Positions 1 to 36,151 of a DNA stretch of 36,151 nucleotides are shown here, one piece after another (positions within the stretch are counted from its first letter, which is position 1; every line of letters begins with the position of its first letter). Source of the stretch: a bacterium (GTDB lineage Bacteria > JAMCPX01); assembly GCA_021792615.1 (NCBI GenBank), contig JAJYUJ010000026.1, positions 1-36,151 of the forward strand, written 5' to 3'. A program made the position numbers and the translations under genes. The notes beneath the pieces were generated by a model. The model searched no databases, was not told the origin of the DNA, and saw only the letters and a program-made list of their open reading frames with translations.

Positions 1-74
1 GGGTTCCTTTCATTCCCTCTGCTCATGATATGGTAAACTGCACCGACAAATTCTATCCTTAATTGTCTCGCCAT
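1..74 (-). CDS. REP-associated tyrosine transposase (RAYT, Y1_Tnp), 5' end only
   Basis: The reverse strand from 74 to the window edge encodes MARQLRIEF, then a short stretch ending HIMSRGNERN. This is the N-terminus typical of REP-associated tyrosine transposases (TnpA_REP, IS200/IS605-like Y1 superfamily), which usually begin MARPLRIEFPGA and continue YHVTSRGNER. Only 24 codons are inside the window, so the catalytic HUH and Tyr motifs cannot be seen and intactness cannot be judged. The ATG at 74-72 is followed by an uninterrupted frame. A REP-like hairpin lies just upstream, as expected for a RAYT gene. The family call rests on the short N-terminal signature, which is quite distinctive. 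Confidence 0.75.
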   Translation of the reverse strand, partial: MARQLRIEFVGAVYHIMSRGNERN

Positions 75-87
75 GCATAATCTCTAA

Positions 88-133
88 CAAATATCTTTCG
101 ATTTGTCAAAATGAAAGATTTGACCCCAGATTT
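88..133. repeat. REP-like hairpin upstream of the RAYT gene
   Basis: CAAATATCTTTC (88-99) and GAAAGATTTG (113-122) form an imperfect inverted repeat with one bulge. On the minus strand it is preceded by TGGGGTCAAATC, a GGGGTCA-type motif often found in REP sequences next to tyrosine transposases. It sits between the RAYT start and the higA stop. The REP assignment is inferred from position and motif; further genomic copies would be needed to prove it. Confidence 0.5.
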
Positions 134-136
134 GAT

Positions 137-442
137 TTATACGGCTTTAGAATACACCTTTACGTCTTTTGCTAGATGCTCACCGAGTTTCTCTGCGGCA
201 ACATCAAGATCGTACTGGGATTGCACGCCGAGCCAAAATTCTGCGGACGTTCCAAAAAATCTGGCCAGTCTAAGTGCGGTATCGGCCGTAATCTTTCTCT
301 TCGCCAATATTATCTCATTTATCCTGCGGGGAGATACGTGGATACCCATAGCAAGCTTGTTCTGGTTTAGTCCCATCGGCTCGATAAACTCCTCCAGCAA
401 AATCTCCCCCGGGTGCACTGGATGTAATCTGTCTTTTTTCAT
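137..442 (-). CDS. higA: HigA-type antitoxin, XRE family
   Basis: This 101-residue protein is the antitoxin and autorepressor of a type II toxin-antitoxin pair. The N-terminal HPGEILLEEFIEPMG segment is the VapI/HigA signature. A helix-turn-helix follows at about residues 25-62 (LNQNKLAMGIHVSPRRINEI, then KRKITADTALRLARFFGTS), and FWLGVQSQYDL is also typical of HigA. It lies 15 bp downstream of higB on the same strand, in the toxin-first order characteristic of higBA. It probably represses the operon by binding the dyad at 757-782 together with HigB. Family call is secure. Confidence 0.93.
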   Translation of the reverse strand: MKKDRLHPVHPGEILLEEFIEPMGLNQNKLAMGIHVSPRRINEIILAKRKITADTALRLARFFGTSAEFWLGVQSQYDLDVAAEKLGEHLAKDVKVYSKAV

Positions 443-457
443 AATTGTACTCCCTTT

Positions 458-739
458 TTAATGATAGTCGACTATTTCCACATCATAAGCGTCTCCACCT
501 TTCCAGATAAAACAAATACGCCATTGGTCGTTTATTCTTATGCTGTATTGGCCGGAACGATCACCGCTGAGCTTTTCCAGCCGGTTGGCAGGTGGAATTC
601 GAAGATCATTCATATTTTTTGCATTGTTAATCATTATGAGCTTTCTTAAAGCGATCTGCTGAATATCATCCGGTAATTTTCTCGATCTTTCTCTATCGTA
701 TATTTTTTCGGTTTCTTTGTTCTCAAATGATTTAATCAC
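458..739 (-). CDS. higB: HigB-type toxin, RelE superfamily mRNA interferase
   Basis: This 93-residue protein is a ribosome-dependent mRNA endonuclease of the HigB/RelE fold. It starts MIKSFENKETEKIY and ends with the conserved block RLEKLSGDRSGQYSIRINDQ, then WRICFIW and VEIVDYH, as HigB proteins do. The length matches the family. The start is GTG at 739-737, chosen because HigB proteins begin MI(K/R)SF. That codon lies where transcription from the promoter at 746-774 should begin, and no Shine-Dalgarno precedes it, so the mRNA may be leaderless. It is co-transcribed with higA. Confidence 0.93.
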   Translation of the reverse strand: MIKSFENKETEKIYDRERSRKLPDDIQQIALRKLIMINNAKNMNDLRIPPANRLEKLSGDRSGQYSIRINDQWRICFIWKGGDAYDVEIVDYH

Positions 740-745
740 ATAAAG

Positions 746-774
746 AGTATATATCTTATAACGTTAGTCGTCAA
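746..774 (-). promoter_or_regulatory. higBA sigma70-type promoter
   Basis: On the minus strand, TTGACG (774-769) is separated by exactly 17 nt from TATACT (751-746), a near-consensus sigma70 promoter. The expected start point, 6-7 nt past the -10, falls at about 739-740, on the GTG start of higB. Confidence 0.75.
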
Positions 775-782
775 GCGTTATA
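757..782. promoter_or_regulatory. Probable HigA operator
   Basis: TATAACG (757-763) and CGTTATA (776-782) form a perfect 7-bp dyad with a 12-nt spacer that overlaps the -35 of the higBA promoter. Position and symmetry suit an autoregulatory HigA site. This is inferred from sequence only. Confidence 0.55.
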
Positions 783-967
783 TGTGGTGGTCGCAGAATT
801 CGGCAAAATCGTTCTGAGAGTTCCTCTGAGGAAGGTTATGTCAACTGTTGTATTCTATGTAGCGATACTTTATGGTTTGTAGTGGTTCTGCGAGCGTGAA
901 ACCGTACGTTTCTGTTCAAATGCCCCGGCTGGTCCTTATAGCGGTTCTGGTCTCACTGTTACAGTAC

Positions 968-1870
968 CTACGGAATCCAAGTCCATTTGACTATCTTATA
1001 ATCCATATCACTGCGATCATAGGTGTATATGCTCCCGTCCGGACCGATGACCGCTTGACCGTATTCGTTAATGACAGATTCTTGTGGCTCTGTACCATAT
1101 ACATTGCTGCCTGGTTTGAGTATTTTGTATTGATTTTGTGGTGCTTGCCATGAAGCATTCAAAAAAAGCTGATATTGCTGTTTCTGACCGGCAGGTGTAG
1201 CTATCGCTGAAGCAGTAAAGGCATATACCCGTGCTGGCTCGAAGTTATTATGAACATCCATGATCAGGTTTGTATTTATACGGATAATTCCTGATGCGTA
1301 ATCGAAATAGCTTGTTTCTCCCGTATAATAATAAAAGTACACCCCATCCGGATATTCTATTCTCGCGTAATGGCTTGTCCCCGTTATCTTATGACTTAAT
1401 ATCCCCAACTCCATCGGTCGGGTGGTGGTGGTAGTTACAATATCACCTGTTATACTTATTAAGGCAAAATAATTGTCGCCGCCACTCCATAAATTTTGAT
1501 TACTATCGTATCCAAGATCGTGAGAACCCACTTTATACTTGGGTATCGAGTTTGTATATATGGTACTTCCGTCCGGCTGCTTTTGTGCATTCCAAGGAAT
1601 AACGAACTCAATTGTACCTTGTGATGTATATACCTCCGTCCTCTTATTTACAAGATCTCCTATAACAATATCCCCATTGCCTATTATAGCATCTAAATCA
1701 GGATAAGTATCATATGCAGAGACATCTCCAGTTTCTAATCCAAATTGTGTAGTTGCTGTTCCCCATGTACCTGCAACTATTGTTGTAGGTCCACTCCATG
1801 CTGCGTAAAGTCTCGCTGTTGTTAAGAGTGTAAAACATAAACTTATTAGTAAAACCTTTCTTATTTCCAT
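968..1870 (-). CDS. Secreted protein of unknown function
   Basis: This is a 300-residue exported protein. The N-terminus MEIRKVLLISLCFTLLTTAR plus LYA looks like a cleavable Sec signal peptide, with cleavage near residue 23. The mature part is rich in Ser, Thr, Tyr and Gly and looks beta-rich. The last 30 residues (VIGPDGSIYTYDRSDMDYKI and KWTWIP) resemble a single NHL/propeller-like strand motif. No catalytic motif or named family is recognisable. A Shine-Dalgarno (GGGAGG) lies about 8 nt before the ATG at 1870. It points the same way as the propeller lipoprotein upstream at 2140-3822, and both are envelope proteins, but the 269-bp gap leaves an operon uncertain. Confidence 0.75.
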   Translation of the reverse strand: MEIRKVLLISLCFTLLTTARLYAAWSGPTTIVAGTWGTATTQFGLETGDVSAYDTYPDLDAIIGNGDIVIGDLVNKRTEVYTSQGTIEFVIPWNAQKQPDGSTIYTNSIPKYKVGSHDLGYDSNQNLWSGGDNYFALISITGDIVTTTTTRPMELGILSHKITGTSHYARIEYPDGVYFYYYTGETSYFDYASGIIRINTNLIMDVHNNFEPARVYAFTASAIATPAGQKQQYQLFLNASWQAPQNQYKILKPGSNVYGTEPQESVINEYGQAVIGPDGSIYTYDRSDMDYKIVKWTWIP

Positions 1871-1960
1871 AAAATAATCCTCCCGAATCCTATAGGCTCT
1901 GAAAGACCATAAACGCTATTTAAGGTTTTATTGTTTTATGTCCAAATTGACCGGTAGTTA

Positions 1961-1996
1961 TAAGACAGGGGTCAGGGCTACACATTACACACCCCA
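1961..1996. repeat. Possible REP/RAYT-type remnant
   Basis: The stretch around 1963-1995 contains ACAGGGGTCAGGGCTAC, then ACATTACACACCCC, resembling the GGGGTCAGG-type sequences near REP-associated transposases; a GGGGTCA motif also occurs at 88-133. It lies in the 269-bp gap between two secreted-protein genes, where I see no other gene. Short and based on motif likeness only. Confidence 0.3.
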
Positions 1997-2139
1997 AATC
2001 TATTGATAATATCTTTCTTTATGTCGTTTAACTTCTTATCCTTATCTAACACCATTCCGAATCCTTAACGGTATCGACATAATTCACTCATATCACATCC
2101 ACTGAATGCCTCTGTCAAGTGCAGGCCCCTTGTTCTTTC

Positions 2140-3822
2140 TTAGAGGTTTCCTCCACCGGGGAATACTGGTCCTTTGTATGGGAAGTATTGTGGCCCCGTG
2201 GTTATACCAACAAACTCGGTTATAGCACCACCGAACAGATTAGCCACCCAGACATCACCTGAGCTATCTATTGCAATTCCAATGGGATTGTTGGTGCCTA
2301 CCGCAAAGGTTCCTATGGTAACGCCGGTAGGACTTAATTCGGTTACATTATTACTGCCATAATTAGCCACCCAGACATCGCCTGCGCTGTCTATCGCTAT
2401 TCCATGGGGATTGGTACCTACAGCATAGGTTCCTATGGTGGCGCCGGTAGGGCTTAATTCGGTTATACCGTTCAAATTACTAACCCAGACATCGCCTGAG
2501 CTGTCTATCGCTATTCCATCGGGGGCGTATACAGAAGGAGTTCCTATGGTAGCGCCGGTAGAGCTTAATTCGGTTACATAATTACTACCATAATTAGCAA
2601 CCCAGACATCGCCTGCGCTGTCTATCGCTATTCCGATGGGATTGGTGCCTACAGTAACAGTTGTTATGGTAGTGCCGGTAGGGCCTAATTCGGTTACGGT
2701 ATTATCGCCATAATTAGTCACCCAGATATTGCCTGCACCATCTATCGCTATTCCATGGGGATTGGTACCTACAGCATAGGTTCCTATGGTAGTGCCGGTA
2801 GGGCTTAATTCGGTTACAGTATTACCGCTATCATTAACAACCCAGACATTGCCTGCGCTGTCTATCGCTATTCTAAGGGGATTGGTGCCTACAGCATAGG
2901 TTCCTATGGTAGTACCGGTAGGACTCAATTCGATTATATTATTACCGCCCTCATTGACCACCCAGACATTGCCTGCGCTATCTATCGCTATTCCATTAAT
3001 AGAGGCGACTATAGCATAGGTGTTTGTTTTATTTACTGTAAAAGTAATCGGGTTTGAATACGGGGTATTTGTATCTGTGGTGTTTACAATTACATTGCCG
3101 GTTACATTCTCTCCTGAGACAGGAGGCATTGTTATAGTTACAGAGCTATTAGTCCATGTCCATACGGTTGCAGCAGTACCGCTAAATGTAACCTGGCTCA
3201 ATGCCGAGCCGAAGTTATAACCTGAAATAGTAACAGTTGCGCCACTCCATGCTGTTGTTGGAGTTATACTGCTGATCACGGGCACATCTGCGTAGATATA
3301 TACCCATGCAACAAAGCTTGATGTTGCATCAAACCCGATGACCTTATTGACGGATTGTCCTCCGGCAGGGATTGTAAAAACAGATCCCGTCGTGTCTGAT
3401 GTAAACAGCCAGCCCCATGCCCCATAGGCAGGGGAGTCCACGTACCAGCCTGTCCCAAGGTCTGGATCTGCACCTGTAGGACTGCCGGAGATAATGCTGT
3501 ATGCCTGCATCTCAACGCCTGTCCATGGATTTATGCTGTTGTTAACGATGTAAACAGACGCCGTTACCCTACTGCCGCTGAATACAGTGCTACCTGATTG
3601 AAACACACCTGCAAGCCCTGTTATGTTCTGACCTGCATGCTGTGGTGATACATCAATGGATTTTATAGCCAAATTATTAGTATCAGCATCGTAGGTCAAC
3701 CAATATGCTGCAACAGGCTCGTTTGCCTGCTCCGGCTGCTGGTGACTCCCGGTGCAGCCTACAACAAACAGCATTATTACTAACAATAAAAAGGCAATCA
3801 ATGTCTTGATGTTTAATCTCAG
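2140..3822 (-). CDS. Lipoprotein with IPT/TIG domain and seven-repeat NHL/Vgb-like beta-propeller
   Basis: This surface or periplasmic lipoprotein is about 560 residues long. Its signal peptide ends FLLLVIMLFVVGC, a lipobox, and is followed by TGSHQQPEQ. After an N-terminal region of about 150 residues comes an IPT/TIG domain (PVISSITPTTAWSGATVTI onward). Seven tandem units of about 40 residues follow, each with an IAIDSAGNVWVxN core and a TELSPTGxTIG strand, and the protein ends in a short Pro/Gly-rich tail. This matches virginiamycin-B-lyase-like or NHL propellers, but no lyase active site is evident. The annotated-style TTG at 3801 lacks a ribosome site; CTG at 3822 sits 5 nt after AAGGAGG, with a stop just upstream, and adds a basic n-region (RLNIK). 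A CTG start is therefore most likely. Confidence 0.85.
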   Translation of the reverse strand: MRLNIKTLIAFLLLVIMLFVVGCTGSHQQPEQANEPVAAYWLTYDADTNNLAIKSIDVSPQHAGQNITGLAGVFQSGSTVFSGSRVTASVYIVNNSINPWTGVEMQAYSIISGSPTGADPDLGTGWYVDSPAYGAWGWLFTSDTTGSVFTIPAGGQSVNKVIGFDATSSFVAWVYIYADVPVISSITPTTAWSGATVTISGYNFGSALSQVTFSGTAATVWTWTNSSVTITMPPVSGENVTGNVIVNTTDTNTPYSNPITFTVNKTNTYAIVASINGIAIDSAGNVWVVNEGGNNIIELSPTGTTIGTYAVGTNPLRIAIDSAGNVWVVNDSGNTVTELSPTGTTIGTYAVGTNPHGIAIDGAGNIWVTNYGDNTVTELGPTGTTITTVTVGTNPIGIAIDSAGDVWVANYGSNYVTELSSTGATIGTPSVYAPDGIAIDSSGDVWVSNLNGITELSPTGATIGTYAVGTNPHGIAIDSAGDVWVANYGSNNVTELSPTGVTIGTFAVGTNNPIGIAIDSSGDVWVANLFGGAITEFVGITTGPQYFPYKGPVFPGGGNL

Positions 3823-3826
3823 GGTA

Positions 3827-3834
3827 ACCTCCTT
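3827..3834 (-). promoter_or_regulatory. Ribosome binding site that places the lipoprotein start at CTG
   Basis: The minus strand reads AAGGAGGT directly after an in-frame TAA (3837-3835). The only near-cognate start at good spacing is CTG (3822-3820). The next candidate, TTG at 3801, is about 26 nt away. Confidence 0.6.
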
Positions 3835-3918
3835 TTATCCTGCGTGAAAACATAGCATAAGACCTTTCTTTGGTAAATCTTATTCAGAGATCCTGGGGGG
3901 GAATAGGTCACCCATTGA

Positions 3919-4057
3919 CAGGCTGTTGAAAAACTCGGATTACTGTCATTGCGATCGAAGTAAAGCAATCTCGGTTTTTACAAATCACTAAGTTATAGAT
4001 TGCTTCGTCGCAAAATCGTTCCTCGCAATGACATACTTGGGCTTTTTCAAAAGTCTG
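3919..4057. repeat. MITE-like inverted-repeat element, 139 bp
   Basis: The two ends are imperfect inverted repeats of about 36 nt. The left end reads CAGGCTGTTGAAAAAC and then TGTCATTGCGA. The right end, reverse-complemented, reads CAGACTTTTGAAAAAGC and then TGTCATTGCGA. Inside is a second inverted pair, AAGCAATCT (3963-3971) and AGATTGCTT. There is no coding capacity. The shape suits a transposase-dependent miniature element or a large REP-type hairpin. It accounts for most of the 339-bp gap between the lipoprotein and the cyclase. Confidence 0.65.
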
Positions 4058-4123
4058 TACAGCCCTGACCTTAGTCTTTCAATGACGGGTTCGCGACAAC
4101 ACGAAAACAGACTGCTCACACTG

Positions 4124-4151
4124 TTGACTTTTCTCATATCGCCATTGTAAA
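4124..4151 (+). promoter_or_regulatory. Candidate promoter of the cyclase-pheA operon
   Basis: TTGACT (4124-4129) and TGTAAA (4146-4151) are separated by 16 nt just upstream of the ATG at 4162. The -35 is good and the -10 is weak. No clear Shine-Dalgarno precedes the ATG. Confidence 0.3.
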
Positions 4152-4161
4152 GAATTATATT

Positions 4162-6048
4162 ATGTTGAAGAATTTACTGGGAAAAAGCCTTGCATACAGA
4201 CTAACGGCATTCATGGTACTCGTGGTTGTCACAACGCTCGGTATCGCAATTTTTCTTTATATCTACCTTGAAAAAGATTTTGCCTATACAACTGCAGAGT
4301 ATCAATTTTCTTTAATCGACAGAACATTCGAGGAACTTATTTCTTATACCAACGGCAAGGACCACAGCATTCAGCCGCAACATATCATCGAAAAACTCGG
4401 AGAGAATGCCAGTATTCATTACATAACACTTTACAACAATAACGGAAAACCTATCATATCAAGCGTCAGTTCCCTGCAAGAGCCGTTAAGTGCAAAAAAA
4501 CTAAAGGAACTTGAAAACCTTTCTTACAACCATTCCATAACAGCGATGTCAGCAAATACTCTTGATTATATTGCACCGATCAAACTGAGGGTGAGCTGCC
4601 GGCAATGCCACACAAACGGCAGCACACTCGGCTTTATAAAGATTAGCTCTTCTTACTCCACGCTCTACAAGCACACCTACGATATGGCTAAAAAACTCGG
4701 TATCATTTTTTTAGCTGTCCTGCTTGTTTTCGGAGTAGCTTCCATATTTATTTCGGAACTTATTGTCGTGCGGCCTTTAAAGGAATTCGTAGCTCTGATC
4801 CATAAAGCTGAACTCAACAATTTTCTTCCCAGAAGTAAGCTGACACGTCAGGACGAGATCGGAGAAATCGAAGATAATTTCAACCAAATGTTGTCAAGAA
4901 TAACCAATCTCATGGCTACCAGCGTTGAGAAAGAACGGGAACTCGTCTTTGTAAAGGAAGAACTGAAATATAAGGAACTGCTTGAAGCACGATCCGAACA
5001 GATAGAGAAGGTAAACAAGGAGCTCGAAGAGAGCGTAAAGGAATTATCGATGCTGTTCAATTTCGGGCAGTACATCATATCGACCGTGGATATGAACGAG
5101 CTGCTCCGCATCATAACCACCGCAATCGTGGACACGCTCAACTATAAAGAATGCGCAATCCTCTTCAAGGAGGACAACCTGTTACGGATAGTTTCGGCAT
5201 GGGGTTTCGAAGACAATGCAAAGCTGATTGGCATAGAGTTCAGTCTTGAGGAAGGAATAAGCGGCAACGTAGCAACGAGCGGCAAGCCCATGCTTATCAA
5301 CGATACCAGTAAAGAATCGAGGTACCTGCACTACAAAGGACAGATACAGAAAGAAGGTGCTTTCCTCAGCGTCCCGCTTAAATACAAAAATACCGTTATC
5401 GGGGTCTTAAACGTCAGCAACGATATGCCCGGCAGCCTTACAAAAAAGGATATCGATTTTCTGACCGCAATAAGCGCGCAGATCGCAGTCGTCATAGAAA
5501 ATGCAAGTCTTTACGAACAAACGAAAGAACTGTCCATTACGGACGATCTCACCGGATTGTTCAACCGGCGGCACATGCGCGTAATCCTTGACAAAGAATG
5601 GGAGCGGGCAAACAGGTACTCGCAGCCCCTTTCACTCTTGATGTTAGACCTGGACCTCTTCAAAGGGTACAACGATAAGTTCGGCCACCTCAGGGGAGAT
5701 GAGGCGCTTGCCATCCTCTCACAAATAATAAAAATGAACATACGTGGTATCGATGTGCCGATACGGTACGGCGGTGAAGAATTCTTAATAATACTCCCGG
5801 ACACCAGTTCCGCCGGAGCAACGGCAACAGCGGAAAAGCTGCGCAAAGCGATAGCCGATGCCTTTACACAAAACAATATTCCGACGCTCACGATAAGCAT
5901 CGGGATAGTGTCCTATCCCGAGCAGGTATTCGATACCATACATGAGTTTTTGTACGCATCCGATATCGCCCTGTACGAGGCGAAAAGAAGAGGACGCAAT
6001 ACCACGGTAAACTATGACGGTAAATCCATGCAGGAGAACAATAAATGA
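4162..6048 (+). CDS. Membrane diguanylate cyclase with periplasmic CxxCH motif, HAMP, GAF and GGDEF domains
   Basis: This 628-residue sensor should make cyclic di-GMP from two GTP at the inner membrane. In order: TM1 at 15-36; a periplasmic domain at 37-177 with the c-type heme motif CRQCH at 146-150; TM2 at 178-200; HAMP at about 200-253; a coiled coil to 295; GAF at about 305-450; and GGDEF at 456-620. The active-site motif is GGEEF (537-541), which is catalytically competent. RGID (528-531) lies five residues before it, the standard inhibitory I-site, so product feedback is expected. The heme motif suggests redox or gas sensing, as in Tll0287-like heme sensors; that part is inference. The stop overlaps the pheA start (ATGA), implying translational coupling. 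Confidence 0.93.
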   Translation: MLKNLLGKSLAYRLTAFMVLVVVTTLGIAIFLYIYLEKDFAYTTAEYQFSLIDRTFEELISYTNGKDHSIQPQHIIEKLGENASIHYITLYNNNGKPIISSVSSLQEPLSAKKLKELENLSYNHSITAMSANTLDYIAPIKLRVSCRQCHTNGSTLGFIKISSSYSTLYKHTYDMAKKLGIIFLAVLLVFGVASIFISELIVVRPLKEFVALIHKAELNNFLPRSKLTRQDEIGEIEDNFNQMLSRITNLMATSVEKERELVFVKEELKYKELLEARSEQIEKVNKELEESVKELSMLFNFGQYIISTVDMNELLRIITTAIVDTLNYKECAILFKEDNLLRIVSAWGFEDNAKLIGIEFSLEEGISGNVATSGKPMLINDTSKESRYLHYKGQIQKEGAFLSVPLKYKNTVIGVLNVSNDMPGSLTKKDIDFLTAISAQIAVVIENASLYEQTKELSITDDLTGLFNRRHMRVILDKEWERANRYSQPLSLLMLDLDLFKGYNDKFGHLRGDEALAILSQIIKMNIRGIDVPIRYGGEEFLIILPDTSSAGATATAEKLRKAIADAFTQNNIPTLTISIGIVSYPEQVFDTIHEFLYASDIALYEAKRRGRNTTVNYDGKSMQENNK

Positions 6049-7133
6049 TCAATAATAATGTCAGCGACTTAAGGAAACAGATTGACGCCATCGATAATAA
6101 GCTCCTGGAACTCCTGAACCGCAGGATGGCGATAGCAATCGATATAAACAAAGAAAAGAAAAAAACATCTGCTCCCGTGTATTATCCGTCGAGAGAGGCC
6201 TTCATCGTCAACAGGCTTGTGCGGCAGAACAAAGGACAGTTGAAGAACGAATTCATAAAGCACATATTCAAGGAAATTTTTTCTGCTTCAAGGGCATCCG
6301 TAACACCTCCCAAAATAGCATACCTCGGTCCCGAAGGTGCATGGGCACATCAGGCAGCACTGCTTGAGTTTGGGAATTCATCCCCTCTCATGCCGGCAAA
6401 AAACATCTCCGAGATCTTCAACGAGGTCGAATACAGCAACTGCGATTTCGGCGTTGTCCCCATTGAAAACTCCATGGAAGGCACGGTTCCGCAAACGCTC
6501 GACCGTTTTATAGACTCAAACCTGCTTATCGCACGTGAAATATTTGTTCCCATAACCTATGTGCTCGCGGTAAAAAAACGAATCTCCTTGAAGGATATCA
6601 GGAAAGTATATTCCCACCCGCAGGCCATCGCACAGTGCAGGAGATGGATCCGGGAGAAGCTTCCGAACGCCATGACCGTGGATACGGACAGCACGAGCCA
6701 GGCCGCAAAAATTGTACAGCATTCAGGCTCATCCGTGGCTATCGTCAGCGAGCTTGCGGCGAGGCTCTACAAGCTCAAGATACTCGCGAGCAGGCTCGAA
6801 GAAAATCCCAACAATGTGACCAGGTTCGTTGTCATAGGAAAGATCATGCCCGACAGGACGGACAACGACAAGACATCGATTATTTTTGCGGTAAAACACC
6901 GGTCCGGAGCATTATACGCTGCTTTGAAACCGTTTTCAGACTACAACGTAAACCTGACAAAGATAGAATCAAGACCTCTGAAAAAGAAGGCGTGGGAATA
7001 TCTTTTCTTTGTGGACATCGATGGACATATTGAGGATCAGAAGATCAAGAAGGCCATCGCAGCACTGAAGCTCCACACGGTGTTTTTCAAGTTTCTTGGT
7101 TCGTATCCGAAAACAAAACAGGAGAATCTATGA
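6045..7133 (+). CDS. pheA: Bifunctional chorismate mutase / prephenate dehydratase
   Basis: This cytosolic enzyme converts chorismate to prephenate and then to phenylpyruvate for phenylalanine synthesis. The chorismate mutase domain spans about 1-85 (LRKQIDAIDNKLLELLNRR). The dehydratase domain spans about 90-270, starting IAYLGPEGAWAHQAA and carrying the catalytic TRF motif at 259-261. A C-terminal ACT domain (277-355) contains ESRP at 308-311, the Phe-binding motif, so allosteric feedback by phenylalanine is expected. At 362 residues it has the usual fused P-protein length. It overlaps the cyclase upstream and hisC downstream by 4 bp each. Confidence 0.96.
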   Translation: MINNNVSDLRKQIDAIDNKLLELLNRRMAIAIDINKEKKKTSAPVYYPSREAFIVNRLVRQNKGQLKNEFIKHIFKEIFSASRASVTPPKIAYLGPEGAWAHQAALLEFGNSSPLMPAKNISEIFNEVEYSNCDFGVVPIENSMEGTVPQTLDRFIDSNLLIAREIFVPITYVLAVKKRISLKDIRKVYSHPQAIAQCRRWIREKLPNAMTVDTDSTSQAAKIVQHSGSSVAIVSELAARLYKLKILASRLEENPNNVTRFVVIGKIMPDRTDNDKTSIIFAVKHRSGALYAALKPFSDYNVNLTKIESRPLKKKAWEYLFFVDIDGHIEDQKIKKAIAALKLHTVFFKFLGSYPKTKQENL

Positions 7134-8242
7134 CGTATAAATTCATTCCTCCCTATATAAGAGACATTACGCCCTACCCCCCCGGCAAACCGATTGAAGA
7201 GGTAGAGAGAGAACTCGGCATCAAAAATTCGGTCAAAATAGCATCGAACGAGAACCCGCTGGGTACGTCTCCCCGTGCCATTCAGGCCATTCGGAAGGCA
7301 CTGAAAAGCCTGAACCGCTATCCGGACGGAAGTGCATTTTATCTGAAAAACAAATTGTCCGCACTGCATAAGGTATCGCCGGGATCCCTGGTCATTGGGA
7401 ACGGATCAAACGAGCTTATCGAACTTATCATACGGACGTTCATTCAACCGGGCGATGAGGCCATCATATCCGATCCGAGCTTTCTCATCTATTCTATCAC
7501 GGTGAAGGCGTCCGGCGGCAAATCCGCAATTATCAGGCTCAGACACGATTATAGCTACGATGTTACGGGAATAATAAAGGCAATCGGCAAACGGACACGG
7601 CTCATTTTCATTTCAAACCCGAACAACCCGACGGGTACGATCCTGTCCAAAAAAGACTATGCATGGCTTCTCCAGAGAGTACCCGAACATGTTGTCGTTG
7701 TAGACGATGCTGCGTACCGGGAATTTGTCCAATCCAGAGATTATCCGGACGGTATCGATTACCTGAAGGATAAAGCCGTAAACCTTATCGTCCTGCGCAC
7801 GTTCTCAAAACTGTACGGCCTTGCGGGACTCAGGATAGGATACGGCGTTACAACCGAGGAACTGGCAGGCTACCTTGACCGCGTGCGCCAGCCGTTCAAT
7901 GTCAACACTCTCGCACAAACAGCGGCAATCGCAGCTCTCGAAGACAAAGCATTCGTAAAAAGAACGCTTGCAAACAACCGGGAAGGCCTGGATTATCTGT
8001 ACCGGGCGCTTGAACGTATGAACATCTCGTTCCTGCCGACACAGGCGAATTTTTTCCTCGTACGTGTCTCTCCGTTCATGTCCGCCAAACAGGCATTCGA
8101 ATCCCTGTTGCACAAAGGCGTCATCGTCAGGGACATGACGAGTTACGGACTTGGAGATTATATACGCATAAACGTAGGCACACCGTCCGAGAACAGGAAA
8201 TTTATCAAGGAGTTCAGTGAAATTCTGAAAACCAGGCTATGA
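7130..8242 (+). CDS. hisC: HisC-family aminotransferase, probably acting on aromatic substrates
   Basis: This 370-residue, class I/II, PLP-dependent aminotransferase is of the histidinol-phosphate type. Visible motifs are SNENPLG (39-45), NPNNPTG (163-169), the Asp of VVDDAAY (192) and the PLP lysine in TFSKLYGLAGLR (K227). It sits between pheA and tyrA with ATGA overlaps on both sides and no other his gene nearby. I infer that it transaminates phenylpyruvate, hydroxyphenylpyruvate or prephenate, as some HisC proteins do; histidinol-phosphate activity may be retained. Substrate cannot be settled from sequence. Confidence 0.92.
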   Translation: MTYKFIPPYIRDITPYPPGKPIEEVERELGIKNSVKIASNENPLGTSPRAIQAIRKALKSLNRYPDGSAFYLKNKLSALHKVSPGSLVIGNGSNELIELIIRTFIQPGDEAIISDPSFLIYSITVKASGGKSAIIRLRHDYSYDVTGIIKAIGKRTRLIFISNPNNPTGTILSKKDYAWLLQRVPEHVVVVDDAAYREFVQSRDYPDGIDYLKDKAVNLIVLRTFSKLYGLAGLRIGYGVTTEELAGYLDRVRQPFNVNTLAQTAAIAALEDKAFVKRTLANNREGLDYLYRALERMNISFLPTQANFFLVRVSPFMSAKQAFESLLHKGVIVRDMTSYGLGDYIRINVGTPSENRKFIKEFSEILKTRL

Positions 8243-9111
8243 GTAAACCTTTTTATGATCAGATCGCCATAATCGGTACGGGCATGATGGGCACGTCTCT
8301 CGGTTTAGCAATTAAAAAAAACGGCCTCTGCAATAAGATTATCGGCATTGACAAAAACTTTGAAAACCTCAAGGCTGCCAAAAGTCTTTCCGCGATAGAC
8401 AGCTATACGGATTGTCTCAAAGACGGCATAGCGGATGCAGTTCTTATTATCTTTGCGATACCCATCCTTGCAACATTTGAAGTGGCCAAGCGGATCGTTT
8501 ATGCGGTGAAGAAGGATGCCCTCATTACGGATATCGGCAGCACCAAGGGTGAGGTCGTTCAGAAGATGACAGAGCTTTTTTACGGGCACAGCAATTATAT
8601 CGGCAGCCATCCTATCACCGGCACCGAGAAGTCCGGTGCCATCAATGCCATCCACGGTCTCTACGACGGGAAAAAATGCATCATCACCCCTATAGACAAA
8701 ACAGAACGGTTTGCTGTCGATGCGATCACGAAATTCTGGGAATCTACCGGAAGTGAGGTCGTCGTGATGGACCCTTATGAACATGACAGGGTTATGGCGA
8801 TGGTTTCGCACCTTCCCCACGTCGTTGCGTATGCACTCGCGGGAAGCGTCATGGAACAGCAAAAAAACGGCAATACGCTTTTCCCGTATGCCGGAGGCGG
8901 CTTAAAAGACTACACGCGCATAGCGGGCAGTGATCCCGCTATGTGGCGCGATATATTTATATCGAACGCCAAGGAGATCCTGAATGCGATCGATCAATTT
9001 TCGAGAATGATGGAACGGTTACGCCGCATGATAAAAGAAAAGGACATGAAAGGAATACACGTTTTGCTCGAAGATATAAAAGAGGTAAGGAGGCACATTG
9101 CGGACAGATGA
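8239..9111 (+). CDS. tyrA: Prephenate dehydrogenase (TyrA family)
   Basis: This 290-residue NAD(P)-dependent enzyme oxidatively decarboxylates prephenate, or arogenate, for tyrosine synthesis. The Rossmann motif GTGMMG is at 13-18. STKG (101-104), the SHPITG block with H124, and SHLPH (190-194) are TyrA hallmarks. There is no chorismate mutase or ACT extension, so this is the short monofunctional form. It starts 4 bp inside hisC and ends 4 bp inside aroA, so it is part of the same mRNA. Confidence 0.95.
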   Translation: MSKPFYDQIAIIGTGMMGTSLGLAIKKNGLCNKIIGIDKNFENLKAAKSLSAIDSYTDCLKDGIADAVLIIFAIPILATFEVAKRIVYAVKKDALITDIGSTKGEVVQKMTELFYGHSNYIGSHPITGTEKSGAINAIHGLYDGKKCIITPIDKTERFAVDAITKFWESTGSEVVVMDPYEHDRVMAMVSHLPHVVAYALAGSVMEQQKNGNTLFPYAGGGLKDYTRIAGSDPAMWRDIFISNAKEILNAIDQFSRMMERLRRMIKEKDMKGIHVLLEDIKEVRRHIADR

Positions 9112-10406
9112 ACAACGGGGATAAAATATCTTTTGCACCGGTCGAACGGCTTGAAGGATCGATAACCGTCCCCGGGGACAAATCCATATCTCACCGGGCA
9201 TTATTTGTTTCGGCTGTTGCTTCGGGCATAAGCAGAATTGACGATATCTTGATCGCCGACGATACGATGAGCACCGCACAATGCCTGCGCGCACTCGGCA
9301 CCGATATCGAAATAAAAGATAAAACAGCGGTGATAGCCGGAAAAGGTATCCAGGGATTCAAAGAGCCTTCCCAGATTCTCGACGCAGGGAACTCGGGCAC
9401 CACGGCAAGGCTGATACTCGGTCTTTTAAGCACCCAGAACTTTTTCTCGGTCCTGACAGGGGATAATTCGTTGAGGACAAGACCGATGAAAAGGATAACC
9501 ATCCCCCTTGCGGCAATGGGAGCATCGGTCGACGGCAGGGACCATGCGAACTATCTTCCCCTCTCGGTACGCGGTAACAGGTTAAAGGGCATCGATTATG
9601 CCATGCCGACAGCCTCGGCACAGGTCAAGACGGGCATTCTCCTGGCATCACTGGGCGCTAAGGGTGTCATGACGGTACGGGAGCCCTTCCCCACGCGTGA
9701 CCATACGGAACGCATGTTCAAGGCGAGCGGTGTCGACGTAACGATTTCCGATAAGACCATACAGCTCGCGTGCTCGCAAAAGCCATTACCGCTCAACATA
9801 AGGGTGCCCGGGGATTTTTCTTCCGCCGCATTTTTTATGGGTGCCGGGATTATAGCAAGGCGCTCCGACATACTCATTACCCATGTGGGTATAAACCCGG
9901 GGAGAACGGGCTTTATCGATATATTAAAAAAGATGGGTGCTTCACTGGAGGTTACCAACACGCGGTTTGAAGCGGGAGAGCCTGTTGCAGACATACGGGT
10001 CAGGCAATCAGAACTCCGGGGAACCGTCATCGACGACAAGGAACTGATAGTCAGGTCGATCGATGAACTACCGCTGCTTGCCGTGCTTGCGGCGTATGCC
10101 AGGGGACAGACCGTGATAAAGAACGCGGCAGAACTCAGGGTAAAGGAATCAGACCGTATTAAAGCAGTCGTGGACGGTCTGCTGCATATAGGAATAAAAG
10201 CGCGGGAATTCCCGGACGGTCTCAGCGTCGAAGGAGGAACCGTAAAAGGCGGTTTTGTGTCAAGCTATGGCGATCACCGGATTGCAATGGCTTTTGCGGT
10301 TGCCTCGGTATCCAGTGAAAAAGAAATTTCTATAGATAATTTCGACGCCGTAAGTATTTCTTTCCCCGAATTCATTACCATATTCAACACCCTGAGGCCC
10401 GCATGA
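9108..10406 (+). CDS. aroA: 3-phosphoshikimate 1-carboxyvinyltransferase (EPSP synthase)
   Basis: This enzyme joins shikimate-3-phosphate and phosphoenolpyruvate in the shikimate pathway. The frame is open back to 8943, but the start is set at ATG 9108, which overlaps the tyrA stop (ATGA) and gives a normal 432-residue protein. PGDKSISHRAL (22-32) carries the Lys, Ser and Arg substrate ligands. LDAGNSGTTARL (91-102) is the PEP-binding loop, RTRPM follows, and GDHRIAMAFA lies near the C-terminus. All expected motifs are intact. It overlaps cmk-ispH by 4 bp. Confidence 0.96.
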   Translation: MNNGDKISFAPVERLEGSITVPGDKSISHRALFVSAVASGISRIDDILIADDTMSTAQCLRALGTDIEIKDKTAVIAGKGIQGFKEPSQILDAGNSGTTARLILGLLSTQNFFSVLTGDNSLRTRPMKRITIPLAAMGASVDGRDHANYLPLSVRGNRLKGIDYAMPTASAQVKTGILLASLGAKGVMTVREPFPTRDHTERMFKASGVDVTISDKTIQLACSQKPLPLNIRVPGDFSSAAFFMGAGIIARRSDILITHVGINPGRTGFIDILKKMGASLEVTNTRFEAGEPVADIRVRQSELRGTVIDDKELIVRSIDELPLLAVLAAYARGQTVIKNAAELRVKESDRIKAVVDGLLHIGIKAREFPDGLSVEGGTVKGGFVSSYGDHRIAMAFAVASVSSEKEISIDNFDAVSISFPEFITIFNTLRPA

Positions 10407-11947
10407 AAAAACATACCATCATAGCCATTGACGGCCCATCGGGCAGCGGCAAGAGTACCGCGGCAGCGGGACTGGCACAGGGAATGGGGTACGACTATAT
10501 CAATAGCGGCAGTATCTACAGGGCCATTGCCCTCAAATCGATACAGAACCATGTTCCCGCCAGCGAAGCACACGCCCTTATGGAAATTGCACGGAACACC
10601 GTCATTGAAATAGCAAAGAAAAATGGCACTTGGTCTCTTATCATGGACAACAAGGATGTTTCTCAAGAACTGAAAAATACAGACGTCGCCCAGGCAGCGT
10701 CGCAGATATCGGTTTTCCCGGAGATCAGGGATACCGTGAACTCCCTTATTCACGGCATGATACGCGGCAATACCGTGGTCGAAGGCAGGGACATCGGAAC
10801 GGTCGTTTTCCCGTCTGCCGAAATAAAATTTTTTATAACGGCATCTCCGGAGATCAGGGCAATGAGGAGGTATGAAGAACTGAAAGCGACTCCCCAGGCC
10901 ATGCCCTATGAACAACTGCTGAAAGAAATAGAGATGCGCGATCTCCGGGACAGCCACAGGGTCATAGCACCCTTAAAACCCGCTGACGACGCAATCCTCG
11001 TAGACACAACAACCATGGAACTCAATACGGTCATTGCTTCTTTATACAATGAAACAAAAATACGGTTGTCCCAGAAATATATCGATACCGTCAATGGCGT
11101 CAGATTCTACACCACGGTTTCTGCCGGATTTTGCTTCGGTGTAAAGAGAGCAATCGATATAGCAATCAAAACAAGCAAACGGCACAACGATATTTACACG
11201 CTGGGCCCCCTTATCCATAACCCTCAGGAGGTCAAACGGCTCGAGGAAATAGGCATAAAGCCCGTTGAGGACATCGGGAAAATAGCATCCGGAACGCTCG
11301 TTTACCGCTCTCATGGAGTTACCACGGAAGAAGCGAAAAATGCAGGGGAAAAAGGGCTCAATATCATAGATGCGACCTGCCCGTTCGTCACCAGATCCCA
11401 GCGATTGGTCAGAGTTCTCGCGAAAAAAGGCTTTCATGTGGTTATCGTCGGCGATGTGAAACATCCCGAGGTAAAGAGCCTCTTGAGCTACGCATTGCCG
11501 CACCAGGTGACCGTTGTAAAAAGCCAGGATGAGCTTCCCCCGCTCTGGAACACCAAAAAACTAGCCGTACTGGCCCAGACCACGCAATCCATGGAGAATT
11601 TTAAAAAAATTATCTCTGTTCTTCTTGACAGTGTCTATGAGCTTGCCATTTATAATACAATATGTGATGCTACAAAGATACGGCAGGACGAATCTGCCAC
11701 GCTCGCAAAAATGGTCGATGTTATGTTCGTCATAGGCGGTTTTAACAGTTCCAATACGAATAAACTTGCAAATATATGTAAAGCGATCAATCCTCATACA
11801 TACCACGTAGAACATGAAGACCAAATAAAACAGGAAATGTTGATCGGTGCAAAAAAGGTTGGTATTACAGCAGGAGCCTCAACACCGATATGGTTGATAA
11901 AAGACGTGCTCAAAAAATTGAAAGAGATGAGTAAAGGTTTGCGATAG
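10403..11947 (+). CDS. cmk-ispH: Fused cytidylate kinase (Cmk) and HMBPP reductase (IspH)
   Basis: One uninterrupted 514-residue frame encodes two enzymes. Residues 1-225 are cytidylate kinase, which phosphorylates CMP/dCMP: Walker A GPSGSGKS (11-18), GRDIGTVVFP (128-137) and the Arg-rich RDLRDSHR lid (179-186). Residues 234-514 are IspH, the last enzyme of the MEP isoprenoid pathway. Its three [4Fe-4S] cysteines are C244, C326 and C421. Its substrate histidines are H272, H304 and H354, with E356 the likely proton donor. The linker is short and there is no internal stop. In many relatives cmk, ispH and rpsA are separate neighbours, so fusion of the first two is the notable feature. Both halves look active. 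Confidence 0.95.
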   Translation: MKKHTIIAIDGPSGSGKSTAAAGLAQGMGYDYINSGSIYRAIALKSIQNHVPASEAHALMEIARNTVIEIAKKNGTWSLIMDNKDVSQELKNTDVAQAASQISVFPEIRDTVNSLIHGMIRGNTVVEGRDIGTVVFPSAEIKFFITASPEIRAMRRYEELKATPQAMPYEQLLKEIEMRDLRDSHRVIAPLKPADDAILVDTTTMELNTVIASLYNETKIRLSQKYIDTVNGVRFYTTVSAGFCFGVKRAIDIAIKTSKRHNDIYTLGPLIHNPQEVKRLEEIGIKPVEDIGKIASGTLVYRSHGVTTEEAKNAGEKGLNIIDATCPFVTRSQRLVRVLAKKGFHVVIVGDVKHPEVKSLLSYALPHQVTVVKSQDELPPLWNTKKLAVLAQTTQSMENFKKIISVLLDSVYELAIYNTICDATKIRQDESATLAKMVDVMFVIGGFNSSNTNKLANICKAINPHTYHVEHEDQIKQEMLIGAKKVGITAGASTPIWLIKDVLKKLKEMSKGLR

Positions 11948-11964
11948 CTGTAAAGATAGACAAT

Positions 11965-11995
11965 TTGATTATTATTTTTTAAGGTATACTATAAA
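11965..11995 (+). promoter_or_regulatory. Weak candidate internal promoter for rpsA
   Basis: The 68-bp gap before rpsA is AT-rich. It contains TTGATT (11965-11970) with TATACT at 11985-11990 (spacer 14) or TATAAA at 11990-11995 (spacer 19). Neither spacing is ideal. This is one of the few gaps in the operon, so an extra promoter for a ribosomal protein is plausible. Confidence 0.3.
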
Positions 11996-12015
11996 AATCA
12001 GGAGGATAAATATAC

Positions 12016-13716
12016 ATGGTGGTCAGTAATGGGCAAGAAAATCAAAACACGGCAGAGTTCAGAGAGCTCATGCGGGAAAGTGTAAAAACTTTCAAAATCG
12101 GAGACATCGTTAAGGGCAAAATAATAGAAATCAGAAATGACGGCGCCACAGTAGACATAGGTTACAAGGCCGACGGCTTCATACCGGTAAACGAAATAGT
12201 CGATTCAAAGGGTAAACTGAAGGTCAAAGTGGGCGATGACATAGAAGTACTCCTCCAGAATGCAGACAGCAAAAACAATGTTGTCCAATTATCCAGGCAA
12301 AAAGTAGAAAGGATACGGGCATTTGAAAACGTTGCAAAGGCGCTGGCGAACTCGACTCCTCTCCATGGTGAAGTGGTTTCCAAAACAAAGGGCGGCCTGA
12401 TGGTCGATATCGGCGTTCAGGCTTTCATGCCATGGTCCCAGATAGACATTAAACCGGTAAAATCGCTGGATAGCTATATCGGCAGGCATATTAAGGCCCT
12501 TGTTATCAATTATGAAGAAAAGAGTGAGAACATAATACTTTCGAGAAAACAGCTCCTCGAGCGTGAAAAGGAAATTCAGGAGAAGAGACGGGGCGAGCTG
12601 CTCAAGGAAGGCAATGCGATAGAAGGGATCGTAAGGACCATAACAGATTACGGTGCTTTTGTCGGTGTGGAAGGGATAGACGGATTATTGCACATATCCG
12701 ATATGACGTGGGGGAGGATAAAACATCCTTCCGAGATACTTCATACGGGCATGAAATTGAAGCTGAAGATATTAAAATATGACCCCGAATCGGGCAAGCT
12801 TTCACTCGGCCTGAAACAACTTGAGGAGGATCCGTGGCTCAAGGCACGGGAAGAATTTAAAGAAGGCAGCAAGGTAAGGGGCAATGTCGTCAATATAACC
12901 GACTTCGGTGTTTTTGTAGAACTGAAGCCGGGTGTGGACGGGCTTATACATAAAACTGACCTCTCGTGGGACAGAAGACTGAAGCATCCGAATAAATATC
13001 TCACCCTTGACAGCGTTATTGACGCAATCATTTTGAGCGTGGATATCGACGCAAAGAAGATAGCGCTCGGTTACAAACAGCTCTTAAAGAACCCATGGGA
13101 AGAGATTGCGGAACAATATTCAACAGGCACCAGGGTAAGCGGGACAATAACAAGCATCACGGACTTCGGTTTATTCGTTGAAGTCGAGCAAGGTGTAGAA
13201 GGGCTGGTGCACATCGATGATGTCGCATGGAGCAAAAAGGTCAAGAATCCTTTGTCCTCCTATAAAAAGAGTGAAAAACTCGAAGCAATTGTGCTCAGTG
13301 TAGACAAGAACAATCAAAAGCTATCTCTCGGGATAAAACAGTTAACACCCGACCCATGGCGTAACATTTCAAAACGTTATAAGAAAGGCGATGTTGTAAA
13401 AGGCACGATAACAGGCAATGTAGATTTTGGCGTGTTTGTAGAGGTTGAAGATGGAGTAGAGGGACTGGTACATATTTCGGAGATAGAGAACAAAACGGAC
13501 ATGGAGCAAGAGGTACCGCCCGAAACTTACAATGTAGGGAACGAGATAGAGTGCGCTGTTCTCAATGTTGATGAAATGAACAGGAAGCTATCCCTCGGTT
13601 TAAAAATACTCCACAAGCAGAAAGAGAAAATGGTCATAAAGGAATACCTCAAGACAAACGAAGAAAGCGTATCGAACATCGGTGAACTGCTGAAATTAAA
13701 AAGTAATGGGAAATGA
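12016..13716 (+). CDS. rpsA: 30S ribosomal protein S1
   Basis: This 566-residue protein has six S1 (OB-fold) RNA-binding domains, at roughly 25-92, 108-175, 195-263, 281-350, 367-437 and 454-526. Each shows the GxVxxIxDFGxFVE-type strand followed by GLxHxSD-type and LSLGxK-type motifs. The first two are more divergent, as in ribosome-bound S1 proteins; the later four should bind mRNA for translation initiation. Six domains is the full proteobacterial form. CAGGAGG lies about 9 nt before the ATG. It sits between cmk-ispH and sppA. Confidence 0.97.
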   Translation: MVVSNGQENQNTAEFRELMRESVKTFKIGDIVKGKIIEIRNDGATVDIGYKADGFIPVNEIVDSKGKLKVKVGDDIEVLLQNADSKNNVVQLSRQKVERIRAFENVAKALANSTPLHGEVVSKTKGGLMVDIGVQAFMPWSQIDIKPVKSLDSYIGRHIKALVINYEEKSENIILSRKQLLEREKEIQEKRRGELLKEGNAIEGIVRTITDYGAFVGVEGIDGLLHISDMTWGRIKHPSEILHTGMKLKLKILKYDPESGKLSLGLKQLEEDPWLKAREEFKEGSKVRGNVVNITDFGVFVELKPGVDGLIHKTDLSWDRRLKHPNKYLTLDSVIDAIILSVDIDAKKIALGYKQLLKNPWEEIAEQYSTGTRVSGTITSITDFGLFVEVEQGVEGLVHIDDVAWSKKVKNPLSSYKKSEKLEAIVLSVDKNNQKLSLGIKQLTPDPWRNISKRYKKGDVVKGTITGNVDFGVFVEVEDGVEGLVHISEIENKTDMEQEVPPETYNVGNEIECAVLNVDEMNRKLSLGLKILHKQKEKMVIKEYLKTNEESVSNIGELLKLKSNGK

Positions 13717-13725
13717 GAGATATTT

Positions 13726-14634
13726 ATGGATAAAAAAACATCTAACATTCTTGCCGTAACACTTCTCCTCGTTGTCGTACTTTCCTTCCTTGCTTCGTTG
13801 TTTTTCAAAGTACATACGGGCAGGCTGTCGTCCATCTCTCCGGATTCGATTTTTCAGTCTTCAAACAGGATAGGCGTTGTTGATATCAAGGGGGTTATAG
13901 CAGAGCCCCGGCCGGTAATACGCGAGCTCGACGAATTCTCCAGGAACAACAACATAAGAGCCATAATCGTCCGCATCGATTCACCGGGTGGTGGTGTTGC
14001 CGCAGCTCAGGAAATATACGATACGCTGGTACGGATCAGAAAAAAGAAGATCGTTGTTGTTTCCATGGGAACGGTAGCGGCGTCCGGAGGCTATTATATA
14101 GCATGCGGCGCAGACAAAATAGTGGCAGAACCGGGGACTATTACGGGCAGTATCGGTGTCATCATGGAATTTTTCGATGTCGGCGATCTCTTAAAATGGG
14201 CAAAGGTAAAAAGCGAAGTTGTGAAGAGTGGAAAATTCAAGGATATAGGATCTCCGTTCAGGGCAATGAAACCCGACGAAAAAGCATATCTTCAGTCCGT
14301 TATAGACGATGTATTACTCCAGTTCAAAACCGTCGTCTCCGAAAACAGGCATATACCGATGAACAAGGTAACTGCAATAGCAGACGGCAGAATATTTGCA
14401 GGGGATCAGGCACTGAAATTGGGGCTTGTCGATAAACTCGGCGGTCTGCATACAGCAAAAGAGCTTGCAGCAAAACTGAGCGGCATCAAAGGAGAACCAA
14501 AACTTGTTTATCCTTCACCTCCAAGAAAAGATTTTTACAGCCTGCTGGCAAATAGTATTGCAAATGTGGTTGAAGAGAGACTGTTCGACAATAACCTCTT
14601 CAAGCTGAGTTATATATTAAATATGCCGAAGTAG
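13726..14634 (+). CDS. sppA: Signal peptide peptidase SppA, short form
   Basis: This 302-residue inner-membrane serine protease digests released signal peptides. One N-terminal transmembrane anchor (residues 9-27) leaves the catalytic domain in the periplasm. The nucleophile is Ser120 in TVAASGGYY and the general base Lys is K172 in SGKFKDIGSP, the expected Ser/Lys dyad. RIDSPGGG (83-90) is also conserved. It is the single-domain, Bacillus-like length rather than the 600-residue E. coli form. It follows rpsA by 9 bp. Confidence 0.95.
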   Translation: MDKKTSNILAVTLLLVVVLSFLASLFFKVHTGRLSSISPDSIFQSSNRIGVVDIKGVIAEPRPVIRELDEFSRNNNIRAIIVRIDSPGGGVAAAQEIYDTLVRIRKKKIVVVSMGTVAASGGYYIACGADKIVAEPGTITGSIGVIMEFFDVGDLLKWAKVKSEVVKSGKFKDIGSPFRAMKPDEKAYLQSVIDDVLLQFKTVVSENRHIPMNKVTAIADGRIFAGDQALKLGLVDKLGGLHTAKELAAKLSGIKGEPKLVYPSPPRKDFYSLLANSIANVVEERLFDNNLFKLSYILNMPK

Positions 14635-14645
14635 GGGGCTTAAGC

Positions 14646-14939
14646 ATGAAAAAAAGTGAACTGATTGAAAGACTTGCAGAAAAATTCCCGCATATAGCAA
14701 AGGCCGACGTAGAAAAGATAGTAAATAGTATGGTAGAAAGGATCATCGAGGCCTTGAGAAAAGACGATAGAATAGAGATTAGAGGTTTTGGAAGCCTGTT
14801 TGTCAAGTCAAGAAAAGGAAGGGAAGCACGAAATCCAAAAACGGGAGTACGTCTTACAATCGAACCAAAACATGTTCCTTTTTTCAAAGCAGGAAAAGAA
14901 TTAAAAGAACTCGTCAATAAAAACACACAGGGAAAATGA
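14646..14939 (+). CDS. ihfB: Integration host factor beta-like HU/IHF protein
   Basis: This 97-residue DNA-bending protein is of the HU/IHF family. The N-terminal MKKSELIERLAEKFPHI and the arm motif RNPKTG (62-67, with the intercalating Pro64) place it near IHF-beta. The rpsA-ihfB neighbourhood, also seen in E. coli, supports that subunit assignment. An alpha partner is not in the window, so a homodimeric HU-like role remains possible. Its stop overlaps the HIT gene start (ATGA). Confidence 0.9.
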   Translation: MKKSELIERLAEKFPHIAKADVEKIVNSMVERIIEALRKDDRIEIRGFGSLFVKSRKGREARNPKTGVRLTIEPKHVPFFKAGKELKELVNKNTQGK

Positions 14940-15439
14940 ACAGACTGTGGGCTCCATGGCGCTTGAAATACATTCTAGAGGACAACATTCAGGGGAAAGA
15001 CAAGGTGTGCATTTTCTGCTTCTATCCATCGGCGAAACAACCGGACGATAAAGAGAATCTGGTGCTGTACAGGGGGAAATTATCTTTTATCATGATGAAC
15101 CGGTATCCATATAATACAGGACACATCATGATAGCACCGTACCGTCATACCTCAACGTTTCAAGATCTGTCAAAAGAGGAGCTCGAAGATATTTCACTCC
15201 TTATGAAATCCGGCATACATGCACTGAATGATGCTTTTTCACCCGAAGGCCTCAATATAGGTATAAACCAGGGTAAGATTGCGGGAGCAGGCTACGAAGA
15301 ACATATACACGTACATATAGTGCCAAGGTGGAACGGGGACACGAATTTTATGCCGGTTGTAGGCGATACAAAGGTACTCCCGGAATCTCTGACCGATACG
15401 TATGACCGTATAAAGGAAAAATTACATGAAGCTTATTAA
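14936..15439 (+). CDS. HIT-family nucleotide hydrolase/phosphorylase
   Basis: This 167-residue protein of the histidine-triad superfamily probably cleaves dinucleoside polyphosphates or adenylated compounds. The catalytic triad is H123-x-H125-x-H127 (EEHIHVHIVPRW). N-terminal CIFC (25-28) may be half of a zinc site. The opening MNRLWAPWRLKYI is typical of the AP4A-phosphorylase-like subgroup. It is coupled to ihfB by a 4-bp overlap and overlaps the next gene by 14 bp. The precise substrate is not predictable. Confidence 0.92.
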   Translation: MNRLWAPWRLKYILEDNIQGKDKVCIFCFYPSAKQPDDKENLVLYRGKLSFIMMNRYPYNTGHIMIAPYRHTSTFQDLSKEELEDISLLMKSGIHALNDAFSPEGLNIGINQGKIAGAGYEEHIHVHIVPRWNGDTNFMPVVGDTKVLPESLTDTYDRIKEKLHEAY

Positions 15440-15788
15440 ACAAACGATAACCGTACTTTTTATTCTACTGCTGTTTTTGATACTCTATGAAAACTACGAT
15501 AATCTCCAGCATGCATTCTCATTCAAACTGAATTTATATTTTATCGGATGGTACACTTCGAAAATACCCGTATGGCTGATTATTCTTATAGCCTTTGCAT
15601 GCGGCTATGCCATTGCATACATAACCGGGTTCCTTCAAAGGTTATCCTACAAAAAGAAAATAAAGCAGATCGAGCAGAAGCTTCGGACTGTTGATACTGC
15701 GGTATCTCCGGCAAAAGAAGAGGAAAAAACGGTAAGAATGGACGATCCGTCGCAGACAGACGGCATCACCAAGGATACGCACCATTAA
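15426..15788 (+). CDS. LapA-domain (DUF1049) inner-membrane protein
   Basis: This 120-residue protein has two transmembrane segments (about 6-22 and 41-65), then a basic, coiled-coil-prone tail (RLSYKKKIKQIEQKLR). The layout matches lipopolysaccharide assembly protein A domain proteins, which in enterobacteria work with LapB to control LPS synthesis. No lapB lies next to it, so a role in LPS control is only suggested by family. It starts inside the end of the HIT gene and is probably the last gene of the long operon. Confidence 0.8.
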   Translation: MKLIKQTITVLFILLLFLILYENYDNLQHAFSFKLNLYFIGWYTSKIPVWLIILIAFACGYAIAYITGFLQRLSYKKKIKQIEQKLRTVDTAVSPAKEEEKTVRMDDPSQTDGITKDTHH

Positions 15789-15848
15789 CGATCTTCCGCA
15801 GGAAATTCCCGCTGAATCGGCTCTTGCCCTGTATCAGGGGAAAGATGT

Positions 15849-16913
15849 ATGACCAAAGAAAATTGGTTGATATACGGGGCCAACGGGTATACCGGCCAAC
15901 TTGTTGCCGAAGAAGCATTGCACCGGGGCCATAGACCCATCCTTGCCGGACGTTCCAAGGAAAAAATCGAGCCAATTGCCGATCGTACAGGGCTCGAGTA
16001 CGTGGTAGCAGATCCGGCAGACCCCGGTTCCTTCAAAAAGGCTTTGTCAGGTGTCGGGCTGATATTCAATGCAGCGGGGCCGTTCATTCATACCAGCACC
16101 CCGATCATCAAGGCCTGTCTTGAGTATGGGATTCATTATACGGATATCACCGGAGAGATCCCCGTATTTCAAAACATCTTCTCCTACGACAGTCAGGCAA
16201 AGCAAAAAGGGATTGTCCTCATGCCGGGCATAGGGTTTGATGTTATACCGACCGACTGCCTTGCCCTTTACGTCGCTGAACGTGTACCCGGGGCCGTGGA
16301 ACTGGAGCTTGCATTTGCTGGTCTTAGTCATATAAGCCCCGGCACAATGAAAACCATGGTTGAGATGATACCGGGCGGAGGCATAGTACGCCGGGACGGC
16401 AGGCTTATAAGCTATCCTCTCGGCAGGGGTGCGAAAAAGGTGCGATTCCCTGATGGAGAACATACGGTTATTCCCATTCTCTGGGGAGATCTGGAAACCG
16501 CATATCATTCGACAGGAGTTAAGAACATCACAACCTCCATGGCCTACCCTGATTTTATGATCCCGTTTTTACCGGCCGGCATATCCATTATGCAGAAGCT
16601 GTTTGCGAGTAAGACGATCCAGCGTTTGGCGCAAAAGATGATCGGCATGACCGTCAAAGGCCCGGGGAAGGATGAGAGAGAGACAGTCAGATCGTATGTC
16701 TGGGCACGGGCTGCCGATGCTCAAGGAAATGAAAAACAGGCATGGCTCGACATACCGGAGACTTATCTCTTTACAGCTGTTGCCAGTGTCATGACTATAG
16801 AAAAAATCTTCGAGCTGCGTCCCAAAGGAGCCCTCACTCCCGCTATGGCATTCGGATCCGATTTCGTCCTGAACATCAATGGTGTGAAACGTTACGATAA
16901 GCTGCCCGGTTAG
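15849..16913 (+). CDS. Saccharopine-dehydrogenase-like NAD(P) oxidoreductase
   Basis: This 354-residue protein opens with WLIYGANGYTGQLVAEEAL, the Rossmann loop (GxxGYTG) of the saccharopine dehydrogenase/trans-acting enoyl reductase family, and continues AGRSKEKIEPIADR. Members of this branch reduce enoyl or keto groups in lipid and polyketide pathways more often than they act on lysine. There are no lys genes nearby, and the neighbours are acyl-CoA enzymes, so a lipid-type substrate is the better guess. It faces the thiolase gene and their stop codons overlap in TTAG (16910-16913). Confidence 0.85.
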   Translation: MTKENWLIYGANGYTGQLVAEEALHRGHRPILAGRSKEKIEPIADRTGLEYVVADPADPGSFKKALSGVGLIFNAAGPFIHTSTPIIKACLEYGIHYTDITGEIPVFQNIFSYDSQAKQKGIVLMPGIGFDVIPTDCLALYVAERVPGAVELELAFAGLSHISPGTMKTMVEMIPGGGIVRRDGRLISYPLGRGAKKVRFPDGEHTVIPILWGDLETAYHSTGVKNITTSMAYPDFMIPFLPAGISIMQKLFASKTIQRLAQKMIGMTVKGPGKDERETVRSYVWARAADAQGNEKQAWLDIPETYLFTAVASVMTIEKIFELRPKGALTPAMAFGSDFVLNINGVKRYDKLPG

Positions 16914-18148
16914 ACCTTCTCGAAGATATTGATACACATAGCAGCCTCTTCAACGCCGATAAAGCCTCCGCCGTTCTCCGTCAGGGCGATCCGTGCGCCT
17001 TCAACCTGCCTCTTTCCCGCTTCTCCCCTGAGCTGAAGGATCTCCTCGTATATCTGGGCAAGACCCGAAGCTCCTACAGGATGCCCCCTCGATTCAAGCC
17101 CTCCTGAGGTGTTTATGGGCAGTCTTCCGCCGAGCTTTGTTGCACCAGATTCCGCAAAGATCCCTCCTTCCCCGAGTTTGCAGAAACCCATTGCCTCTGC
17201 CTGGTGCAGCTCGCCGTAAGCCGTTGCGTCATGGAGCTCCGCCGTATCGATATCGCCGGGTCCAAGACCAGCCTTTTCATACGCCTGTTTGGACAGTCTC
17301 ATACCGATATCAGGCGCATCGATATCCCTGTCTATGCCCGACCCCAGTACCGACGCCCTTATCTTTACAGGCCGTGCATTGCCGAGTTTTTTGAGAAAGC
17401 TCTCTGAACATAGAATAGCAGCTGCCGCACCATCCCCGACCGGTGCACACATCGGACGTGTCAACGGATAAGAAACGAGTTTATCGTTCAACACCTGATC
17501 CACGGTCATGGATGTCTGATACTGTGCTAACGGGTTCATGGAGGCGTGCCAGTGGTTCTTTGCGGCAATCACCGCAAGCTGGTGCTGCGTCGACCCAAAT
17601 CTTTTCATGTGCCACTTCGCACCCATTGCATAAGCATCCATGAATATGCTTCTCTCGTCGCCTGACTCCGCTTTATCCGGCGGGATCACGGTATTGAACT
17701 CCCGGCTCATCTCAACAAACCTCTTCATGTTGTTTTCGACATCCTCTATGTCCATGGATGTTGCATACGCCTGAAGGGAAAGGAACTTATCCGGATTCGA
17801 TATCTTCTCGGAACCCACGGCAAGGACAACGTCGTACATACCTGCTCTGATGCCCGCGTATCCGAGATAAAGGGCCGTCGAAGCGCCTGCACATGCGTTC
17901 TCGACGGATGTTATCGGGATATCCTGAATCCCCAGACCCCGCAGTATGACCTGGCCTTTTATGGAATGCTGATTGGAAAACATGCCCCAGTACGAGTTCG
18001 ATACAAACGCCCCCTGAATCTGCTCCTTTCCAAGCCCGGCGTCCTTTAATGCAAGGCCAATGGCATCATGCGCCATACTCTTTACGGTCTTGTCGGCAAA
18101 CTTGCCGAACCGTATCATCCCGATACCTATCACATAAACATTGTCCAT
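16910..18148 (-). CDS. SCP2-type thiolase (acetyl-CoA acyltransferase / lipid-transfer protein family)
   Basis: This 412-residue thiolase-superfamily protein has its nucleophile at C86 (SVENACAGAS) and the active-site His at H356 (SRGHPVGASG). ELHDATAYGELHQAEAMGFC matches the HDCF-type loop of SCP2 thiolases rather than the NEAF of classical thiolases. The C-terminal block is ENGGGFIG, so the second cysteine of the classical CxG motif is absent. Expected role is thiolytic cleavage of a 3-oxoacyl-CoA with a bulky or branched chain. It is the last gene of the minus-strand acyl-CoA cluster and lies 211 bp after the nitroreductase gene. Substrate is unknown. Confidence 0.92.
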   Translation of the reverse strand: MDNVYVIGIGMIRFGKFADKTVKSMAHDAIGLALKDAGLGKEQIQGAFVSNSYWGMFSNQHSIKGQVILRGLGIQDIPITSVENACAGASTALYLGYAGIRAGMYDVVLAVGSEKISNPDKFLSLQAYATSMDIEDVENNMKRFVEMSREFNTVIPPDKAESGDERSIFMDAYAMGAKWHMKRFGSTQHQLAVIAAKNHWHASMNPLAQYQTSMTVDQVLNDKLVSYPLTRPMCAPVGDGAAAAILCSESFLKKLGNARPVKIRASVLGSGIDRDIDAPDIGMRLSKQAYEKAGLGPGDIDTAELHDATAYGELHQAEAMGFCKLGEGGIFAESGATKLGGRLPINTSGGLESRGHPVGASGLAQIYEEILQLRGEAGKRQVEGARIALTENGGGFIGVEEAAMCINIFEKV

Positions 18149-18175
18149 TCATTACTCCTTTCAATTCGTGAACTA

Positions 18176-18229
18176 CCGCCGCCAAAGGCGGGACTTCTTT
18201 GCGTTATTCTTGCATAAGCGGGAATCCAG
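18176..18229. repeat. Hairpin with REP-like sequence between nitroreductase and thiolase genes
   Basis: CCGCC (18176-18180) pairs with GGCGG (18187-18191) across a GCCAAA loop. It is followed at 18216-18229 by AAGCGGGAATCCAG, a phrase common in proteobacterial REP-type intergenic repeats. No T-run follows on either strand, so it is not a classic terminator. Confidence 0.35.
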
Positions 18230-18359
18230 TCTTTTTATCCCCTCTTAACAGGCTTTCTGACAAATTCTTTTTTTCTTCCTCGCTCGAAGGGAGAAATTAT
18301 GTAATGACGGAAACCCGGCACAGCCATATACCTATAACCAAAGTCAGAGGTTTTTACGT

Positions 18360-19358
18360 TCATTTGAACCATCTCACCGGTACATCTTCTCTCGGCACAG
18401 CATGATCGGTTTTTACCTTTGCGTATCCAACAGCAATGGTCGTTACAACCTTCCATGGATATGCTATTCCAAACCTTTTTCTCAAACCCGGCAGATAGCC
18501 GAAGGCAGTTGCTGCATATCCGTTATAGCAGGTGCCGAGCCCCAGCGCATGTGCTGTAAGCACGATATTCTGCGCACAGATGCCGGCGTCGAGGTTGGGA
18601 TCGCTGATACCGCGCTTGTCCATAAGAATCAAAATCAATGCCGGTGCTCCGTAAAACAGGTTGTCGTTCCTGCGGTCAGCCTTGTCCAGGGGGAAAAAGG
18701 GACGCTGATCCATCTGCCGTATCATAAAATAGCTCATAAGTGTCGCAAGTATCTTCTTGATAAAATTCGGATTCAGGTACAGATTCTTCAACCATCTCAG
18801 CACCTTCATGGACCGGACTTCAATCTCTCTGATCAGTGCGGTGTCCGTTATCGCAACAAAGGTAAACGGCATATTGTTCCCTGCTGTGGGTGCATACCTG
18901 CCCGCTTCCATTATCCTGTGCAGGAGCGCTTCAGGCACAGCCGTATCCCTGAAGATCCTATTGGAGCGCCTCCGGTAGATGACCCGCTCTACTTCGGTAA
19001 GGTCCTTTTCTATCTCGCTGTAAGGGGCGTTCCTGTCCGTAAAAGGCATGGGCAGTCTCAGTATGGATTCTTTGACGGTTTTATACCGTCCGCCCAACAC
19101 CTTATAGCCTCCGGACATGCTGATAGAATGGGTCGGGCATACCGCAATACAATTATAACAGTTGATGCATGCCTTATCGAAGCCCCCTACCCCGGAAACA
19201 AAGGGCATACCTGTCTGAGAACTCCATTTGATGGTACCGGTGGGACACGTTTCGAAACAAAACCTGCACTTATCGCCGATACACGTTTCCCGGTCATTGT
19301 ACCATTGCGGCCAGTGCGTCTCCGGTGCGTACGCCTTTCTGAATTTTTCGAACATCAT
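18360..19358 (-). CDS. Nitroreductase-family flavoprotein with N-terminal 2[4Fe-4S] ferredoxin domain
   Basis: This 332-residue protein has a ferredoxin part at 20-80. C26, C31, C34 and C38 form the first cluster motif and C64, C67, C70 and C74 the second, each ending in CP. A nitroreductase (FMN) domain occupies about 125-325, with RRSNRIFRDTAVPEALL and GRYAPTAGNNMPFT early and DAGICAQNIVLTAHALGLGT later. The fused ferredoxin suggests electrons are fed to an FMN-dependent reduction under anaerobic conditions. It overlaps the CoA ligase by 4 bp (ATGA), so it should serve the same pathway, perhaps reducing an enoyl or aromatic acyl-CoA intermediate. That role is inference. Confidence 0.92.
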   Translation of the reverse strand: MMFEKFRKAYAPETHWPQWYNDRETCIGDKCRFCFETCPTGTIKWSSQTGMPFVSGVGGFDKACINCYNCIAVCPTHSISMSGGYKVLGGRYKTVKESILRLPMPFTDRNAPYSEIEKDLTEVERVIYRRRSNRIFRDTAVPEALLHRIMEAGRYAPTAGNNMPFTFVAITDTALIREIEVRSMKVLRWLKNLYLNPNFIKKILATLMSYFMIRQMDQRPFFPLDKADRRNDNLFYGAPALILILMDKRGISDPNLDAGICAQNIVLTAHALGLGTCYNGYAATAFGYLPGLRKRFGIAYPWKVVTTIAVGYAKVKTDHAVPREDVPVRWFK

Positions 19359-20950
19359 AATGAAACCTTATACACATTACCCGCTGAGGTATGAAAGGTA
19401 TTCCTCAGCATGATTTCAAGGGGCTTCTGCGAGACGGTCTTCGGTATGTCCCTGACAATCTGAAGATAGGACGGAACGGTGTTCGGTGTCAGTTTATCTT
19501 TACACATTCTGAATATATCAGCCGGATTTAACGTCTTACCTTCAAAAGGTGCGATTGCTGCAACCAGGTCGCTCTCCCCGGGCGCTCCGGACGATGCCGG
19601 TATACCGTACACGCAGACCTCGGAGACATCGGGATGTTCCCCTATGATCTTTTCGATATAATCGGGTTGTATAAATTCCCCCTGTCTTCGCAGTCCCCCG
19701 CCCTTTCGGTAATCGAAAAAGAAATATCCCTCTTCATCCGTATGTCCCATGTCACCGGTACGCAGCCAGCCTGCCCGCGTCTTTTCTTCAGATGCCTTTT
19801 TGTTTTTGTAATAGATAACCTCCGCATGCTCGCCTGCCATCCTCCAGACGATCTCGCCGGTGACAAGAGGCGGGCATTCGCGATCATCGTCGTCGAGTAT
19901 CTTCATTTCCATTAAGCCTTCGAGGGGTTTCCCGAAAGAGCCGACAGGGCCCTGCCCCGGCTGCTTGTGGGCAAAACCTCCCTCAACGGCGCCGTACCAT
20001 TCATGGATGAGAACATTGAATCTTTTCTCGAAAGCCTGCCATATCGACCGGGGTGTACCTGCACTGATGACGGTCTTGACCGGATTGTCGGCATCACCGG
20101 GCTTCCGGGGTTCGTTATAGATACCGGACATCATGCCGCCGAGCAGGGAAAAGGTTGTAACACCGTACTTCCTGCAGATATCCCATATCCTGCTCTTGGT
20201 GAATTGCGGGCTGATTACCGCCTTAACGCCCATTGCAAGTGCCGGAACCATGGTCACTGCCTGCGCATTACCATGGGTAAACGACAGGCCCGTATACAGA
20301 ACGTCCTGTTCACCGTATCCCCATACGAGTTGCGCGAGAAGCGCATAAGAACCGAACCGGTCCTGTTTTACGACAACGCCTTTGGGCTCTCCTGTGGTGC
20401 CCGAGGTAAATATGATCTCAAGAGCGTGCGATGAAGACGGTGATGTATCCTGTGAAACAGGCTCCATAAAAGAAACAGAATCGTTACCGGTGATCTCGTT
20501 TAAAAACGGGAATGCCGAATGCGTACCAGATCTTATGTCCGGCTTCCTTGTGAGGTACAGGTGCTCGAGCCGGGGCAGCTCCTGCCGTATCCCGGTAATA
20601 TTCTTGATGATATCCTCTGTCGTAAACACGGCCTTCACCTCCGGGAATCCAAGCATGTATTTCAACCGTTCTCCCGAGGCACGCGGATCTACGGGGACGG
20701 CGGTTGCACCGACAATGGATGCCGCAGACAGCAGATAAACGAATTCGGGGTAGTTGCGCATCATGATGCCGAAACAATCCCCGGGACCGATGCCTATGCG
20801 CCGTAACTCCCCGGCGATCTTAAAAGCGTTGTTATGGAGCATGGCATAGGTGATGCGCTCATCTCCGAGTTCTCCGTATTCGAAGACAAAGATCTCTTTG
20901 TCCGGTGACTCGTTATTCTTTGCAATCAGGATATTCGATAAAAAATCCAT
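19355..20950 (-). CDS. AMP-forming acyl-CoA synthetase (ANL superfamily)
   Basis: This 531-residue ligase activates a carboxylic acid with ATP and CoA. The P-loop FTSGTTGEPKG is at 181-191. YGAVEGG is the A5-type motif, GWLRTGDMG the hinge region and RKGGGLRRQGEFIQP the domain-swivel region. The C-terminal PKTVSQKPLE carries the likely catalytic Lys509. The overall look is that of the CaiC/FadD-like branch used for bulky or medium-chain acids. No strong Shine-Dalgarno is seen before the ATG at 20950. It lies 96 bp after the acyl-CoA dehydrogenase and overlaps the nitroreductase gene, giving a natural activation step for this cluster. Confidence 0.93.
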   Translation of the reverse strand: MDFLSNILIAKNNESPDKEIFVFEYGELGDERITYAMLHNNAFKIAGELRRIGIGPGDCFGIMMRNYPEFVYLLSAASIVGATAVPVDPRASGERLKYMLGFPEVKAVFTTEDIIKNITGIRQELPRLEHLYLTRKPDIRSGTHSAFPFLNEITGNDSVSFMEPVSQDTSPSSSHALEIIFTSGTTGEPKGVVVKQDRFGSYALLAQLVWGYGEQDVLYTGLSFTHGNAQAVTMVPALAMGVKAVISPQFTKSRIWDICRKYGVTTFSLLGGMMSGIYNEPRKPGDADNPVKTVISAGTPRSIWQAFEKRFNVLIHEWYGAVEGGFAHKQPGQGPVGSFGKPLEGLMEMKILDDDDRECPPLVTGEIVWRMAGEHAEVIYYKNKKASEEKTRAGWLRTGDMGHTDEEGYFFFDYRKGGGLRRQGEFIQPDYIEKIIGEHPDVSEVCVYGIPASSGAPGESDLVAAIAPFEGKTLNPADIFRMCKDKLTPNTVPSYLQIVRDIPKTVSQKPLEIMLRNTFHTSAGNVYKVSL

Positions 20951-21046
20951 ACGCTTTTTACTCTATCCACCCAAAAGTATTCAACACTATTACTCTATCA
21001 TGACGAGAAGTCCCGCCCCTGCCGCGACGATGAGCGCAGCTGCTCT

Positions 21047-22282
21047 TCATTCTTCGCCCTTCGCAATAAGCTCGCCTGCAAAAATTGCAAGCGAATCATT
21101 GGACCCATCCTCTATGAGGGCTGCACGCGAGTCCCTGAACAATTTTTCTATATAATATTCCTTAGCAACACCGTATCCTCCGAATATCATGGACGCCTCA
21201 TGCGCCACTTTAAAAGCGGCCTCGGTGCAAAATATCTTCGAAGCTATGGAGTACTTCGTATCCGGCGGAGAATTGGTAAGGTTATAGACCAGAGCGCTCC
21301 GGGACATCGCGCGTGCGGCCTCGACGAGCTTGAACATGTGTAAAAGCTTATGCCGTATAAATCCGTGCTCGATGAGCGGTTTGCCGCCCTGTACCCTCTG
21401 CTTTGCGTAATCCAATGCCTCTTCATATGCAGCCCTTGCAACGCCGGTGAGGAACGCGCCCATGGAACCGTTAGCAGCCGCAAGCGTTATGTCCGTCATT
21501 GCCTCATATGCATCCGGGTCTATGATCATATTGTCTTTGGGCACTCGTACATTATCAAAGATGATCTCTCCCTGATTCAGCGCCCTCTGCCCCATCTTGT
21601 CCAGGGGCTTGCCTTTGCTGACCCCGGGTAAATTCGTCGGAACAATACAAATGCCGCCGCCTGCCATACCCATGGACGGTTCTCTATTCAAAAATACGGT
21701 TGCGTGCGTCGCGATCGTACCGCACGAAACCCATGCCGATGTCGTTCCGTTTATTATCCATTCATTTCCATCGCCGCGTGCCGTAATTTCACCTTTGATA
21801 TGCGGATTTTTAAATTGGTCTGTCCCTGCAGCGAGGGTATCGGAACCGTAATTGGGCTGGGTAATGGCCCAGCACCCGATAAACGACGCGGTCTTGTCCT
21901 TTGTGTAAGGATAAACGAAATTCTCAAGCAGATAGTCCGTCGGAGCAAGCATGGAAAGGAATGCCGGAAACGTCGCAACCCCGAGGGCAATGGCAAAATC
22001 TATGCTTCCCCATGCAAGTTCTTCTTCGACGATGTGGACGCCGAGCGGCGACAACCCAAGGCCGCCGTATGATTCCGGAAGAAGGAACGTATGCAATCCC
22101 AGGGAATAAGCCTGCCGGAGAACATCCCAGAACAACGAGCCTTTTTTAATGACGTCTTCGGGTGACAGCTTATCAAGCTTGATACTTGCCGGTCTGAGAA
22201 CCTTGCGCGCAAACTCATGGACACTGTTTTTTATTGCCACCTCGTCATCCGTCAAATTGAGATTTAACTCTTTATACGGCAT
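21047..22282 (-). CDS. Acyl-CoA dehydrogenase
   Basis: This FAD enzyme introduces an alpha,beta double bond into an acyl-CoA. The frame is open to 22318, but the ATG at 22282 has AAAGGAGG about 6 nt upstream and gives a normal 411-residue protein starting MPYKELNLNLTDDEVAI. The FAD/acyl-binding middle region (CWAITQPNYGSDTLA, then WIINGTTSAWVS) and the C-terminal helical domain with YGVAKEYYIEKLFRDSR are present. The usual YEGT motif with catalytic Glu is replaced by EDGS in LIEDGSND. A Glu exists in YEEALDYAKQR, where long-chain types place theirs. It belongs to the SCP2-ligase-thiolase cluster. Confidence 0.93.
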   Translation of the reverse strand: MPYKELNLNLTDDEVAIKNSVHEFARKVLRPASIKLDKLSPEDVIKKGSLFWDVLRQAYSLGLHTFLLPESYGGLGLSPLGVHIVEEELAWGSIDFAIALGVATFPAFLSMLAPTDYLLENFVYPYTKDKTASFIGCWAITQPNYGSDTLAAGTDQFKNPHIKGEITARGDGNEWIINGTTSAWVSCGTIATHATVFLNREPSMGMAGGGICIVPTNLPGVSKGKPLDKMGQRALNQGEIIFDNVRVPKDNMIIDPDAYEAMTDITLAAANGSMGAFLTGVARAAYEEALDYAKQRVQGGKPLIEHGFIRHKLLHMFKLVEAARAMSRSALVYNLTNSPPDTKYSIASKIFCTEAAFKVAHEASMIFGGYGVAKEYYIEKLFRDSRAALIEDGSNDSLAIFAGELIAKGEE

Positions 22283-22357
22283 CTCTCTCCTCCTTTTTTG
22301 GGTCCTTTCCCGGTTCAAAACAAGAAATAACTTTTTAAAACCCTCACTCCCATTACA

Positions 22358-22395
22358 TCCGTTGTCATTGCGAGAAGTCCTCTCCCGTCAAGGGA
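22358..22395. repeat. Half copy of the GTCATTGCGA repeat plus short hairpin
   Basis: GTCATTGCGAG here matches the arm of the MITE-like element at 3919-4057, but no inverted partner follows. CTCCC-GTCAA-GGGAG is a small adjacent stem-loop. The run of A after it argues against a terminator for either flanking gene. It occupies the 171-bp gap between the SCP2 and dehydrogenase genes. Confidence 0.4.
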
Positions 22396-22453
22396 GAAAA
22401 AAATTCCAACTCGGAATGAGAAAAAGCCTCGTTTGCCGTGTTCAGCAAACAAA

Positions 22454-22936
22454 TTATACCGCTATACCCTTTGTCTCACAGTATTTCGGATACAGCTCGA
22501 ATATGGGATTTACCAGCGGTATGAGCCCGAGCACCTTGGTCACCGAGCCCTTTGTTTTGATCTTCCTGGTTGCGAGTGCAACCGGGATGCTCAGTTGTTT
22601 GAGCCAGAACTTATGCGCATTATCGCTGGACAGGATCATCTCCACATCAGGCTTGCCGTCATACATACCGAGTACAACCCTTGGCCTGTCCTCGCCATGA
22701 ATTACCCATATTGTTCCTTCGGGTTCTGACAGGGTAAATTTAAGGGTAATACCGGCATTGTTAAATTTTTTCGCAGCCTCGCTCCGGATACCCTGGAACT
22801 TCTTAACCTCCTCATCGCCGAGGCCCGTACTGGTGAGGAACTGGACAAACTTCGGATTTTCTTCTTCATTGAAAAGGATTTGCCAGAGAGCGCCGAGCAC
22901 ATCATACATATGATTTGTATCTCTAAATACCGTCAT
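22454..22936 (-). CDS. SCP2 sterol-binding-domain protein
   Basis: This 160-residue, single-domain protein of the SCP2 sterol-transfer fold has the pattern ITLKFTLSEPEGTIWVI, then PRVVLGMYDGKPDVEMILS and DNAHKFWLKQLSIPVALATR. Such proteins hold hydrophobic ligands, usually fatty acyl-CoAs or sterol-like molecules, inside a tunnel. It is the first gene of the minus-strand cluster that also encodes a SCP2-type thiolase, so carrier and thiolase may handle the same bulky acyl group. It is transcribed away from the SDR gene across a 168-bp gap. Ligand not predictable. Confidence 0.88.
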   Translation of the reverse strand: MTVFRDTNHMYDVLGALWQILFNEEENPKFVQFLTSTGLGDEEVKKFQGIRSEAAKKFNNAGITLKFTLSEPEGTIWVIHGEDRPRVVLGMYDGKPDVEMILSSDNAHKFWLKQLSIPVALATRKIKTKGSVTKVLGLIPLVNPIFELYPKYCETKGIAV

Positions 22937-23084
22937 ACTTAATCCTCCTCTCTCGTACTTTTTCAGAACATTATCCTGCAGATAAAAAACGGAACGCCTC
23001 TTTCATCATGATTTTATAATCACACCCGTCTTTCTGTCAAATGCTTTACACACCCTCCTTTCCAATATCTTGCATTTTTCGCAT

Positions 23085-23090
23085 TATAAT
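23085..23090 (+). promoter_or_regulatory. Candidate -10 box for the SDR gene
   Basis: A perfect TATAAT lies 14 bp before the ATG at 23105, implying a leader of only about 8 nt. No good -35 stands 16-18 nt upstream and no Shine-Dalgarno precedes the ATG. Confidence 0.35.
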
Positions 23091-23104
23091 GACACTGCTA
23101 CTCT

Positions 23105-23905
23105 ATGAAGGACATAGCGGGTAAAACCGTTTTGATTACCGGCGCAGGCATGGGCATGGGACGATTGTTTGCCGGGAAATTCAAAGACGCATCCTGTAAA
23201 CTCGTGCTCGTCGATATCGATAAACAGGCTCTGGAAAAGACAGCCTCGGAGCTCAATGCGGATGCCCGCACCTACGTTTGTGACATATCGGACAAAGACC
23301 AGATACATATGCTTACCGGGCGCGTGCATGAAGATATGGGGTTGGTTGATATTATCGTAAACAACGCCGGCGTCCTTTATGGATATCCTTTTTCCCAATG
23401 CCCCGACGAATTCATCGCGAGGACCATCGATGTGAACGTGAAAGGCACCATGCTCCTGACAAAGGCATTTCTGCCTGATCTTCTGTCCCGCAAAAGCGGT
23501 CATATCATAACCATGGCTTCGGCATCCAGCCTGACCGGCGTTCCCGACCTTGCTGCTTATGCTACCAGTAAACATGCGATTGCAGGATTCTCGGAATCCC
23601 TGAGGCTTGAAATGAAGAAGTATGGATTCAGCAACATAAAAACAACGCTCGTCTATCCTCATTTCGTGGATACGGGTATGGTGACCGGGGTAAGGTCGTC
23701 CGTACTGCTCAGACCCGGGGATGTTGTGGACAGGGTATTTACTGCACTGCAGAATGACGAACGGTATGTCTATATGCCGTGGTGGCTCAGGTTCATCCCT
23801 CTTTTGCTCGATGTACTCCCGACTGACTTGGGAGACTGGATACTCTTTAAAACCGGGATCAGCAGGACGATGGAAACCTGGGTCGGGCATGGCAAAAGAC
23901 CATAG
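23105..23905 (+). CDS. Short-chain dehydrogenase/reductase
   Basis: This 266-residue NAD(P)-dependent oxidoreductase of the classical SDR type has the cofactor loop TGAGMGMG at 12-19, NNAG at 86-89, Ser near 140 and the catalytic YxxxK at Y152/K156 (YATSKHA). The basic/hydrophobic C-terminus with WWLRFIPLLLDVLP suggests membrane association, as in the retinol/steroid dehydrogenase-like SDRs. It is divergent from the SCP2 gene and could act on the 3-hydroxy group of the same substrate. It ends 13 bp from the convergent epimerase gene. Substrate unknown. Confidence 0.93.
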   Translation: MKDIAGKTVLITGAGMGMGRLFAGKFKDASCKLVLVDIDKQALEKTASELNADARTYVCDISDKDQIHMLTGRVHEDMGLVDIIVNNAGVLYGYPFSQCPDEFIARTIDVNVKGTMLLTKAFLPDLLSRKSGHIITMASASSLTGVPDLAAYATSKHAIAGFSESLRLEMKKYGFSNIKTTLVYPHFVDTGMVTGVRSSVLLRPGDVVDRVFTALQNDERYVYMPWWLRFIPLLLDVLPTDLGDWILFKTGISRTMETWVGHGKRP

Positions 23906-23918
23906 GTCCCCGGGTTCA

Positions 23919-24866
23919 TCACACCTCTCCGTACAACTGCCCGATGTATTCGATCTCCTGCAAGAGTCCCTGTTCAAGGCTTACCTGCGGCACATAACCA
24001 AGCGTTTCCTTTGCACGCGTCAGATCCGCCGACGTATCCTTCATATCACCTTTCTGTGAGGGCTGAAAATCTATTTTTGGTTTTGCCTTCATCAGGCTGC
24101 CGATCATATCGATAACCTCGTTCAATGCTCTGCTTGAACCGCCTCCGACATTAAAGGTCGTACCGGCCGGTGCACCCAGAGCAAGCATATTTGCCTGAAC
24201 AATGTCCGAAACACAGGTAAAATCCCTGGTCTGCCTGCCGTCACCATAAACGGTAATAGGCTTGTCTTCGCGTATCGCTTTGATAAATTTATGAAAAGCC
24301 ATATCCGGCCGCTGCCCGTGCCCATAAACCGTAAAACATCTGAGGCTCACCGAGGGCACACCGAAGTTGTCGTTATAAACCTTTACAAGCTGTTCCGATG
24401 CCATCTTCGTCACGCCGTAGGGAGAGAACGGCATGAGCACGCTGGTTTCCTGTGCAGGTAATGCCGGCGTGTTACCGTAAACCGATGAACTTGAAGCGAA
24501 TACAAATTTTTTTATCCTGCTGTCTTTCGACGCCTCGAGCAGCCTCTGCGTTGCCATGATGTTGTTCCTCACATAGAAATCAAAAAATTGGCCGAAGCTT
24601 CCCCTGACCCCTGCCTGCGCTGCCAGATGGAATACATAATCAACTTCCTTCACCATATATTTCAGGTCAAGCTCAAGAAGGGAATCCTCCACAAACTTAA
24701 ATTCCGGGTTCTGCTTCAATCCTGTAAGATTTTTTTCTTTTATCCACCGCGGATAAAAGTCCTCGAAAGAATCTATACCGATCACGGAATAGCCCTCATC
24801 GAGAAGCCTTTTTGACAGATTCGATCCAATAAAACCTGCAGCACCGGTTACCATAGCCTTTGCCAT
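23919..24866 (-). CDS. NAD-dependent sugar-nucleotide epimerase/dehydratase
   Basis: This 315-residue extended SDR looks like a GalE or UDP-glucuronate 4-epimerase. It has GAAGFIG at 8-14, the ASSSSVYG segment and the catalytic YxxxK at Y150/K154 (SPYGVTKMASE), followed by LRCFTVYGHGQRPDMA. The start is set at the ATG of MAKAM (24866), which lies just after AAAGGA; an ATG six bases earlier would overlap that site. It probably modifies UDP-sugars for LPS or capsule. It is last in the minus-strand run that starts at 27498. The exact sugar is not predictable. Confidence 0.92.
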   Translation of the reverse strand: MAKAMVTGAAGFIGSNLSKRLLDEGYSVIGIDSFEDFYPRWIKEKNLTGLKQNPEFKFVEDSLLELDLKYMVKEVDYVFHLAAQAGVRGSFGQFFDFYVRNNIMATQRLLEASKDSRIKKFVFASSSSVYGNTPALPAQETSVLMPFSPYGVTKMASEQLVKVYNDNFGVPSVSLRCFTVYGHGQRPDMAFHKFIKAIREDKPITVYGDGRQTRDFTCVSDIVQANMLALGAPAGTTFNVGGGSSRALNEVIDMIGSLMKAKPKIDFQPSQKGDMKDTSADLTRAKETLGYVPQVSLEQGLLQEIEYIGQLYGEV

Positions 24867-24922
24867 AAGCATCCTTTCATTTCATTGATATTAAGATATT
24901 GAACGGCGTTCGAATAAACGTG

Positions 24923-25207
24923 TTACGTCCTATCGTTCTTTTGTTTCAGCAGAGCCCTGTTTTTATCATAAAAATGCTGGATGAGCCCTCCCAGCAGCTG
25001 TCCGGTAAAGAAGGCACCGATCATGACGGGAAATGTTATGAATTTCCAGCCTAACCCCGACAGGATCCGCAGCGCTATCACAAATGGAACAGGAATATGA
25101 ACGGCCAGAAACCACTGCGTTGAAAATCTTTTTACCTGCGACCTCCAGTAGCCAAAGGGAAGATTCAGTGTCAATACAGTCCCGGCCACGATCCATAATG
25201 TTTTCAT
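24923..25207 (-). CDS. Small integral membrane protein of unknown function
   Basis: This 94-residue protein has three hydrophobic segments (about 4-20, 32-50 and 54-75) and a basic tail (KNRALLKQKNDRT). No family recognised. The ATG at 25207 lies 8 bp after the acyl-CoA dehydrogenase stop with an AAAGAGAG ribosome site, so it is co-transcribed with that gene. Confidence 0.65.
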   Translation of the reverse strand: MKTLWIVAGTVLTLNLPFGYWRSQVKRFSTQWFLAVHIPVPFVIALRILSGLGWKFITFPVMIGAFFTGQLLGGLIQHFYDKNRALLKQKNDRT

Positions 25208-25215
25208 GTCTCTCT

Positions 25216-26361
25216 TTATAACCCCATTTGCTTTCCGATTATTTCTTTCATGATCTCTGTCGTCCCGGCAAAGATGGTTTGCACCCTTGCATCAAGATAA
25301 GCCTGCGCAATGGGATATTCAAGCATATACCCGTAACCACCGAAAAACTGCAGTACCTGATCAACGGTCCTCTTCAGCATCTCGGTTACCCACCATTTCG
25401 CCATGCAGGTCTCCTTGATGATGTTCGCGCCCGATACATGCTCCTGGATCAACCGGTCGATAAATGATCTGCCGAGCTCAATCTCCGTGGCAATCTCGAC
25501 CAGCTTAAACCGTGTGTTCTGGAATTTCGATATGGGTTTTCCGAAAGCGGTCCTGGTCTTTGTATATTCTATTGCCTCTTCGAGCGCCTTTTCAGCACCT
25601 GCCTGGGCCATGATAGCGCTCACCAGCCTTTCCTGCTGCAGTTTCTGCATGAGCTGGAAAAACCCCTCTCCTTCCTGTCCGAGCAGATTTTTTGCCGGGA
25701 CCTTGCAGTCCGAGAAATACAGCTCCGAGGTGTCCTGCGCCTTCATGCCTATCTTCTCGAGCTTTTTGCCCTTTTCGAATCCCGGCGTTTTATCCTCGAC
25801 AACGATAAGGCTCATACCGGTATACGGAGGATCTGCCTTGGGGTTCGTTTTGCATGCAACGATCACAAGGTCGCACAACTGTCCATTCGATATGAAGGTC
25901 TTCTGTCCGTTGATGATATACGAGTCCCCGTCCCTGACCGCACTTGTTTTAATCGCCTGGAGATCGCTGCCCGTGCCCGGCTCTGTCATGGCCACCGCTG
26001 TTATCAAATCGCCGCTTACGCAACCCGGCAGCCATCGCTGTTTCTGTTCTTCACTGCCAAATGCTGCAATGTACGGCACGACGATATCACTGTGCAGGTT
26101 CATGGCAAAACCCGATTCCATGATCCGTGCCATCTCTTCCATCATTACCACCGAATAGATAAAATCTACACCCGATCCGCCGTATTTTTCCCCGACCCAT
26201 GGACAGAGATACCCCTCTTTACCTGCCAGCTTCCATATCTCTCTTGACACGATTCCGTTTTTTTTCCATTCTGCCTGGTGCGGAACGACATTACGTTGAA
26301 GGAATTTTTTGAATCCCTGCCTGAAAATCTCGTGTTCTTCACTAAATATTTTTCTGTCCAT
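25216..26361 (-). CDS. Acyl-CoA dehydrogenase, long-chain type
   Basis: This 381-residue FAD enzyme starts at the ATG of MDRKIFSEEHEIF (26361), which has AAAGGAGG 4-5 nt before it; the longer reading to 26418 lacks support. ITAVAMTEPGTGSDLQAI and YIINGQKTFISNG are the FAD/acyl-binding motifs. RTAFGKPISKFQNTRFKL and QTIFAGTTEIMKEIIGKQ are C-terminal hallmarks. The FAGT in place of YEGT matches long-chain or isovaleryl types, where the catalytic Glu comes from LEEAIEYTK. It lies between the YiiX-like gene and a small membrane protein gene. Confidence 0.95.
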   Translation of the reverse strand: MDRKIFSEEHEIFRQGFKKFLQRNVVPHQAEWKKNGIVSREIWKLAGKEGYLCPWVGEKYGGSGVDFIYSVVMMEEMARIMESGFAMNLHSDIVVPYIAAFGSEEQKQRWLPGCVSGDLITAVAMTEPGTGSDLQAIKTSAVRDGDSYIINGQKTFISNGQLCDLVIVACKTNPKADPPYTGMSLIVVEDKTPGFEKGKKLEKIGMKAQDTSELYFSDCKVPAKNLLGQEGEGFFQLMQKLQQERLVSAIMAQAGAEKALEEAIEYTKTRTAFGKPISKFQNTRFKLVEIATEIELGRSFIDRLIQEHVSGANIIKETCMAKWWVTEMLKRTVDQVLQFFGGYGYMLEYPIAQAYLDARVQTIFAGTTEIMKEIIGKQMGL

Positions 26362-26455
26362 CGTGCCTCCTTTTCCAATAACTTTTTTATAGCAGATTTT
26401 TATGAGCTGCGAAAGCAATACACTCCGGGATTGCCGCGGCGGCAGGTTTCCAAAA

Positions 26456-27079
26456 TTATTCGACCCTTTTCAGAAGGTCGGGCATATAATAGGCTATCCT
26501 GAGAAAGTCATTCAGTGTCGTGAATCCGAACCGGAAAAGATCGAGATCCAGTTTCTTTATGTTGGAAAATTCCGGTATGCTCTTCTGAAGATTCAGAATG
26601 ATTGCGTCCGTACATACCCATCTCTTGTCGGTTATTTCAGGGACTTTCAAGGGAATCTTCAATCCCAGTCTATGATACATCATCGCGTTTGAAATGTTAA
26701 AAAAACCCCTGAAGGAGTTGTATCTGGTGCCTTCGAGCTGTTTGAATGAATCCAGAAAATCTCTGAGCTGTCGTTCGCTTCTCCATACAGGCCTCAATGC
26801 CATCGGGGTCTTGCCGGATCTGAAAAAATGATCGGCAGGCATTTTTATGGTAACGGGGTAAACAACGTTCAACGTCTGGTTGTTTTCTATGACCACTGCA
26901 GAATGATCGTACAGTGTGCAGGAAAGCCTTCTCCACAATGCATAGAAAAAGCCGTACGTCTGCGTCAGCAGTATGTCACCGGGTACGAGTTTGTGATAAA
27001 GGGCTGCGGCTGCTGTACTGCTGCCGGTACCGATACCCAGGGCTTCGTCCGAACATCTCTTGTTTTTTTTCAGATGCAT
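26456..27079 (-). CDS. YiiX-like permuted NlpC/P60 (papain-fold) peptidase
   Basis: This 207-residue protein has LVPGDILLTQ at 31-40, a conserved His in LYDHSAVVI (H59), and a Cys in RWVCTDAI (C156). The His-before-Cys order is the circularly permuted arrangement of YiiX/YebB-like NlpC/P60 enzymes, which cleave peptide or amide bonds in cell-wall or lipid-linked substrates. No signal peptide is evident. Its ATG is 5 bp after the hotdog gene stop, with AGGATAA acting as ribosome site, so the two are translationally coupled. Function beyond the fold is unknown. Confidence 0.8.
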   Translation of the reverse strand: MHLKKNKRCSDEALGIGTGSSTAAAALYHKLVPGDILLTQTYGFFYALWRRLSCTLYDHSAVVIENNQTLNVVYPVTIKMPADHFFRSGKTPMALRPVWRSERQLRDFLDSFKQLEGTRYNSFRGFFNISNAMMYHRLGLKIPLKVPEITDKRWVCTDAIILNLQKSIPEFSNIKKLDLDLFRFGFTTLNDFLRIAYYMPDLLKRVE

Positions 27080-27084
27080 ACCGT

Positions 27085-27498
27085 TTATCCTGCTTTTATA
27101 CGCTCTTCTTTAACAAAAACATTCCCGCTAAAAAGAGCGATGAGCTTCCCGTCGGACTCTCTCGTCACCGTAATCTGGTAAAACCCCGTTCTCTTTGTCC
27201 TCTGGAGTTCTTGTGCCTCTGCAATCAGCCGGTCGCCCAAAAAAGCGGGATTCGTAAAATGTATGTCTGCAGATGTGGCAAGGGCCAACGTGCCGCGGCT
27301 GTTCGACGCCACCGCAAAGGCGAAATCCGCAAAGGAAAAGAGCGCCCCTCCCTGGCAAATATCGGCGGCATTCAGCATGTCGGCTCGAATGGTCATACCC
27401 ATCTTTGCATAACCGATCTTCGCACTCAGAACATCTATATCCAGCCACACCGCAACCTTATCGTTCGCTCTCATGAACCTTGCAATCTTTTTCACCAC
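27085..27498 (-). CDS. PaaI-like hotdog-fold thioesterase
   Basis: This 137-residue protein carries ADICQGGALFSFADFAFAVA, the GG-x8-D-like helix of PaaI/YbgC-type acyl-CoA thioesterases, followed by hotdog strands ADIHFTNPAFLGDRLIAEAQ. It should hydrolyse an acyl-CoA or aryl-CoA, fitting the adjacent acyl-CoA genes. The start is GTG at 27498, 9 nt after GGAGG; a second GTG follows directly. It is the first gene of the minus-strand unit. Confidence 0.9.
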   Translation of the reverse strand: MVKKIARFMRANDKVAVWLDIDVLSAKIGYAKMGMTIRADMLNAADICQGGALFSFADFAFAVASNSRGTLALATSADIHFTNPAFLGDRLIAEAQELQRTKRTGFYQITVTRESDGKLIALFSGNVFVKEERIKAG

Positions 27499-27678
27499 GA
27501 ATAGGTACCTCCACTGTTTCTCTTTGTTTTTTATATCTTTAATACAAAAAGTTCAAGGGTAGGTAAGGAAACGTATGGATATCATGTGGATCGCGGGAAT
27601 AAGTAAACCTCTTTATTGCATTTTTCGGGTTAAGCGGGTATGAGTAACTATATTTAAAATCATGGAGGGAGGAATACC

Positions 27679-28074
27679 ATGGCTAAATTGACACAGGAAA
27701 TGCGGGATCTCATCGCGGCACAACAATGTTTTATTGCTACGGTAAACGCCGATGGAACCCCGAATATCGGACCAAAGAGAAGCACCCGGGTCATCGATGA
27801 CGAGCATATCGCTTATAACGAGGCAACTGCCAAGCAGACATGGAACAATGTGAGCAAAGGCTCGAAGGTGGCAATAGCCGTCGTTGACAGGGAAAAGCTC
27901 AAAGGCTTCCGCTTTATCGGTACACCCGAGATAGTGACATCGGGCAAGCTTTATGAAGATGCCGTCAGTATGGCACAGAAAATGGGGAGACCGGCGCCGA
28001 AGGCTGTCGTATCGATCAAGGTTGAGAAGATATTCAACCTCGGCATACCCGGCGCAGGTGACCAGGTCGCGTAA
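27679..28074 (+). CDS. Pyridoxamine 5'-phosphate oxidase-like FMN-binding split-barrel protein
   Basis: This 131-residue single-domain protein opens with LTQEMRDLIAAQQCFIATV, then NADGTPNIGPKRSTRVIDD, the pattern of the PNPOx-like flavin split barrel. Such small members bind FMN or F420 and have varied reductase roles; true PNPOx activity is unlikely at this length. GGAGGGAGG precedes the ATG by a few bases. It is divergent from the hotdog gene across 180 bp and convergent with the MBL gene. Confidence 0.9.
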   Translation: MAKLTQEMRDLIAAQQCFIATVNADGTPNIGPKRSTRVIDDEHIAYNEATAKQTWNNVSKGSKVAIAVVDREKLKGFRFIGTPEIVTSGKLYEDAVSMAQKMGRPAPKAVVSIKVEKIFNLGIPGAGDQVA

Positions 28075-28153
28075 AACCTTTGTTTGCGGACAGAGAACGG
28101 TGGCTCTTTTTTTCATGCACGGATGAACAAACAGCCCTCTTTCTTTTTATGGG

Positions 28154-28858
28154 TTACTTCGGTTTTTGCCGGTTGCCGGTAAGCAGGTCTTTTACCTTTT
28201 GCTGTGCGCCTTCGGGGATGCTATTCCCGTGTCCCGGACAGAGGGTGTTGAAAGGCAGAGCAGATATCTTTTCTATGGAGCGCCAGGCCTGATCCATGTC
28301 GCCGGTAAAATATTTAAGCGGTCCGGTCAGCTTGTCCGACCTGTTATTGAGTGCATCGCCGCAGAAAAGCGTACCGCTCTCCGGATCGAGGACCGATAGG
28401 CAGCCCGGGGTATGCCCGGGTGTATGAATAATCTTCAGACCCGGAAACCCCGGGATAAGCGAGCTCTCGTCCAGAGCTACGGCTTCCGCAGGGGGCTTAT
28501 ATTTCCATACATGCGTGGTTACGAAAACAGACAACTTTTCTAATAGATAATGCGGCTTTGGAAAGGGTTCTTTACCCAGTAAAACGCCGAGATCGCCCTC
28601 GTGGATATAGAGCTTCGCATAGAGCCTCGCCAGGAGTGCCCCACTCGATCCCGCATGATCGGGGTGTGCATGGGTTATAATCACGGCCTCGATGTCACAG
28701 GGCTTCACCCGTATTGCCGATAGCTCATCCAGAATATCATTTGCCTTGCCAGGCGTGCCGGTATCGATAATCACGGCACTCTTGCCATGGACTATCGCAT
28801 ACATGTTTACGAACCTGCCGGACTCCAGCATATAGACGGTATCTTTGAGCTTCTTCAT
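28154..28858 (-). CDS. Metallo-beta-lactamase-fold hydrolase
   Basis: This 234-residue enzyme has the metal motif HAHPDH (H63, H65, D67, H68), H149 in HTPGHTPG, D168 in FCGDAL and a late CPGHG histidine, a full two-metal site. It resembles glyoxalase-II/lactonase-like MBL proteins. The start is ATG 28858, preceded by AAGGGGGAA; the open frame to 28951 has no ribosome site. It is divergent from the ankyrin gene. Substrate unknown. Confidence 0.93.
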   Translation of the reverse strand: MKKLKDTVYMLESGRFVNMYAIVHGKSAVIIDTGTPGKANDILDELSAIRVKPCDIEAVIITHAHPDHAGSSGALLARLYAKLYIHEGDLGVLLGKEPFPKPHYLLEKLSVFVTTHVWKYKPPAEAVALDESSLIPGFPGLKIIHTPGHTPGCLSVLDPESGTLFCGDALNNRSDKLTGPLKYFTGDMDQAWRSIEKISALPFNTLCPGHGNSIPEGAQQKVKDLLTGNRQKPK

Positions 28859-28984
28859 AAATTCCCCCTTAAAACAATTTCTGTCTATAGTCAATTGCTT
28901 CGTTAAACTATAAGAATGGCATTTTACTGGAATTTGCCGTATACCGTTCATAGATTATGATACGGGAGAAGGAGGGGAGAATCT

Positions 28985-29329
28985 ATGAGCTTTATAGAAA
29001 ACAAACCAATGGACTATAAAGACGAAAACGGAAATACGCCGCTGCATCTGGCAATACTCGAAAGCTACGATGTTTTTAAAAACGTATTATCAAAAAAAGA
29101 ATGTTCCGAAGCAAAATGCGTGAACGTGCAAAACAGAGAAGGCGACACCCCTTTACATGTTGCTATTAAAAACAATGCCCTGGACAAAATCAGGGATCTG
29201 GTAGAGGCCGGGGCAAAAACCAATATCAGGAATAAAGCAGGATTTGATGCAATGGCGCTGGCAAAACAAGAGGACGAACCCGATATTATCGAGTACCTGG
29301 AAAGCGTCATGATTGCTATATATGATTGA
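28985..29329 (+). CDS. Small ankyrin-repeat protein
   Basis: This 114-residue cytosolic protein has two clear ankyrin repeats, DENGNTPLHLAILESYDVF and NREGDTPLHVAIKNNALDKI, and a partial third (NKAGFDAMALAKQEDEPDII). There is no signal peptide. A strong AAGGAGG lies about 10 nt before the ATG. It presumably mediates a protein contact; the partner is not evident from its neighbours. Confidence 0.9.
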   Translation: MSFIENKPMDYKDENGNTPLHLAILESYDVFKNVLSKKECSEAKCVNVQNREGDTPLHVAIKNNALDKIRDLVEAGAKTNIRNKAGFDAMALAKQEDEPDIIEYLESVMIAIYD

Positions 29330-29428
29330 GCCGGATGCCCGCCGCAATCTCCGCATTTGCATTTGACATAAGCAGGAACGTGTTGTTAATTATTTAAAGA
29401 CACGACAGCCATCAGAGAAGGAGAAATC

Positions 29429-29989
29429 ATGGCACAGGTAAAAGGCGTTCCGATACTAGGATTGATAAAGTTCTTAAAAAGGGATCCTCAGCATATTCTG
29501 ACAAAGGTTGTAGATGCCCTACCCCCTGAAACAAAAAAATACCTGGACGAACATATCATCCAGACAGCATGGTACCCATACCATTTATACACCGGCCTGT
29601 TGCGCGCCCTTGATAAGGTCGCGGGCAAGGGTGATCTTTCCTACTGCATCGAACAAGGCAGGCTTGGTGCCCAGCACGACCTTTCGACGATATTCAGGAT
29701 CTTCCTGACCTTTTCGGGGCCGAAACTATGGCAGACAAGGGCCATGAGCGTATGGAGCAGTTATTTTGACACGGGCCAGGCTGTCATTACGGTCCCTTCA
29801 AAAAACGAGGCGCTGTTCACCATTACGGATTTTCCGGATATTGATATGGCACATGTAAAAAGTGTGCAGGGATGGAACGAGCAATTTCTCGTTATCTGTA
29901 AATATCTCAATGTGAAATCCGAGATCAAAAAATGTCAGTGCTATGGGGACCCTCTGACTGAATTATCCTTTACCTTCGAATCAAAATAA
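29429..29989 (+). CDS. Cytosolic protein of unknown function, possibly V4R/TIGR02265-like
   Basis: This 186-residue protein starts MAQVKGVPILGLIKFLKRDP with GAGAAGGAG before its ATG. A helical N-terminal half (TKKYLDEHIIQTAWYPYHLY) is followed by a C-terminal part ending KCQCYGDPLTELSFTFES. The Cys-x-Cys-x2-Asp-Pro ending is reminiscent of V4R or heme-NO-binding-like domains and of myxobacterial TIGR02265-type proteins. I offer that only as a likeness; no ligand residue is certain. Confidence 0.75.
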   Translation: MAQVKGVPILGLIKFLKRDPQHILTKVVDALPPETKKYLDEHIIQTAWYPYHLYTGLLRALDKVAGKGDLSYCIEQGRLGAQHDLSTIFRIFLTFSGPKLWQTRAMSVWSSYFDTGQAVITVPSKNEALFTITDFPDIDMAHVKSVQGWNEQFLVICKYLNVKSEIKKCQCYGDPLTELSFTFESK

Positions 29990-30015
29990 AGGATGTCCGG
30001 CACTATCAAGCTCTT

Positions 30016-30049
30016 GAAGAATCCATGCTGTAAACAGCATGGATTCTTC
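30016..30049. repeat. Perfect 15-bp stem-loop with TAAA loop
   Basis: GAAGAATCCATGCTG and its exact complement flank a TAAA tetraloop. It lies 26 bp after the preceding stop. No T-run follows on either strand, so it is not a canonical intrinsic terminator, though the stem is strong enough to stall polymerase or protect mRNA ends. Confidence 0.7.
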
Positions 30050-30087
30050 GTCGGTACGGAATATGTTAATCGTATAGTTCGCCTTGA

Positions 30088-30107
30088 CCCCGCTATAAAT
30101 AGCGGGG
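30088..30107. repeat. Second stem-loop with the same TAAA loop
   Basis: CCCCGCTA pairs with TAGCGGGG across TAAA. It lies 38 bp after the 15-bp hairpin, in the 207-bp gap before the penicillin acylase gene. TTCGTCG (30046-30052) and CGACGAA (30112-30118) also enclose it as an inverted pair. Confidence 0.65.
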
Positions 30108-30196
30108 ATTGCGACGAACACCCGTTCAAGAAGATTTTGCATACCCGGATAATATGTGGTAAGAAATATCTATCAACCCCTTAAGGAGGCGCAGAT

Positions 30197-33127
30197 ATGT
30201 TTTCTAAAAAACATTTGATAGTATCGCTCTCAGGTATAGCCATGCTATTGCTCTTAGCACTACAATTTTCCACATGTTCAAGCAGTTCAAGCCCGGGTAC
30301 TTCTATCGGTCCGAACGATCCGTTCTCCGGTCTTGCCGTAAACCAGACAATACAGGCACCCAGCGGGTCGCTCCAGCACCCTGTCGAGGTGATCAGGGAC
30401 ACCTATGGCATTCCTCATATTTATGGAAGCACTATTACCGACGTCGCCTTTGCCCAGGGCTATGTCCAGGCATCCGACAGATTGTTTGAGATGGATATGT
30501 TCAGGCATATCGGCGACGGCACGCTGACGGAATACCTCGGCAATCTGCCTGGCGTGATAGATGAGGACATCCATTCAAGGATCCTCGGATTCAGCGCAAT
30601 TGCACCGATGGTCTATGCCCAGTCATCCCCTGAGCTCCAGTCCGTATTGACGTCGTTCTGCAACGGCATCAATGCATACGTAGCACAGTTGAAACAACAG
30701 GTGCAGCAAAACCCCGGAATAAACCCCCTGCCCTACGAGTACTCGTTAATGGGCATAACGGTTACCGATATAAAACCGTTTACCCCGCTGGATATCATCG
30801 CATTCGGCAAGTACATGTCGTACAGCCTTTCGGGAGAAGATGACGGGACCAAGATTACCCTTACGACATTCCTCCAGGGCGTCGGCAGCACGTTTACCCC
30901 CAGTGCTTCGCCGGGGCTTGCCCATTTTTCCGGGCTTGCATACGACATTATGCGGTCAGAGCCTGCAGCAAAAGCGCCCGCAGTGCCTCTGCCGAATCCC
31001 TTTGCAAAACCAGGGACAACAACATACTTGAACACCCTGAGCATGCTCTCATCCTCACTCGTCAAGGGCAGCACCAACCAATTCAACAAGCCTGCTATCA
31101 ATCCTGCCTCTCTGAAGGGCGCGATGAATTTTTATCATTCAATGTATAACGGCCCCATGGGTATGTTCTTCAAACCCCAGCCGCTGGGTAAGAAGGGCAG
31201 TAACAACTGGACCATCAGCCCGTCCCTGACCAAAGACGGCTATGCAATGCTCGCAAACGATACACACCTGCAATTGATGAATCCACCCATATTCTATGAG
31301 GTACAGGACAATACCCAGACCATAGGAAACGGCAACATCAACGTTGCGGGTGTTGTATTCCCCCTTGCCCCGGGTGTCATCGTCGGCCACAACGACAATA
31401 TTGCATGGGGGGTTACCGTCTTCGGTCCAGACATCATCGATGTGTATCAGTTCACGGTAAACCCCGGTACAAGCCCGACGGTCGATTATGACGGTGGAAC
31501 ATTACCCATCACGACAGTACCGTTGTCGTTTACCTTCGGCGGATTATTCAATGGCAACAAGGTCACAACAGGCACGGTTGATGTATATTACGTAACACTG
31601 CCGGGCATGGGTTCGTTACCGCTGATACCCGGAAGTTACACACCGGGGTCAACAGCCGCACTCGGGCTGACATGGACAGGCTTCCTGCCGTCCAATGAAC
31701 TGGGTGCATTCTTCAGCATCGATCAGGCACAGGATTTAAACCAGTTCATTGCAGCGCAGTCACAATTCAAACTCGGTGCTCAGAACTTCGTGTATGCAGA
31801 CACTGCCGGTAATATCTATTTGACAGACCAGTGCACCATACCTGTACGTGGTGCCGGAACAATGGTGACCGCCACAGCAGTACTGCCCTCGGGCATCCCC
31901 TACGCAGACTACCTGGACCCGCCGTACCTCATTTTGCCAGCAGGCAGTCCATTTACATGGACCGGCTTCCTTCCGGCAGCAGCCATACCCTTTACGACGA
32001 ACCCGTCGGTGGGATATATAGCGACGGCGAACCAGGACACTGTCGGTGTTACGTACAACAATGAGCCGCTCGACAACCCGAATTACCTTGGAGCATTCTT
32101 TGATCCGGGTTTCAGGGCACAGGAGATCAACGATGACATCAACGCGAATAAACCGAATATAGACTTTAACGTCATTCAGAATACCATGCAGGCCGATCAT
32201 ACGGACACGTATGCAAAACGGATCCTGCCGTTCTTAATCACGGCATACAACGACGCCATTGCAACGGATCCCACGGCAGTAACATCCATGGAGACGCAGG
32301 CAATGGTGTACCTGAAAAATTGGACATTCGATACGCCCACAGGTATTTCCGAAACCACACAACAGGTCAATGACAGCATAGCAACGTCCATTTATGAAGG
32401 CTTTGCTCAGGCCTTGTTCCAGGATGTGTACAAGGACAAATTTGAAGCACTCGGCATAAATACAGACCCGCCGGGGATTGTTGATTTTAACCTTGTCACG
32501 TCATTGCTCAAGGCACTCGAATATCCGACAGAAACTGCGCTCTACTCGCCTTCGCGCGGCCAGAGCATGCTGTTTGACAAGCTTGTCTCCCTTAGTGGCG
32601 GTGCGTATACCTATACCACACGAACCGTGGATCAGGTGATGATGGAAAGCTTGAAGGCAGGGCTTTATCAGCTTTCGACCAATGTATTCAAGACAACCGA
32701 TATGACACAATGGCTCTGGGGTAACATCCACACCGTGACATTCATGAACCTGTTGAATTCAGCGGGTAATCTGTTCCCGCAGATCAACCTGCCGTCGAAC
32801 GGCACGGGGTATCCGCGTCCCGGCAGCAACTATACGGTTGACCCCGGGGAACTCGGTTCGAATGACTTCCAGATGAACTATCCAACGGATTACACCTACA
32901 GCTCCGGTCCTGCAATCAGGTTCTCCGTGGAAATGAAGCCCGGGGATATAACCGCGTACAATGTGCTGCCCGGCGGCGAGTCGGGGTTCGGTCCCAGCCT
33001 CACACAACTGCCGAAACATTATGGCGATCAGGCAGGCATGTGGGTTGCGAATCAGGAGCACCCGGAGTGGTTCTACCCGAAAGATATTATTGCGCACACG
33101 GAATCAAGGACGATATTCAACCCTTGA
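30197..33127 (+). CDS. Penicillin-acylase-family Ntn-hydrolase, exported
   Basis: This 976-residue periplasmic or membrane-anchored amidase is of the penicillin G/AHL acylase family (Ntn fold). The N-terminus MFSKKHLIVSLSGIAMLLLL, then ALQFSTC, is a signal sequence; the Cys could be lipidated, but Thr before it is unusual. VEVIRDTYGIPHIYGSTITD is the family's alpha-chain opening. Autocleavage should occur before Ser335 in KKGSNNW, leaving Ser as the N-terminal nucleophile. Later motifs such as LANDTHLQLMNPPIFYEV and GHNDNIAWGVTVFGPDI match the beta chain. It could hydrolyse acyl-homoserine lactones, lipopeptides or other N-acyl compounds. AAGGAGG precedes the ATG. Confidence 0.93.
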   Translation: MFSKKHLIVSLSGIAMLLLLALQFSTCSSSSSPGTSIGPNDPFSGLAVNQTIQAPSGSLQHPVEVIRDTYGIPHIYGSTITDVAFAQGYVQASDRLFEMDMFRHIGDGTLTEYLGNLPGVIDEDIHSRILGFSAIAPMVYAQSSPELQSVLTSFCNGINAYVAQLKQQVQQNPGINPLPYEYSLMGITVTDIKPFTPLDIIAFGKYMSYSLSGEDDGTKITLTTFLQGVGSTFTPSASPGLAHFSGLAYDIMRSEPAAKAPAVPLPNPFAKPGTTTYLNTLSMLSSSLVKGSTNQFNKPAINPASLKGAMNFYHSMYNGPMGMFFKPQPLGKKGSNNWTISPSLTKDGYAMLANDTHLQLMNPPIFYEVQDNTQTIGNGNINVAGVVFPLAPGVIVGHNDNIAWGVTVFGPDIIDVYQFTVNPGTSPTVDYDGGTLPITTVPLSFTFGGLFNGNKVTTGTVDVYYVTLPGMGSLPLIPGSYTPGSTAALGLTWTGFLPSNELGAFFSIDQAQDLNQFIAAQSQFKLGAQNFVYADTAGNIYLTDQCTIPVRGAGTMVTATAVLPSGIPYADYLDPPYLILPAGSPFTWTGFLPAAAIPFTTNPSVGYIATANQDTVGVTYNNEPLDNPNYLGAFFDPGFRAQEINDDINANKPNIDFNVIQNTMQADHTDTYAKRILPFLITAYNDAIATDPTAVTSMETQAMVYLKNWTFDTPTGISETTQQVNDSIATSIYEGFAQALFQDVYKDKFEALGINTDPPGIVDFNLVTSLLKALEYPTETALYSPSRGQSMLFDKLVSLSGGAYTYTTRTVDQVMMESLKAGLYQLSTNVFKTTDMTQWLWGNIHTVTFMNLLNSAGNLFPQINLPSNGTGYPRPGSNYTVDPGELGSNDFQMNYPTDYTYSSGPAIRFSVEMKPGDITAYNVLPGGESGFGPSLTQLPKHYGDQAGMWVANQEHPEWFYPKDIIAHTESRTIFNP

Positions 33128-33166
33128 AGTGAAGGTTTATAGAATGATAGATAGTTTGTATACAGG

Positions 33167-33192
33167 TCCAGGGGTGAATAGTAACCCCTGGA
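33167..33192. repeat. 9-bp stem-loop between acylase and barrel genes
   Basis: TCCAGGGGT and ACCCCTGGA enclose an 8-nt loop in the 87-bp gap. No T-run follows. It may tune readthrough or protect the upstream message. Confidence 0.45.
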
Positions 33193-33214
33193 GAAAACAC
33201 GGACAAACGACTGA

Positions 33215-33811
33215 ATGAAGAAAATATCTGCAATAGCAGTAATAGTGTTTTTGCTACTCATGAACGTGACGAAGGCATTAGCCGGCACCCTCACCGTTTC
33301 TTCCGATAATCTTAATTTTTCACAGCCCCTGCAGGTGCTTTCGGACCCATCGACAACATTGCAGCTTGCGTATGATTTCAATATCTATCATCATTTTATT
33401 TGTATGGACTTGAGAGGAAGAACGGCGCAGCAGTCGGGAAATCAGACTCTCCAGGTAAATACCGGCGACGATATTGCCGTTGACAGGATAACCATTCTGC
33501 CCTCGTTCGATGCCGGTGTAAAAATAAAATTGCTCAACAATTACCCTCTTGCCCCTTACGTATTCTCTCTTATAAATTATACGACACTCAATGCAACCGC
33601 TGAGAATGCGAATGGCCGGACAACAAGCGATATCTCGGCTTTCGGACTGAAGGCAGGCATGGGTATGGACATACTGCTCAGCTCGCAACTGCCAAGCTGG
33701 TTATTCAATGTGGACATGGGTTATGAGTACCTGCCCATAACACTGCCGGCGGCAGGAACGATTAATATGAACGGCATATTCCTCAGTCTGGGATTCGGGC
33801 TGAGTTTTTGA
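33215..33811 (+). CDS. Small outer-membrane beta-barrel-like protein
   Basis: This 198-residue protein has a Sec signal peptide (MKKISAIAVIVFLLLMNVTK, cleavage near ALA-G at 23-24). The mature part alternates polar and hydrophobic residues in strand-like blocks and ends with a terminal Phe (LSLGFGLSF), the usual outer-membrane barrel signature. The size suits an eight-stranded barrel. No specific family recognised. It follows the acylase gene by 87 bp on the same strand, so the two may be co-expressed; a functional link is unproven. Confidence 0.8.
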   Translation: MKKISAIAVIVFLLLMNVTKALAGTLTVSSDNLNFSQPLQVLSDPSTTLQLAYDFNIYHHFICMDLRGRTAQQSGNQTLQVNTGDDIAVDRITILPSFDAGVKIKLLNNYPLAPYVFSLINYTTLNATAENANGRTTSDISAFGLKAGMGMDILLSSQLPSWLFNVDMGYEYLPITLPAAGTINMNGIFLSLGFGLSF

Positions 33812-33827
33812 ATACGCGCACCTTCTG

Positions 33828-33869
33828 GAGAGTTTCTGGGGGACGCTGAAAAACGAGCTTGTTCATCAT
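33828..33869 (+). pseudogene. Remnant of an IS3-family transposase (OrfB C-terminal signature)
   Basis: The forward frame reads ESFWGTLKNELVHH, then CMKVHPQV and a stop. The first 14 residues match the block around the catalytic Glu of IS3-family OrfB (typically ESFFGTLKNELVHH). Nothing recognisable flanks it, so this is a short decayed fragment between the barrel and methyltransferase genes. Confidence 0.5.
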
Positions 33870-33920
33870 TGTATGAAAGTACATCCTCAGGTCTAAGTAC
33901 ATCCCATGGATAGCCGGCCT

Positions 33921-34523
33921 TCACATCACAAACGGGATCAGCCTTTTTATTCGCTTCCTGTAGGCCGGATATATGTCCGGGAAATGCTTGCTCAGCAGCT
34001 TCTCTTCCACACCCATTTTCCAGATAATTCCGGCAAAGATCATCGCCAGTGCAACCGCTCCCCTGACTTCACCCACCGCCAAGGCTGAACCGAGAGTGGC
34101 GAACAAGTACCCCGTGTAAATGGGATGGCGGACAAACCGGTAAGGCCCGCGCATGACGATCTCGTGGTCTTTTTTGATGGTCACTGCACCGCTCCAGTTG
34201 CCCCCGAGGATCGAGCGTGCCCATATGGAGAACGCCACACCCGCGGCACAGATGACGTCGGCAACGATGCCAAGGGCGTTGCTCTGCGGCAGTATCCTGT
34301 ATCCGGCCCATCCCACCGAGAGCTGCGGGAAATACAACAGTGCAAAGACCGTGATTATCCAGACACGGGCAATCACCCTGTCGAAAAGGCCCTGCACGTA
34401 AATGTTGTCCTTGGTTTGGCGTGCTTTCAGGAGCCAGTACCCGTAGAATACGCACCAGCAAGCAGCGGTTATCGTCATAAAGTACAGGGAGCTTTCCTCA
34501 TGTGTAAACTGCATTTTACACAT
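33921..34523 (-). CDS. Isoprenylcysteine methyltransferase-like (ICMT/PEMT) membrane protein
   Basis: This 200-residue protein has about five transmembrane segments. The conserved C-terminal core is GPYRFVRHPIYTGYLFATLG, then EEKLLSKHFPDIYPAYRKRI and KRLIPFV, the SAM-binding signature of the ICMT/phospholipid methyltransferase superfamily. Bacterial members methylate lipids or small molecules; the substrate is not predictable. AGGTG lies 7 nt before the ATG at 34523. That start codon sits at the base of a perfect inverted repeat (34501-34522). Confidence 0.88.
   Translation of the reverse strand: MCKMQFTHEESSLYFMTITAACWCVFYGYWLLKARQTKDNIYVQGLFDRVIARVWIITVFALLYFPQLSVGWAGYRILPQSNALGIVADVICAAGVAFSIWARSILGGNWSGAVTIKKDHEIVMRGPYRFVRHPIYTGYLFATLGSALAVGEVRGAVALAMIFAGIIWKMGVEEKLLSKHFPDIYPAYRKRIKRLIPFVM
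34501..34522. promoter_or_regulatory. Perfect inverted repeat at the methyltransferase start codon
   Basis: TGTGTAAA (34501-34508) and TTTACACA (34515-34522) are exact complements separated by 6 nt. In mRNA this 8-bp hairpin would begin at the second base of the start codon. It could also be a DNA operator. Confidence 0.5.
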
Positions 34524-34574
34524 ATATCATCACCTGCAAAAATCATCAACCCAATAAATGCAATAAGGAGGTTT

Positions 34575-34670
34575 ATCCCGTTAGGGACTCAGCAGATGAT
34601 AATTTATACGACAATAGATTGAATATTTATTATAAAAACATCTCTATTATTCTGACATTTCTAACGGGAT
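34575..34670. repeat. 10-bp inverted repeats bounding a 96-bp AT-rich segment
   Basis: ATCCCGTTAG (34575-34584) and CTAACGGGAT (34661-34670) are perfect complements. The outer flanks also show TGCA-containing likeness. No gene lies between. It could be a small inverted-repeat element remnant. Confidence 0.45.
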
Positions 34671-34709
34671 TTATATGCAATTACCCTGTATAGTTTTCTG
34701 CAGGATATC

Positions 34710-34738
34710 TTGACAGAACATACATTATTGCGTATCTT
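34710..34738 (+). promoter_or_regulatory. Promoter of the yefM-yoeB pair
   Basis: Perfect TTGACA (34710-34715), a 17-nt spacer and TATCTT (34733-34738) lie 18 bp before the antitoxin ATG. ATAC and GTAT (34720-34723, 34732-34735) form a small dyad in the spacer that could be part of an operator. Confidence 0.6.
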
Positions 34739-34756
34739 AATACAGAGAGAAATATA

Positions 34757-34999
34757 ATGAAAACGGTTACTATTACAGAGGCACGAAAGTCGTGGTTTAA
34801 ATTGTTATATGGGGTAGCAGAGTCTCATACTCCTCTGAAGATTACAGGGAAAGAGCAGAGTGCTATTGTTGTAGGGGAAGACGATTGGCGAGCAATCGAA
34901 GAAACGCTTTACCTGCTTTCGATTCCTGGTATGCGAAAATCTATTATGAAAGGACTAAAGACCCCTGTGAATGAATGTTCCCGTAAGCTTAAGTGGTAA
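34757..34999 (+). CDS. yefM: YefM/Phd-family antitoxin
   Basis: This 80-residue protein starts MKTVTITEARKSWFKLLYGV and continues with PLKITGKEQSAIVVGEDDWR, the Phd/YefM DNA-binding fold. The C-terminal tail (from about residue 50) should wrap around and neutralise the toxin. Its last codons overlap the toxin start: the GTG at 34993 lies 7 bp before its stop ends. Antitoxin-first order and overlap are standard for this family. Confidence 0.9.
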   Translation: MKTVTITEARKSWFKLLYGVAESHTPLKITGKEQSAIVVGEDDWRAIEETLYLLSIPGMRKSIMKGLKTPVNECSRKLKW

Positions 35000-35256
35000 A
35001 GTGGAAGCTTGTGTTCACTTCACAAGCACAAAGGGATGCTAAAAAACTTGTCCGCTCCGGGCTTAAAGAGAAAGCCCAGCACATTCTTGATATTCTTGAG
35101 AAGAATCCTTTCACCACTCCCCCTTCTTATGAAAAACTCATAGGCGATCTTGAAGGTTCATATTCCCGAAGGATCAACATTCAACATAGAGTCATATATC
35201 AGGTTTTAAAAGAACGAACAGTAAAGGTGTTAAGGTTGTGGACACATTATTATTGA
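34993..35256 (+). CDS. yoeB: YoeB/Txe-family mRNA interferase toxin
   Basis: This 87-residue protein is a RelE-superfamily toxin that cuts mRNA at the ribosome. GSYSRRINIQHRVIYQV and the C-terminal LWTHYY match YoeB. The catalytic set corresponds to E47, R66, H85 and Y86 of E. coli YoeB's E46, R65, H83 and Y84, all present. The start is GTG 34993, overlapping yefM, so translation is coupled. It looks intact. Confidence 0.93.
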   Translation: MVKWKLVFTSQAQRDAKKLVRSGLKEKAQHILDILEKNPFTTPPSYEKLIGDLEGSYSRRINIQHRVIYQVLKERTVKVLRLWTHYY

Positions 35257-35434
35257 TTTTGTTCGGAATCATCAGTCCGTTCAATTAACGTTACTTTTTT
35301 GAACACGCATTGATGCTGGCCTTCTCATAGTGAAACTATCCCGACATTTTGTATATACCTTAAGAGTGGGGGTGAAAATTAGCGGGCGGGCACACAGAGA
35401 TGCTGGGTCGTGCGAACACCAGTTCAAGGCAGGG

Positions 35435-35457
35435 TGATCACAATAGGGGATCACAGT
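35435..35457. repeat. Paired GATCAC repeat, copy 1
   Basis: TGATCACAA and GGGATCACAGT form a 23-nt block containing two GATCAC words. A near copy lies at 35682-35703, and the tRNA fragment is between them. Such pairs can be recombinase arm sites, but this is inference. Confidence 0.5.
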
Positions 35458-35508
35458 GGTGAAATTCAATGACGAAAAAAACTGCTAACTCGTTGAAAAG
35501 AAAGAATA

Positions 35509-35546
35509 GCGGGGGAAGGATTTGAACCTTCGACCTTCGGGTTATG
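35509..35546 (-). other. 3' half of a tRNA-Met (fMet-like) gene, probable att site
   Basis: The minus strand reads CATAACCCGAAGGTC, then GAAGGTTCAAATCCTTC and CCCCGC: anticodon CAT and the 3' anticodon stem, the variable region, a complete T arm and the 3' acceptor strand of a tRNA-Met. Upstream of CAT the sequence no longer pairs or matches, so the 5' half is missing. Loss exactly at the anticodon loop is the classic scar of tyrosine-recombinase integration into a tRNA gene. By geometry, the intact gene and the element should lie to the right, beyond the window. This is the main content of the 512-bp protein-free gap 35257-35768. Confidence 0.75.
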
Positions 35547-35681
35547 GGTTCTAAATAGACAAAAAACATAAGGTCTTGAAAAGTAAGGTTAATTCCGTGC
35601 AAACCCTTTATTCAAGCGGATCAGCGGCCTTTTATGTGTTACTATGACTTACTACCTGTTATTACCACTTTGGCTTAATTC

Positions 35682-35703
35682 TGATCACAAAAGCGATCAC
35701 AGT
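35682..35703. repeat. Paired GATCAC repeat, copy 2
   Basis: TGATCACAA, then AAGCGATCACAGT, closely matches the block at 35435-35457 (one nt shorter). It is followed by the short direct repeat TTAATTATG twice (35703-35721). Confidence 0.5.
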
Positions 35704-35768
35704 TAATTATGCTTAATTATGTATAACGAGCAATATCAGCTTTGGTTGGCTGGTGGTTCACTTGTGAA

Positions 35769-36151
35769 TTATTGAGACTGTTTGATCAACCTAAAATTCA
35801 AGATCAATAAGAGTACCATGCCGTAAAATTGAGCAGAATAAAATGTCATTCTATAAAAGAAACTCACGGGATTACCCGGAATAAAAAAATGGGTTATATC
35901 CATGACTTTATGAAAGTAAACAGAATCGGGATCAATGGATATAAGAAATAATGCTGTTAAAAAGATTAACATCTCATAAAGAGTGTTTTTCTTTATTAGT
36001 TCTTTTATCAATACAATCAATGGCAATAACAACAATGTCAGATAGTGATCCCAGCAAATAGGTGATAAGATAAGAGACAGAATGATAAAAATGGAAAATC
36101 CTAATTCGTTGTTATAATCATACTTTCTAATGCTCACCACTAAGTACAACA
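35769..36151 (-). CDS. C-terminal part of a GT87-like polytopic glycosyltransferase (runs off the window)
   Basis: The frame is open to the window edge; the first visible codon (TTG) is most likely internal. About 126 residues are seen with several hydrophobic helices. LSPICWDHYLTLLLLPLIVL is typical of DUF2029/GT87 polyprenol-phosphate-sugar mannosyltransferases. The catalytic N-terminal loop is outside the window. AT-rich composition and position beyond the tRNA scar suggest it belongs to an acquired element. Family confidence is moderate. Confidence 0.6.
   Translation of the reverse strand, partial: LYLVVSIRKYDYNNELGFSIFIILSLILSPICWDHYLTLLLLPLIVLIKELIKKNTLYEMLIFLTALFLISIDPDSVYFHKVMDITHFFIPGNPVSFFYRMTFYSAQFYGMVLLLILNFRLIKQSQ

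Follow-up and report, generated by a model that had tools for sequence, protein, structure and literature searches.

The cyclase gene and the operon that it heads

The window (the whole stretch of DNA analysed, 36,151 nucleotides) corresponds to contig 49 in a bacterial genome of 2.54 Mb that is 99.55% complete. On its forward strand, a diguanylate cyclase gene stands directly before pheA and four further genes, and the layout is as follows:

4162 to 6048, + strand: diguanylate cyclase gene, 628 residues, with the predicted order TM1, periplasmic c-heme-type Cache, TM2, HAMP, coiled coil, GAF, GGDEF
6032 to 6036, + strand: AGGAG, Shine-Dalgarno of pheA, within the 3' end of the cyclase gene
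6045 to 6048, + strand: ATGA stop/start overlap of the cyclase gene and pheA, read from the sequence
6045 to 7133, + strand: pheA, 362 residues, with chorismate mutase (CM_2), prephenate dehydratase (PDT) and ACT domains, all above cut-offs
7130 to 8242, + strand: hisC-like aminotransferase (class I/II), by Pfam
8239 to 9111, + strand: tyrA, prephenate dehydrogenase, by Pfam
9108 to 10406, + strand: aroA, EPSP synthase, by Pfam, with a putative start at the ATG that lies in the overlap with tyrA
10403 to 11947, + strand: CMP kinase-IspH (LytB) fusion (cmk-ispH), by Pfam

The sequence-only reading of this locus had described the cyclase stop as overlapping the pheA start, which is indeed the case, and had taken this overlap as the mark of a translational coupling of this pair of genes. 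However, the 4-bp ATGA is shared by five consecutive junctions (6045-6048, 7130-7133, 8239-8242, 9108-9111 and 10403-10406), and pheA possesses its own Shine-Dalgarno. Since the four junctions after the first carry the same overlap, it represents the normal spacing of the operon, and we rejected it as a sign of special coupling.

Conservation of the junction in the phylum

Conservation was followed in nine genomes of the source phylum, which is small and apparently uncultured; they represent one family and four genera, five of them coming from a single genus. The cyclase is encoded in all nine, always directly 5' of pheA and on the same strand, with a spacing of -4 to +15 nt (ATGA in eight genomes and a 15-nt gap in G007); in G002 the contig stops within pheA, the remainder of which opens contig 102. 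The gene order, common strand and tight spacing expected for a conserved operon were found in nine of nine genomes. The operon cyclase-pheA-hisC-tyrA is real and conserved across the phylum, as had been guessed for the cyclase-pheA junction, and no relative without the cyclase at this locus, a finding that the sequence-only reading had named, along with transcripts separating at the junction, as the sign of an accidental coupling, appeared among the nine. Identity between cyclase orthologues goes down to 55% with the junction and the heme motif still kept, and because both persist to this level, they are not attributable to chance. The cyclase is under purifying selection, with a dN/dS of 0.07-0.13 in genome pairs with unsaturated dS, values similar to those of pheA (0.05-0.07 in G000 pairs).

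The genes 5' of the cyclase vary and comprise an NHL-repeat gene, a fumarylacetoacetase-like gene with a small regulator-like one (by eye), a NapC/NrfH-type multiheme cytochrome gene and a penicillin-binding protein gene. The multiheme cytochrome is encoded directly upstream of the cyclase in G008 and ~3.7 kb upstream in G006 (L052 6127-7515; L050 2894-4411). On the other side, aroA no longer comes after tyrA in G006 and G008, where cyclase-pheA-hisC-tyrA stands alone behind different upstream genes. As for the cmk-ispH fusion, a full-length match is present in G004 and G007, and in G005 the match runs to the contig end.

A second GAF-GGDEF gene, conserved in the phylum (L255 5602-6669, contig 50 in the source genome), likewise has constant upstream neighbours, a ThiC-like gene (named by eye, from its similarity to an ORF in L222) and g4, in those genomes that show both, and its downstream side varies. 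Because this second cyclase gene keeps its neighbours too, selection on the cyclase-pheA pair does not follow from conserved adjacency alone.

Architecture of the cyclase

The domains and motifs of the cytoplasmic part are the following:

4765 to 4902, + strand: HAMP domain (residues 202-247), PF00672, above the Pfam cut-off
5086 to 5499, + strand: GAF domain (residues 309-446), PF13185/PF01590, above the Pfam cut-off
5536 to 6000, + strand: GGDEF domain (residues 459-613), PF00990, E 1.4e-44, 152 bits for a curated cut-off of 23.8 bits
5743 to 5754, + strand: inhibitory I-site RGID (RxxD, residues 528-531), 5 residues N-terminal of GGEEF, invariant in 9/9 orthologues
5770 to 5784, + strand: catalytic GGEEF (residues 537-541), invariant in 9/9 orthologues

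The protein displays what is expected of the GGDEF family, that is a domain above the cut-off, an intact GG[DE]EF and an RxxD I-site five residues before it. Two hydrophobic stretches at residues ~13-35 and ~178-200, judged by eye from hydropathy, flank a segment of ~140 residues, and the CRQCH motif falls between them, which by sequence places it outside the cytoplasm. In the alignment of the nine orthologues, C146, C149, H150, H68, H171, R528, D531 and the GGEEF are invariant. The anatomy first proposed for the cyclase (CRQCH, GAF, intact GGEEF and I-site) is thereby borne out by the Pfam matches and by motifs invariant in all nine genomes. The cyclase is probably a membrane sensor making c-di-GMP, with a predicted heme outside the cell membrane.

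A predicted heme-type sensor domain in the periplasm

The extracytoplasmic part contains these features:

4258 to 4710, + strand: periplasmic sensor (residues 33-183 as modelled), predicted single-Cache fold, from profile searches and a structure model
4363 to 4365, + strand: H68, hypothetical distal heme ligand, invariant, 78 residues before the first Cys of the motif
4597 to 4611, + strand: CRQCH c-type heme motif (C146-H150), its CxxCH invariant in 9/9

The structure model, a prediction from nine sequences (pLDDT 78.8, pTM 0.76), gives a single Cache fold in which the heme motif would be carried by a short helix (112-115 in model numbering) between strands 101-109 and 123-132, the third and fourth ones. 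Single-sequence searches yielded matches below threshold to PF21563 in eight of the nine members (20.9 bits for the sensor studied here, where 27 are needed), to a Tll0287-like profile in six of the nine, and to Cache profiles; PF11845 (cut-off 24.1 bits) was above its cut-off in 0/9 genomes of the phylum. When PDB chains were searched with the sensor alone as a single sequence, only chance-level matches were obtained, and a nine-row profile was required to place 3b47 (GSU0582) first and 5b82 (Tll0287) second, both of them weak matches (E 0.04 and 0.12) in which the CxxCH of the sensor aligns with that of each structure. Foldseek led from the model to Cache sensors, 3b42 among them; the top matches were Cache domains without heme, e.g. 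WalK, while GSU0935 took rank 5 and GSU0582 rank 23.

The sensor domain evolves fast (its identity to the three most divergent orthologues is 38-48%), and its CxxCH is still invariant in all nine. CcsA/CcmC-type cytochrome c assembly proteins are encoded in every genome, and in G000 a 447-residue ORF that is ResB-like (named by eye) adjoins the CcsA-like gene. Taken on sequence and model, the sensor is probably a divergent relative of the sCache_heme domains; as the curated Pfam cut-offs are not reached, we speak of a probable relative and do not file it as a member. The motif and its location suggest a covalent c-type heme on the periplasmic domain. The axial heme ligands of GSU0935 are His144 and Met60, the latter 80 residues from Cys140 (PMC8396549). 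Because H68 sits 78 residues before the motif Cys, we offer as a testable guess by analogy that a histidine may be the distal ligand here.

Two HAMP histidine kinases of the same genome (L059 3002-4648 and L060 2129-3736) also have N-terminal sensor regions with CxxCH. Sensing of the c-heme type seems to be widely used in the source genome.

Promoter and translation signals

One further feature lies upstream of the operon:

4124 to 4151, + strand: promoter-like core TTGACT-N16-TGTAAA, 38 to 11 nt before the cyclase ATG, the second hexamer ending 10 nt before it

A core of the form TTGACTTTT-n10-CATTGTAAR is kept 36-38 nt upstream of the ATG in eight of the nine genomes, G007 having TTGCCT-N15-TATAAT in its place, and the second hexamer is 8-10 nt from the ATG in all nine. 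Among seven divergent genomes, the mean pairwise identity reaches 81% over the 28 nt of the core, compared with 37, 28 and 27% in upstream blocks. No clear Shine-Dalgarno precedes the cyclase ATG in the nine genomes, save a weak AAGG in G005, and because of this and of the short distance from the second hexamer to the ATG, the cyclase transcript would be leaderless or nearly so. The exact core is present as a single copy in the genome; we considered it as a regulon marker and rejected this, the other occurrences having at least two mismatches at about the control level. Just 5' of the promoter, at 3915-4065, lies a MITE-like sequence (GTCATTGCGATCGAAGTAAAGCAATCTC ... GCAATGACA) found once in the window, and related sequence is also present upstream in G003 and G004.

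Near the 3' end of the cyclase gene, in codons 621-629 that hold the AGGAG of pheA, four of the five usable synonymous codons are the same in five divergent genomes, versus 53 of 365 elsewhere in the gene (binomial calculated by hand, about 0.002), and it is only at this Shine-Dalgarno that synonymous sites of the gene are frozen. As codons 541-620 contain no frozen synonymous block, this region gives no sign of a conserved internal promoter, and a consensus scan of the cyclase gene detected no forward terminator and forward promoters at chance level only. The core upstream of the cyclase is thus the only conserved candidate promoter that we found for the operon.

Cyclases near aromatic genes in other phyla

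In other phyla, 81 pheA loci were inspected, 80 of them with at least 1 kb upstream, and no GGDEF gene lies near any of them. A GGDEF gene directly before hisC was seen in two (L141 and L222) of the 126 aromatic clusters that had 700 bp or more of upstream sequence, a count biased upward by uneven flank lengths, by some genomes being present twice and by the entry of L141 through a GGDEF search. GGDEF genes amount by our estimate to ~0.5-1% of the genes of a genome, which would yield about that number, so that 2/126 is near chance expectation. The first case, from another phylum (L141 3354-5699), is a GAF-GGDEF-MASE3 cyclase with an ATGA overlap with hisC-aroF-tyrA-aroA-cmk, and this type of cyclase occurs with hisC and aroF in the three genomes of that family (L145-L147 listed with L141). 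The second (L222 2799-3749, minus strand) comes from a third phylum, in a genome of 1.7 Mb; it encodes a cytosolic GGDEF protein of 316 residues and is flanked by birA and hisC-tyrA-cmk, with overlaps of 4 bp. Both cyclases differ in architecture and lack a heme motif. Taken as a general association, the cyclase-pheA link does not stand in view of these counts: it is a trait of one phylum. We had considered that cyclases might head aromatic operons in general, and dropped this as unproven.

A shared promoter as a possible reason for the conserved arrangement

The reading that we favour, with a probability of about 0.6, is that a redox/NO-type c-di-GMP sensor is co-transcribed with a housekeeping operon and owns its promoter. 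The operon cyclase-pheA-hisC-tyrA, usually continued by aroA and cmk-ispH, would be transcribed from one promoter abutting the cyclase ATG. The cyclase would be a one-component transmembrane sensor whose periplasmic Cache domain holds a covalent c-type heme, and we infer that a change in heme redox state or ligand (redox potential, or NO by analogy) would be passed through TM2, HAMP, the coiled coil and GAF to the GGDEF domain. The latter would make c-di-GMP under I-site feedback and act through PilZ proteins, which are encoded in all nine genomes, with nine matches in G000. The link to pheA would be one of co-transcription, the cyclase gene owning the operon promoter and carrying the ribosome-binding site of pheA; since both lie in or at the cyclase gene, it could not be lost or moved without harm to an essential pathway, and it would gain in return a steady, growth-linked expression. 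We infer that such a lock-in is the reason for the conservation, which promoter sharing would explain without any regulatory effect on Phe/Tyr. Gene order, motif invariance, the promoter core, the lack of a conserved internal promoter and purifying selection were all computed. The conserved core, its fixed distance to the ATG, the frozen Shine-Dalgarno of pheA and the standalone four-gene unit count in favour of a shared-promoter operon; the weak profile scores of the sensor, the model built from nine sequences and the kept neighbours of the second cyclase count against it.

Another explanation could be that c-di-GMP output and Phe/Tyr supply must match, for example if GAF read an aromatic metabolite or if cells growing attached needed both under reducing or NO stress. 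Such a functional coupling would fit with a junction kept phylum-wide despite rearranged flanks on both sides, with sensor and catalytic parts both being under strong purifying selection, and with the GGDEF genes overlapping the aromatic hisC in two other phyla, in one case in 3/3 genomes of a family. Nevertheless, we consider it unlikely: pheA loci elsewhere are devoid of GGDEF genes (0/81), the two positive clusters among 126 are near chance and have other architectures without heme motif, and aroA and cmk-ispH sit in the same operon with the same overlaps. Moreover, the literature searched, mostly outside subscription journals, gave no precedent for a cyclase-pheA operon and no paper linking c-di-GMP to aromatic synthesis. 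That the c-heme sensor and aromatic synthesis form one regulatory unit in the phylum, with the cyclase output or its GAF matching c-di-GMP to Phe/Tyr and with cyclases recruited to aromatic operons more than once, appears to us very unlikely.

An old gene order could also have persisted in a small lineage with no selection on the cyclase-pheA junction, as the second GAF-GGDEF gene with its ThiC-like gene and g4, and a sample of only nine genomes with five of one genus, would allow. We give this a low chance, however, as the junction is kept down to 55% cyclase identity with differing upstream genes and with tyrA-aroA broken in two genomes, and as the 28-bp promoter core and the pheA Shine-Dalgarno are specifically conserved. 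Finally, the CRQCH could belong to an ordinary ligand-binding Cache sensor without heme, in line with the unreached cut-offs of the Pfam heme families and with top fold matches such as WalK that bind none. This seems highly improbable for a CxxCH that all nine keep in a fast-evolving domain, that lies in the right compartment and that is placed as in GSU0582/Tll0287, in genomes that have cytochrome c assembly genes.

With the cyclase as putative owner of a shared promoter, the locus lends itself well to the question whether signalling and metabolic genes that are conserved neighbours stay together through function or simply through promoter ownership. Besides, the description of periplasmic c-heme sensors on c-di-GMP enzymes is only now beginning, and the cyclases reported here form a divergent set, invariant across a small phylum, tied to a housekeeping operon and with a possible His distal ligand.

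Comparison with known heme sensors

The sCache_heme domains have a Cache fold in which strands 3 and 4 are separated by an inserted short helix with a strictly conserved CxxCH, and occur fused to GGDEF/EAL enzymes; a HAMP-linked member has NO-sensor properties, and the Pseudomonas azotoformans protein releases NO slowly and forms no stable oxygen complex (PMC12889525). Because such fusions are already described, the combination of a heme sensor with a cyclase is not new in kind. Like these domains (PF11845/DUF3365; GSU0582, GSU0935, Tll0287), the sensor studied here would be an extracytoplasmic Cache with a CxxCH modelled between strands 3 and 4 and fused to signalling domains, but it remains below the Pfam cut-offs, a GAF domain is added and the operon partner is fixed. 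Compared with GSU0935, the invariant H68 is by spacing at the place of Met60, and the distal ligand may differ. Mcp40H-20_sensor (PF21563), the family of the Geobacter chemoreceptor heme sensors (PMC8396549), gives matches in 8/9 members, the sensor studied here reaching 20.9 of the 27 bits needed, and 3b47 is the best PDB match by sequence; the output is chemotaxis there and c-di-GMP here. DcrA of Desulfovibrio vulgaris, a periplasmic c-heme chemoreceptor proposed to read redox or oxygen (PMC8396549), is likened to the cyclase by description alone and differs in its chemoreceptor output. A 638-residue protein from a 9-Mb genome of another phylum (L058 8324-10240, minus strand) has the same order of TM, periplasmic CTGCH, HAMP, GAF and GGEEF, with ~35% identity over residues 144-619, but is not encoded beside aromatic genes. 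DosC and other globin-coupled sensors are oxygen-sensing heme-b cyclases in which a heme sensor likewise governs a GGDEF domain; unlike in the cyclase studied here, their heme b is cytosolic, non-covalent and held on a globin fold.
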